From Fennellomyces sp. T-0311 (taxonomy: Eukaryota; Mucoromycota; Mucoromycetes; Mucorales; Lichtheimiaceae): DNA of 64,000 nt. Every line of letters starts with the position of its first letter. Position 1 is the first letter of the stretch. A program made the position numbers and the translations under genes. The notes beneath the pieces are model-generated. The model searched no databases and was not told where the DNA came from. It was given only the letters and a program-made list of their open reading frames with translations. Location of the stretch: assembly GCA_025266875.1 (NCBI GenBank), contig JALLLT010000011.1, forward strand, positions 496,001 through 560,000, in the 5' to 3' direction. This document shows, in pieces, positions 1-64,000 of the stretch.

Positions 1-339
1 GGATCGAACGAAGGATGCGCGGACATGACAACGCCCTACAGAGGGGCGGTGCCGCAAAAAAGAAAACACTGGGACGATTCTTCCGTCAATGAAAAGGATC
101 AACAGCGAAGGCCCAGCGAGGGCTACTCCTTAGGGTTCCTCCTGCATCGTCAGCATCAGCGCGATCATTTGGAGGACCTGCCGGGCCATTCAAAAGCTCG
201 TGAATGAGGCAAGCGAATTCTCATCTCTGCTTTAGGCTCAATTAACCGTCGTAATTGTAATAGTACAAGTAAGCTACACTGCTTGCGTGTGTAGTGTTCG
301 GGAGAATGTAGGGGAGACAACGTTACTCGGCGCCAAACC
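1..339 (-). other. possible internal part of an LTR element, cut by the window edge
   Basis: This edge segment is more GC-rich than the DNA to its right. Read on the minus strand it follows a motif TGGCGCCGAG (about 325-334) that resembles a retroelement primer binding site. Short open frames run through 1-210 on both strands, but I cannot identify gag or another domain. The assignment rests on the neighbouring LTR-like segment and is weak; it could equally be unrelated single-copy DNA. Confidence 0.2.
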
Positions 340-600
340 TGGCAAGGACGTTTTCACGGAATTGCCAGTACTTAGTATGATGCGACCCGGGATTAAAACA
401 TATATAATACCAGCAAAAAAGAGTACCAACACCCCTGGGAAAGTTAGCATATATACCGTTCGGCTCCCAGTGCACATCCTGCTGGGAGTGAGCGACGTCC
501 TGTTGCAAGCGTTTGTTCCTCCATGCGTCACCCAGCGTATAGTTAGACACGTATTACGCCTAAGCTTATATTCCTCTCTCTTTGGTTTTCCGACATGACA
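340..600 (-). repeat. candidate LTR (about 261 bp, minus orientation)
   Basis: On the minus strand the segment starts TGTCATGTCGG and ends CTTGCCA, so it has the TG...CA ends of a long terminal repeat. It holds a TATATATG box near the middle. Four bases beyond its end lies TGGCGCC, a typical primer-binding start (the complement of a tRNA 3' CCA). No second copy is in the window, so the partner LTR, if any, lies outside. All three signals are short and could coincide by chance. Confidence 0.3.
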
Positions 601-1528
601 AAAGCAAGCTTTATGCTATCCCTATCAAACTATGATACTCCGTGCAATCCAGTCGGACCGCTCTATCCTATCAAATTCAACTATTGATAACCCGAGAATG
701 TTCTACCGTTGAACCAGCCTCTATACTTTATTCAATTATTAAAAAAAAAGTCTTAAAACACCATCATACTTCACATACGCGGTGCGCTGCTTTTATCGCA
801 AGATTGTTTAGTTCTGAACAAGAGGGGAGGGGTTCGCTATACGTACCTTGTTTACAGCATGTGCAGAGAACAAATTGCCACGTAAATGGGATGCCTTTGA
901 TTCTTCCTCTGGAACTATTTAAAATTCGATTCTGAGTCACCCTTACGTTGTATATCACTTCTAAATGCTTAATCAACTGTTTTATTTTGTAGTGTACCAT
1001 TCTTGGTGTAAACGTCATTATGTTTCAATTTGTATGAATATCATTATGTACATAGGTAACTTTCTTTAGTAGGAGCGAATTTCCACGTAATTGATACATA
1101 GCCTTGAAATATTCATGTTAGATTAAGCACTCCAAGTATTATATATGCAATGTCTCATAAACCATGTAATTGATCCTTCATTCATGTACCGTGTGCATAC
1201 AGAAGGCCATGCATATCTTTTTGAATCTGTAGTAGTCGAATGGGTGCTAGTAACCCTACGCAATGCGGTAGTTCCAGCTCCATTACAATGAACATTGTTT
1301 TATAAATGATGTCTCGTTCGACGTACACTTTTCCGCAAGCAAACCTCATTTTTCTAGTGGTAGTGACGATGTTACTTACGTACGTGTTGACCGTCGTAAG
1401 ATGCTGCCCACCACAACCTTCTTTGCATCAAACAACAATGTGATTAATCAACTAGTAAAGTGCTAAATGTTTTTATTATCGTATGGTAATCTTTAGCTTA
1501 TACAAAAAAAATATTCTCTGCTACACTT
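601..1528. other. intergenic, nothing recognised
   Basis: AT-rich DNA with only short open frames and no splice-compatible coding pattern. It includes the 3' flank of the aldo-keto reductase that ends at 1529. Confidence 0.6.
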
Positions 1529-2827
1529 CTACTTATCAAAGATGTCGAAGGCTGGACCAAACATTTTCGGATCACTGCATAAGCACAATTGTATAATGAA
1601 TTCAGTACAGAAGGAAAAGTATGTAGATGGGTAGTTTAAAACTTACAACACACGATGAGGATTCTCGAGACCAATGTTTGTTATTGCTTCGATATCTTCA
1701 TCATCAATCTTGAACTGGATAGTGTTTGCTTCGATACGCTCAGGAGTGATTGACTTGGGAATCACTGTATAACCCCTAGAAAGACCCCAGTTCAACAACA
1801 CTTGAACTGGTGTTGCGTTATACTTTTCAGCTGCTTTCAAAACCTATCAAGAGTATAAGAAGTCGTACAACATTAAAATGCAAAGATACTTGCAGCTGGG
1901 TGGTCGACCATGGAAAGCTTTCCTCCATAACCAGGGTTTCCAAGCGGAGAGTAAGCTGTCAGGATAATACCGTTCTTCTTGCAGAATGCTACCATTTCTT
2001 CCTGAGGGAGACTGGGATGAATTTCAACCTATGTAAAAGATATAAATAATATGCTGCGTTTAGTGTAATTATTACAAGACCTGATTGACAGCAGGAGGGA
2101 TATCACACTCCTTGATGATCTGCTCTAGCATTGGAATAGTGAAATTCGAGACGCCTTTGTAAAAAACAAAGGAGTGTGAGCTATGGAAAAAAGAAGGCAC
2201 GTATCACCCCACAGAAAGCATACCAATACTCTTAACAAGACCTTCTTTGACCAACTCCTCCATTGCGCGATATGTGTCTATAATAGATATATCCACTTTT
2301 ATCATATGTCCGTTCTCATCTTTGCCTTTCCATATATCCTCGAATTCATAGCCATGGAATTCCCATGCAAACGGCCAATGCATCAGATACAAATCCACGT
2401 AATCAAGGCCTAGAAGCTTTAAGGAGCGTTCATAAGCTGGTCGGACATACTCTGGTGCATTGAATGTCGGAAAGAGTTTCGTAGTAACAAATAGGTTCTT
2501 GCGATCAACAGAGCTTTCCTTGATTGCCTTGCCAACAGCCTCCTCCGTTTGGTCTAATTTAAAGCAATTTGAGTTCCCTTAATACATAATGATAAAGTGA
2601 TTTTTCTTACAGCTGAACGCAGTGTCAATGTGGGTATAGCCAGCATTTATTGCGTGTTTGACGGCCGAGTACACTTGTTCTGGTGCATTTGGGCCACCAA
2701 ATGTGCCGAAACCAATGATTGGAATGTCGTAACCGCTGGTGAGCTACATCGAAAGCATTAGCAACAAACACCATAACCTATTATTCACGTAACATACTCT
2801 AAGTGTGCTAATGATAGACTTAGACAT
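1529..2827 (-). CDS. aldo-keto reductase (AKR family), multi-exon
   Basis: NAD(P)H-dependent oxidoreductase of the AKR superfamily, reducing aldehydes or ketones, probably cytosolic. I joined exons by GT-AG splice sites and phase. The product starts MSKSIISTLR and continues LTSGYDIPIIGFGTFGG. The catalytic tetrad is visible: Asp in HIDTAFSY, Tyr in the same motif (its codon is split by an intron, AGC T|AC), Lys in LFVTTKLF and His in LYLMHWPF. The cofactor-binding C-terminal half is present (YTVIPKSITPERIEAN), and the last short exon ends AFDIFDK. Length is near the usual 300-320 residues. The start is the first ATG after a TATA-like box about 45 bp upstream. The substrate cannot be told from sequence. 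Introns are short, like those of the other genes here. Confidence 0.9.
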
Positions 2828-2867
2828 TGTGTATTTAAAAATAACCAGCACCTTTACTTTTGCCCCG

Positions 2868-2878
2868 CTATATATATG
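2868..2878 (-). promoter_or_regulatory. TATA-like box of the aldo-keto reductase
   Basis: On the minus strand CATATATATAG lies about 40-50 bp before the ATG at 2827. It is followed by a GCGGGGC tract. Confidence 0.4.
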
Positions 2879-2971
2879 CATATTGGCATCTATGTACTAC
2901 AGTTGATCCGCGGTAAGCTTGTCATACGTATTCATAAGCTTTTCTGGAAGGAGTTCTCATTTTGTAGTGTG

Positions 2972-2985
2972 GTTGCCATGGCAAC
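2972..2985. promoter_or_regulatory. perfect palindromic X-box (RFX-type site)
   Basis: GTTGCCATGGCAAC is a perfect 14-bp palindrome equal to the classical RFX-factor X-box. It lies about 145 bp upstream of the aldo-keto reductase start on the minus strand, so it is a plausible promoter element for that gene. Binding is inferred, not shown. Confidence 0.5.
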
Positions 2986-3598
2986 GGAACCGTGGCGAAG
3001 CATACAAAGTCTAAAACGCCTAAAATGGTATAGCTCTGGACAACGTATCCGTTTTCTTCAGCCTCGTACGTACAAGCTAGGAAATCGACATTGATGATAC
3101 ATAATCACGATATAGAACGTGATAAGCCAACAGCTTCCATGGGGTATTTCTTTTCATAGTATGGTATACCAATGTAGCTTTTCACTGAACCGATAACTCA
3201 AGGATTTATATGCAGTTACGTATTAGCATTAAACACAGCCTTACTTGCAGCAGGTCTAGGCACAAAACTTCTATGTGATTCTTATAGAACGTATGCTATT
3301 TATCATCTACCCTGTATCTCACTTTCTGTAGGCATATGATCAGGTGTACGTATTGCTGAGTGCGCGTTTCATTTCTGATTTGTTCAAAATGAGTGATGCT
3401 CTACGCTCCCACTTTCACGGGTACTCTATTCTCCGAACTCATGGTAGTTTTGCGCCGAGCTTCCATATATAGTTTACCATCAGATTAGCATTTCTTCCAC
3501 ATGGCTGTATTACATTCACTCGTATTACCTACAAATTCCTTTTTTTGGCGTCATAACCTTATCTGGGCCGGATCAAATTAATTTTTTTCATTTTTAGA

Positions 3599-3642
3599 AG
3601 GTCCATATAGCCAGCGCCAAAATGCGCTTACTAGATGGACCT
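3599..3642. repeat. 44-nt hairpin-forming inverted repeat
   Basis: The 5' arm AGGTCCATATAG pairs with CTAGATGGACCT (11 of 12 bases). An inner AGCGC/GCGCT stem closes a CAAAAT loop, with a small two-by-two internal mismatch between the stems. No open frame or splice signal surrounds it. It could be a small RNA hairpin, a miniature-element core or a chance palindrome. Confidence 0.5.
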
Positions 3643-3708
3643 CACAAAGCTATAATTACATTAGACCATCTATATTAAGGGACGTTGCGCATATTTAGTT
3701 GAGCATAT

Positions 3709-4137
3709 CTAGTATAAAAGAAAATTGCTTAGATGATGAAGCAATCGACGAATTTTTGTAATAAATCTAATAAGTAATGCCAATAAAAGGTATAGAGTAT
3801 AACGTAGTGTAGATGGGCGCACGGGGATATAGCGAAAAATGTCACCCGCCCATGTAACAACCAAATACGTAGCATGAAAGTCCTTTGGCGTATAAGCGAT
3901 TCCTTTTACGTGTTTGTATAATTTTTGGTTGGAGGCCTTTAGAATATCATCTGGTGGCCAAGTTGATGACAGATGATATGATGGATAAAGTATAGGATAT
4001 AATTGCTGCTGTTGCCGTTGGAATACCGCTCCTGGCATGAAATGACCTCCCGGCACAAATGGATGTTGCGGTTGCTGTGAGTTCTATTATGCTACAGGCT
4101 CAGTTACCTGAATTGGTACAGGAGCAATTACAGGTAC
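3709..4137 (-). other. hypothetical Pro/Gln-rich open frame, doubtful
   Basis: A 115-codon frame (4056 to 3709) begins with Pro/Gly/Gln-rich sequence (HFMPGAVFQRQQQQLYP). An upstream stretch near 4095-4137 reads FAPVPVIAPVPIQ in a frame that could be joined only by an intron of about 33 nt, shorter than any other in the window. The C-terminal part is hydrophobic and basic. It may be a decayed exon next to the miniature element at 4154. I recognise no family. Confidence 0.2.
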
Positions 4138-4153
4138 AGGTGCGAATGGACAT

Positions 4154-4354
4154 CACTGCAAATAATTTCTGGTGAATTTTGGTGAATAATTTTTCGAAGT
4201 GGTTAAACATAAGCTTTTTAACCGCTTAAGTTACTAAAAATGGCAGTACAAGTGGTTAAAAAGCTTATGTTTAACCATTTTAACCACTTTTAACCACTTT
4301 TAACCACTTTTAACCACTTTTAACCACTTTTAACCATCAAAATTATTTGTAGTG
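4154..4354. mobile_element. CACTA-like miniature element (201 bp) with CAT target duplication
   Basis: The ends are inverted: CACTGCAAATAATTT on the left and the complement of CACTACAAATAATTT on the right. Both are flanked by the 3-bp direct repeat CAT (4151-4153 and 4355-4357). CACTA terminal motifs and 3-bp duplications are hallmarks of the CMC/EnSpm superfamily. Inside are a perfect 23-bp inverted repeat (about 4201-4223 against 4254-4276, centred on AAGCTTTTTAACC-type sequence) and a 10-bp tandem array. The array has five TTTTAACCAC units between two variant units (about 4270-4337), resembling subterminal transposase-binding repeats. There is no coding capacity, so it would depend on a transposase elsewhere. 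Confidence 0.65.
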
Positions 4355-4989
4355 CATGGTGTAGTACTACAGTAGAGCGATGATGCAGTATGCACAAAAT
4401 TTTGAAGATGTATTATGAGAGGCAAAGCCAGCGGGCCGATCGGTGGTCAGAATATTGTTCGCATGTAATAATTACACAATTCACTCTATTAATGGCATTT
4501 ATTATTATAAAGATGTGATCAATAATTAATCGTTATATCTTTCCCTGAAATAAATAATAAAGAAAATGGGATCAAGAATACGCTGTTCAAATTAGTTCTA
4601 GTTGGTTTTACACTGTACAAACACACCAAAAAGAAGATTTTAGTCTCATAAACCAAGTTATTCTAATCGCTAGTTGGATGGTAAAATATACAAAAAAACG
4701 TTATTCTCAAAATCTATTCATGGAGCCTTGGCCCAGAAACTTAATTCCCGCCCTTTTACAGATATCGCAACAAAATGCGTACGGGTGAAGCTTTTTATTG
4801 TTTCAAGGAAAAGTAATAAATAAGTGTTATACAATGGTTTGTGCAAGCGTATACTTGTCGACATCAATACATACTTACTACTCTATCACATTTCTTAGTC
4901 ATTTTAAATGTCAATCACCCAACAGGTTCATATGTAGTATAATATGTGATGAAGATCATGTGTACTCTAGAGACAATAATGCCTTGTGT

Positions 4990-6480
4990 ACATATGTAGT
5001 TTAGATTTTCGGTTGATCAGTTACTGCATTCTTCTATTCTTTTTATCATTATGCTGGCCTGCATCTACAACGTGCTGGGGTACTTTTAGTCGTAATAACA
5101 CGGTCCCAAATAATGCTAGCACTACAAAATTAAATTCCTTCACTCCTTCCGACTTTTACTTGTATGTCCTAACCTTAGTTTTCTTCTTTAGTGTTTTCCA
5201 TTCTATAACTTTGTCTCCCTCTTCATACCAACCCATTTTCCCTGTTGCCGAACAGGTTTTTTACTTCCTTTTCTTTTAACGGATCAGACGAGAGCGGAAA
5301 GCTGAATCAGCGCGCGTTCAATACATACGCCAAAATAAAAATCATCAATTTATCACTACAAAATTAAAAACTCTTTTACGAAAATACAGAAAAAACATAA
5401 CAATGTATTAGTTTCAAGTACACTCCTTCCAGTGCCGCCTCTGAATCTCTCTTCTAATAACACCACCAGATTTACCTTGAAATTTTCTACAAAGCATATA
5501 AATACACTAGGGAAATCCAACCAATGGATCAGCTTTTATCACTGGTCAAAGGCTATAACGATCGTGCACAACCTCTGATCTTCGGCGTTTTAATGGTTTT
5601 GCTTCCAGCTATTCACTACTTATGCTTTTTAACATAAAGCTTCTCACTTCAAATATATAATCACTTTTAACTTTATCATTTTCTAGCTTTTTTAAATTTG
5701 CCACTTCCAGCTCCTGCCTTTTGACGGGTTCCACCCAAAGTCAGCCGATTTTTAGCCATATCTCGGTCCCAAATCATACTAGCAGCACAAACTAAACTGC
5801 TCTGTATTGCTCCCGGTTGGTGGTATCTATTTCAAAAAGCAAAACATGGGCTCATCTGAGCCAAACTTGTTGTATCTCGGTGAAAGACCAAAATCGCACC
5901 CCTCTTAGTAAGCCTTCCCTCCCTCGCTTATTTGAATAACGGTTAGCAACACTGAATCCGTCTTTGAATTCTCTACAAAACATGCCAATACATCAAGGGA
6001 ATCCAATCGCTCGAACTATTTCTATTCAAGGAAAAGGCTTTCAAGACTTTTCTCGATTCTGTATCTTTTTCATTTCATGTGTTCTCCGTGCTCTGAAATT
6101 TCATTTCGTATGCTTTTACCTCTGAACTCCTCTGTTTCAAGTGATTTGAATCATTTGGGTTTAGCCGTAGGTGACTTGTTTTTTTATCATAATTCGGTCC
6201 CAAACTACGCTAGAAACACAAACTCAACGGTGCCGCAACGTGAGTGGTTTGGAGCACTTACACAAAAGTTCAGGTATGTTAATGCCTCCCTCTAAATATT
6301 ATGTAAGCCACGTTTAAGCGCCAAAAAAATCATTTACTCCAAATAAACATCTCCCTGTGCCGCTAGTTTCAAGCTAATACTATCACTGGTGGGCTTTTAA
6401 TTTCTCTATAAAGCGCACCTCTATATCAACGAGAACATATCACTGGTCAAATTAGTAAACGTGTTCCAAGATATTACTAA
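4990..6480. repeat. block of decayed direct repeats
   Basis: The phrase CGGTCCCAAA..ctagc..cacaaa recurs near 5101, 5765 and 6193. A second phrase (ctctacaaa..cat..aatacatc..gggaa) recurs near 5488 and 5971, with a weaker copy near 6403. The two phrases keep the same order and orientation, so the block looks like three or four copies of a unit of very roughly 430-660 bp that have diverged. Open frames here are short and not consistent between copies. Origin is unknown: an old tandem array or a nested transposon relic. Confidence 0.5.
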
Positions 6481-6879
6481 TGGATTCCACTGTCAGTTTA
6501 AAACTAGGAACACAAAACGTCAATGACTTTACCTAGGACCAATTCTACAGAATTCCTTGGAGATTTTTTTTACTCATAAAATGCATTTCTCGGCCTGGAT
6601 ACAGTTCTGAATTGCTGTAATCAGCTTTGAAAAACAGCGAAGTTTCACTTTCAGCCTTAACCATACCTATTATGCCCAAATAGGCCTCGAACTTGAACAT
6701 TTTCGCCCTCGCTTCTACTACTATTTTTTGAACTTCCGAATTCTTTTTAGACACCGGATGTGCTAGGAAGCGTGATTGGGGTTCATTTCTGCCAACCTTT
6801 ATGCAAACACTTTATGTAGCTAGTACATGATATAACTAGCTATAAAAGCCACCAAATACGTATTTGCTTTCTCTTCAGG

Positions 6880-7200
6880 TGTATTATTATATCAAGTAAA
6901 TTCAATCACGGGATGAATCAAGAAAAATTCAACGAATGATTGACTACGTAGAAGCACGTTTGTTGACTCATCAGCCGTCTATTGGATTTACTTGATGTAT
7001 ATGTAAGAGCAAATTATAGAAAGCAAAAACACGTTCCGAGGTTTGGATAGCTTGTTAAAGCCAGCAACTGAGAAAAAGTTTATTAAAAGCAAGATACTCT
7101 AGACGCATTTGTGGACTAATTTATTAATTGGTTTTGCTTGATTACGTAGTGACATTTTATAGAAAAAGTAAAGCTGTAACCGATGGTTTTTTAAAGCTAG
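6880..7200. repeat. two diverged copies of a segment of about 160 bp
   Basis: About 6935-7040 and 7090-7185 share ordered blocks: gactacgtag / gattacgtag, agacgcatttgtgga / agcacgtttgttga, and attatagaaa / ttttatagaaa. Similarity is partial and was judged by eye. No coding potential was seen. Confidence 0.3.
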
Positions 7201-7350
7201 CTGAGATAAGAGCGAGGTAGCGAGTATCGAAAACGAACAATAGAGGTTAACGATACTTAGAAAACTGTAATTTATTGATGAAGAGTTCGCTCCATTTATA
7301 TTAACAGCATTGTGGATGGGATTTCCTATTAGCGATGCTATTCAAGGTTA

Positions 7351-7433
7351 CAGTGGAACCCGGTTTTCTTGCACGAGCACGTTTCAGAAAATGTAGTGCA
7401 AAAGGCGAGAGTGCAAAAAGCGGGGTTCTACTG
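7351..7433. mobile_element. pogo/Tc1-like miniature inverted-repeat element (83 bp)
   Basis: The left end CAGTGGAACCCGGTTTT and the right end read on the minus strand, CAGTAGAACCCCGCTTTTT, form terminal inverted repeats. Both are bordered by TA (7349-7350 and 7434-7435), the target duplication of Tc1/mariner-type elements. CAGTRGAACC is the typical pogo/Tigger terminal sequence. The inner parts repeat GCACGAGCAC / TTTTGCACTCTC, so nearly the whole element is palindromic. It has no transposase and would be mobilised only in trans. Confidence 0.7.
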
Positions 7434-7435
7434 TA

Positions 7436-8464
7436 TATCATGATCATATATGTATATCGATTGCGTATGCCATGTTGGTCTGTTATTGAGAAATCAATGT
7501 CCCTACCACTATGGAGCCAGTCCATAATGATAATGATAACCTAAGCGGTAACTACTGATACGTGTTCAAGGTAACGTCTATGACGATATACCGGATATGG
7601 AAGATACATATGCATGATTCAGTTTTATCGAAAAGGAAGTGAGTGATAACCGTTTCGAGATAACAGTATGTGAGTCTCCGAGAAGATCGTTACTGCTGTC
7701 GGAATGAAGATTACTCAGGGTATCTTGTTCCCGTCAGAAAGTTTCTCATCTTCGGTTTCGCGACGAAACTGCTGCTTGTGATTCGATAAAAGGCCTGCAG
7801 ACGTCCCACATCACATGGTGGCATCCTTCGGTTAGCTATTATACGAAGAATTTGTCGATGATTGAGCCTCCTTTTGAATGTCTAGCGTACTGGACATTAG
7901 GACGATTATTTTGCAAATGCTGTCGACGTTTATCAAGATTGCAAAAAGGCGACGCGTGTCCAAATAGTTAAGTTGATGAGTTCACTGACGCTCCCTCTTT
8001 AACCCAGTCAGGCTATTACCACATATAGATAGATAATCTAAAAGATAGCGTCTGTCAACGATGCGATCTTGATGTAACAAAAAAAAAGTGAATGTGTATA
8101 CATACGAAATAATGGTGAGCCACATAATTCACTTAACCGCAGGATGTGCTTACGTAGCGATGGAGCGAAACTACTAGCGTACACAACAATACCTGCTATT
8201 CTATGTAGTATTTACCCGTAGCTACTGGCAACAGGGGCTTATCAAGCTAAAGCGTTGCTATTTAAAATTCGATAGTTTGAAAACAAGGTTTACTCGAAAT
8301 GGTTATTTTTTATTATACAAGTAGGAACTAAAAGAGTGTAAATTATCACAGTAAATACAACGTATACGCTATTTACAATCGTGTTGGTAAAAAGAGAATT
8401 TAAGAGGGGTTGTTTTAGCGGATGATATGTAATAGGTAGAGTGAGAGTTTGGTAAAAAAAAAAA
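7436..8464. other. intergenic, nothing recognised
   Basis: The 3' flank of the permease gene. There are short open frames only, and no structured repeat or RNA gene that I can support. Confidence 0.6.
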
Positions 8465-9905
8465 TTAAGCGTCGTTTTGAAAGGCCTCAATAAGATCTTC
8501 AATGGCAAACCAGCTGCCAAAGACCAGACCAACGATACCAAAGAGCAGGATCAGGAGGCACCAAGCAATTTCGTAGAAAGGCTTGTTACGGAAGCCAGTC
8601 AATCTCCAATAGCAAAGAACAGGGATGATGAAAATCGTAGTACAGTAGCCAAAGGCACCGAACAAAGCCATGAGAAGGTCAAAGTATGGAACGACACAGC
8701 CGATGACGCCGCAAAACACAATAATAAGGACACGGAAAGAAGCACGGAAGATGAACTCCTTGGCACGACCCCAGCGCTCGACGGTGATGTTCATCATTTC
8801 TTCGCATTCAAGAGTGAATGACATCAGGAAGATAGGGGCCGATACAGTAACGTTTACCGTGATAAGAACAATGCAAATAATACGTGGAACACCATCTGGA
8901 ATTGAGTTGTACACAGGGTTCATGACTTCGTCGCCATAGATGTAGTAACCGGGGACAGCGATCATGATATACAGGAGAGCGCAAGTGGTAAGACCCGAGG
9001 CAACAACCTTGGGCCAATCTTGGGGACGCTTCATCGAGGCTTCGACACTAGGATAGACGACGTTACCGCCCAAACTGAAAGCGATAGTGGAGAGAGCTGC
9101 GGGGTAGCCTTCCCAAACAATGTTCTGATGCGTGACGTTAGGGTAGTTTGGTTTATCGAGACCGGCAAGGATAACACAAATGAAAGTCGTAACGAGAATC
9201 GCAAGCGAGCCGAAAACACTTGTCCAGCCCATGTCTTTCATACTCTTGAAAAAGACAAAGGGGATGGCGACAAATGCACAAAAGACAATGGTCCATGGAA
9301 TTTGGCCAATTTCAGCAACGGTATCCTTGCAAAGTTCGTTCATGTTGGCACCGCAAAGCACAAAGTAAAGAATGGGAGTACCAAGGACGATCCATGCTTG
9401 GAAGAAAAATGCGACCCAACCGCCAATAGAACCGAATGCATCTTCGGCGATGGCTTTGACGGAGGAAAGACGAGTCTGTTGCTTGCGAGGGTGGTATAAA
9501 CTTTTGATCAAGATGATGGAAACGTACTATGACACAGAAAAAACTTTAGAATAAGGGGTTCTTTTGATATTTTAGTTTTAACTTACAATGGCCATCCACC
9601 ATGAGACCAGGAGGAGTGCCAAAGCACCCCATCCTCCTTTACTCAGCGATTGGGACAAGCCCAACATGCCGGTACCGCAGACGCAACATACGATATTGTA
9701 GTATGCATAGAAGGAGCTGCCAGAGTTTGATCGATCGCAGTCGAACGCATTACCAAACTTGCCTTTTTCAGAGTCTATATTTCATTATATAGAAGAATTG
9801 TTCAGTATAAGGTCATCCACTTTCTATATGAGGATTGGGGAAGATTTGTTTACCTATGGACAGCGTTGAGTTTTTATCGGATAGGTATTCGACCTTTTCT
9901 GACAT
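8465..9905 (-). CDS. amino acid/auxin permease family transporter (AVT/SLC32/SLC36-like)
   Basis: Membrane transporter of the AAAP family, expected to move amino acids by proton coupling across the plasma or vacuolar membrane. Three exons (9905-9854, 9774-9587, 9526-8465) join in phase to 433 residues. The N-terminus is short and hydrophilic (MSEKVEYLSDKNSTLSID). The first membrane segment carries the family motif CVCGTGMLGLSQSLSKGGW (compare the GxGxL..P..... core of AAAP proteins). About ten further hydrophobic segments follow, with AFSLGGNVVYPSVEASMKRP in the middle, a conserved feature of fungal AVT proteins. The C-terminus ends AFQND A. No signal peptide is needed for this family. Substrate and exact compartment are not readable. 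The start is the only upstream ATG that joins the exons in phase. Confidence 0.88.
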
Positions 9906-10359
9906 TTTGGGTATTGAAGAAAAATGATTGAAAGGAAGAAGCGGCGATAGATCACCCTTTACTCTTCCTCTTTATATATTTTTTTCCTTTTATCCCGGCG
10001 AGCCAACCAGATGATGCTGGGAGAAGTAGATTGTGAGACGCCACCCGAAAAATTTGACGTTTCTATGTACGGTCCCACCTGTTTGTTCTTCTCCGACAGC
10101 GGTATTACGTTCGTCATAACGCGCGCAAAGAAACAGCAGATAACAACCATTGTATAACCCCGGAGTCCGGACGGAGCGAATTAAATCGTCATCTTCAAGT
10201 AGATTTAGTTTCAGAATCGATTCTGTCCTAAGAGCACCTTCCGGAGTTTCTACACTCCATACCAACCCCATTGGTGCTACATTTAACGATCGTAGAAACA
10301 GAAGAAACTAGGAGAGTGCTTGGAAGCTTTTGGGTTTGAAGCAAAACCCTTTTTTGCTC
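9906..10359. other. intergenic, permease promoter side
   Basis: Contains the 5' flank of the permease. I see no clear TATA box and no convincing open frame. Confidence 0.5.
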
Positions 10360-12075
10360 ATGTGACCCAAGTTACCTTTTATATCTCCTGACGATAAAAT
10401 TTGATTCGATGGTTTCCGATAAGATTTTGTATAAATCGATCTAGGAAAACATGTACAATAATAGAAGGGCACGGACATTCTACCCATTATAGAAAATAAG
10501 ATTACGTTTCGAAAAATAGGCAGGAAGGTTTTGTAACCTGTGGGAACATGGATGGAGTAAATGTGGTATGGTTGCCTAAGTGACTGAAAACTTTGTGTCT
10601 GGTTGATCGGTGTAAATAATTGGTGTCGGAGCACTATGGCTTTCAAAGAAAGCGGTTCAGAGAAATAGGAGCACTGATGTTTCTCGGACTACAAAATCCG
10701 AGAATTTGATTTTTCGCACGGTACGCTACTCTCGAGCCACCAGCAAAAGACCCGGGTTTCTCCCCCTTGATCTTTCGGGTTGGATTGGAGGTACATAAAC
10801 AAGAGCGTGCGTAAGAGGCAAAAATGGATATTCTGTAGCTCATATGACGACAAGAAGCGTAGATTAGGTTATAGACGACATCGTTGATTGCCTGCCATAT
10901 CGGGGTTACGACGACAGAAAAAAGTACTGCTTAACACTCCGCTGATAAGACAAGAACGAAACTCAATCTTTGTTTCAAACATATTGCTACATGGTGTGTA
11001 AGAAATATGCATACCAAAATATGTTCCTGTTATTCGGCAAATGAAACAGCGCACTATGTCATTCAAAAAGTACAGTTTCTTCTATAGGTCCATTCAACTT
11101 TTCCTCTATTTTATGTCTGGAAATGAATATGAATCTCCCCACATTTCAAAAATGCATGTTTTATTTTTTTCAAATGCCGTGAGCAGCAAAGAAATGCGCC
11201 ACCTTTGATATACATATTTTTTCAGCGCACACAAATGTGCAAAGTTCTCGGCCTTATCATCATTCAAGGGTATTAGTTCAAGGACCGCCTAATCCCTGCC
11301 CGTTAATCACCACTCCTCTTAATATCATACAAATGTCCGGCGTTTCACTTGTGCTAGTCTTCAATAAGTAATCATGATTATTGATCGGAAAACGTCCATT
11401 CTTCCCTTAAACTTAATCGTACACTGTCACTGACGGTAACCAGCAGATAACTGGTGACATTTAGCATCTCATTACACCAGACACGTCGTTACTAGATTGG
11501 CTGAAGGATGCCTTTACGTGTCAACTTAATCGTTTTAAAACGTTACCCTCGTACAATGAAATAGCAGAAAATACTGAATATGATCTTTCAGTGGTCAATT
11601 GGCTCGATATGAGAGGGTATAGTGGAAAGCCTTTCGAAAGGGAGTGTCGATTATGAAGGACGCCCGAGTTCTCGGAGGTTTCCCAAACGATGGAAGTTTT
11701 CAAGGGATGCTACATATGACAATTGTTCAACAGAGACGGGTCGCCATGAATCCTTTGGATAAGCTTAGTTGGTCGCTTTGTCAGGGCATACTTCATATTA
11801 TATTGAACGCGTGTTCTTTCTATAGCACAACATAAAGGATTCCAAATATATGCCCTATGTGACAATATAACGAATTTACATCGTCCGGAAATAGAAAATC
11901 CTACGTTTCCATGGGCCTATATAATGATGACATCTATATCGCACAGCCTCTTTCCTTCTTTGATCTGATGATTCAAGCTCCTGCATAGCGGAAATGATTT
12001 CTTTTTGTTCCCATTTCACGTAATATAATAGTCCCATCATCCGGTTACAATCCGCTAGAGCACAAAGACTAAAGA
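10360..12075 (+). repeat. copy A of a diverged direct duplication
   Basis: Paired with copy B at 13825-15265. Shared blocks occur in the same order: ATCGATCTAGGAAAA (10437 / 13873); ggagcactatggcttt / ggagcattatagcttt (10628 / 14033); CTCTCGAGCCAC (10731 / 14145); AACACTCCGCTGAT (10934 / 14310); GCAAAGTTCTCG (11238 / 14599); AGTTCAAGGACCG (11276 / 14634); and gatgattcaagctcctgc / gatgattgaagctcctgc (11967 / 15173). Between blocks the copies differ by many substitutions and indels, and no long open frame is conserved. Copy A is about 300 bp longer. It may be a relic of a transposon or an old segmental duplication. Confidence 0.7.
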
Positions 12076-13824
12076 TTGAAGCAAACCATCACTATCTACG
12101 TAATTACAGCATCACATCGATGATCATGCCTATCTTGTAGCTTTAGTAGACCGTCTATACGTAATCTTGATAAAATTGAACGGGTTGGTTAAACAGCAAT
12201 GCTGGTCATCGAAGACACATCGAGTCGAATTTCAAGTCTACTTTCTAGTTTCTACATGATTTACTGTACTTCATGATGTATACTAGCTATATGCATACGC
12301 GCGCGTTTAATTTTGATTATTTCAAAGGGATGCAATACTGATATAACGTAAGTGCCTATGTAGCAAAATCGCTCCAACAGGAACATAGCCCTCGCTGTAA
12401 ATCTTACTAAGCAGCCTGTCGCAATATGACTTTTCAAAACTTTAGATGCGTAGCCATGTAAGCATGCTTCTTAACGATGGCCTAACCGTAATCGAAGCGA
12501 TGCTAAGTGTAATAATAATAACATTATTTGTGCGACCGTAGTAGGATCATACTTCTTGTATTTTCGAGCATTAACCTTCAGTTGAAACTTCTGATGGACT
12601 TGGTATTATCTTGCATGGATTGAGCGATGATAACTGCCGATCAACGACGATTGTATCACTTTTCCAGCTGGCAATAATAATTATTTGTACAGTATCCGTC
12701 TTCGACCAAAATAATAATACATATGCTATCCAATTTGTCCTGGCATTGATTTGCCCGATAAACTTGTTGACTGCGTACATAGAAAAATGGCATCTAAAAG
12801 TAAATGTAATTTGCTCATTAAGGTGATTACGTCGTTTAGTACGGATAAAAACTGCTCATCGGTGCAAAACTTCAGAAAAGTTAACAATGCGTAGAGTAAA
12901 CCGGAATACGAAGGATTCATGATACGGTAAAAGGAATTAGAACTGGTGCTATTGGCATTAATTAAAATATATGCGTATATCAAACTTTAGGTAATGCCAA
13001 TACATTACAGCAACCTCCTGACTTTGTATGATAATTCCAAGGAGTGGAATTCGCCAATTGGCGAATATATTCAACTCTAGATTCTACGGGGTAATGAGCA
13101 AGTAAGATCTCATGATCGAAAGGCCCTCCACAGCTAGTGAATCCAGTGAAAATGATCAACTTTCATTCTTCCAAAGTGTGTTAAGTAGGCAGCAGCGAAA
13201 AATGAATCCACGACGGACGTTTTGTGTGTTCATCGCGCATGCAAAAAAGGTACATGATACACATTCTTGCTTGCTGAAGGCTATATAATGATATTATTGC
13301 CATTAAAATAGAATTTAAAGGTTATTTTGAATTGGATGTCACTGGTATGAATCTTCGCCTGTATATAGTCCAAGTATTTACTTTCAAACTACCTAAAGGT
13401 TTACTTAATGCAATATCAGAGCACATATTGATCGTCCTTGCAGATACATAAAAGCCAAATATTCTAGTCTGCCGAATGGATATCAAAGAAGTATTTACGA
13501 AATAATTGATCCATTCGATTTGGTAGACTCAGTGAACTAGTGCGTGATACAGAAAAAGCATACAACAGGTGTTTAAAGTATAGCGCTGGCCTTTCGAAAA
13601 TGATTGAGTGTACTTGGGTTCAGAAACGATTTCAGATGAAGAGCGTACGTATTGAACTTTTCTTTGTAATTCATGCACACTTTACGTATAGTGCATACAT
13701 ATATTAAAGAAATGTCTTGGTGGCGCCCTACGTAGAGAGCCGGATCAAGGAAAGCAATTAAAAGTACAGTTTAATATTGTTAATATTCGTTATTGCCATG
13801 TAACTCAACTTATCTTATACATCT
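12076..13824. other. spacer between the duplicated segments
   Basis: AT-rich, with short open frames only. No gene or RNA is recognised. Confidence 0.6.
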
Positions 13825-15265
13825 GCCCAAGATCAAAGTTAGCTCAATGTATACAGATAATATTTCGTATACATCGATCTAGGAAAATAGCACAAAAGAG
13901 GTGAACAGGGACGTCCTGTTCGTTACAAATTGATTAGATAAGGAAAACCCGAGGATTTTCTCTTACACTCCGTGATCACATGAATGGAGTAATCGCCAAG
14001 AACTTTGTGACGGAATTGATTGACCTAAATCGGAGCATTATAGCTTTTAAAGTAAAGGAAATGCTGTTCAGAACATCAGGAGCATCGGTGACAGACTTTC
14101 GGACATACGTAGTCCAAAAATCTATTTTCGCACGATCAATCGCTCTCGAGCCACTACAAAAATACATCCTTCCTTTGAATTCTCAGTCGGATCGAAGGTA
14201 CACAAGGCATATGACGAGTAGAAATAGTCGTTTATGTAATACACATCATGTCGACAAGAAACTGGGTAGTTGAATTTGCTTACTATATCGGGCTATTCTC
14301 TCAAATTTCAACACTCCGCTGATCACAGCCAACGCGGAAACAATAGAATTGAAAGATGTATAATAAAAAAAGAAGTCGGTGTCGCATCTGTTTTAGAGTT
14401 CCGTGAGTAAACAGGATACACCAGGATGATTATATTTGCAAGTAGGCACCACTAAATTTCCCTTTCGATATCCAACATGAATACGGATCTTCACACAACT
14501 GATGACGTCCGCCTGGTGTTTAAGAACCTTGTAGAGTACGTTTAAACGCAAAAGGACTCTGATTGCATGAAGTTACATGTATCCTTACGGATAATTGCGC
14601 AAAGTTCTCGTCTTATCGTCACCTCAGGGCATAAGTTCAAGGACCGACTAAAAATCCCTTACCAACACATACCATTTCTCCTAATATCACAACAATGGCC
14701 AGTGCTGGTCTTCTGTTAGCGATCGTGGTTATTGACCTGGGAAAGGCACGATTTTCCCTTGAACTTAGTCACAACAGCTATTAAAGAGGGCAACTTTCAC
14801 CATGTCGTAAATTATGGTAGCTGTGAGCAATCATTTATTTGTGTGGACAGTGCATATATATATATAATCAATTGGCTCAATGTAATATAACTGAATGCGG
14901 TGTCACTGGTGCGCCCGGGATAGTATGCTCACCCGAGATCTCAGAATAAAGGATACGATTTTTCGAGCAATCGTTTCCACGAGAACGGATAATCATTTGT
15001 CACCACTTTTAAAACGCGAGCATTCTCTTTCAAGGGTGCACCCACTGTATATCGAAATATGCACCATGTAACAAGTCCATTGATCTACATTGGTTCAAAA
15101 CGGAAGATCTTATCATTCTACGCGTCCGGGCGATGGTATTTGTCGAAGCAAAGCCTCCCTCCTCCTTTGATCCGATGATTGAAGCTCCTGCGTAGCGGAG
15201 GTGAATTCCTTTTTGTCCTCTCTTCGCCAGGCTCAGTTTGTTTACAATCAGATGAAGCAAGATAG
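13825..15265 (+). repeat. copy B of a diverged direct duplication
   Basis: Second copy of the segment described at 10360-12075, same orientation, about 3.4 kb away. It keeps all the ordered blocks listed there. The limits were judged by eye from where similarity fades and may be off by tens of bases. Confidence 0.7.
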
Positions 15266-15643
15266 ACATGGATATGGGAATACGTCGTCAGCGGTTGAAT
15301 AGTGATGCATGTCGTGCACATAGCAGCAGACGCAGACAATGGGCTGTTTTCAACCAAAAATAGCAACTGGCGAAAGGAAAACGAGGGGGTCGGGTCAGCA
15401 ACAGCGGTAAACATGGCAAGTCCCAACAAATTGATTGAAGGATGACTAAATATTCAAATACAGTAGCATGTTCCCCCTTGGTGCTTTAATGGCTGGTTTC
15501 GAAAGAACAAGGGAAGGCTGAAGTATGATTAAAAAGGTATATATAATTTGTGATGCATTACGAGAGGGCGAAGGAGTAGATGGGGATGAGCGATAATGAT
15601 GGTGTTGTGCGAGTGGAAGTGTGTGTGAGTGTATGCGAAACTA

Positions 15644-17240
15644 TTACATGATAGTGCAGTCGTCGGGCTGATTGCCACCCTTTTTGTTTTTGCTCTGCTT
15701 CTGGTTGCCAGGCTTGCCCTGTAACCGCTGGATGGCCCGTTTGTCGCCGTGCTCAGCAGACTTTCGGTACCATTGCATTGCGCCATCGGGGTCCTTGGGA
15801 GTGCCGATGCCAACCTCGGTGAAATACCCGACCGCGTACTCTGCCTTGGGGAGCTCCTTTTCCGCCGCGCGTTTTGCCCATACATACGCCTCCTCATCGG
15901 ACTGCGGCAAGATGCCCGGCGAGCCCACGAGGTACCAGGCGGTGAGAGCAAAACAAGCTTCGCGGTGGCCCTGCTGGGCAGCTATTGTGTAGTAGTGGAT
16001 CGATAATGCCGGGTCCTGGACACAGTTCAATTTGCCATATTCGTAGCATTCCCCCAAGCGGAACGCAGACGGTGCGTAACCAAGCTCGGCGGCCTGCGCA
16101 TAGAGCGACACCGCGTAATCCAGATCAACAAACACGACGTTCTCGATGCCCTTCTCGTGCAGCAGCGCCAGTTCGTGGATGGCGTGCGGATACTCGCTGG
16201 TGGCAGCCTCGGCAGCGCGCTTCAGCCATTTGACTCCGTCACGTGAGTTCTTGGAGAGACCCAGTTCGCCGTTGACTTCAGCTACGCCTAATCGGTACAT
16301 GGCGCCTGGGTGACTCAACGTGGCCGCTTTGCTGTGTAAACAGAGTAGCAACTTAATTTTAGAGCGGCTTTCGGACAGCGGCCCAAAATAGGCTTACCGG
16401 TAGAATTGGATGGCCTTTGCGCTGTCTTTGCGGGTGCCAAGGCCATCCTCGTAGCACTTGGCCGCTCTGTGTGATAGACATTGTTAGACCAAGGAGAACT
16501 AAAAAAGCGCAGGAGGTTATTTTTAGAAACCTGTAGGCAGCGTCGGCATGATGGTGCTTGGTGGCCTGCACAAACAGCGGGAAGGCCTTGTCAAACTCGT
16601 TCTTGCCCTTCCGGCTGAGCAGGCCCGAGGCATACAGATTGCCAAGATAGTACTGTGACTCTGCATGCCCACGCGAGGCCAGCTGTTTCAGGAGCTTCTC
16701 GGCCTCAGCCAGGTATTCCCAGCGAGCTTGCTCGTCCTCAGCGTTGGTGAGCGGCTTGGCGGCCTCAACCATGAAAATGGCAAAGTCGCACTGGATATCG
16801 GGGCTGTTGGTCTTTTTGGCATTCTCGCGGTACATGTTGATGGTCTGCGTGTACGATAGAAGCGCTGCCTTGCTGCCTGGCTTCAGGTGAGAGTGATCCA
16901 GCAGCTGATCGTTGTTGACCGAGCTCACGTCCAGGACAGAGCTCGATCGTGTGCTGCCTGCCGGTGTTTGCGACGGTGTCGGCGATCGCGGGCTGGGTTG
17001 CCGGAACCCCGGTGGAAGCGGTAGCGACGAGGCCGATCCCGTGCTGCCAGTGGACGAGTAGACGGAATGGACGGCGGGTTGGCTGTTCATGAGCTTGTAG
17101 TTCATGGCGTCCATATGCTTGGGTGGAGGTGGCGGGAGACTGTTTCGGTCTGGCGGTGGAGCTTGCTTGAGCGGAAGCGGTGGTGCCAGGTGCTCTTGGT
17201 GATCCGTCTGAGTCGACGGATCAATCGTATGCTGCATCAT
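15644..17240 (-). CDS. Sel1-repeat chitin synthase regulator (SKT5/Chs4-like), CaaX-terminated
   Basis: Activator/anchor of chitin synthase, acting at the plasma membrane in cell-wall and septum building. Exons 17240-16531, 16466-16398 and 16331-15644 total 1467 nt and give 488 residues in one frame. Residues 1-115 are Pro/Ser-rich and disordered (PPPPPKHMDAMNYK). From about residue 190, Sel1 repeats run to the end, with units such as AESQYYLGNLYASG, AAYRAAKCYEDGLGT, PGAMYRLGVAEVNG, PSAFRLGECYEYG and AEYAVGYFTEVGIGT. The tail KKGGNQPDDCTIM ends in a CaaX box (C-T-I-M), which predicts farnesylation. Yeast Skt5/Chs4 is also prenylated at a CaaX end. The first intron uses the donor GTTTCT, unusual but phase-consistent. 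Yeast Skt5 is somewhat longer. Confidence 0.88.
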
Positions 17241-17773
17241 GATCGGTCGTGTCAGAAAGAGTGTAAGGAAACAAAGGAAGAGGAGAAAACGAAAAGAACG
17301 AGAGACAAGGCGACAAAAATAGATAACTTCGTGTCATTCTCCCACTCCTGACCATGATCGCTCCTCCGACACACGCTTGCACTCGCACTAGCGACTTGCT
17401 GGTGCTTTTGCCCAGCAGCGTCTCCCTTCTCCCAAGCTCCCCCCCCCTGGTCCGCAAGCAACAGCGACTATTGCCTATTCGCCCGCAGGCAAGCACCAGG
17501 CTCACATGCTTCGACAACTTTATCAGAAAGAGGACAAATAAAAGAGACACATACCAAGGAGGCAACTCCTTAGCGCGATTCACGTTGGATCATCCCGTCT
17601 GTCTTTCTGCTGACACCACGTCCGCCATTCCCGACCCAACTGTTGTCCATCTCCTTGGCTCTGCCTGTTTTATTGCGGCCGCCCCCTTTATCTATTTTTT
17701 TTTTTTCATTTTCATTTTCCTTTATCGGTCACGGTGTTTGTTTGCAGCCCGAGACTTGATCCGGGCCATTATG
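17241..17773. other. spacer between SKT5-like start and CHMP3 stop
   Basis: Pyrimidine-rich leader region of the SKT5-like gene (minus). Open frames on both strands (17221-17583 minus, 17354-17785 plus) have low-complexity translations and no recognisable domain. A 5' UTR or a leader intron is likely. Confidence 0.5.
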
Positions 17774-18743
17774 CTACCCTTTTAGAGCCTATTTATCCGC
17801 ACACTTAATCATCGTCGCTCCACCCCGCCCCGCTGCCGCCCTACCTGTAAGCGCTTTTGCATCATGTCCAGCTCTGGACCCTCTTCCTCTTCGTCCTCTT
17901 CTATCTGCATCTCCGGCTTCTTGTCCAGTGCAGGTCCCACTGGTCCTGCCTCGCCCAGCATGCCTGTGTCCCAAATGTTCATATCTGCAGTCCGTTTTGT
18001 CCAAGCACACCCCCTCCGAACACTTACCGTCCGTGATTTGGTATAGCACATTGTTGACTTCCTCGTCCGCCTCTTCTTCCAGATCTTCGTCATCCATCAT
18101 CTCCATGGTATCATCGATCATCTCCTCCATCAGCCCTGCCTGTGTGGTCGCACAACTGCGTTTCAGTAACCAATCGGTATAAACGCGAGCAGCACAGCGC
18201 TACCTTCATCATTTCCATAGACATCTGCTGCATTGTCTGTGACAGCTCTGGCATCCGCACCAGTGTGTTCACCAGCTTCATCACCTCGCCGCTCTTCTGC
18301 AGTGTGCCTGCCACCTTGATCGTTGCTGTAAAAAGAGCATGAGTGATCGGTGCGATCCCGTACAAGCTGTCTAAGGATTTTACCCAGCTGATGCTCGAGC
18401 TGCATGACGATCGAATTCAGTTGCGCCTTGCTGGTATACAATCGATTCTTATGTCGCTGTGAACGTATCAGCTCCTTGGCAAGTATTTTACATATCTTGG
18501 TATCGCCCTTCTTGGCCGCCTGCTTTATTGACTTCTTCACTTTGGCTTCCTCCGAATCAATGCCCTGAATTTGGCGTTGTATCATTCGTTGCTGCTGCCT
18601 GATCTCTTGACGCCATTTCTTCACCTGAATAGCCCTGTTATCTTTTGGCTCTGAAGCAACCAAAGAAACCAGACATAACGTACCAGCTCTTCCGGTGTCT
18701 TCTTGCCAAAGAACCGCTGAATATTATTAAATGTACTGGCCAT
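17774..18743 (-). CDS. VPS24: ESCRT-III subunit Vps24/CHMP3
   Basis: Core ESCRT-III polymer subunit, acting at endosomes and other membranes in inward budding and scission, recruited with Snf7, Vps20 and Vps2. Six exons (18743-18684, 18624-18384, 18325-18204, 18139-18028, 17963-17845, 17788-17774) total 669 nt and give 222 residues, the length of human CHMP3. The N-terminus MASTFNNIQRFFGKKTPEEL precedes the basic helix KWRQEIRQQQRMIQRQI, and AKELIRSQRHKNRLYTSKAQ follows. The AGLMEEMIDDTMEMMDDEDL region and the acidic stretch QIEEDEEEEGPEL lead to a MIM1-like end MMQKRLQALKG that can bind Vps4 MIT domains. The last coding exon is only 15 nt. Without it the frame would run into unrelated sequence, so its splice sites (56-nt intron) decide the C-terminus. 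One 3' splice choice near 17964 has an alternative. Confidence 0.93.
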
Positions 18744-19165
18744 GGACAAAGGAATTTGAAATCTGTATTGCAGCCAAGTACCGTACGAGAGACGAGAAAG
18801 GAACAGCCGCGGGATTAGAAAATAGTGCTTGGCCCTAACCTTCCCCAAACTTTCGTCGGATCGATAAGTATGGAACATTTTTTGTTTCTTTGTTTATCAG
18901 CAACACAACTTTATTCGCAAAGCAGGCGCGATATATTGTCACTGAAAGCGCGTAAGAAAGGCTGGCTGTATTATCCCTACTGCGATACGCGGGATGCCAC
19001 GAGTTTGGCATACTGTCACCATAGAGATGTAGTGTTGACAGCACATCTGCCGCTAGGCAACGCCAAGAACGTTTGTTTATAGTCTAAACACATGCTCGTG
19101 ATTATGTATTGTATTTTCCTTACTCCCACATTTTTGTCTTTCTTTCTTGAATCGCTTGAATCACA
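18744..19165. promoter_or_regulatory. divergent promoter region, CHMP3 (minus) and SDR (plus), with X-box-like sites
   Basis: The 422-bp gap separates two start codons facing away from each other. It holds GTCACCATAGAGAT (19015-19028), partly matching the RFX X-box, and a half-site CTAGGCAAC near 19053-19061. Shared regulation is an inference. Confidence 0.35.
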
Positions 19166-20626
19166 ATGCAACTTGATGGCAAAGTAGCTGTCATAACAGG
19201 AGCAAGTCGCGGCATTGGAAAAGCAGTAGCCGAGGCTTTCACCAAGCTAGGCGCAAAAGTCGTTATTGGGGATATTCGCGATCCTGAAGGAGAGGCTGTA
19301 GTAGAAGCATTGAATGAAAGGTTCTTCTTGACTAAGAAAGAAAGCTAGTTATATGCTAATAAGCAAACAGAGCAAACGATCGTGTCGCTGTTTATAAGCA
19401 TTGCAACGTAGCTGAATATCAAGACAACATTGATCTTTTCAAAACAGCCGAGGATGAGTTTGGCGGAGTGGATGTAAGTTCACGAACCCTACATCCTTGA
19501 GTAACATTTTTTTTTGATTCGCCAAAAGATTGCAATTCTGAATGCAGGTGTGGGCACAGACTGCAATACCATCTTTGCTCCTCTTGACGGTACAGATAGT
19601 TTGTCTTGCATACCTTATCTTACTTATCGATCGAGGTTGCATAGATAAACGCGATGAGCATTTGTTTGATGTCGATGTCTTTGGTGTAGTCAAAGGTAAT
19701 GAAAAAAAAGCTAAAGTGGACATTGATACTCACCAGAGAGAGAGATTCAGGGTAAACGATGACAAATGAACGGTAAAGTGTTTTTTATTGACATTTAGCC
19801 CATTTTTTCAGAACAAAAGTCGCTGTACTACATATGGCTAAGCGAGGAGGCGGGTGCATCGTAGCTACTGCATCGACTTGCAGTTTTCAAACACCTCCGT
19901 ATGACTTTTCCTTTTCCCTTATGATATTCCAGCTAATCCATTGGAGAAACACATAGGGCAATGGGAACTTACAACGCAGCAAAACATGCTGTTGCAGGAT
20001 GGGTAAGAACCCTGGATTGGATGCCAAAAGTGTGTAACGTTCGGGTTAATGCAGGTATGAAGAAAATTGAGTTATAGAAAGTGCGTATCCTAATTCCCTC
20101 CTTTCTGTTTATTGAAAATAGTCTGTCCTGCGTGGATCGGTAAGGGGAAAAACGAAACGTTACTTAAAAAAAGATAACTAACCTAGCCTCATTCCAAAAA
20201 AAAAATAGATACTGACTTGTTGACAAACTTTGGGGAACGCGGGGTAGAGCCTTACTGGGAAGTAGCTGACGCATTACCTCGTGCCAAGATGGAGACTGCT
20301 GTGGAAGGATTCCTTAGCTTAATTCGCGACGAGTCAAAAACTGGTAAATATTTCGAGAAAAGAATGATGAGATGGTTCTAAGATTCGATTTTCAGGGTGT
20401 ACTCTCTTGGTTCTCCCCAAAGGTCTGGAGGAATGGCCTAGGCCGCCTGTGTTTGGTAAGATTAAGGTGTTTAAAACAAATAAAAAAAAACTCATGTAGA
20501 ACGACAGATTCGTCTGTGAATGACGCGACTAACAAGGCTTTGGATAAATATCAATATACAATGGTTGATCGGTACAAACAAGAACTACAAGATGCCTTGA
20601 AGCGGTATAATCCCAAGGAAAAATAA
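19166..20626 (+). CDS. short-chain dehydrogenase/reductase, tandem copy 1 (HPGD-like)
   Basis: NAD(P)-dependent SDR oxidoreductase. The N-terminus MQLDGKVAVITGASRGIGKA carries the intact TGxxxGIG cofactor motif. Asp in VVIGDIRDPEG at the end of strand 2 favours NAD(H). NAG is in AILNAGVGTD, Ser in IVATASTCS, and the Tyr/Lys pair in TYNAAKHAVAGW. The C-terminus follows the sister genes (AKMETAVEGFLSLI) but its last exons differ: one reads LLVLPKGLEEWPRPP, and the final exon, from 20508, ends RYNPKEK. At least ten short exons join in phase. The exon before the active-site Tyr lacks the 14-nt microexon arrangement seen in copies 2 and 3. The resemblance to 15-hydroxyprostaglandin dehydrogenase is a family statement only; the substrate is unknown. 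Confidence 0.85.
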
Positions 20627-21472
20627 GGTCATATCTTAATAATAAGCCTAACGCACTCTCCTTTCATCATCGTACGTATGATATTGGATGAGCATTTTCA
20701 TGCCCAATGATACTGTGCTCTTTCTCATTTTCACACGTTCTCCAATCTTTTTCTGCATAAGGAGAGCACAGACCGTGGCAATTACGTTTATTCAACTTTT
20801 TTGGTTAATTTTGTCATTGCCTAATAATGATGACCCAAGACAGGGGTAAATGTAACTTGCTGATGACCTGGTGTTTGTTTAGCCTTAAGTACCAGAATAG
20901 GTTATGGCCAAACTAACTTTACAATGTTATCGAGTGATGCTTTGGGTAACAAAATCAGTTTCCTTACTTATTGCCTTGCATAGCAATAAATATAGAGCTT
21001 CGCACGTTCCATTCGTGCGATCTCGCGATAATACATCCCACGGAATAATTACATATCTAGTTTCCGTATTATAAAGTAACAGGGTACGTATCCCGGAACA
21101 AAATTTGAGATATTCCACGATCCTATCAGTGCGCCGAAACATGACCATCCCTGATGTCAAGTCAAAAATGTATCTGAATTTCATCCCAAAATGCCGCCCC
21201 TAACGAACCTTACGATCGAGTTGCAGTCATAGATGCGTAAAAACCACGCGATCCTTCAAATACCGGATATACATGCAACTCTTTCGACGCGACATGCATC
21301 CGTTATTCACACGTTGCATAAGTGCAAACTGTTATGATTATATAATTCGTATTTTGTCTTTTTTGAATACGCAAGTCCGAACGTTTTCCCAGGCGCTCAA
21401 GCTATAAAAGGGAGCGTGGATCACTTCACATGGTGAAAGCTTGTATACACGTTTCTACACTATCAAAACAAA
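20627..21472. other. intergenic spacer between SDR copies 1 and 2
   Basis: No gene is seen. It includes the promoter of copy 2. Confidence 0.6.
21403..21410 (+). promoter_or_regulatory. TATA box of SDR copy 2
   Basis: TATAAAAG lies 70 bp upstream of the ATG at 21473, in the context GCTATAAAAGGGAGC. It is the clearest TATA box in the window and suggests strong or regulated expression. Confidence 0.6.
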
Positions 21473-22921
21473 ATGACTACTGCACGAACTCTTGAAGGCA
21501 AAGTTGCCGTTATCACTGGTGCAAGCCGAAACATCGGAAAGGCTGTTGCTGCTGAAATGATCAAACGCGGTGCCAAGGTTGTGATTGGTGATATTCTGGA
21601 CGCTGAGGGCGAAGCTACCGTCAAGGAATTTAATGAAAGGTATAAAATTGGAATAACGTTGTTCTCCCACGAGACTTTCTCACCCCACATAAACTTTTTT
21701 ACAGCGCGGGAAGCAAGGTCGCTGCTTATATTCACACGGATGTGACCAAGTACAGCGATAATGCCGCTTTGTTCAAGCTGGCTGCAACTGAGTTTGGTGG
21801 TGTTGATGTAAGTTATATATTTATTGTATAAAGATTTTCTCGTCGGCTATATTAATAACGTAATTTTCTATATGTAGATTGCCTTCCTCAATGCTGGTAT
21901 TGGTACCAACGCCTGCACGATGCTTCAACCCTTCAATGGTGAGTAGTTCAGAAATAAACAAAATATAAGTAGATATTAACAAAATGTAGATGCTGTGGAT
22001 GACCGCATGCTTGACATCAACACAACTGCCATCGTCAAGGGCTCCAAGGTTGCCCTGCTTCACATGGCGAAGCGAGGTGGTGGTGTTATTGTTAACACTG
22101 CTAGTGTTGCTGGTGTAAGTATTTTTTTCTCACAGTCGTAATAAGCATAAATACACAAACGTATCAACTCATTATGCAACTTTTAGTTCCTTTGCTCCCC
22201 GTAAGTTTTACCGATTTCCGGTAGTACCAAAATAGGGTTTATGCTGACATTACGTAACACATAGGGCTGTCGGAATCTATGCTGCCTCCAAGCATGGTGT
22301 CATCGGCTGGACCCGCTCGAACGCTATTTTCGAACACGTATGTGGAGTGCGCATGAATGCTGTTTGCCCTTACTGGGTAGGTAAGTATCTTTTTCAACTG
22401 TGTAAGAAAAAATACCAAGGCCAACAACCATTATAGAAACTGAGCTCGCTGGCGATTTGGGCAACAGTGTTGACCAAAATCCTTTTGCCAAGGTATTACT
22501 ATTGAATTTAATTTCGGAACTATACATTTTAAAAACGAACTTTGTAGATGGTGAAAGAATCCCCACGCACCAAGGTCGAAACTGTTGTCGAGGCTGTGCT
22601 AACTCTTGTTGAAGACAAGAGCCGAAATGGTATTTGAACAAACACGTTTAACAAAAAAAAATGATGGAGCTGACATTGCCATCTAACTAGCCCAAACCTT
22701 GCTGGCATTGCCCGGAAACGTCATCCGTCCACAAGAACCCATCCCTGTCTATCGTAAGTTATTTCTTATTCTTATATCTTATGCACTATAATTCACATAC
22801 TGGTGAAATAGCTGAAATCCTTGATGAGAATTACAAGACTGTTGCCACAACTTATGCTCAAGAAGCTATTGTCTATTACAAGAAGAGACTGGCTGAAGCA
22901 CTTGAGCGTGAGGGTATCTAA
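21473..22921 (+). CDS. short-chain dehydrogenase/reductase, tandem copy 2 (HPGD-like)
   Basis: SDR oxidoreductase, close paralogue of its neighbours. It starts MTTARTLEGKVAVITGASRN. The nucleotide motif reads TGASRNIG, with Asn where most classical SDRs have Gly. Asp in VVIGDILDAEG suggests NAD(H). Other motifs are FLNAGIGTN, the catalytic Ser in NTASVAGF, and Tyr/Lys in GIYAASKHGVIGW. The C-terminal part has TELAGDLG, TKVETVVEAVLTLVED and LLALPGNVIRPQEPIP, and ends ALEREGI. A 14-nt microexon (22187-22200) lies between the Ser and Tyr motifs and is needed to keep phase. Expression is probably driven by the TATA box at 21403. Confidence in family is high; function beyond dehydrogenase is unknown. 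Confidence 0.9.
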
Positions 22922-23459
22922 ATAGCTCATTTGTTAAGCTCACCGATACAAGAATATATCCTGTATTGTACATAGAGTTGAGTTTCTCATCTTGATCATT
23001 AGCATACAATCCACAGCTTTTCAAAATGACTATTGCCTTGAGTCTATAAGCCAGTAGTATAATCTTCGCACACCTCGATAAATTTCCTGAGATTCAGCCC
23101 GATAGCTCCAGGAATTTTTTTTTGAGCAATGTGGTACGCACGTATTCTGTCACGCTCCATAGTACTCGTGACACAAATCTAATTGTTGGCGAATTCTGAG
23201 CATTGAAGCTATTTGGTGGCGGAAAGCGTTAGGTGTGCGTCCCGAATGTCTTCGATGGCAACATAAGAAAGCGCAAAGATGACCAGAAGGCCATAAATAC
23301 AGAAATTCGCCACCCTTGAAAATAAGGTTGCGAACTAGGACTATGCTTTACAAAATTGAAGGCTTAGAGTTTCCAAAGAAAATCATATATATTGAGGCTC
23401 ATGCTAGATTCCTTTTCTTTCACTTCTTTTACTCTTTATTTTTTTTTGAGATAGTTATA
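22922..23459. other. intergenic spacer between SDR copies 2 and 3
   Basis: Promoter side of copy 3. ATATATATT near 23385 is a possible TATA element about 70 bp before the ATG. Nothing else is recognised. Confidence 0.5.
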
Positions 23460-24877
23460 ATGACAAAATCTCTCGACGGTAAAGTCGCAGTCATCACTGG
23501 TGGCGCCCGAGGCATTGGCAAGGCTACAGCTATTGAATTGGTCAAGCGTGGCGCCCAAGTTGTTATTGGTGATCTTCTCGATGCAGATGGCGCAGTGACT
23601 GTTGAAGAGCTCAATTCCCTGTAAGCAATACTCAGCTCGCTGTCATTCCAGCAAGCTGCTTATATATTTTTGTTAGTGCTGGCACCAAAGCCGCAGCGTA
23701 CATCCACACGGATGTCACTCAATATAAGGATAACAAGGCACTGTTTCAGCTGGCTGAAACAGAGTTTGGCGGCGTCGATGTAATGCGTTTAGTTTAACCT
23801 TATCATACACTTTGCTTACAGCCCCATCCTTTAGATTGTGTTTTTAAATGCTGGTATTGGCACTAACGCCAACGCTATGTTCTTACCGTTGGATGGTATT
23901 TGCTTTTCATGAAGAATAGCAGTGAGGTACTAATGTGCGATGAAGATGCCGTTGATAACCGTATGCTGGACGTAAATACGACCGGTGTTGTCAAGGGAAC
24001 CAAGGTTGCCATGCTTCATCTGGCGAAACGCGGCGGTGGTGTGATTGTGAATACTGCCAGTGTTGCCGGGGTAAGTGACAGGACTCATTTTTATACATCC
24101 GTTATATCATACATCTAAGGATTTACATATAGTTTATTGCTGGGCCGTAAGTACCTATTTACTGCAGTTCCATGAAAAAAGTTGTCATGCATAACGTGCA
24201 TACCATTCCGCAGAACCATGAGCATTTACAATGCATCAAAGCACGGTGTCATTGGCTGGACACGATCTTGTGGAATTTACCAAGCTGTGTGTAACGTCCG
24301 TGTGAATGCAGGTAATGGAACTGTGGTACACATGTCCTCAAATGAATACTAAAGTACTGTGTTAGTTTGTCCTACATGGGTTGGTGAGTAAAAAAAAACG
24401 ACGGCGTGGATCTGGATGTGGGTCCGGTTAACACGAATGGGTAGATACGGATCTTGCTGCTGACCTGGCAGAAAAGGATGATGGAAATCCATTTAGTTCA
24501 TTGTATCAACACATGCCACGCGTCAAGGCAGAGACAGTTGTGGAAGCAGTCCTGACATTGATTGAAGACGAAACACGTAACAGTACGTCTTTTTTTCGCA
24601 TAGAGGAAAAGAATATGAACGATTTTTCTCATCTGTGTTGCATCACGTAGCCCAAACTCTTTTGGCATTGCCTGGTGGTGTTATTCGCCCACAAGAGCCC
24701 ATTGCTAACTTCCGTATGTTTATAATTGAAACGTTCTAGATCGCAATATATTAACTGTACTTTTTAGCTGAGGTTACTAATGAGAAGTTCAATCAGTTGG
24801 CTGCTCAAAATATGATACCTGCTATCGAGTACTACAAAAAAAAGTTAGCAGAGGCTCGTGAGCGAGAAGGAATTTAA
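23460..24877 (+). CDS. short-chain dehydrogenase/reductase, tandem copy 3 (HPGD-like)
   Basis: Paralogue of copy 2 with the same exon plan. It starts MTKSLDGKVAVITGGARGIG with the canonical TGxxxGIG motif. It has VVIGDLLDADG (NAD-type Asp), FLNAGIGTNANAM, NTASVAGF (catalytic Ser) and SIYNASKHGVIGW (Tyr and Lys). C-terminal landmarks are CPTWVDTDLAADL, AETVVEAVLTLIEDE and LLALPGGVIRPQEPI, ending AEAREREGI. A 14-nt microexon (24133-24146) sits at the same place as in copy 2. The start ATG follows a T-rich leader, and frames upstream of it are not conserved with the other copies. It is probably a product of local duplication. Confidence 0.9.
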
Positions 24878-25989
24878 TATCCAATCCAAAAATAATGTGG
24901 TTGTAGTACTCCATTGAATATGCAATTTTGCCGCGATTAAGTAAAGTAATTATTTATTTGTCGATCAAAATGAATATATCTATTACTACGCACCTTCTGG
25001 TCGATCATTTCAGCGTTCAACTTTTTTGTTCCTTCAGTATGTACGCGGTATATACCAAAGTAATGAATACGCTGATCGAGAAAAATAACAAGATATAGTA
25101 CGTTCTGAATGATGAAATTCACCAATATACAGCACAAATGGAATCAATCCAATTTGACTTCGCTCAGATGACATATGTTTCTCAAAGATCGCTTGTGAAA
25201 TCTGTACGGAACACGGACCGAATATAAATCCACTGATCCATGAGAGTTTGTTGCTTACTATTTCCCAAGCGCACGCAAACAGTCAGCGAATCTAATGTTG
25301 ATGATGGAATATGTTTCTCACGTCAATTTATTGTGCTGCAAAGCTCTTCATTATTTTGCATCATGATTGTACTACATAAATATCACCTTCAGGTGAAACT
25401 ATTAAAACAGCCTTATATTTCGCCTGACAGCTAAGCTACACACTGTATTGTCAGACATTTTTAGGCTATATTAGATAACGCTGGTCAACTCAGAACCATT
25501 CCTACTTTATTTATCCACCAAAAAAATAGCGCAGTAATATTAATAAGCATAAGGTACCTTTGTTAGAGTTCGTGATAACTAACTCGGAAATTCAGAGAAA
25601 AGGTTTTTGCTGTCACGTTGCCATAGAAACAATATCAGTATAAAACTGGGGGCCATAAGTCGTGAAGATAACACCCCACCTACGTATTACTGCTCGTTTG
25701 TATCCGCATCCATTAGACCCAATTACCATTTTGCTAGGCGCTGTGGTGTTGTTTCGTCAATTATTAGGATAGGCCAGGAAATTGCAGATAATAATGGCGC
25801 GGCAGCTGGGGGGTTTGAGCGCAAATTGTAACCTACAGTGGTCAAGCCAGATGGCGAACATTTTGGCACCATGAATGCAAGGACACTTATCCGCCTGCCG
25901 CGGAGGATGAGACCTATATAAATGCTCAGAGTATTCTAACCTCACACGTGGTGTCCTGGCTGCTGCTCTTGTTCTCACTTGTGTTTCTC
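24878..25989. other. intergenic, with one X-box-like site
   Basis: No gene is recognised. GTTGCCATAGAAAC at 25617-25630 matches the RFX X-box pattern, but the nearest start codon is not clear. A TATA-like CTATATAAA near 25914-25922 is followed only by a very short frame. Confidence 0.5.
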
Positions 25990-26880
25990 CTACACCGACC
26001 ATACTATGTCACAAGCTCGAGGTCCAGGTCGGCGACTGAGATCACCGGCTGTGTGTGACTTGGACTCCAGACTGTTTTGATTTGTACAAATAATGTCACT
26101 GTCAGTAAGTTTACTTACAGATGATGTACGGAGTATTATATATATATATATATATCTTAGGAGTTTGTGGCACAGTATGGCCGGTCTCTTTCGCCGGCGG
26201 TACCGTCGAGCGTTGACAGCAGTTTTGGGCTTCTCCATTTGCTCGCCATCCATGGGACACAAGCTTGGCGACAGGTATTCGTCGATCATGTAAACGGCGA
26301 ATCCCAGTTTCCTCAGCATTTGCCGGATATCGACTCCATGGATAGGTCCATGGAATCTTTGATTTGGCGCAAGTGACACGCGCTGGGCTTTCACCAAAAG
26401 ATTTCTCTCAGCTTTTTAGCCAGCCGAAGGTCAGCGTGATACTGGTTGACAATCGCTAAGAGCTTGAGCTTTCAAAATAAGGGCAGCAGTCTATCTCGGG
26501 TTGTATGGTTAGTATAACAGAGGGGATGAGCCTTCTCATATCCGGCTCCAGCACCCGAATACCTGCCGTAGCGATTAAAATTGACTGGCGACGCAGGGCG
26601 ATGGAGAGTTCATTTTCAGCGGGTTTTATCTCTGCTGGCTTCAAATCGCATAACCTTTGGAAATTATGGCTCTTCATCTCTTTAGCCTTTTGGTTGCATG
26701 TATAATGATAAAACAAATGTGTCTCCGGTCCGTAGCGCTGCCATAATGTATGCTGTAAGGAAGAACACGACGTCCAGATCGATATAAGCACAGGCAATTG
26801 ATCGGGATCCAACTTGTGCACATACTGCTGAAATTCACCTCGTCGGGTTTGTTTTCTCTTTTTCTTGGTGCCGCCGCGCT
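25990..26880 (-). pseudogene. decayed Fanzor/TnpB-like nuclease remnant
   Basis: Two minus-strand pieces read like the C-terminal half of a fungal Fanzor (eukaryotic TnpB-like, RNA-guided nuclease family). The upstream piece (26880-26456) has a basic stretch GTKKKRKQTRRGEFQQYVHK, and the expected RuvC-I region reads VLISIWTS, where a catalytic Asp would be expected. The downstream piece (26397-25990) has MLRKLGFAVYMIDEYLSPSL, with the IDE(Y/F) motif at 26275-26286 that carries the alternative RuvC Glu, then CHKLLR and CTNQNSLES, which match the zinc-binding part of such proteins. A (TA)n tract separates the last two motifs. The RuvC-III motif (NRDxNA) is missing and frames are broken. It belongs to a different subfamily from the intact copy at 29507. 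The assignment is by pattern only. Confidence 0.5.
26137..26154. repeat. (TA)n microsatellite inside the Fanzor remnant
   Basis: Nine TA units interrupt the remnant between its CHKLLR and CTNQ motifs. Confidence 0.8.
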
Positions 26881-29506
26881 TATCTCAACTTCCTTTTTCT
26901 GGTCGAACGCTCGTCAATCACTGAGAAATCCGCACAATCGGTTTGCAGGACTTCTTCGAAGCGAAGCCTGTCATTTTGGGGGCATTGATTCTTAGAGACA
27001 GCTTTTTGGAAGTCTAAGATTGTGTTCCAAAGTTGTCTTTTCTTGTGATATGTGATTTTCGATTTTCAATGACAATGTATTCGTACGAACTTCCTCCTTG
27101 GATTAACGCCGGCGGATGCCATTTAAGGGCGGGGTTAAAGCTCCTGGGGTAGAGACCCAGCCAATAATATTAAAAGGTAAGCAACTGTGCCTCGGTATCC
27201 ATAGTGTGGGAACTCCTCGCATTTAGCCAATGAGATTAAAAGTTAATCACGGCTCTCTGGTGCATACTGTATTACAGTTTCAACATGTAATATTGTAAAT
27301 AAGACGGGGATGTTTCGCGTTCTGGCACCTTGTGTTGCCCTTTAATAGCGTGTATGGGGGTAAAGTGATTGGCAAAGTGGCTGTTGCCTTCGAAGATATC
27401 TTTCTGTATTTTTCCAACCTTACCTATCTCCTGTACATTCAATCAATTACGTATAAGTCATTCTAATCAGTCACTGGAAGGTACATAGTTATGATTGGGG
27501 AACACAGATAAGAAGAAACGAATCATAACTATTTCCTACTGGTCCCCGGCTAATAATCATGACATTTATACGTACCGCTTACTTTTGCGCACCGAACCTA
27601 CCTCAGATAACACAAAAGGTACAGATACTGGCACTACATCATTTAAATAGCTTAAGTCACCTCCAAGATGATGCTTCTTCTCAGATTTTACGTATGCATA
27701 CAGAGAGAGAGCTGATATCCGTATATAGCTATAGAGTATTACCTCAGACATACAGCTTTTTCATTTTAAAAGTACATCATACGTACGTAACACATAGTAC
27801 TTAGGTACCAAATACGTCAACAAATCTATGTAGGTACGTAAGCTACAACTCAATATATTTTAGGATTCAGCTAGCTAAAGCATGATATCGTTTGTCCATA
27901 ATACATAGAAGCACTTAAGGTAAGTAGTTCGTAACTATAATACCTCTTAGGGACATACACTGTAGCCTGGGAACACATATCTTAAATACGCTGTAACGAA
28001 AATTCTCCGCTACTCTTTTCCGTTGATACTATCGTTCCTGTCCCCTTATCCGCATATACATGACCTCTGTACCTGTTGTTTATTCTATTATATGGTGCAT
28101 CTGCACCACCACCGTTATCTTCTTCCGCGCTCGGATCTTTTACGAGTTGCACTTCCAAACTTTTATCATATTGTGCTTCTGGCACAATCAGTTTTATCCA
28201 TAGCCAGATTACCCGAAGCTTTATCACAGAAACATATAAATACAACAAGGGTATCGAATGAAATAAAACAGTTAACTTGACCTCAATTAACTTGACCATA
28301 CCTTGTCAACCTCAAGCTAGGAGCATATATCTCCTTTTGGTTAGCTCACCCTTTCTATTTCTCTTATTTCAACTTGTATCGTGAACCCTCATTCACGCAG
28401 ATCTCTTACAACACAAACAATTTCCTATTTCAACAACATACTGTAATGTAGTACTTTCATTTATCTTAGGAATACTTGGCTCAGTATTATAATATGTTTC
28501 ATTTGATTCTTGTATTTTGCTTCCACATATTATCGTACGTATCAATTGCATATATTTGGGAACTGGTTGTTTGCTACATAAGTGTAATCGTACAATTCAA
28601 AATTAAAAAGCTGCGTGTCCGTAGTAGTACTGATAGCTGTATGGTCATGACTGCCTGATTTTCGCTAAATACTTTCATAATCGGCCAGGAAGAAGAGTAG
28701 CGAAGTAGCTATAGAATAGCTAATACACTACTGGTGTTGAAAATAATGATGGTCCCAAAGTTAATGAAGCATCAACTGTTATGATGATGTCAATAGGATA
28801 AGGGGTGATGACTCATTACGTAGTCAATTGGTTGTATCTCGCTCGATAATTCGGAAATCCACACTAACTTGTTTATTAGGAGTTCTTTTATCAAGGTTCT
28901 CGATGATAAACGGGTCGCATACGTAGAACGCTGGTACTTGTTTTCTGTCAAAAGGTACTGCTGATACCGTAAAATAAGGTAGGAAAATCCCTTTCTTATA
29001 TACCCAAAGCTTTACCGCTTGTAATGACCTAGTTAGAGCAAGATTAAGCTTTATTATCTGCTGTAATGATGATTATGCAAAGTCTCTTCTTTTTCTTTCG
29101 CTCACATTTTTTTTGCGAGCCTGATTCTCTGTGTATGTATTGTAAAGCTGCTTTCATTTCACGGGTATATGACAGCCGAGTGAATTCTCCATCCCTGTAA
29201 CCGTATGGGTTCCAATTAATGGTACCGGAAGCATATATCATATTGACGACAATTTGTACGATCAGTGTAAAGTCATAGGCATTGTCAGTATTCACTTATA
29301 GAAACAGAGTATGGCGTTTTTATCACAGACAACTTTGAAAAAAAAAACAAAATATTTCAAGGACATTGATGCTGTGATGCATGATCCGACTGACAACGTA
29401 TCGCTGACCATCGGATTCCGAAAACAAAAGTCAACAAAGTAAATACGTAACTCATTCTTTTTTCTCCCAGCTCTTCCCATCATTTCACTAATAGCTTTTT
29501 TCCAAA
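26881..29506. other. intergenic, AT-rich, no gene recognised
   Basis: Only short unsupported open frames. TACGTA palindromes are frequent here (for example 27450, 27571, 27780, 27832, 28537, 28818 and 28918). The 3' part must contain the Fanzor promoter, but I see no clear TATA box near 29507. Confidence 0.5.
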
Positions 29507-32500
29507 ATGAACGTACAAGAGCCCGCTGAAAACGTCGATGCTTTTATTGACTTAGCTTTCCCGGGAAGGCATCACAGAGTGTGTAGTCGAGTATCAGCAC
29601 TCCATCCTTCACTAAACGAGGATTATCGATATCTAGAAGTATGTGTCTTTACGAAAGCTTTTTACATCATGTGCTCTTGGACTCAAACAGCCGTAATAAA
29701 AAGGACATTTTGAAGCAAATTGCCAAAATCCACACAAAGTTAAAGCGTGATGCATTCAATATTTTAAACTTGCATTTACGCAGGTTTTTGGAAAATGAGG
29801 AGGCCTTCGCAGCCGCACCAGATTTTACAAACCAAACACTATACGCCAAAGCGTATAGACTTGCTTCAGTCATGCCGTTTCATGATGTTCCAAGAGGCGG
29901 GGTAAATAGCACATGTGGTGCATGTCCACTGCCATTAGCTAATGCATGATATTGCGAATAAGGCCGATGATCCTTGGGTAGAAGACTTGAAAGATACTTT
30001 TGCTACGTTTCAGGACTGTAGGAGAGGTTCACAGCGTCAAGGTATATATCACTTGCTTTGTGGGGCTTTTTTTGTTTGACTTGTGCTAAACTTACTTTTA
30101 ATTTTAGCCTTATATGTGATACCTGAAATGAACACATCACTCCTAGGTATTATGTCTGTACGATTTGCAAATCAGGCCATGACAAGTACGTGTGACACTT
30201 TCAAGTCATTTGAAACTATAATTAATTTGGCAAACTTGTTTTGTAGACGTCAAGGAACACATGACGCGAAACTTGCCGAAGTACCTAAAAAACGTGTGTA
30301 CCAAGTACGCCGATATCCTCCGTCAAGCGAACAACAATGAAAACCTTGCACAAGGTTTGACAAGCGGAAAAATAGGTATGTACAGTTACACACCATTCAT
30401 CGGCACGCTAAAGTCGATACTGCCGGTAGCGTCATTGATCTCCACAAATCTCTTTCGACATGATGCACAACCACCAGCAGAATTTGCGAATATAGTTGAT
30501 TTGCAGGACGCCTATATGTAAGCATAAGGCTACACGGTAATTATTTCTAGAAGACAATCAGCTAAAATCAGATTAGGGAACTCCACGGGCACTATGAAGA
30601 GTTTTTGGCCGGTGTTGACTTCGAAGCCATTGCATCAGGACGTTCCCGAACCATATCGAACGAGTTCATTATAAACGTTGCGCGTTTCAATCGATATCTT
30701 CTGAATGTTGCCCATAGTATTGGCGCAAAAACATTTTCGTTGCTTCCACTCGGTAAACACCAGATCGGATTCTATAGCATCGACGGCCGGTGCATGTGGA
30801 GCATCTTACGAACTGTTCATCTTGCAAGACCCGGAGTGCACCAAATGCCGGATGGTTTCATCCAGCCAGTAGGCTTTATGCTACATTTATCTAAGCCACT
30901 GCTAACACATTAGTTTATTAGAACGGACGGTTCATATCGCAGCAGCGCTTTGATATTCTTATGCGCAACCCGTTTCTACAACAGACGTTTTGGGAGACAT
31001 TGTATCGTATTGACCATGTCCAGCGACGAAGGTGGCGATACGGGAGCCAACGTACGCAATTCTGCCGCATAGTATTTCATTTAATATTTATAGCCTTCTT
31101 TTACTTAGATCTCCCTGGTCCGCCTATACGCTTTTCTGGATCCATCGAGACAGATGGCGAATCTATACGGTTCCGTTTCGAACGCCCACGCGGTGGTGCA
31201 AACGCGGGTAAGCCAAAATCGATGATCCGGAAATAATCTTGTTAATGTATATCGTTTATCAGAGCGTTTCCCGGAAACAAGAAACGATTTACAAAAGTTG
31301 CCACGGAATCTGAACCTCACTGGATGGCGACACGGGCTCTATACCTTGAAAAAAGAGCCAATGGGCCTCATAGCGCAGAGGCTTGAGCAATCAGGGCTTG
31401 TCGGCATTGACCCAGGTATGGATCTGAGCGCAATATATAAACGGGTTATTAAGGGTATTTTTCCAGGCAAGCGATCATTCATAACTGCAAGTCCACACGA
31501 AGAGCCATTTAACATGAATCCTGAGCTCCGAAGAGATACCATTGTTGAAGTACCCTCCAGACATTATCAGTAAGTATTGACTGAGAGCAAGTGATCATGT
31601 ACTCATCACACGACAGACATCAAGTGATGCAAAATTGGTTTAACGACAAGGAAAACCGAAATCGCCAGAAAGCCAATATCCAAGTAATCTATGACATGAT
31701 TGCACCAAACACTCCAAACACTCCATCATTTTTGGAGTTTACTGCATACGTGGTAACCACCAGTCTAGTTCACGAGTCGTAAGCACGGTGCATTTGTATG
31801 GTGTCTTCAGTTACTAAAATGCTTCCTTAAAGATTACTTGAATTTAATAGCCACTTCCATCATACGAAGTATCGTCAGATGCTGCACTCTGCAAGGGACT
31901 CGTTTCAGACGCAACTCGTCAATGAAATATGTGGTGTGACACCACCCACAACTCCAGTAAGTTCTGTTCAATGCCCACTTTGACAATATTGATTCTTTAT
32001 TTCAATAGAGGGATAAACCGTTGTATATTCACAACACTACGAAACGCCAACGAAGACGACACCGCCAACGCGCACGCAGATTTGCTGAAGAGGAGTTTGG
32101 ATGGCAAAGAGACCATCGCCCGACAATCGTTGCATATGGAGACGCTGTCTTGTCGCATATGAGTGGCTTCGCATTACTTCCGCATTGGGTAACGTATATA
32201 GCTGCACCACGCACTACTTTAAAACATCTTCTTTCAACTAATTACCACCTATCACTTAGGGCTTTTCGAAAAAGCTAGCTAGATACGCGCTTCTTATTTT
32301 CATTGACGAGTTTCACTCCAGCTCACATTGCTCCCAAGGAGGCGAGGAGCTTCAAGAATTGCACGTCGAGCGCTTCGTGTGTGATCATAAGTGAGTATAT
32401 TTGCATCCTATGTATATCGCATTATCTAATATATAATTCCATGGTGTCGTATCTCTCCAGAAAAGCAAGATATCGCATGCACAGGAATGACGGTTCAAGA

Positions 32501-32870
32501 TCAAAGAAGAAGATGACATGTAAAGATGATGACGGAGAGCTGCAGCACCCCTCTCATCAGTGCCCTGAAGCTCGTCTTGCCCGTAAGTTTCAAAAGAAGG
32601 CAGTATAATAACGTATGGTAGCTAATACATATGCAACTATAGGTATGGATTCGCACAAATCGAATGTATATGGATTAAAGCTCTGTACTAACCATGGGGT
32701 ATGATTGAACAAAGTGAAAAACTTGAAATGTAACCAAACTTACAGATGCAACACAGGTATTGAATCGTGATACAAACGCATCTATGAATATAAGAAGCGT
32801 GCTTCGGACATACATGGAAACGAATGGAGACATTCATTCACGACCTGAGCATCTCAGGAGAGGACCGTAA
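29507..32870 (+). CDS. Fanzor (eukaryotic TnpB-like RNA-guided nuclease), 16 exons, full-length core
   Basis: Homologue of Fanzor proteins, which use an RNA from their own locus to guide DNA cleavage by a RuvC domain. Sixteen exons (29507-29638, 29704-29901, 29963-30041, 30108-30185, 30247-30517, 30577-30868, 30922-31051, 31109-31207, 31263-31569, 31617-31778, 31833-31956, 32009-32188, 32260-32390, 32461-32582, 32643-32698, 32757-32870) total 2475 nt: 824 residues without a stop. RuvC-I Asp is D476 in GLVGIDPGMDLSA. The canonical RuvC-II place reads TIVAYGDAVLSH, without Glu, and E701 in IFIDEFHSS lies about 33 residues further on, the rearranged position known in Fanzors. RuvC-III D792 is in VLNRDTNASMNI. 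Upstream landmarks are SIGAKTFSLLPLGKHQIGF and FSGSIETDGESIRF. The zinc-finger knuckles are altered: CSQG and CTNH instead of CxxC. The tail RPEHLRRGP may be frameshifted. Confidence 0.85.
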
Positions 32871-33020
32871 CGAACAGGTCCACAGCATATTGTTCTGGGC
32901 GGTAAGTGTTTTCGTTTTTTCCGTATTAATTTTTTTTTCTGATTTATTACCTCTCCCCAGCCATTGAACCGGTGCCCATTTAAGTCGTTCTATTATCGAA
33001 ATTATACCGGGTTAAAATAA
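32871..33020 (+). other. out-of-frame spliceable C-terminal extension or 3' UTR of the Fanzor gene
   Basis: Directly after the Fanzor stop, the +1 frame reads EDRNEQVHSILFWA to 32901. There a canonical donor (GTAAGT) opens a 59-nt intron that closes at CCCCAG (32960). The next exon continues in phase as PLNRCPFKSFYY up to TAA at 33018-33020. Conserved splice signals with an open frame suggest an ancestral C-terminus displaced by a one-base change near 32855-32862. Alternatively this is a spliced 3' UTR. The Fanzor guide RNA, if produced, would also be expected in this region. Confidence 0.45.
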
Positions 33021-33141
33021 CAGTTATTCATCATTTTGATGATGATAGCAGATTCATTTAAAGAGCAATTCGTTCTGGATTTCGCGGTAGTTCAATGCTA
33101 CAGTTACTTAATCATCTGATTATTTACATATCAAGATCCAC

Positions 33142-33603
33142 ATGTCGATCATCACTGTCACAATCTTTACTTCCCAAGAGGGTCAACAGAAAATTACACA
33201 ATTGACTGATTTCATTTGGGATACGCACGAATTACCTTTCTATACTGTCAAGATAAGACGCGTTGGACGCTATTCAACTACGCGATCTCTCTTCTTGCCG
33301 GTAGCTGTCAAAACCGAAACTACCGATCATCCGAGCATTTCCGAGGCAACACAAAGAATTTTACATAAGACCGCGGCTTTCATGACATGTCCTTGCATTT
33401 TTAGCATTAGCTCCGCTATTCTCTGTTTTCTTTCAACGATTGCTGAATTCATTGCTCGAGATAAAATACAATGGATTCCGCTTTAGCAACTTCTAGAGAT
33501 AACGTTATTGGCGGAAGCCGATCTTGTGAAACCTGCCAGGCAACGTGAAACGGATCCATTGTTACATGATTGGATGGAGATGGATGCGGTGAGTAAAAAA
33601 TGA
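33142..33603 (+). other. decayed open frame, family unknown
   Basis: One frame runs about 150 codons with a single in-frame TAG at 33484-33486. The part after the stop (QLLEITLLAEADLVKPARQ) reads like real protein and ends at a GTGAGT donor. No domain is recognised. It could be an exon of a gene truncated by the fourth SDR copy, or chance. Confidence 0.2.
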
Positions 33604-33781
33604 TGATGGTTTGTAAGGACAATTTCGTCGAGTTTATGAAACAGTAAGCATATACTGGCGATTGTACAAATTTTCGCACGTCTGTTTGCTTTGCCTCCGA
33701 ATCTTAATAGCTGCCTTGGTTAATAAAAAGCTCTTTACCACATTCGATTTTTTCACCTTTTTTAGCACTTTTATTCACGAA

Positions 33782-35124
33782 ATGACCACAGACAAATCCC
33801 TCGCTGGCAAAGTTGCAGTGATTACTGGTGGAAGCAGAAACATTGGCAAAGCTGTCGCCGTTGCTTTGGTTAACCGCGGCGCCAAGGTTGTTATTGGTGA
33901 TATCCTGGATGCCGATGGTGCTGCTACTATCAAAGAGTTGAATGAACTTGCTGGGTAAACGTGTGATGATATACATCAGAGAGTAACGCACTGACGCGTC
34001 AAGTAGTGCCGAAGTTGCAGCTTATATCCGTACAGATGTCACAAAGTACGCTGACAACTCGGCCATGTTCCAGCTTGCTGAAAAGAAGTTTGGTGGTGTT
34101 GATGTACGTTTGGCTCGGAAATGTAAGGATTTCAGAAACTCATCAAATGACATAGATTGCCTTCCTCAATGCTGGTATCGGTAACAATGCCAACACAATG
34201 TTCTTGCCTCTTGATGGTATGTGATTCTTTTTCAAATTCCAAGGAAGCCAACTGATGTTTCACAATAGATGCCCTGGACGAACGAATGATCGATATCAAC
34301 ACTACCTCCGTCATCAAAGGAACAAAGGTTGCCATGCTTCACATGGCAAAGCGTGGAGGTGGTGTTATTGTCAACATGGCTTCCGCAGCTGGTTTGCGAG
34401 GCACTGCGTACGTTGTTTTCGTTATGTTCATTATGTTGTTGGTAACCATGGGAATTCCCTTAGGGCCGAGGCCATTTATTGTGCATCAAAACATGGTGTC
34501 GTAGGCTGGGTGCGATCGTGTGACATTTATAAGGCCGTGTGCAATGTCCGTGTGAATGCTAGTAAGTTTGCATGAAGGCAGTATTCCTAAATTTTGTTAC
34601 TGACAATACTTTACTTTAGTCTGCCCGACCTTTGTTGGCAAGTATAATTATATTTCAACTGCAATATCAACCTGAAATTAACATGGCTTTTACAGAGACA
34701 AGCTTGGCGGCCGATTTGAGTAACTCTGTGGACCAAGATCCGTTCGCCGAAGTGGTCAAGGCATTCCCAAAGGTTAAAATGGAAACCGTTGTTGAGGGTG
34801 TACTCAAGTTGATCCAGGATGAGGACCGAAATGGTATGAGATCAATGTACATACACCGAAGCGGTAGCGCAAGAGAACTAATGATAGTATTTCTGTAGCT
34901 CAAACTTTGATGGCACTTCCTCACGATCTCATCAAGGTGTATGCACCCGAAGCCCCCTACAGTATGTACTATTACAGCCTTGACGTGGGAAACAGATACT
35001 AACTATAGAATAAACAGTTCCCTCAGAACCCGAATACAAGGCAGCAGTTGAAAAGTATTCCAAGGATTCTATTGTCTACTTCAGAAAGCGTCTTGCTGAG
35101 GCACAGGCCAGATACGGTATCTAA
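33782..35124 (+). CDS. short-chain dehydrogenase/reductase, copy 4 (HPGD-like)
   Basis: Fourth member of the SDR family, 8.9 kb from copy 3 with the Fanzor locus in between. It starts MTTDKSLAGKVAVITGGSRN. Its cofactor motif is TGGSRNIG, sharing with copy 2 the Asn in place of Gly. It has VVIGDILDADG, FLNAGIGNNANTM, a catalytic Ser in NMASAAGLRG and Tyr/Lys in IYCASKHGVVGW. C-terminal landmarks are CPTFVGT, KMETVVEGVLKLIQDE and LMALPHDLIKV, with a tail ending AEAQARYGI. As in copy 1 there is no microexon between the Ser and Tyr motifs, and one intron starts at GTACGT there. Exons join in phase with short introns. Confidence 0.88.
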
Positions 35125-35291
35125 TACACTCGATAACATTTTTTATCTAAAATAAAAAAAATACCACAACTGTATCATAAAAAGAATGACTTTGTTTTGT
35201 CTAAACAACACATTTGTGATATCACTGGAGGTTGGTGTGCATGTGGGCAAATGCCGAAGAGTACTCGTTTACATGATGGTCTAATGAAAAT

Positions 35292-37230
35292 TTAAATCTT
35301 CGCCTTTTCTTCGGACTTCTTCATCCAGCCGAATTCCTATTACACACACATTAATTGCACTGATTCCCATAAAAGACTAATTCACACATACCAGCTTTGT
35401 TCGACCACCAGGGGCAATCATAACATTAATCACACAGGTCTCATCCTTGACAGCCAAGGCTTCCTTCAAGGCCTTGGCAAGCTGTACACGATCCTTTGCT
35501 AACCATCCCTTGCCACCAAATGCAATTGACAGCTGGTCGTAGCGAGTGTCAGGCAAGAGAGCCGTCGATGGAAGCGTTCCGTCACGTCGCGACTGCTCAA
35601 ACTCCTGCTCATCCAAGCCATGGTAAATACCGTTGTTGTTGATAACAAGAATGATAAGAGGAAGCTTTGACCGCACTGCAGTCTCCAATTCCATAGCACT
35701 GAAAAAAGGTCAATGGCATAACATAAAATAAAAACCTAAGCTTACCTGAATCCAAAAGCCGAGTCACCAACAATGGAGACCACACGCTTTGAGGGGTAAT
35801 ACTCTTGGGCTAATATACGCTCAGCCTTCCTTTCTATGGTGATTTTTGATCCGAATTGATTTACCTGCAATAGCGTAACCCATACCAACGCCCATGGTTG
35901 CGAATGTACCAGCATCCAGACGATGGCGAGGCTCGTGTACATCAAAGAACGACCGAGCAATATCCATTGTGTTTGCACCCTCGCTAACAAATATGACATC
36001 GTTTGGCGGAAGGAGCTCTTTGACGACAGTGTATGCGGACTGATAATTCATGACATCCGAATCCGATCCCTTCTTTCTGCTGGCAAGCGACTTTGCAACA
36101 TTTTGCTTGACCTTTTCCACCAAACCAGAGACATAGGCATTGCTTGCTGGTACACGAGGCAGGGACTGAGTAAGCAATTGAGCAACAACTGCTTGAATAT
36201 CGCCGACCAATGGCAATGTGTTGGCGCCGTTGTTTCCGATTTCCTCTGGCAGAACGTCAACATGAATGAACTTGACCGATTGAGACCACCGAGGCGATTG
36301 GCCATAATGGAAAATCCAATTCAGTCTTGCGCCAAGAAGTAAGACGACATCAGCCTCCTTGAGTGCCTTGGATCGGGCAGCTGAAACGCACAGAGGATGC
36401 GTATCGGAAACGACGCCCTTGCCCATCGGCGAAGGAAGGAAAGGAATTTGAGTCGCGTCGACCAATTGACGGATCTCCTTTTCTGCTCTGGCATAGGCAG
36501 CTCTAACATAACTCTCACGTTCAGCAACGCATCCGTTTAAGCCTATTGTGTTCAATTACCCCTTTCCAACAACGATTAGAGGACTCTTTGCCTGACGCAG
36601 TAACTGGACGGCCTGCTCAACGCTCTTTGGGTCCGCCAAAGACTTGGGCGCAGCAGAAGGCAAGGTATTGATACTGCTTGCAGCCTTTTGAAGCCATTGA
36701 CTATCGCGAATCTTGTATTGGATGAAATCGGCAGGAAGGTCGACGTACGCGGCGCCTGGTCTACCATACAAGGCCGAGCGCATAGCCTTTTCGACTGTGG
36801 CTGGAATCTTGTCAATCGATGCAGGTCGTGCAGCATACTTGCAATAAGGCTTGCATGCTTCCACTTGGTCCCATTCTTGGAAAGCACCCATATCCACTTG
36901 ATCCGTATCGGACGAACCTGCTAACAATACCATTGGCCAGCAGTTCACTTTGGCGTTCGCCACACCTGCCAACGCATGGATAACGCCAGGTCCACCCACA
37001 GTCAAACATACGCCAGGTTGTCCACTCAAGTAGCCGTAAGCCGATGCGGCGTAGGCTGCTGATTGTTCATTGCGGAAAGCAAGGAAGCGGATTCCTGCAG
37101 CTATGCATGCTTCGGCGACTTCGATAACTGGAATTCCGACAATGCCAAAGATTACTTTGACGCCTTGATGTTTTAATGTGGCGGCAATGAGTTCGGCACC
37201 GGTTGGAGCTGATTCTGACTGATTTGACAT
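35292..37230 (-). CDS. 2-hydroxyacyl-CoA lyase (ThDP-dependent), PTS1-like end
   Basis: Thiamine-diphosphate enzyme cleaving 2-hydroxy-fatty acyl-CoA to a shortened aldehyde and formyl-CoA (peroxisomal alpha-oxidation), close to oxalyl-CoA decarboxylase. The first exon has SAPTGAELIAATLKHQGVKV and the catalytic Glu region AFRNEQSAAYAASAYG. Next come TVGGPGVIHALAG and the central domain with PFLPSPMGKGVVSDTHPLC and LLLGARLNWIFHYG. The ThDP/Mg motif is GDSAFGFSAMELETAVR with INNNGIYHG. A short last exon ends SEEKAKI; the AKI tripeptide fits a type-1 peroxisomal targeting signal. The first intron falls at GKG|AAYARAE and is phase-consistent. The size fits the usual 560-600 residues. An oxalyl-CoA decarboxylase role is the main alternative. 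Confidence 0.9.
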
Positions 37231-37717
37231 TATTCACCTTGTAGGGTTTTTTTTCGTGTGAAAGCGGATTAGTCGTTTATCCGCGAGTCAGATGCGAATA
37301 TACCTTCAGTTCTCTGGGACTGAATTATCGCATCCACTCAGATAGTGATGCTATGGCAACATTCTGCTTTCCGTAAGTCTGGGTGCACCAATTCAGTGAA
37401 TTCTCGATACGCTTATTGGTATGTGCTGGTGGAGATCTATCGATGAATACAAGCTCTAGTGGAAACGTAACTGGGGCGATGACACGGGCATTTATAATTC
37501 TTTACGCCGAGAACCGGAGATTAACAGCCCCCACATCTGCTGCCCTTGTCCAAATGAAGGTAGCAGATCAATTTATTCACATAGCTACAAGATAAATCAG
37601 AAAATACACCACTATAGCAGCCATCACCGTGCCTATAGCGTGTTTGTTTTGAAGAATTATCTGATACAGATTGGATATCATGGATTGGTTTGTTTATTAG
37701 AGATCGCTAAAATGGAC
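37231..37717. other. spacer upstream of the lyase, downstream of RMD5
   Basis: Contains an X-box-like element GATGCTATGGCAAC (37347-37360), about 120 bp upstream of the lyase start (minus). No gene is seen. Confidence 0.4.
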
Positions 37718-39290
37718 TTAAAAATAGACTTCCACTGCTTGATCCGCTGCTGATTCTGATGGGCAGTAAGGACATTTGAAGCGCATTGAATTCCTACAGT
37801 ATCCGATAGTTAGAGCACATCGCTTCTGTATCAGAACTACATTCATACCTTCCGTATCGGCTGCTGCTACTTCTGCTTAGACGCGTTAAGCTCTCTCTGC
37901 AGATGACGTGACCGCAAGGCATCATCATGGGTGGATTGTCTTCCGTGGCCTGTTCTTTGCTAACAGGGCATGCAAACACAGAATGGAACCTCAGATCATC
38001 CGACAACGGCAATTCTACTGGTAACTCATCCTGCTGACTCCATTCGGTCTTTTTCGCGCTGATGATCTTGTATAGTTTCATAATCACGGGCAGTGCCGTG
38101 GTACCCACAAGTACACTGTATCTCAATTAGACCAAGGCAAAGATTCTTTCCCGCTAGCTAAATTCATTACCTTGCATGAAGTGGACTCTCCGCACTCATA
38201 TTGAGCAATGAACAAAAATCTTTTTGGAATTCTCGGCAAATATCAGCCCACAGAGTCGGAGAGCATAGATCTGCATATGGAGAAGTTGCCAAGGTCCTGT
38301 AATAGATCGTTGAAGTCATCATTCGCTTGATTTCTACAGGGAATATCTCTTTTTCTTAGTGTCACTCATTCACTGTGGAGTCGTTTCCTTTACCGTTTAT
38401 GTGCTTATCACCAAATGGACCGAAATACTCGCGACTGTATTGAACTGCTTCCATAAGCTTTTGTTGAGAGAGTAACTGGATGAAACGAAGTCTATGAAGA
38501 TCAAATTCCAAGTTACTTCCAATTTTAGCCAGCTCATCGTGATGCGTCTGTGCCCATCTGTACGGTTTGATTAGTTGACTGTATTGATCTTAGCATATAA
38601 GATCATACTGGATTGCGTTGGTGAGTTCGTGTGCTTCTTCCAATTCTTGCATAATGGTGTACATTCTCTGAAACTCCTTCTTCAAGAGCTCTGTTGTCAA
38701 GCGCAACTCGTCCTCTTCAGCAATGCCAGCCTCGCGCATGAACGTATCACAAAGATCGAACTGCCCTTGTCGGATAAAGTGGATGGCCAAAGCCCGACTC
38801 AGCAAGTATTCCTTGCCAGCAAAGGCTTCAGGATTGGATATAACAGACAAATCTTGGGTAAATCGCTGGAAACTGCCTATTTTATTCAAACTATTCTTTC
38901 TCCTCATTCGCGCTCTTACCTTTTCGATATCTTTTGCAAACTTGTTGACCGCGCTGTGGAACTTTTTCTGCACCTTGTAAAACTCCTTATCCTTGCTTTT
39001 CTCCGTATCATTATGCGAGTCGCTATCTTTGGAGTCTTTGTAGTAACGCGAACGAGCCGTTGTTTGTAAGGACTTTAAAGCGCTGCTCATAGAGCTAGGG
39101 TCTTTTTTTCGTTGGGTTGAGCATAACGTCATGAGTTGTTTTCTGCATAAGATTCGAATTTACCTCGTTGAATGCTTTCTTTTGCTTGTCGTAATAGATT
39201 TGAGAGATCATCAAGACCGGCAGACACGCCAGTCTGCATTTTGGTCTGTGCTTTTTGAATGTTGCTTGAATGATTAAGTAAATCGTCCAT
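37718..39290 (-). CDS. RMD5: GID/CTLH ubiquitin ligase subunit RMD5/GID2 (RMND5-like)
   Basis: RING-type catalytic subunit of the GID/CTLH E3 complex, which pairs with Fyv10/Maea and in yeast degrades gluconeogenic enzymes. The start MDDLLNHSSNIQKAQTKMQT leads into a helical N-terminal part. Next comes a LisH-CTLH region (SRALAIHFIRQGQFDLCDTF; EEDELRLTTELLKKEFQRMY), then RWAQTHHDELAKIGSNLEFD and LRFIQLL. The C-terminal degenerate RING reads FACPVSKEQATEDNPPMMMP, then CGHVICRESLTRLS and FKCPYCPSESA, ending VEVYF, as in RMND5A. The RING is split by an intron between the Ser-rich linker and FKCPYC. It lies head-to-tail with the NTF2-like gene and the lyase, all minus, which need not mean co-regulation in a fungus. 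Confidence 0.9.
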
Positions 39291-39615
39291 GATTGAATGC
39301 TTCCGACGAAAAGGCTTGAGAGTGAGATAGAGTGATTTTTGAAACTCCAGCCTTTGACTAACTAACTAATAGCCTTTGGATCCTACCATGCGAATCCCAT
39401 CACCATGGTCCCGTTTTCGCCTAGCTACGGTGACTAAACTAGACCATAGACCACATTTCCACTTACGGTCGCGTAGCAATCCACAAACGCTTGACGATCA
39501 GCCGGTATAGACACACGCAAGCGAAACACAGGCCGGATGCTTACATTCGAGGTATCTTTATTTGTACAATTATACACATACACGAAACAAAGCGTGCAAT
39601 TCTATGTGAGAAAAG
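39291..39615. other. short spacer
   Basis: Promoter side of RMD5 and 3' side of the NTF2-like gene. No feature is recognised. Confidence 0.5.
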
Positions 39616-40318
39616 CTACTTTTGCAGTTTCTCTCGCATCATGAATCTCTGTAAGTCCTCGCTGCGTTCCTCCACCGACGCCTCCAACAAATGCATAGTT
39701 TCCGCTGCCGAATAGATGACCTCTCCGGTGGAGGAGATGACTCTGCCCATCAAGACTCTTACGACGTTGTCGTACCAGTAGGATAAAAGAGGAACGGCCT
39801 GCACCAGGCCTACAAGATGAAGCATTTTGTCAGCCGACATACGCAGACATCACGTGTTTGTATACCTTCTAGTGTCCAACTCTCTTTGTGTTTTTCAATC
39901 TTTAACAGACCACTGTCCACATCAGTCTCCCGAAAATTGAGTGTGACAATGACAGGCAGTTCGAGTTGCACAAATGGGAAAAGCCGGGGACACAAGTTCT
40001 GCTTCAGGTACGCAACACACGTTTGTCCATTGAAGCAGACGTTCGTTACCGTCGGCGGGTATTTGTTTAAGGCTTTCCATAACAGTAGAACACTGTTATG
40101 CGTCAGACAATCCTCGTTTTACCAAACCAAGAAAAAAACCCTTACTGTCGAATATTGTAAATTCCCGAAGTGGCCAAGAGTGGTGAATCAAAAGTAGCAT
40201 CATGGAAGTAGTAATGATCCAGTATGCGTTTCTGTCGGGTATCATTGAAAGAGAAAAGATCTGCTACGACTCCTGCTCGGGCAAAATGAGTTCGAGACAA
40301 TGTATAGGCCCTTGGGTC
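39616..40318 (-). CDS. SigF-like NTF2-fold protein, 5' end unresolved
   Basis: Small protein resembling fungal NTF2-like (SigF-type) domains, which are of unknown function. Exons 40318(approx.)-40146, 40092-39866 and 39809-39616 join in phase. The first reads AYTLSRTHFARAGVVADLF, then RILDHYYFHDATFDSPLL, where the conserved HDATFDSPL-like core begins. The second has VLLLWKALNKYPPTVTNVC, then LCPRLFPFVQLELPVIVTL. The third has LVQAVPLLSYWYDNVVRVLM and ends MREKLQK. No in-frame ATG precedes the first exon within the open stretch, so an upstream exon is missing from this model. No signal peptide was seen. The assignment to this fold is by pattern and moderate. Confidence 0.6.
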
Positions 40319-42303
40319 TAACGGCTTATGGAGTAATTACGAGTAATGAGTTCGTCGTAGGCATCGCTGTGTCTCGATCCACATTCCAAATCCATGGCTG
40401 TATAGTTGCTGTACGATATATCAAAATAGGCTGGCTCTTCAACGAGCAAGCCGAGATGTCACAAGTTGCAGTAAATGAAGAGAGAAGAAGAATGTAAGGA
40501 GGGTCTGCTTTTCCCTGAATCGTTTCTTTCAAAAGGAGCAACCTATGAAAATGGCAGTTACTTAAAATTCCTTGTTGCATACAGGTTATGCTTTCCTTGG
40601 CGTGTCATGCAATGCTTGTTCTAAGCAAGGATTTGGCTCTACCATCTCCCCTTGATCTCTGTCTCTTGACCCTACAACCTGATGAAGCCGTCTTTCTATA
40701 TGTAGTCACTGCTTCACCATGACGGAGCCCCATGACATAGGCGTAAGTGAAGTAGCTGGTATAGCCTGTACTACTATGCTTGATATGCCGCTTCAACAGT
40801 GCTTCTTTACTCAGATCTGACGCGGTTGTTCAAGTTGACTCGGCGTTTATCGCCATGGACACCGCCGTTATTTAATTGCATAGTTTTCCTTTTTGCTTTC
40901 TTGTTGTCCATTTTTGGGCTGCAGTATTGCACGGATGGTTACACTTCCCCAAAGCATTATCCTCTTCCTCGTCTTTCCGGTGCCTGTACTACTTTTCAAT
41001 TATCCACCGTTTTGCATGTAGAGCGGGTGTCCAATCTCTCTGTAAATAGGACAATCCGCGCTCCTAATCTTTTTTACAGGCACGCATTTCAATGACAAAT
41101 CTTCAGTCTATTAGGATTGGTAAAGCATTATGTTCCGTATGTAGAATGGTTTTCGGTTTTGAATTGTTCTAGACACTCATGTCCATCCTTCTTCGATCGA
41201 TCCACATTCCCTCCTTTGATTACCAAATATCTTCACACTTTGATTTTGTTCGAATATGGATATCGTAGTTACACACATAGAAACGCATCATGACGTTGCT
41301 AAAAGCAGATAATGCAAGGAGCCAAGCTATACATTCAGTTACATTGATTCATATCACCCTTGACGCTGCAAAAAGTATTTTAAAATAAACAAATCGCACA
41401 GATCTGAGACCCCGTGCATAGCTAATTACTTAAAACTCTCTGCCATTTCCCAAACAGATGGCGCCCAGATCGATTGACGTGGGAAAAAGAGGCCAATACT
41501 CGCTTAACGATGCCGTAATGTCAAAAAAAGAAGCTTATAAAAATAACGATTCGGCGTTGTGGTCAAATGATGAGTCAAAGAGCCGCATTACGCATTATGC
41601 ACTAATTTTTCTCGCCCGGGAACTTTCTATTATGCATAGCAACGAGTTGGTTACCTGAACTTGTCGAAAACGTCAAGAGGCTTCTCCCGATTTGAGGATG
41701 AGCTGATCGTAAAAAGTTATAAACACACCACTTTACGTTTTAATTATTGGTAATCCACTTTTTTTAACGCATTGTGTGTGTAAATTTGCTATGCAAGGGT
41801 TACATCGCTCGTCATTTTACGTACGAACCAAAAAGAAAATATAATCTACATGTGATTTACTTTCCATCTTTTCGTAATACGCTATAACAATTCGGGTAGT
41901 TGTTTTTAGGCTGCATTCTTGTTTTAAGGATCGACAGAATGTGTGTACTTTTTAATGCAGAAACGTCGTTTAAAGGGAGAAATGCGAGCTGACTTTACAG
42001 AATTCCATGTAGGGTACATTAGGGAAGCCAAGAGAGAGGAACGGGATGGCTGGTGGTACAATATCTCGCCATCTCGTTGGCGCGGTTCTTTTTTATTTTC
42101 TTGATGACATCTGTAAATCGGAGAGAAAAGCCGTTTGGAATTGGCCAGTGCAACGTAACCCCACACTTGGTGTGATTGGGGGAACGGAAAGGCTTCGAAG
42201 AGGGGGGGCAGGTTCGACTAAATAAAAAAGGTTTCTGTGGCGCGTCTCTTTTCGAATTTTTCTTCACTTCTTTTCACTTTTTTTTTCTTACATAACTTCC
42301 GAT
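40319..42303. other. intergenic between NTF2-like and SET genes
   Basis: A plus-strand frame at 40799-41095 (98 codons) has one strong hydrophobic segment (LFNCIVFLFAFLLSIFG) and an Asn-glycosylation-like tail, but no clear start context or splice partner. I list it as doubtful. The last 200 bp are the pyrimidine-rich leader of the SET gene. Confidence 0.3.
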
Positions 42304-42929
42304 ATGGCTGTCACCGAAACCGTCCAACCTGAGACTAAGCCCACCCATCCTGGCTACTTCCGCATTGTCCGTCAAGGCACCCCCGAGCAATACTGCAGCA
42401 AGTTGATTGCTGAGCGCGACTATCCCAAGGGGAGTGTCATTGCCGAGCTGAAGGGCTTGACGCCCGGTCCCAAGCGTTATTCCTCAGTCCAGATCTCAAA
42501 GACCGAGCATATCGAACTTAACAGTGATTTGGTCTTTATGAACCACTCTTGCGATCCATCCACTCATATGGATACCGATGCCATGGCTGTCAAGGCCCTC
42601 AAAGATATCAAGACTGGTGATGACCTGACCTTCTTCTACCCTTCGACTGAATGGGATATGGGTAAATCGATTTTGTTTGTCAATTGCTTATACAAAAACA
42701 TAAACTCATCGCGTCATTTTCTCCTCGTCTAGCACAACCCTTTGATTGCTGGTGCGGTGCTCCTCAGGTAATGGATATCAAACGCGTTTCATAGTCAGGA
42801 ATACTCATGTTGCGCAAATAGTGTGTCAAGCGGGTGACTGGTGCTAGCCACTTGTCCACTGAGACCCTGAGCAAGTTTGTTCTCGTTAACCATATCAAGG
42901 AACTTGTTGCAGAACGCGATCAGGCATAA
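42304..42929 (+). CDS. small SET-domain protein (putative lysine methyltransferase)
   Basis: Three exons (42304-42661, 42733-42767, 42822-42929) give 501 nt, 166 residues. SET motifs are visible: VFMNHSCDPSTHMD (the NHSCxPN-type S-adenosylmethionine/active-site motif), ALKDIKTGDDLTFFYPS (the GEELTxxY equivalent, here DDLTFFY) and a Cys-rich post-SET-like end FDCWCGAPQCVKRVTGA. No other domain fits in so short a protein, so it is a minimal SET protein of the kind found in fungi and bacteria. The substrate could be histone or non-histone. The canonical Asn after CDP is Ser here, which may lower activity. The start ATG follows a T-rich leader. Confidence 0.82.
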
Positions 42930-43839
42930 AAAAAATTGTGAAAGTACAATAAAAACAAAGGAAAAAAAAAAGAGGACAAAGTGGTTCGCAGGTCGAATCC
43001 AGGCTGACCATTTCAACTTTTTTTTTGCATTGGCAATCAAATCACCAACATTATGGGTTGGGACCCCTCCCGCCCTTTTCTGGACTGAATATCGATCCCT
43101 GGCATTCTCGATTATCTCGTGTTACACACACGGGTCGGTCTCCATGACGTCACTTGCCATGGAAACTTTGCATTGATATTGCCTGGAGACGCGTTTATTT
43201 ATATGGTTATATTTATATGTTGACAGAAAAAAAATGTGGGGCATACTGTGAAACCAAAAGCGTGTTACCAACGCCTCAGCCAATTTTTTTAAAAACTTGG
43301 CTGGTTTGGGTACCTCTTAGCTTGAATTCTAGGGAGATGTTCGGGAACTGCTTTGAAACAACGCTTCCCTTTCAAGTTCTTTTTTTTTTTTTGGCTCCCA
43401 CGCATATTCGCGACTGTGTTTGGCGTTTTTACAATATGCTGCTTTGAGCTTATATCTCAATGGAGTATTATTCAGGCGCCCAATTTCGTAGTTACTTCAT
43501 TAAGGGACGCATAACTTTTAACCTTCTTTGTAAAGAAGAACACTTTGAATCTCCAAAAAAAAACATTTAGCCAAAATCAATTGCCTGCCCAAACACTTCA
43601 CTTGAATCAAGTGGTTTTTCTCGAACCACTTTACGTGGATCTTTAAAAAAATAAGGTTCAAGACGAAAATTAGTCTTGTTCGACGTGAGTAAGCTTAATA
43701 CCACCGCCTGTCCTACTTTGATTCCAAAAATCTTTACAGAGATTATAGGACTTCTCTCACGAATCACAAGTACAAGTTTTATGGATAACTAAAAAGCTAA
43801 ATAGCGATATACGTCTTTTTTCCACAGACGATTACCAAA
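42930..43839. other. intergenic downstream of the SET gene
   Basis: No gene is recognised. It contains the CRE/X-box pair listed separately and a short hairpin CAGCCAA..TTGGCTG near 43276-43303. Confidence 0.5.
43145..43166. promoter_or_regulatory. abutting CRE and X-box-like motifs
   Basis: TGACGTCA (43145-43152, a perfect cAMP-response palindrome) is followed without a gap by CTTGCCATGGAAAC (43153-43166). The latter matches the X-box GTTGCCATGGCAAC at 12 of 14 bases. No gene start is evident nearby, so the target is unknown. Confidence 0.45.
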
Positions 43840-45556
43840 TTTGGATAATCGAACGCGGTCCCTTCTCTTCACTTTATGCATGGCAAGTGGGAAAGCTTCA
43901 GCTTATTTGTTTACGAACCTTGTCATCCACTACCACGTGGATACAGCCATTGATAAGGGGAGATGTATTATACAGAATTTACTTGACACGTATCTTTCGT
44001 TGCTGCGACGATCGCAGCGTAGTGAGCGGTTTGCTTTTACCAGGGGATAGTCACGTTTGTAACGCTGCTTCAGCCAATACTTAATTGGGCGATATCTTCT
44101 GTAAGTCTAATATACCGTTCTGGTACTTCTTTTACATGGTATGATTATAGTTGAACGATCTTCTCGACCCAAAAGTTAGAGAGCAAAAAGAAAGTCGCAG
44201 ACACAAGCTGCAAAGTAGCGTTGCTGCATAAGCAAGAATACGCTTCCCAACAACTCACAGTGAGCAGATACTCTACAGCAGTATATGCGGAAATTGTCTT
44301 TCAAATCTTGTTGCATCTTGTTCAGGATGATAGTGTTAGCCTCATGAGAGTTTGCAGTTAATGGTATTATAGAGTGTCTTTGACGACAAGTCCAACAGGC
44401 AATTATCAGGGAGCTGAATACGGTTTGCTCTGTTACGGAGAAGCTCGACAAGGCACATTGCGCCATCAACTCACTCGGTTAGTAGAGTTTAAGTGTTACA
44501 AACCTTTACAACCCGTTAAATAATGCCAATCTTCCAGAACTCGATTAGTGCGAGTATCCTAGGCATGTAACGTTGATTACCGCGTTCAGACGATTCTGTA
44601 CAACATTAAGAATTTTGGTTATCACGTAGACTGTGTCACACTGCGAAATTTTTGACAAATATCCCCACTCTCAGGGATCCTGTCTATTTTCACCTGACCG
44701 GCCCTTTATTTGCTTCTTCTGCATCATGTGCATACTGCGCCTATTTCCAACATGAAGACATGTACAGGTTCAATTGCACTTCAACAAGTGTTGTTGGCTA
44801 TATTTTGACCTATGAACACGCTTGTCGAGCATAGAGACTCCATGAGAGAGTTGAGCGGCTACCGGATTTGGCGTAAAAGTACGGTGATGGCAACACGGCC
44901 GGAATCGGAAAGATTAGGTTTTAAAGCAACCTAGCTGGCCTTTACGGACGTGAACCATGCTCATTACCGCAGCAATGATGAACAGAGTTGAGCGTTTGAA
45001 GATGAGGGATATGGAAAACCAGTATCGCGGAAGTCGTATTTGGTGGGCCTTCACCCTCTAAATTTTGTTCTCCTACATTTGAAAGAGTTTATAACCAATG
45101 ATTCTGATGGGTAACTTATGATTGGGTTTTTCTTTGAATGTGTGATAAATCTGGAGCGCTAGTGTATATCTATATTGCGAGCAGGACGCCTATCAGAAGG
45201 CGGAACATAGTTTGTCAGGGTTATCGAAAGAATAAACTCTCTGTAGTGGCTTCGTCGATAGTCTGTTCCAGATTATCATCGATGGAAAAACGGAAATTAA
45301 CAGTACATCGCGACAGACCATGGCTTTATGGGTCGACAATGATGCCAAAACGGATGCTTAACCCACTTTGCAATACCTTACTGGAGCCTTGATACACTAC
45401 GTCAGCGACCGGAGAGAGGCTTGTGTGACGAAGTCAATGAACATTCAAGCTTGGTATCGAGATAGACAGTGTATTGATTGCATTTCACTTTCTTATATGA
45501 AAGCAACGAAAATGCACAGATCTATGAAACCTACCTTACACATACTGCTTGTGTAG
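43840..45556 (+). pseudogene. decayed protein-coding gene, family unknown
   Basis: Several plus-strand pieces read as protein but are broken by stops. One is DDYQIWIIERGPFSSLYAWQ near 43828. A single frame from about 45155 to 45556 has only two in-frame stops (after SLSGLSKE and after NDAKTDA) and contains SVYLYCEQDAYQKAEHSL, LFQIIIDGKTEINSTSRQ and TMALWVDNDAKTDA. The codon texture is unlike random intergenic DNA. I cannot name the family; it may be a transposon-borne or dispersed fungal gene. Confidence 0.35.
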
Positions 45557-46352
45557 GTCGGCACCATGGAGCGTATTGCAATTGCATTTTTTGGTGTCAA
45601 AAATTTGTTAAATGTACAGACAGTGCAGCAACTACTTCAACGCATACGATCCTGGGCAAGAGGCTTTCAATATATTTGTAGATGGGTATCGGGTTGGTTT
45701 CTTTTACTAATTTAACTGGTATGTAGTACTGACACAGAATACAGAAAACATCTGGCAGGATAAACTGGTGCCATGGGGTGATGAAATGTGACAGGAGATT
45801 TTACGACTAGATATGAACGCCTCTATATACATCTGGAGACATTATAATGTATCATGCGCCTCCTCAACATGTTAACGGCTATATCAATCCGATTAAGATG
45901 GGCTATGATATCACTGTATCTGATTGTCTTGCTCACCCTTGCGGAACCTTCCCCGATTTTTTTTCCTTGTTCTATCATGTTGAACATTTCTTCAAGCAAG
46001 ATGCACACTTCTGGATACAATACCCGTTAGTTTCATCATAGCAATACCCTTAGTATAAATAGCACTGAGGGATCAATGAAATAAATAAATTAACAATCAT
46101 TCAAGCAATCTGCTCTAATTCTTTGATAAACTATTACTCAAATGTCAAAAGTCGATTCAATTATCAATCTTTTTAACTCACCCCTCTTGTCATACGTGAT
46201 TATTGTGTGAACCTTATACGTATCGTGCAAACTCTACTTCACCGATAAACACTTATTCCAACAACATATGCACATTCAGGCACTTTTAATATTACGCTCT
46301 TTATTAGTAAAAAAGGTGGGGGGGGGGGGCTGCTATGAAATCTTCAACGTGA
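45557..46352. other. intergenic, 3' side of SDR copy 5
   Basis: A minus-strand frame at 46020-45823 (65 codons, IAHLNRIDIAVNMLRRR) is isolated and unsupported. A run of about 13 G bases at 46317-46329 lies 24 bp past the SDR stop. Confidence 0.4.
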
Positions 46353-47640
46353 TTAAAGCTTAGCACGCTTAAGTGCCTCATCCAAATTCTTCTTGGCTTG
46401 TTGAGCGCCTTCGGCTTGAAGTTCTGGGAGTTTTTCGAGGAACTCGGGTGTAAAGCAACTCTCTATATTTGAACATTTAAATTAATATCCTCCACTTCTT
46501 CCTTTCTTCAAGGACTTACCTTTTGGCATATAAGGAGCCTCAAGATGCACACCGTCAGGCAAAACTTGCAACGTATCACCTAATCGTTACTTTTAGTAAC
46601 GCACAAAAAAGAAGATCAACCATACTTGGCTTACCACAAAGAGAAGTATCTTCAATGCACTGCAAGAAGGCCTGAACGACAAATTCCATAGTAGTTTTAG
46701 GGGTTGCCTCAAGGAACTTGCGTGATGATTCCTCAGGGGGATTGGCAATGATATCGGTTTCACACCAGTAAGGACAAACAGCGTTGACACGAACATCACA
46801 GAGATCCTGCACATTCACGAGAGAGCGTGTCCATCCCACAACACCATGTTTCGACGCAGTGTAAGCTCCCAACCCACTGTATGTACAAGATACAATGTTG
46901 TCAGTTTGTTTTCGAATAATGCAAAAGTTGCTTACGGGAATGCAGAAAAACCTAATTTCGATAAAAATTCACATGAGTGCACGGATTCGGTTAATGGATT
47001 TGGGCAGCACAAAAATAATTTACCTGCCATGGACGCCGTGTTGATGATGACACCACCTTTTCCGCGCTTGGCCATATGCAACAAGGCCACTTTGTTACCC
47101 TTAATCACACCACCAAGGTTAACTTCCTGAATCAGCATATCCGCACGGTCTATTTTGCATGTCATTAGGTTTATTGCTTTTGGATCTCTGGCTTCATGAG
47201 CGTACACACCATCAAGAGGCGTGAATATGCCACCAGCAAGTTCACCAGCGATGCCCGCGTTCAAAATAGCAATCTATGCTTCTGTTTTAATAAAAGAAAG
47301 TTCATGCCCAGCGGAATCTTACATCAATGCCGCCAAATAACTTATCTGCCAATCCAAACAAGGCAATCAGATCGCTGTACTTTGTCACGTCGCAATGGTT
47401 ATAAGCCGCCACTTGTTTTCCTGCCCTGCATAAAAAAGGTAAATGATCATGCAGCTTGCATAAAGTTCGGCAGCCTTACGTTTCGTTGAATTCCTTCACG
47501 GCAGCTTGACCTTCCTTGTCAAGCAAGTCACCAATGACAACCTTGGCTCCCTTGGCAACGAGTGCTTTCGCCACGTTGTATCCGATACCTTTGCTGCCAC
47601 CCGTAATCACTGCTACTTTTGAAGAATAAGGATCCGTCAT
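46353..47640 (-). CDS. short-chain dehydrogenase/reductase, copy 5 (HPGD-like, more diverged)
   Basis: SDR oxidoreductase on the opposite strand from copies 1-4. It starts MTDPYSSKVAVITGGSKGIG (canonical motif). It has VVIGDLLDKEG (NAD-type Asp), FGGIDIAILNAGIAGEL, a catalytic Ser in IINTASMAG and Tyr/Lys in GAYTASKHGVVGWTRS. The loop before helix FG reads CPYWCETDIIANPPEESS, longer than in the tandem copies. The tail ESCFTPEFLEKLPELQAEG, then NLDEALKRAKL, replaces the reading seen in copies 2-4. AKL resembles a PTS1 signal (inferred). Multiple short introns join in phase. It shares the GGVIKGNKVALLHMAKRG segment with the other copies, so it belongs to the same family but separated earlier. 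Confidence 0.88.
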
Positions 47641-48339
47641 ACTTAAAGAATGAGAAAAGAAAAGAGGAGCGCTTGTCGATTTTCCACGATATTTAAAAGA
47701 AACGTGCAGTCGGACAGCCAAAGAAGGCTTCAATCCAAAAATGGATATTACTTGATGACATAAACGAGAGGGTGGGAGTTCTTAACCCCACAAAGTACAC
47801 CTATTGCCAGAGGATAAACAAAGAGATCCATTTGCCTGGCAAAAAGTATGCCGATGATCAGATGAGCAGGATGACACTGCGGGAATGTCCCATACTGGGT
47901 CAGACCGTTTCGGCGCGACCGACCGACCGGCCGGTTGCGTAGACGGACACATAATAAATTTGGGGTTGGATCCGGAATATAAACTGAATAGGTCATTTCT
48001 AGATGACATAAATTAACAAGGGACAAAGAGACACCTGCTGCAATGATGCCTTGGAAAACAAGAGCCCGAAAAAAAAAAGATTATGTAAAGGAGGCATAAT
48101 GCGTGAGAGAATGTGTATATGCAAAAGGGCGGTCGATTGTTCCGCTTCGCGCACTGCAGACAAGCAAGCAGCACCCTGGATGATTGTTAACCTTCCCACC
48201 GGCTGGGAATAAACGGCAGCCTTGTTCGGTGCACCAGCGGGGTGGTCATTCGCACCCATTGACTAGGTTTTATGTATTGAGGTTTTTTATTGCAATAGGC
48301 GGGGGTGAAAGAGATGCAGAAGATTATGAAAAGGGGGGC

Positions 48340-48387
<48 letters not shown>

Positions 48388-48408
48388 TAGAGAGGAGACA
48401 TGTTGAAT
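47641..48408. other. intergenic between SDR copy 5 start and HECT ligase stop
   Basis: It holds the promoter of SDR copy 5 (minus) and the 3' UTR of the HECT gene with its (AG)19 tract. No gene is recognised. Confidence 0.5.
48343..48380. repeat. (AG)19 microsatellite
   Basis: A perfect AG dinucleotide run. It reads (CT)n in the transcript sense of the HECT gene and begins 28 nt after its stop codon. Confidence 0.9.
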
Positions 48409-51400
48409 CTATATGAATCCAAATCCAGTCGAGCATTCACTGATGGCTTTGAAGAGGTTGGTGCGGAGGCTTTCATACGAGTCGTACTCCGGAAGGTCAA
48501 CCTGGTTGAAACTGCAAAAACGGGCTTAGTCGTCTAGACACACATCAAACCCAAACGCAAACTTACCATGTATGTGCCGACGGCAGCCGGCTGTGTCCGC
48601 CAAAGTCTTTGTGGATCTGGAAGCGCTGAACACCCCCCGAGCCTTGCAGATGAGCAAAGCCTTCCAATGGGACCTTGGAGGTACCGGTGGCAAACTGCAG
48701 CAGCTTGGCGCGTTCTTCCTGGTCGAAGCTGCGAACTGCGCGCCAGAACCATTGGATCTGGGGCGTTGCGGGAGAATAGCCGCCCTGGTACTCGGTGTTG
48801 TTCTTCCAGTCATCAATGTCGATATCCGGCAGACCCGAAATCAGCAGCTCGAGTTCCTGTTCGTTGAAGATCTGGATCAATGATGCGGGGATGATGTCGT
48901 GGAAGCCAACCAAGAATGCATTGATTTGCTCCTTGATGGCCGTGGTCAGCTTTTGTTCAGTGACTAAGGCCACGTATTCGTGCTTGTTCTCTTCTGTCAC
49001 AGGAATGTCCCGGCCACCTGGCTTCAGATCAATCACCTTGGTGGTGCCAAAGTCATCCGTCTCGATGCTGAACGTCAAGTCGATCACGTCTGTAATATCA
49101 TTGTCCAGCATCCACACGAGACTCTTGTAATACTCCGGATCCACAGCTTCGACGTCGCGGTAGTCCACTTGTCGACCTAGAATGTGTTTGTAGAACGACC
49201 GCGTAAAGTACGCGTCCAACAGTCGCCCGTCGTAGATGGCCTTGCCGATGACCCGGCCAACGAACTTGAGATAACTTAAATGGTCCGGGTTGACGGACGA
49301 TGCTCGGTTGGGCTGATACGTGAGCTTGTCCGCAGCCGATGTGATGAACAGCGCATAGTTGGGATCAAACATCTGCCGTGCCAACACCGAGAACCATTCT
49401 CGAGCCACACCGCCAGCATCCACACCTTCTTCGTCGTAGAATCGTACGCTGAGCTTGCCGTACTTGATCTCGTCACCTGTGCGGCCGAGCAGCTGGTGGT
49501 ATGAGTCCTCAAACACGTACTGTCGTCGCACGTTCATCTGCAGTGGCTGGTAATGTTCGCGCGGACCTGTGCGCTTGTGGAGCTGCTGCACAAAGTAGTT
49601 ACGCTTGTTGTCGAACTCGAGCATCTTGGGGTTGCGCACCAACAGCGAGAACGAGCCGATCATCAACGACGGGTTGTTGCGCACCATGATGTTGAGGATC
49701 TTCTTGTGCTCTTCCGTGAACGCAAAGAAGAAGTCGTCGGGTTGCTCGCCAGACGGCTGCGGTGCCGGTGGCTGCTTGGGTTCGCTGGGTGATGATGGTC
49801 CGGCTGGGCCAGCGCGGGGCACTTGCTGTTGACCCTTCTCGGCTGCGTACTTGCTGACCACCATAAACGACTCTATCAGGGGTAACAGTACCGTGGCGAC
49901 GTTAATAAGATCGTCCTTCTCATGAATGACCGCAAGGCACTGGCCAAGCAGCTTCCATAATGGCAGGAAGTTGAGTTCTTCATAAATCTCCAGCACGCGC
50001 TTCTCGTCCTTGGTCTGCTCGTCGCTCTTCTTGGACGCGGATGACTTCCGAGAGTAAAGGTAGTCGATGGTCTTGAGCACACGGAGAAGTTTGGCTTGGT
50101 GTGAAGTGGCTGCCGAGAACTGGGCCAACGCTGCACCTTGGATCTCTGTGCCGGCCATGGCGTTGTCTAACGTATGGTACAGGTCACCGAGGTCGTGTGT
50201 GATCTGCTTGCCCGACTCGTTGGCGTTCTGCACAAGCTCGTTCGTGATCGTCTGCTGAGCACCGTCCAAAGCCGACAAGTGCGATAATGCGCTCAGCGTG
50301 TACTGGAACGTCTTGCTTGAGCATTCGCCAGACGTCAGCACATGGACAACAAGCTTGAGGTAATGGTCTGGGATGGTTGGCGGTTTGGGCATTGGCCGGT
50401 CGTCCTTTGAGCTCTTTGCCTTTCCAGACTCGTCCGCGGTGCTGCTCTCTTGCGTATCGTCCTTGGTCTTTTCATCCTTGGCTTTCTCGTCCTTGGTCTT
50501 TTCGTCCTTGGACTTGTCATCCTTGGACTTTTCTTCTTCCTTCTGCTTGCTTTCAATCTTCTCAACGTACTTCTTGACCAGCACAGGGAATGGTCGGCAA
50601 ATGGTGGTGATCAAATGCATCAGCTCCTCCATCAAGCTCGGGTTCTCAATAAACACCGGTCGATCCAGCAGGCTCATCAGAACCAGCAGAGGGTACTTGC
50701 TAGACGGCGTTGCCTTCTCCTTTGCCTTACCCTTCCTGCTGCTTGAGCGCTTCAATCCGGCGAGACAGTCGTTTTCAACCAAAAAGTAGGTGAGCGACTG
50801 ATCATTGTACTGCACGACCTGCATGAGAAACTCCAGACACCGCTGCGTGATCAAGTTGGGCACGTTCTCCGCCGATGTGGCAGTTGCCACCTTGCTCTTG
50901 GGAACAGCCTTGTAGATCCCCTTGGACTGGAGCGAAAGTTGGGCAAAGCTTCGGTCCACAGCCGCCAAATCACCGCTGCCATCGTGAAGCACGCATACGA
51001 GGAACGATAACAGGTCACTGCGAGTTTTGTTGTTCTGACAAAGGTTGATTAAAAGCTTGCTGAGCACGGTCTTGGATATGGATTGCGGCACGAACAACAG
51101 ACGTGCAAGTGTAGCAAGTTGACTTCGATCGACAAGTTGCATGGCGCTGCGGTGGACGCCAAGCTTGCGTTGGCCAGCGGATGAATCGTGGCCATCGGAG
51201 CTGCGATGAACACCATTTCCGTGCAAGAAGCGCAGGAAGGGGTTTTCACCGGTTGACAACCCTGGAAAATGGTCACTTACAAACGTGTCGAGAAGATTGC
51301 TACCCAGAGCTGTGGAATTGGTACTACCTGCACCACTGGTAATCCCCGTTGCTTCCTGTCGCTGCTGTCGATCACGCCGTTCACGCTCGATCGCCTCTTG

Positions 51401-54400
51401 GTTCAACACTTCTTCGCGGATGTCCGGTGGCAGTGCATCAAGGAATTCGGAGCTGATCGAGTCGGTTTCCGGTGCTTGTGTCGATGCACGCCGTTCTCGC
51501 ATATGCTGGTTGACTACCTCTTCTCGAAGATCATCTGGCAAGGCTTCCAGGAACTCCACATCGAGACCAGTGCCCGAAATATCCACTTCTTGACCGCCAA
51601 TGGTGATCGTTTGACGTGGCGTTTCTTCTTGTTCAGTCGCTTGTTGCTCTTGAGTCTGTTCCTGAGTGGACGACGGTGTGGCCTCGGCTTGGATTTCAGA
51701 AGTAGACGGTGCACTGGCGGCAGTAGCCGCAGCCGCAGCAGCAGCAGCAGCAGCACGTTCACGTTCCTCTTCTTCGGCCTTCTTGCGCTCTTCTTCTTCG
51801 CGCCGCCATCGTTCTTCCTCAGCCTTCTTGCGCTTCTCTTCTTCAACGCGTCTCTGTTCCTGTCGCTTCTTTTCCTCTTCTTCTCGCGCCTTCTTGTCGT
51901 CCTTGATAGCAATTGGAATCAATGTATTCAGCAACGAGTTGGAAAGCTTCAAGGCCTTGTCCGTCAATGCACTGCCATACATCATGCGTGCTTCTTGCTG
52001 CCAGCGATCTGATGAGGTCATTGGCAAGAAGTCATGCAAGACGGCCATCAATTCTCGGCTCTGATCGGAACCTGCCGGCTCAATGGCACGGTGAGAGGAA
52101 GCGGCGGGTCGATTGGGATGGATATGGTCAAATTCGAACGTGCGCATAATATCACCGGATCGTCCTTGTAGATCGACCCGGACGGGACCTGAAGGACCAC
52201 CGCCGGGCGCCTGTGTCAAAAAGTTCTCGAGCATGCGGACGGCGCTTCCGCCAATAATGTCTTCAAAGGCTTGCCAGTTGGTGTAACCTTGCGATCGAGA
52301 TCGAGATTGAGGGGCAAGATCGGTCAATGAACGCGGTGGGTGATTGTCGTTGGTGGCGTTCTGGTTCTCGGTGAGAAGTGGGTGAGTGATGACATCGTCT
52401 TGCGCACTCGATCCCGTGTGGCCGTTCATAGCACCTGGAGCACGGAATGATCTCTCCATAGCTAAAAAAAAGCACGCATAAGTTATCCGTCCTGTCAAAT
52501 CTAAGAATAAACATACCAGGATCAACGACAAATCTTCCACGGTTCGATGAGCGGTCGTATCGACGGAAATTGAAGGGAGCCACGGAGCCTTGTCGCACAT
52601 CATCGTCAAGGATGATACCATCTGCAGGAAGATCTTGAGTCAGGAATGGATTTGCTGCGTCCTCATCATCAAGAAGCACACCATCGTTCAAATCATCATT
52701 TTCTCCTTCATCTAAGTTTTGAGACTCGTCGTCTTCGTCAAAGTCTGACTGATCGAGAATGTCCAGTTCGTCATCTCGACCCTAACGGAAACATGAGCAA
52801 AAAAAGTGCTTTGGTGCCTTTAGTTGATCTGCTTACCACATCACCGAATCCATCATTCAAGTGACGATGGTGTCGAATTTCGTGTGTATGACTAGAGTCA
52901 GCTTCGTCAGAGTCCATCTGAATGACGGGATCCGAATCGATGTCCTCCAAACGCCATGTCATCTCGCGTCCTTCTTCCTCCATGTCATCAGAATCGGCGA
53001 TATCTGAATCGTCATCAGTGCTGTGTGTGTCGCCATGGTCGTCGTCATCGGAACCATCCTTGAATATCACTTAGCAACGTGTTGGTACTATGCCGTAACT
53101 ATGTTTACTTACTTCGTCCTCTTCCATGTTGCTATCGTAATGCTGATGGATCATTGCCCCCATATCTTCATCTACATCACCCTCTTCAACATCATCCTCG
53201 CTCATATCTGAAATATCACTGTCGGTTTCCTCATCGAATTCATCTTCATCGAATCTATATCCATCAAAATTCAGTACCTGTGCCAAGCTGTACCCTGATC
53301 AACCTACGTCTCCTCGTCCTCTTCTTCTGAACCAAACTCGTCCATTTCATCCTCCTCCATCACACTGCCATCAAACATGCCAAGGGCAGAGTTGCGATAA
53401 AGATCCGGAGGTTCCTCTTCACCTTCAGCGCCCGTGTTGGCAGGGACATATGACATTTCCTCACGCTTCTTGCCCTCATCCTCCTTGGCCTCATCGGAAA
53501 TCTTGATTGCCATCTTGGTCAACTGCTCCAAGGGTCGCAGCATGGAATTCAGTACAGTCTTTGAATGTGGGTAGTTGATATCCACATCGCTGATAGCCGC
53601 CGTCAGCGCGCCGACGAAATTCTTGTCCAACATGATCTTGGCAATATTGGTGACGGTATCTTCCTTGGCACGTTGACTACCAGATGCACCAGTATTGGGT
53701 CTTGCGTTCAAAATGCGATGGCAAAGATCAGCCAATGCCAAAAACTTGCCGTATTTGGTGGCCAATGGACCCGATGATGCCACTGTTTCCTTCAACGAAC
53801 GAATGATGCCATCAAACACAAACTTGCGTACTTGGACAAGGTCATCTTTGGCTCCGCTGTCGTTCTCGCTTTCAGGCCCGGCGTCGTAGCACATGGCAAC
53901 CAGGACAGATGCGGTCCACATGGAAAGCCCTTGTTGTTTGCGCGAGTTTTCCGCTGTTGGATTGATCGCGTTGTAAGGCAACAGATCGTTGATTAACATG
54001 TGAAGCACTGGATGGCGTGGTCGAACCATGTTTCCGTCTTTGCTGCTCCGCCTGCGGCCAAATGCATGAATGTCGTATTTGCATGACTTGTACGACGATA
54101 CAAGTTCCACTAAGCATTGCAGGATAAAGCCTGTGTAAGCGTATCGTACGTTCTCCGCTGTCTTTTCGGCATCCGTGGTTTTCTTTTCGGGAGCATTCGC
54201 CTCTTCTGATCGGATCTGAACAAGCTCCTGCAACAAGTGATTCACCACAACAGACGAGCTGGATGCGCTATGCCGTTCCGGCTGACTAGACATGGTCACA
54301 TCATTGCTTGCTTCGCCTGACTCTTCGGTCTGCTCGTCCTTTTTGGGATCGTCCTTGTTCAGCAGCTTGACTTGGTAGTTCAATGCGTATGGATCGTAGC

Positions 54401-57400
54401 GCACCAATCGGCAAATCTTGCTGGTTACTTCCAGGAACGAGGATGGCTCGCGTAGTGCAATGTGAGCATTGTTGCGGATAAAGGCGTTGATTTCCACATT
54501 GCGTGGTCGAGGAATGGTGAACCACGTGGTGATCAGATCCTCCATGCTGCTTTCCAACACAGGCTTGCTTTCGATTACGTGGCGCAGAATCAGGATGATG
54601 AAAGCCTGCTGGCCTTGAAGACCCTCGAGACTCGTGCGCGGTTTTGTGAAAAGCAATGGCAATCCACCAAGCTCGACAAACTGTAATGCGGCATCGTTGT
54701 ACTTTGTCAAACGCACAAGAATGCGGAGGATGGCATAAATATCGTTACGTGACAACTGCGTCTTTTTCAGGAACGACACGCAGTTAGAGAGCAGTCGCGT
54801 GCGCTGGGCACCTGAAATGACGGGCTCGGGCTCGACTTCCATGGACTTGGGGCCTGCAACTGCACTTCCTTGCGTCTGGGGTGCCTCGCCATCGCTCATC
54901 CTCTCATCTTCATCGTCGTCTTCCTTGGGGGGCTTTTCGAGCTTGACTTGTTTGGGTTCATCTGCTTGCGAAACAAAGGTTTCAATGACCAAGAAGACGG
55001 TGGTGAGCCATGCTGGCAGTGGAGTCTCGGGAGTGGAGGAGCTGATCGCGTTCACCATGTCAAACAGGAACGCCAACCGCGGTGCACTTTCTGGAATACT
55101 CGATTGCATCGATTGTTCTCGGAAAAGCAAGGCGAGTAAACGCAGGCGAGTGCTCAGAATAGAAGACTCGTTGGGATTTTGACGCGCATCTTCGATCCTT
55201 TCAACCAACAGTGCAAGGATTTTGCTTGCAACCTTGTTCTCGCCATCGTCTTTGCAGAATGCAACCAGTAGATCACGCACATCAAAGATTACATCCTCAC
55301 GCTTGTCCACCAGATCCAACACCAAGGGCGGTACTTCAGCCTTCATGGATGCTCGGATCTTTTCAAGTTCCTTAACTTCGTCAGATTGTTCTGCTCGTTG
55401 CTTGCCTTTGTCATTGGTCTCAGCTTCTTCAGTGGACGGTACTTCGGCGCGACTAGAGAATGCGCTTTCATAGACGTCGCCCGCATCTTCCAGATCACTG
55501 TATTCGATATCGTCATGATTGGACTGACTAGACTCTTGATGTTCCTCTTGCGTGTTTGAAGATTCAGGAACAACCGCACTGTCACTGGAGCCTTCTGCCG
55601 TGGTGTCGGTATTGACAGTGCTTTGGGTATTCGCTTGTTCTCCCGAGGAGCCTTGACCGGTACTACCCAACATTTGCGCAGGGTGACTGAACAGGTAGTC
55701 GACGGCACGCGAGATCTGATTGCTGCATCGAACCATGGCATGTTCAGCTGCGGAACGAGCAAAGCCCATATCCACCAGCCGTTGGACACCGCGTTCATCG
55801 GCAACAACGGGAGTACGCAACAATGTGAATGGCGATGTCAACGGAGCAGAAGGAAACACATTGAAGGGTTCACTCTTCAGACTTGATTCGTTCTCGCCCT
55901 TGAGGATTTCCAGAATGATATCGAGCAGTACATGAATGACCGTCTTGGAGAACTCGCTCAAATCAGCGCCCTGCAGGTACTTTTTGACGGCCGACAGCTT
56001 GAGCTGCATGGAAATGATCCATTCGTAGGGGTCAAAGAAATCGGGCGATTTGCGATCCTTCATCACGATGGGCGCCGTGTATGGCGAATCATGCAGCAGT
56101 TTGGGCGACCCAATGTAGACCAGGACAGTCAGTAACATCTCAAGACTACCGTAGATGCGAACCAACAGATCGACTTGGTCTTTGGACCGCGAGTCTTTCG
56201 GAATGGCATGAATGTCAGACGCCGATTTCCACGTGGTTTCCAGATTCTGCAGTAACAAGTCCGTGCCTCCTTGTCGATCAAACGTCAGAGCCATGGGTGT
56301 ATGCAAGGATGCCTGCGATCGATCGTCCATGAGCAGCAACGAAATCATGGTGTACATTGTGGCAAGATAGTCGTACTTGCATGGTGGAGCATCCGTCATG
56401 GTTGCGCTGGACCATGTGAGATTGTCCTTTAGCAGCTGTGCCATGCAGTTGGCCAACTTGAATGTTTGTGCCTTTTGCACGGCATCCATGGCACGTCGAC
56501 TGATCGACACCTTCACCAGGCCTTGGAACACCGGCATCAGGAACTGCGGAATGTCACCAAGAAGTAGCTTGAAATGCTTGATGTTTTGCATGCGCGGATC
56601 GTTGGCGTCGGGAACCTTTTCTTCTGGCTTGGTGTCGCCCGATGGGGTGGCTTCCTTCGCGGGCGACGATGATGCTCCTTCGCTTGATACTGGTTGCTCA
56701 TCTTCTTGTGCCGTATCCACACCGAAAATACCCAATGGATGATCTACCGCGGCGTTGGTGCTCTTCTTGGTCGCCTTGAACGCGTACCACGAACTTGGCA
56801 TGGAATCTTTGAGCAAAAAGTTCTCCCACATCATAATTCTTATTTAACGTTAGTCCACCATGCTTTTCAAACCAGTTTGCGACAAGAACTAACCTGTGCA
56901 GTTGACCAAGCTGGCTGATGATGTTACTGTTCTCGTGTTCGGCCATAAACTCGGCAACCAGCGATGTGGCATTCTTGCCGGGAGACAGGCCGGCGGAGCA
57001 GCAGATGTTTGACAACAATCCGATGTATCCATGGAGAATGATGAGTTGTCTGAGAAGGTCGTTGCCTTTTTTAATCTTGTCCGGTTCGTTTTCTGGAATA
57101 TTCATTAGTATCACCGTAGCATGCGAATCACTCTTCTCTTACCTTTTACATCGATGTATGCCTCAACCATACTCTCCCGTCGTAGACTGGTATTCTCGGT
57201 AATGAACTTTATGGACTGCTTGGCCTTTTCTGCGATTGCCAAGATCGTTGGGAGTGTACTGGTCTCGCTGATCATCTTGAAGATGTATGCAAGCGAATCG
57301 GATGCAATTGTCACCGAAAAATCTGCAGGCAGCAGCGGAAGTGTGTAATAATCCAGCAACACTTCGGGACAACCGTCCTGAACAAAGTCTCGGATGTTAC

Positions 57401-60130
57401 TTGCATTTTGGAAAAGACCTTCTAGGAACTACAACGATGCCATCATCAATAACTCTACCTTATGCATTCAAAAAGAAAAGACTTACGCGTGCCACCATGT
57501 CAATAAAGGACACCAGCAAGCACTCGGGCTTCTCATCCTTTTTGCTGTCATCCGTGGAGGAGGCTTTCTCATCATGGCTAGCACTGGACATTTCAACGTC
57601 TTCTGACTGTTCACCGCCCGGCATCAACTTTAGCAAATGACTGTCATCACTTGGCTTGCCAATATCGCTGTGTCCCATTTCGACGACTTTGCGTATCATG
57701 CGCGCCACGCATTCAAATACTGCAGGCTTCAAAGAAGGGTGATGTCGTGTCAATTCATCCATGGTGCTACCCAATGCCGTTGCATTGTCGACTTCGGCAG
57801 CGTTGCGAAGGTACTCGTGCTCCGTCAACAAGTCGAAAAAGTGCGGCAATGGCTTGGCCTTGTTGAACATTTCGATACCCGGAGGGTTCAAGCAGATGGC
57901 CCCAAACGCATTGACTGACGCCATCAACACCTCGCTGTTTGGGGTGTTATACACGCAGATCGTCTCCAGGAACACTTGGGGGAGCTTGGCTTCTTGCAGG
58001 ATTGGCAGCGACGTCGGCTCCATGTGAATAAATGTTGTCATGATATTGATTGCTATGCCAACATTCAGCAAATGATATCAAATACGATGGTCCCGCTTAC
58101 CAAGCATCAACACATTCGCTCCAAAAATATCCGGATGGCCAATGATCTGCTTTAGTGAGATGGGCACCGACGATTCGATCAGGTTTCGGAGACCATCGGC
58201 TGTGCCTGAGGACTCCATCATTCGAAGCAGGAACTTGAGCATCGACTTGATTGCCGATATGCGGTCGTATGGCGCAAGAGCACCAGGAGCGACATGGACA
58301 CTTGCTGCACTCGGGTCCATCGAACCACTTGATTGTGCAAACTGTATGCACTGCTCCAACTCGGTCTGCAATCAGTTAGACAACCCGTCATTCTTTCTGC
58401 TAGCAGCTCAGCTTACCTTGATTCTTGCCAACAGCGTATCCAGACCACCAGCATTACAAAACGCCGAGAACGAGGTTGTGTAGGCATTGACGATTGCGTC
58501 CAGGAGCCCAACGACCTTTGAAACGAACTTGTTACAGAAAAAAAGTTTAGTGTAACTGTAGTTGCTTGATGGATGATTCATGCAAACCTTGGTGATGATG
58601 CATTGTGGGTTTCCGAGGATTTGCACGAGTATTGGTATAACGCCTGCCGAAATGAGCATCTGTCCGCCAGGCTGGTTCTGTAGAAGGCATGACATCAGCG
58701 TGAAGAGGGCGTCGAGGAAGTTGCGTGGATAAACTATGTCTACTTGTCAGAAACATGTCTCAGCCCCGTTTCATCACTCACCGCTTCTCGACTCTTGCAT
58801 GATCTTCCGCAGCATTTGAAGTAACACGCCATGGTTGGCCGAGGCATTCAGCGCTGTAAGTACTTCGGAGAGTTTCCCACGATGTCGTGCAACGCCGTCG
58901 AGGGCACACAGGGCATACATTTGCATCGTCTATAAAGCCATGAGCGTCATATGAGTAAAAAAGAAAACTCTTGGCTTCGCCCAGTTTTATGCATTACGTT
59001 TGGTATTTCCTTCTCTGGATGGATCAGCTCTGCGAGGTTGGCCACCAGATGAGGCTCGTAGATGAACACTTTGTTCTGTGCCGTTGTCTCGGACACCGTA
59101 TGAGCTAACAAGGCACATGAATACACACTCTGTTATTATGCACTTTGCAAACGTTTACCCATGATGGCGATGGCTAGAATTCGAATGGTCAAAAGCTTTC
59201 GTCTCTCTTCCAGATTGGCGAGGTGCCGAGTGATGCGAATCTGGTTTGCCAGCTCGAACTGGTATTCTTTCGGTATATTGTGCTCGTTCACCAGATCCTG
59301 GAACACTTGGATGTCGGTCTTATTCGTCAGGGGCGCCATCTGAGCGGTGACGACGTTGATGCCTTCGTCACGGGGATCGTCGGCTTGTGGTACTGCTGCG
59401 TCCTTGTCGTCATCCGTCCGCCGAGTGCGGTAGAAACGAATCTTCAGCTGCGTCATATCCTCGGTAACGACATAGCTGTCCTTGCACAAATCTACAAAGT
59501 CGGATTGGATGCCCCATCCGCGCGCAAGCTCCGTGATTTTGTCCTGCGGGGTGACGAACGATGAACGTATGGCTCGTGGGTTGTTTACACGCTGTGCCGG
59601 TCGTAACGTGAACTGCATCACTGACTCCAGTACATCAATGTCGGTTGTATTGATAAGAGCGTTCATGTGCTGTTGCAAAAGCGTCAGTGCATAAGCTTCC
59701 GCTATGTGACAAGAAGTATACCTCATAAGAATTGTAAATGTTTCTGTTTGTGCAGTTTTCAAACAGGGTTCTCGAGAGATTAGCAATGGCGAGAAGCAAA
59801 TCTTTGGTGGAAGCGTCGAACTCTCGAGATTGAATATGTTGTAGATCGTATTCGTCACATATGCGTTGCAGAATGTTATCGAAGCGATTGAGGACTCCTA
59901 CCCAATGAAAGAGATCTCCTCGGGGGTACGTCCATTCCATGATCTTTGCGGCATAATTGGGAATCTGCTGTTCGGGGTCCTGTTCAAGACTCTTGATCAA
60001 ATCGCGCAGCGGACGTGGCTAATAGAAAATACACAACTTGAGGATCCACGCAAAAAACGGCACGCCATGTGGTAGAAAGTTTACTTACAACTGCCGCGAG
60101 TTTCTTCGAAGGAGTCTTTTTGATCTTCAT
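48409..60130 (-). CDS. TOM1: giant HECT E3 ubiquitin ligase, Tom1/Ptr1/HUWE1 family
   Basis: HECT ligase that ubiquitinates excess ribosomal and histone proteins in yeast and is linked to mRNA export. The gene is 11.7 kb with many short introns, and I estimate about 3,500 residues (Tom1 about 3,270, HUWE1 about 4,370). The first exon (from 60130) reads [14 protein letters not shown], then [20 protein letters not shown]. The N-terminal armadillo-like DUF908/DUF913 region spans about 60.0-57 kb. A UBA domain ([19 protein letters not shown]) is near 55.8 kb and acidic tracts are at 53.3-52.7 kb. Charged repeats ([13 protein letters not shown]) are at 50.5 kb, and a KR/E-rich and poly-Ala helix at 51.8 kb. 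Two ubiquitin-binding motifs, [17 protein letters not shown] and [15 protein letters not shown], lie near 51.4-51.6 kb. The C-terminal HECT domain has [20 protein letters not shown] and ends [17 protein letters not shown]. The catalytic Cys codon is split TG|T by the last intron (48566-48512). Confidence 0.93.
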
Positions 60131-60546
60131 GATCGTAGACTAAGAGAACAGAGGAAAGGGTAAAGGCGTCACGTCGTCAGCCAAAAAAGCTCTCTCTTTC
60201 TTTTTTTATTGGGTATAAACTACGGCGGAAAACGGCCTTGGACCTATTGGCCAAGAACCAGCTTACCTATATGCTAGATCTTGTGGGTTTGGAGTCGATC
60301 TCGTATTGACCAATGTGAAGAAAGTGGTGACAGACGAGACGAGTTGCGCTTACTTCGCAGGATACGTCATGACCTTTGAGCTGGGAATGAATTGATAAGT
60401 TCTTGTGTCAAAGGACTAGAGTTAGCGTCGCCTTTTCGCATAACGACGATCCAAAGCCCAATCTAGAACCCGATTCTACTATTCTTGATATACCAACACC
60501 CGCGATTGAGAACAGTACCTATTAGGAATCTACAGAAGATCTTGGA
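60131..60546. other. 5' flank of the HECT ligase gene
   Basis: Pyrimidine-rich leader close to the start, with no clear TATA box. No divergent gene is recognised upstream. Confidence 0.5.
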
Positions 60547-60547
60547 T

Positions 60548-60600
60548 AGAGTAATGAAGTGTTGTCCATCGGTTGCTAAGCAACAGACCACCATTACTCT
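60548..60600. promoter_or_regulatory. X-box palindrome nested in a larger inverted repeat
   Basis: GTTGCTAAGCAAC (60572-60584) is a palindromic RFX-type site about 450 bp upstream of the HECT start. It lies between AGAGTAATG (60548-60556) and its exact complement CATTACTCT (60592-60600), so the whole 53 bp is a nested palindrome. Confidence 0.5.
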
Positions 60601-63600
60601 TTGGTCATTTGATTGACGGATTCCCTCCGACGTGTTGAGTCCGTCACATACCTACCGGTTCAAGCTCATCATAAAGTGCAGTAAAGAAACTTTTGGTCAG
60701 CATTTGATTTGCGAGCAAACATAAAAGTACCAGCGGCGCACTACTTTATACCCCTATACGTACGGGTGCTATCATTATCACCAAGCCAACGGTAATGCCG
60801 ATTGGAACATATTGAGAGCAGGTAAGTTATAGGCAAAATAAGTAGTAGTCCGTTGTTGAATAGGATGGCGCATACGGATAATTGACATGATATTGAGTTT
60901 TCTTTTCACAAACCCAAGATGAATCGTGATGCTCGAATTAGTGAAACGCTTGCTATACTAAAGCGCGGGAAAGCTGAGACGGAAGTTTAATGCAAGCCGC
61001 TTGTGGAACGATAAAGTCGTTGCGGCAATCTTGGCGCAGTGTGATGTAAGCTTTGCCCATTCACCATAAGCCCAATCACAAAAGTGCCACAAATGCAAAA
61101 TGTAATACTCGAGAAGCAGGATTAGTCACACAAGATGACAAAGAACGCGGTTTGCCCATATTATAAAACTATACCACCAGCAATGGCCGTTATGGTTTAC
61201 TTTCTTTGTTGACCTCAATATCACGCTGAACACCACGAGTACAGCCACGTAGAAATGAGTGGATTACGTTACGTAGGTGAAAGGAGTGTTGTTAAAGATT
61301 TGAACACGCGACCACGGTGATATAGACGATGCATGACCACCAAGTGAACGCTATCTATGACACGTTCATAACCGCGTCTTCATTTTTGACGCGGCTCACC
61401 TTTCTTGTAATTCCAGCACCATACACACTTGAAAATTGGCTCTCTAGCTTTACAGTGCATGTACATACGTAAACTTAATGAATTGGTTACGTATGGACAT
61501 ACCCAAATATAATTTTTTGTACGTAATGCATAGAGAGAGAGAAAGTATACAACTGCATCCACATATCTACAGAGGCATCTTTCTTTCTGGTATTCCGGGG
61601 CATCCATTATTTATAAGCTCTTTTCGCGGTTATTGGCTTTTCTATATAACATGTGGGGCACTAAAAGTATCTCATTAGCCTTTTTTTTAATACCATAGAA
61701 TCTCTGAAAAATTTACTGTGTTATGACTTCGCAAAGGCATCACCCTTTAGCGCTTTTACATCATGATTCGAAAGGCTATATATGAGCTTAGCTTTGGTGG
61801 AAGCATCATGTAAATCCCATAAGCTCCTTTACTAAAAAGAAAATAATGTATCAGCCATTGGAATTCTTGTGTTCGTGTCGATGTACGCTCTTACAATCAA
61901 TGAACTTCGTAGAGCAACGCGCCTCCCTACTTCCGTATCGGTTCCGTTGTGTGGATGCTGTGTGCTCTTTTTTTCACGTACTTTACTATGTGCGTGCTTG
62001 CGCGTGCCAACGAATGCTTAGTGTGTGTTCGATATATGCCTTGTATGTCCTAATGTGGTAGTGTGTCCTTGACAATATGTCACTTCAGCGCCATAGGAAT
62101 GTTCGACAAGCTCTTGTCTCCTTGATAGATGTGATTCTTGGCACCATGTCACACGGATACATAAGGAGACCGATGATGTTCTCCAATGAGTGCACGAAAA
62201 CGTTCTTTAAGTTTGTTACCCCCAGATGAATATGAGTACTAGGCGCCTGGTGTCTAATTGGTGGCAATGCTGTAAGAATGCTCGACGTCTCGACGTGCCT
62301 CTGAGGACACGTTCGTTTCATGCGGCATTCTTTGCTACGTACGATAAAAACATGAATTTCGTTTTGTCTTCAACAATAATTGATTCATCATTCACCCCAA
62401 CTCTGGTGTTAGATCGATCCTCCACGGCGTTCCCCCACCAGGGATTATCGCATTGCACGCCATACAACGTTTCCAGTTCCGGACCACGCATATACTGACA
62501 CCCCACCGAAGGCCCGCTCAAATCAGTCCTCGTGTCACAAAAAGCCCCATAGGAATCAAAGCCATCGTGTCGCTGGTTATCCTACTATCCAACAGGCCCC
62601 ATGTCGACTTTCTTCGTAGGGGTCGTGATGTTCTTGCCATCTGAGTATCTCTCAGGTAAGTTGAATAAGAGGAGGCAGTAACACGTTATTACAAGCCTTA
62701 CCAAGGCTGCTATGAATTCTGCGGATATGACAGTTCTTACTTCCTTCAAATACATGATGCGAAAAAATGGGCCTTGCGACAATGCAAAGAGATTTCTGCA
62801 TGTATTGACATTGTGACTTTACTCAATGCTGATGACCAGGGTTGACTATCATACAAAACTTTATGCGTCAATTGGTTCACCGCTATATACTTGTTGGATT
62901 GTTAACGTACCTTTGATCAGTATAAAGAGTAACAAAACAATATGTTTTGATAAGGAGAAGTTTGAAGAAAAGCGCAGCTTTCATGGTAATTACACTGTTG
63001 CAATACACCCTGTTGCTTCGAGCCCAACAGAATGCATGAAGTAAACACTAGCGAGTGTTATCTGTACAGCACGCTACAGTGTGTCCGCTTAGAATATCTC
63101 ATAGTCGCTTTTTCGTTAGCAGCATTGAAAAGTTTTAATATATTTATTTGTCATTTCGATGGATCTTGAGACAGCAAGTACATCTGTAAGTAATTACTAT
63201 TATCAAATCCGGTGTAAGGGTTTTGGATGTATCCTTACTTGCTCTTGTTTGGACTTTACACAAAGCATTCGGGAATATACGTATATGTTGCCGACATGTA
63301 TAATTTATTACTGCTTGAGACATCAAAAGATGCCTAATACCTCTGAGACAAAGAAAGGCCGGTATGTACGTACATATTCGCGTTCCCCATGGATTGCATC
63401 TCTCTTCCAACAATAAATACCACGTGAGTACTCGCCGATCTTCCTTAGAGATTTGTGGTCGTTTGACGCACATAGTACCATTCGCTTGATATTTTATGTC
63501 CTTAGAATTTCTAGGTAAGGCATCGCTTAGCAAAACACTGAAAATTACAATCATTCAATTAATTTTTTAACATCCAAATATAGTCTCTTTATGGAGACAA

Positions 63601-64000
63601 AAAAGTAATATTGTAGTGTGTTTGCCCTACAACGCTTATACGCTATTAGGTGGTGGCCTATCCTTTTAAACGAATACGACCACACGTACGTACTAGTACT
63701 TAAGCTTCACCACTCATTTCAAAGTATATTATTGCTTGATAACGCATTATTTTGACAGCAAACGAATAAATAAGTTGTCTCTTATATCCACAGAGTATAT
63801 AAAGTAAACTTTCCATTCATGTAATCGACCGTTTTCGTGTGAGTACTCGTCGTCGTTAGAGTCTGCTACACACAACTTTATACGCACACTTATTTACTAA
63901 AATCTCCACAAAGAGATTTTAAATAATCCTTGTAGTAAATAAAAGGAGTAGCGTGGATAATCTTAGTGGCTGGAGATTTATATCGCTTGCTTGATAGACG
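60601..64000. other. terminal AT-rich region, no gene recognised
   Basis: Only short frames, none with a recognisable domain or splice pattern. Two small direct repeats occur: GTGAGTACTCG followed by TTAGAG, near 63423 and again near 63839. TACGTA-type palindromes are frequent (61278, 61467, 61487, 61520, 62338, 63280, 63367 and 63686). Confidence 0.5.

Follow-up and report, generated by a model that had tools for sequence, protein, structure and literature searches.

A Fanzor1-type transposon of Fennellomyces with a predicted target-adjacent motif and a candidate guide RNA that splicing may complete

Few Fanzors have been tested, and little is known of how their guide RNAs are made and limited in eukaryotes. 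A 64,000-nucleotide stretch of the Fennellomyces sp. T-0311 genome (contig JALLLT010000011.1, positions 496,001 to 560,000; here called the window and numbered from its first letter) holds a long interrupted reading frame with Fanzor motifs. This raises the question of whether the frame is an intact gene of a mobile element and, if so, where that element ends, which sites its nuclease would recognize and what RNA would guide it. Our answer, to which we give a probability of roughly 70%, is a transposon, in which no transposase was found, that combines an intact 797-amino-acid Fanzor1 nuclease, a guide RNA at its right end, a target-adjacent motif at its left and a guide-RNA stem completed by splicing.

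The Fanzor1 gene and its relatives

The gene is on the forward strand, from an ATG at 29507 to a stop codon at 32868–32870, and is predicted to have 18 coding exons. The coding introns lie at 29639–29703, 29902–29938, 30042–30107, 30186–30246, 30376–30429, 30518–30576, 30869–30921, 31052–31108, 31208–31262, 31416–31466, 31570–31616, 31779–31832, 31957–32008, 32189–32259, 32391–32460, 32583–32642 and 32699–32756. All 17 have GT donors; 15 acceptors are CAG or TAG and two are AAG (29703 and 31832), the first of these giving an exon equal in length to that of the sister copies, as judged by eye. A 17-exon draft was refined with P0001, a homologue from Rhizomucor pusillus. Two introns, of 54 nt (30376–30429) and 51 nt (31416–31466, between GIDPG and KRSF), are in frame and free of stops, and were therefore missed by a stop-codon and phase test. 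Both drop out when P0001 is aligned to the window with splicing allowed, and P0001 reads GIDPGKRTF across the place of the second. Midway along, where P0001 lacks residues, this alignment is poor and places unlikely introns with stops between them; that stretch was left unused. A Lichtheimia hyalospora protein of 806 amino acids (P0002) is collinear with the window protein from start to end, and the two have similar C-termini (SRPVFLQRQQQ in the window, SRPEHLRRGP in P0002). In alignments guided by the window protein, the sister-family copies L046 and L037 yield proteins free of stops, with 16 introns that match those of the window gene in phase and order once the 54-nt intron is set aside; L039 and L047, aligned likewise, show stops and some different joints.

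The original prediction had a long forward-strand frame spliced from the same ATG, with GIDPG, YGDA, IDEF and NRDTNA in that order, and this much stands. Its 16 exons and 824 codons have been replaced, the two in-frame introns having been taken out by the P0001 alignment, and its gene end at 33020 lies past the edge of the element, while the coding sequence ends at the stop given above, as that of P0002 does. The acidic residues that it called D476, E701 and D792 are present in their motifs and are renumbered D466 (31409–31411), E674 (32308–32310) and D765 (32769–32771). The distance between the first two was 225 residues in that prediction and is 208 here; the excess of 17 equals the length of the 51-nt intron in codons. 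A longer C-terminus, to about 33018, was rejected since it would have to be read in a different frame and would run past the element edge, as was a start at the ATG at 29641, since a 1-base deletion at 29654 in the copy L029 would break that frame. A chance reading frame was ruled out by the selection and homologue tests, and by these sequence comparisons the spliced frame is a real gene, with exon joints that are predicted.

In the part of PMC10711439 that sets out the Fanzor1 signatures, these are a DPG motif, a relocated RuvC-II glutamate ahead of a zinc-ribbon cysteine, a TDG motif and RDxNA. Their presence in the window protein supports a Fanzor1-type assignment, in agreement with the earlier naming of the protein as a Fanzor. 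D466-P-G, at RuvC-I, is invariant in the homologue alignments. The usual RuvC-II place holds YGDA (Asp642, 32141–32143) without a glutamate, which had been placed about 33 residues further on and is found 32 residues on, as E674 of IDEF; it is invariant among the homologues and stands six residues before the first zinc-ribbon cysteine (E674FHSSSHC; EYRTSISCHHC in P0002). T398-D399-G400 is likewise invariant and probably falls in the WED domain. RDTNA, at 764, supplies the RuvC-III aspartate D765 and aligns with RDVNA of P0002.

An intact CxxC...CxxC zinc ribbon is absent from the window protein, which reads CSQG...CTNH, the second cysteine being a glycine; P0002 reads CHHC...CPEH. An intact ribbon is reported for many Fanzor1 proteins, not all. 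C698, H700, C721 and C735 are invariant in a four-protein alignment and may form another metal site. Against PF07282 (cut-off 26.3 bits) the window protein scores 24.5 bits with an E-value of 3e-5, P0002 scores 26.2, just below the cut-off, and L046 scores 14.5; the window gene was not among the matches listed in a six-frame genome search with this profile. Searches of PDB sequences gave no match to any chain named Fanzor, hhalign against an L001-type protein aligned the GIDPG stretch alone (probability 15.8), and a structure model of P0002, built from three sequences, had a pLDDT of 33.5.

The database relatives, K492DRAFT_192141 of L. hyalospora (P0002) and VTP01DRAFT_10036 of R. pusillus (P0001, a partial gene model), are 35–42% identical to the window protein, and both are annotated as hypothetical proteins. 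The collinear P0002 keeps CxxC and the D-E-D signature. The suggestion that the gene might be undescribed holds in part, its relatives being in the databases under that label.

Edges, duplications and copies of the element

The gene lies in a transposon of 5848 bp (5.85 kb; 27128–32975, forward strand), two other copies of which match from 27116 to 32978. The left-end conserved block (27128–27186) has 22 genome matches, itself included, at 82–100% identity. Together with the right end it makes up an imperfect inverted repeat, which scores 24 against a shuffled mean of 11.5; 1 of 2000 shuffles scored as high. No such repeat was found for the sister element of L046 (410 of 2000 shuffles as high). 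All seven right-end copies, including that of the window, share the right edge ...GGTGCCCA, which ends at 32978 and is found with one change in C57, C100 and C1.

Identical 9-bp target-site duplications, CCATTTAAG, flank the element at 27119–27127 and 32976–32984, and the predicted sequence of the empty site is ATGCCATTTAAGTCG. Both ends could be read in 12 elements. Counting the fixed triplet, the duplication is 9/9 in six (the window element, C57, C100, C109, C172a and C172b), 8/9 in C102 and C114, 7/9 in C160, 6/9 in C57b, 4/9 in C139 and 3/9 in C95. Exact and near-exact duplications start with CCA in family 1, that of the window, or with CAA in family 2. An initial reading as a 6-bp duplication was replaced, since 9 bp suits both families.

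At the left end of the window element stands ATGCCA (27116–27121), whose last three bases open the duplication. TGCCA is found at all five family-1 left ends (as ATGCCA in four and TTGCCA in C100), one of which, C102b, has no right end and was counted for the motif; in the four elements with both ends read, the six variable duplication bases follow directly on the motif. TCAA is in register at six of eight left ends of family-2a type, with C139 and C95 one base off, and CAA occupies the duplication-start place in 9 of the 17 left junctions outside family 1. The p-values for these motifs are very small and were computed after the motif had been noticed. We predict that TGCCA in the window family and TCAA in most of the sister family are target-adjacent motifs. 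Several of the remaining left junctions outside family 1 have no identified linked Fanzor.

None of the PF10551 transposase matches listed for the genome (150 scored of 196 candidates) falls within the element, and a Pfam comparison of ten open reading frames from its 5′ part gave no match at E 0.1. MULE domains are plentiful in the genome, with at least 150 PF10551 matches. The left-end blocks of the two families are 82–100% identical though their Fanzors have only about one third of residues in common, so one transposase serving both families would be the simplest reading; the 9-bp duplications are consistent with a transposase of MULE type.

Seven other genomic places hold closely related gene DNA. 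The match spans the whole element in C102 and C57; C100 carries insertions, the left part is missing from C1, C94 and C117, and the right part from C158. The copy on C102 (L029) is 94% identical over the element and shows neither a new stop nor a coding indel relative to the window. Codons were compared on an 815-codon draft that still included the 54-nt intron as coding, and the 64 changes comprised 25 nonsynonymous and 39 synonymous (dS 0.076, dN 0.013, dN/dS 0.17; p = 2e-11 against neutrality); both gene indels between the two copies are intronic. An open frame with this ratio points to purifying selection on the lineage, and the earlier view of the gene as intact is upheld. New stops were found in four copies (L030, L031, L033 and L034); L032 has no new stop in 552 codons, but has frameshifting indels, and L035 spans 55 codons only. 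The window copy is therefore open and, by these codon comparisons, of a lineage with a record of purifying selection, while several of its sister copies are dead. Over the seven copies, 22 of 39 gene indels fall in introns, which make up 29% of gene length (6 of 14 in L034). Indels in exons, at 17 of 39, are not rare among the copies.

Retrotransposition, considered because some copies lack the 5′ part, was rejected, since the introns are retained in the aligned copies. Truncation by interrupted repair was also considered, and no left-side copy of the right flank was found behind GCCA in the L031, L032, L034 and L035 sequences.

Right-end hairpins and a candidate intron

Sister-family right ends can fold their final 57 bases or so into a single long, bulged hairpin whose end coincides with the element edge. 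Of 31 right ends located, 23 entered the analysis, and 20 of these are distinct. By our own reading the long hairpin is present in 16 of the 23 single-sequence folds, being absent from C95, C110, C133a, C150, C35a and C139 and partly formed in C35b. Paired cells made up 89.0% of 400, against 86.2% in shuffled alignments (0 of 500 as high) and at most 47.1% in slid ones, a control biased in favour of structure by the cutting of the 40-base blocks by hand from the stems. Covariation was 0.271 against 0.221 shuffled (0 of 500); pairs in which both partners had changed numbered 4 against 3.3 shuffled (207 of 500) and give the sister hairpin no support. Folding z was −3.6, −3.3, −2.4 and −1.9 in four sister right ends, and by our sum 77 of 356 paired cells are G-U. 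Ahead of the hairpin is a box, CCACAGC-N9-TGSG, with 72 genome matches against 24 for a reversed control, 29 of the 72 at identified right ends. On these counts the sister family has a covarying hairpin at its right ends, closing at the point from which a guide would run. No consensus structure emerged when right ends from the two families were aligned together, and Rfam had no match within the 64-kb window.

The box occurs once in the window, as CCACAGC-N9-TGGG at 32880–32899 (0.03 matches expected), with box and spacing as in the sister family, so the window family keeps the hairpin 5′ strand. This strand of the candidate guide RNA, the box followed by CG, occupies 32880–32901. It is followed by a 59-nt candidate spliceosomal intron in the 3′ UTR (32902–32960), GTAAGTG...CTGAT...CCCCAG, which has the top consensus score; GTAAGT..CTRAY..YAG at such spacing occurs five times on the forward strand of the 64 kb. 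The hairpin 3′ strand, CCATTGAACCGGTGCCCA (32961–32978), runs to the element edge and the fixed CCA, and the predicted guide region is host DNA past the CCA (32979–32998), for which position only is given, by analogy with TnpB and Fanzor loci. The candidate intron would occupy the place that the apical arm has in the conserved guide-proximal hairpin of the sister family.

Removal of 32902–32960 yields UGGGCGCC-AUUGAACC-GGUGCCCA, a stem of eight pairs closing at the edge. Six of the eight also form around a large loop in the unspliced right end, so splicing would tighten and extend the stem, and would not make all of it. When 316 other GT positions in the element were tried as donors none yielded eight pairs (largest 6), and eight other GT/AG pairs in the UTR gave terminal stems of 2–6 bp, compared with 8 bp for the consensus intron. 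Folding z for the window family was −2.2 to −3.1 spliced and 0.05 to 1.0 unspliced, the latter no better than shuffles. Folded alone, the hairpin has eight or nine pairs in six of seven copies; C1 has two of its pairs disrupted and keeps six. In a longer spliced piece C94, which has a GC donor at this intron, shows seven pairs, and C1 folds otherwise. Relative to the window, 7 of 294 cells have changed in the UTR pieces (2.4%), 24 of 350 in the UTR intron (6.9%) and 7.0% in 5′ noncoding DNA; the difference between intron and UTR pieces has a p of 0.009 by cells and 0.09 by columns, in copies that are related to one another. We propose from these patterns that the right end is a Fanzor1 guide RNA completed by splicing.

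Mechanism, other readings and known systems

The element would presumably be moved in trans by a MULE-type transposase, which leaves 9-bp duplications behind a fixed motif. A transcript crossing the right edge would serve as guide RNA, its right-end scaffold binding the Fanzor, its stem closing at the edge and host sequence from 32979 acting as guide. In the window family the scaffold stem would be split by a spliceosomal intron and joined by splicing. With the motif left of the element (TGCCA, or TCAA in most of the sister family) used by the nuclease as target-adjacent motif, the occupied site would escape, since it offers the motif and just six guide bases before the element begins. Guide-length tests, as given in a section of PMC10432273, found minimal activity of three Fanzors at 10, 7 and 9 bases, and by our comparison six should be too few. 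An empty site would be fully matched and cut, and its repair from an element-holding copy would be favoured.

The splicing step itself, in which an intron replaces the apical arm and its removal by the spliceosome completes the stem of a eukaryotic nuclease guide RNA, we put forward tentatively, at slightly less than even odds. Alternatively, the element may be as described and its guide RNA be the unspliced right end, the 59-nt stretch being either loop sequence or a UTR intron that has no bearing on the guide. We regard this as a serious possibility, if short of an even chance: the 6-bp terminal stem forms without splicing, and UTR introns lacking known function are common. Against it, shuffled sequences fold as well as the unspliced right end does, joining the exact donor to the acceptor yields two more pairs and a gapless closed stem, and the 59-nt stretch changes like 5′ noncoding DNA while the adjoining UTR pieces change about a third as much.

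Two further readings were weighed. The open frame might belong to a recently dead or passenger gene, a fossil still free of stops with inherited motifs, as the new stops in four other copies, the frameshifts or truncations in others and the lost zinc-ribbon cysteine would allow; we think this unlikely, because the window and L029 are both open, with a dN/dS of 0.17 and only intronic gene indels between them. Part of that selection signal may predate the death of copies. Or the left motif and right-end hairpin might reflect only target choice and end binding by the transposase, with no RNA-guided nuclease. The motif does overlap the duplication, several left ends lack an identified linked Fanzor, and the CCCCAG at the right end belongs to the inverted repeat. 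This too seems improbable to us, since the motif stands on one side only and is not the same in the two families, despite left ends that are about 90% alike, and the G-U pairs of the hairpin argue against a DNA palindrome, which would not keep them.

If the preferred reading, with its spliced guide RNA, is right, the nuclease could be armed only where a spliceosome works, the survival of the transposon would be tied to host RNA processing, and the biogenesis of an RNA-guided nuclease would have a purely eukaryotic control step. The genome offers an open Fanzor1 in an element with defined edges, for which both a motif and the start of the guide are predicted, and also a sister family whose motif is different, so that the two predictions are directly testable.

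Going by the relevant parts of the published accounts, the window element resembles the Fanzor1 systems SpuFz1, GtFz1 and PpFz1 (PMC10432273, PMC11423790, PMC10711439) in its DPG, relocated RuvC-II glutamate, TDG and RDxNA, in a gene end near the right edge and a eukaryotic transposon as host, and in the double-stranded stem that ends the known scaffolds. It differs from characterised Fanzor1 in its altered zinc ribbon, its 17 coding introns and the intron inside the predicted scaffold. In SfAV Fanzor1, as partially described, the predicted scaffold includes the duplication, whereas here the 9-bp duplication is mostly variable and the fixed motif starts outside it. Mucoromycotina transposons that carry Fanzor1 are already known: MuDR-like elements with 9-bp duplications were described from three of these fungi (Bao and Jurka, 2013; PMC3627910). 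By the portion of that description we could compare, ROr-4, PBl-3 and MCi-4 share with the window element related hosts, 9-bp duplications, inverted repeats and a Fanzor1 without a MuDR transposase; the predicted target motif, guide-RNA hairpin and intron are features of the window element. The pairing of a motif that is fixed with a duplication that mostly varies, and above all a guide-RNA scaffold that would be interrupted by a spliceosomal intron, appear to be new in the open-licence literature searched, where we found no description of a spliced Fanzor or TnpB guide RNA. Bacterial IStrons are linked to TnpB. Like them, as outlined in part of PMC4227781, the window element would combine splicing with a transposon, there an IS element; unlike their self-splicing group I intron, the one predicted here is small, spliceosomal and within the guide RNA.

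Introns of the Fanzor gene

Two of the 17 coding introns of the window gene (29639-29703 and 31779-31832) have AAG acceptors, and the other 15 end in CAG or TAG. The 54-nt intron at 30376-30429 is in frame and is present in the window family; it was not found in any of the four sister-copy alignments.

Right ends and flanks of element copies

Three loci of the same genome, L031, L032 and L035, have an intact right edge and lack the left part, their match to the window beginning at 30071, 30524 and 32644, respectively. The copy at 925503 of contig C57 and that of contig C114 have a common right flank (57 bases compared; loci L045, from 4005, and L074) and left flanks that are not alike, and the target-site duplication of the C57 copy is poor (6/9 bases matching); together these features may reflect recombination. 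A genome motif search also found the CCACAGC-N9-TGGG box, the 5′ strand of the candidate guide-RNA terminal hairpin, at C68:344282-344301, identical to the box of sister-family copy L037; this is possibly one more right end.

Neighboring and related coding sequences

The long frame at 53304-56834 (-) of the window has relatives that include two proteins named HUWE1 ubiquitin ligase; its nearest relatives, 57-60% identical, are unnamed. Six-frame search of the genome yielded 17 PF07282 matches (L001-L008 and nine more places) that belong to a different and compact type, Fanzor or TnpB-like. Their open frames span 149-283 aa; in L001 the zinc ribbon has CPKC, and the Glu lies within TNEYRSSKTC.
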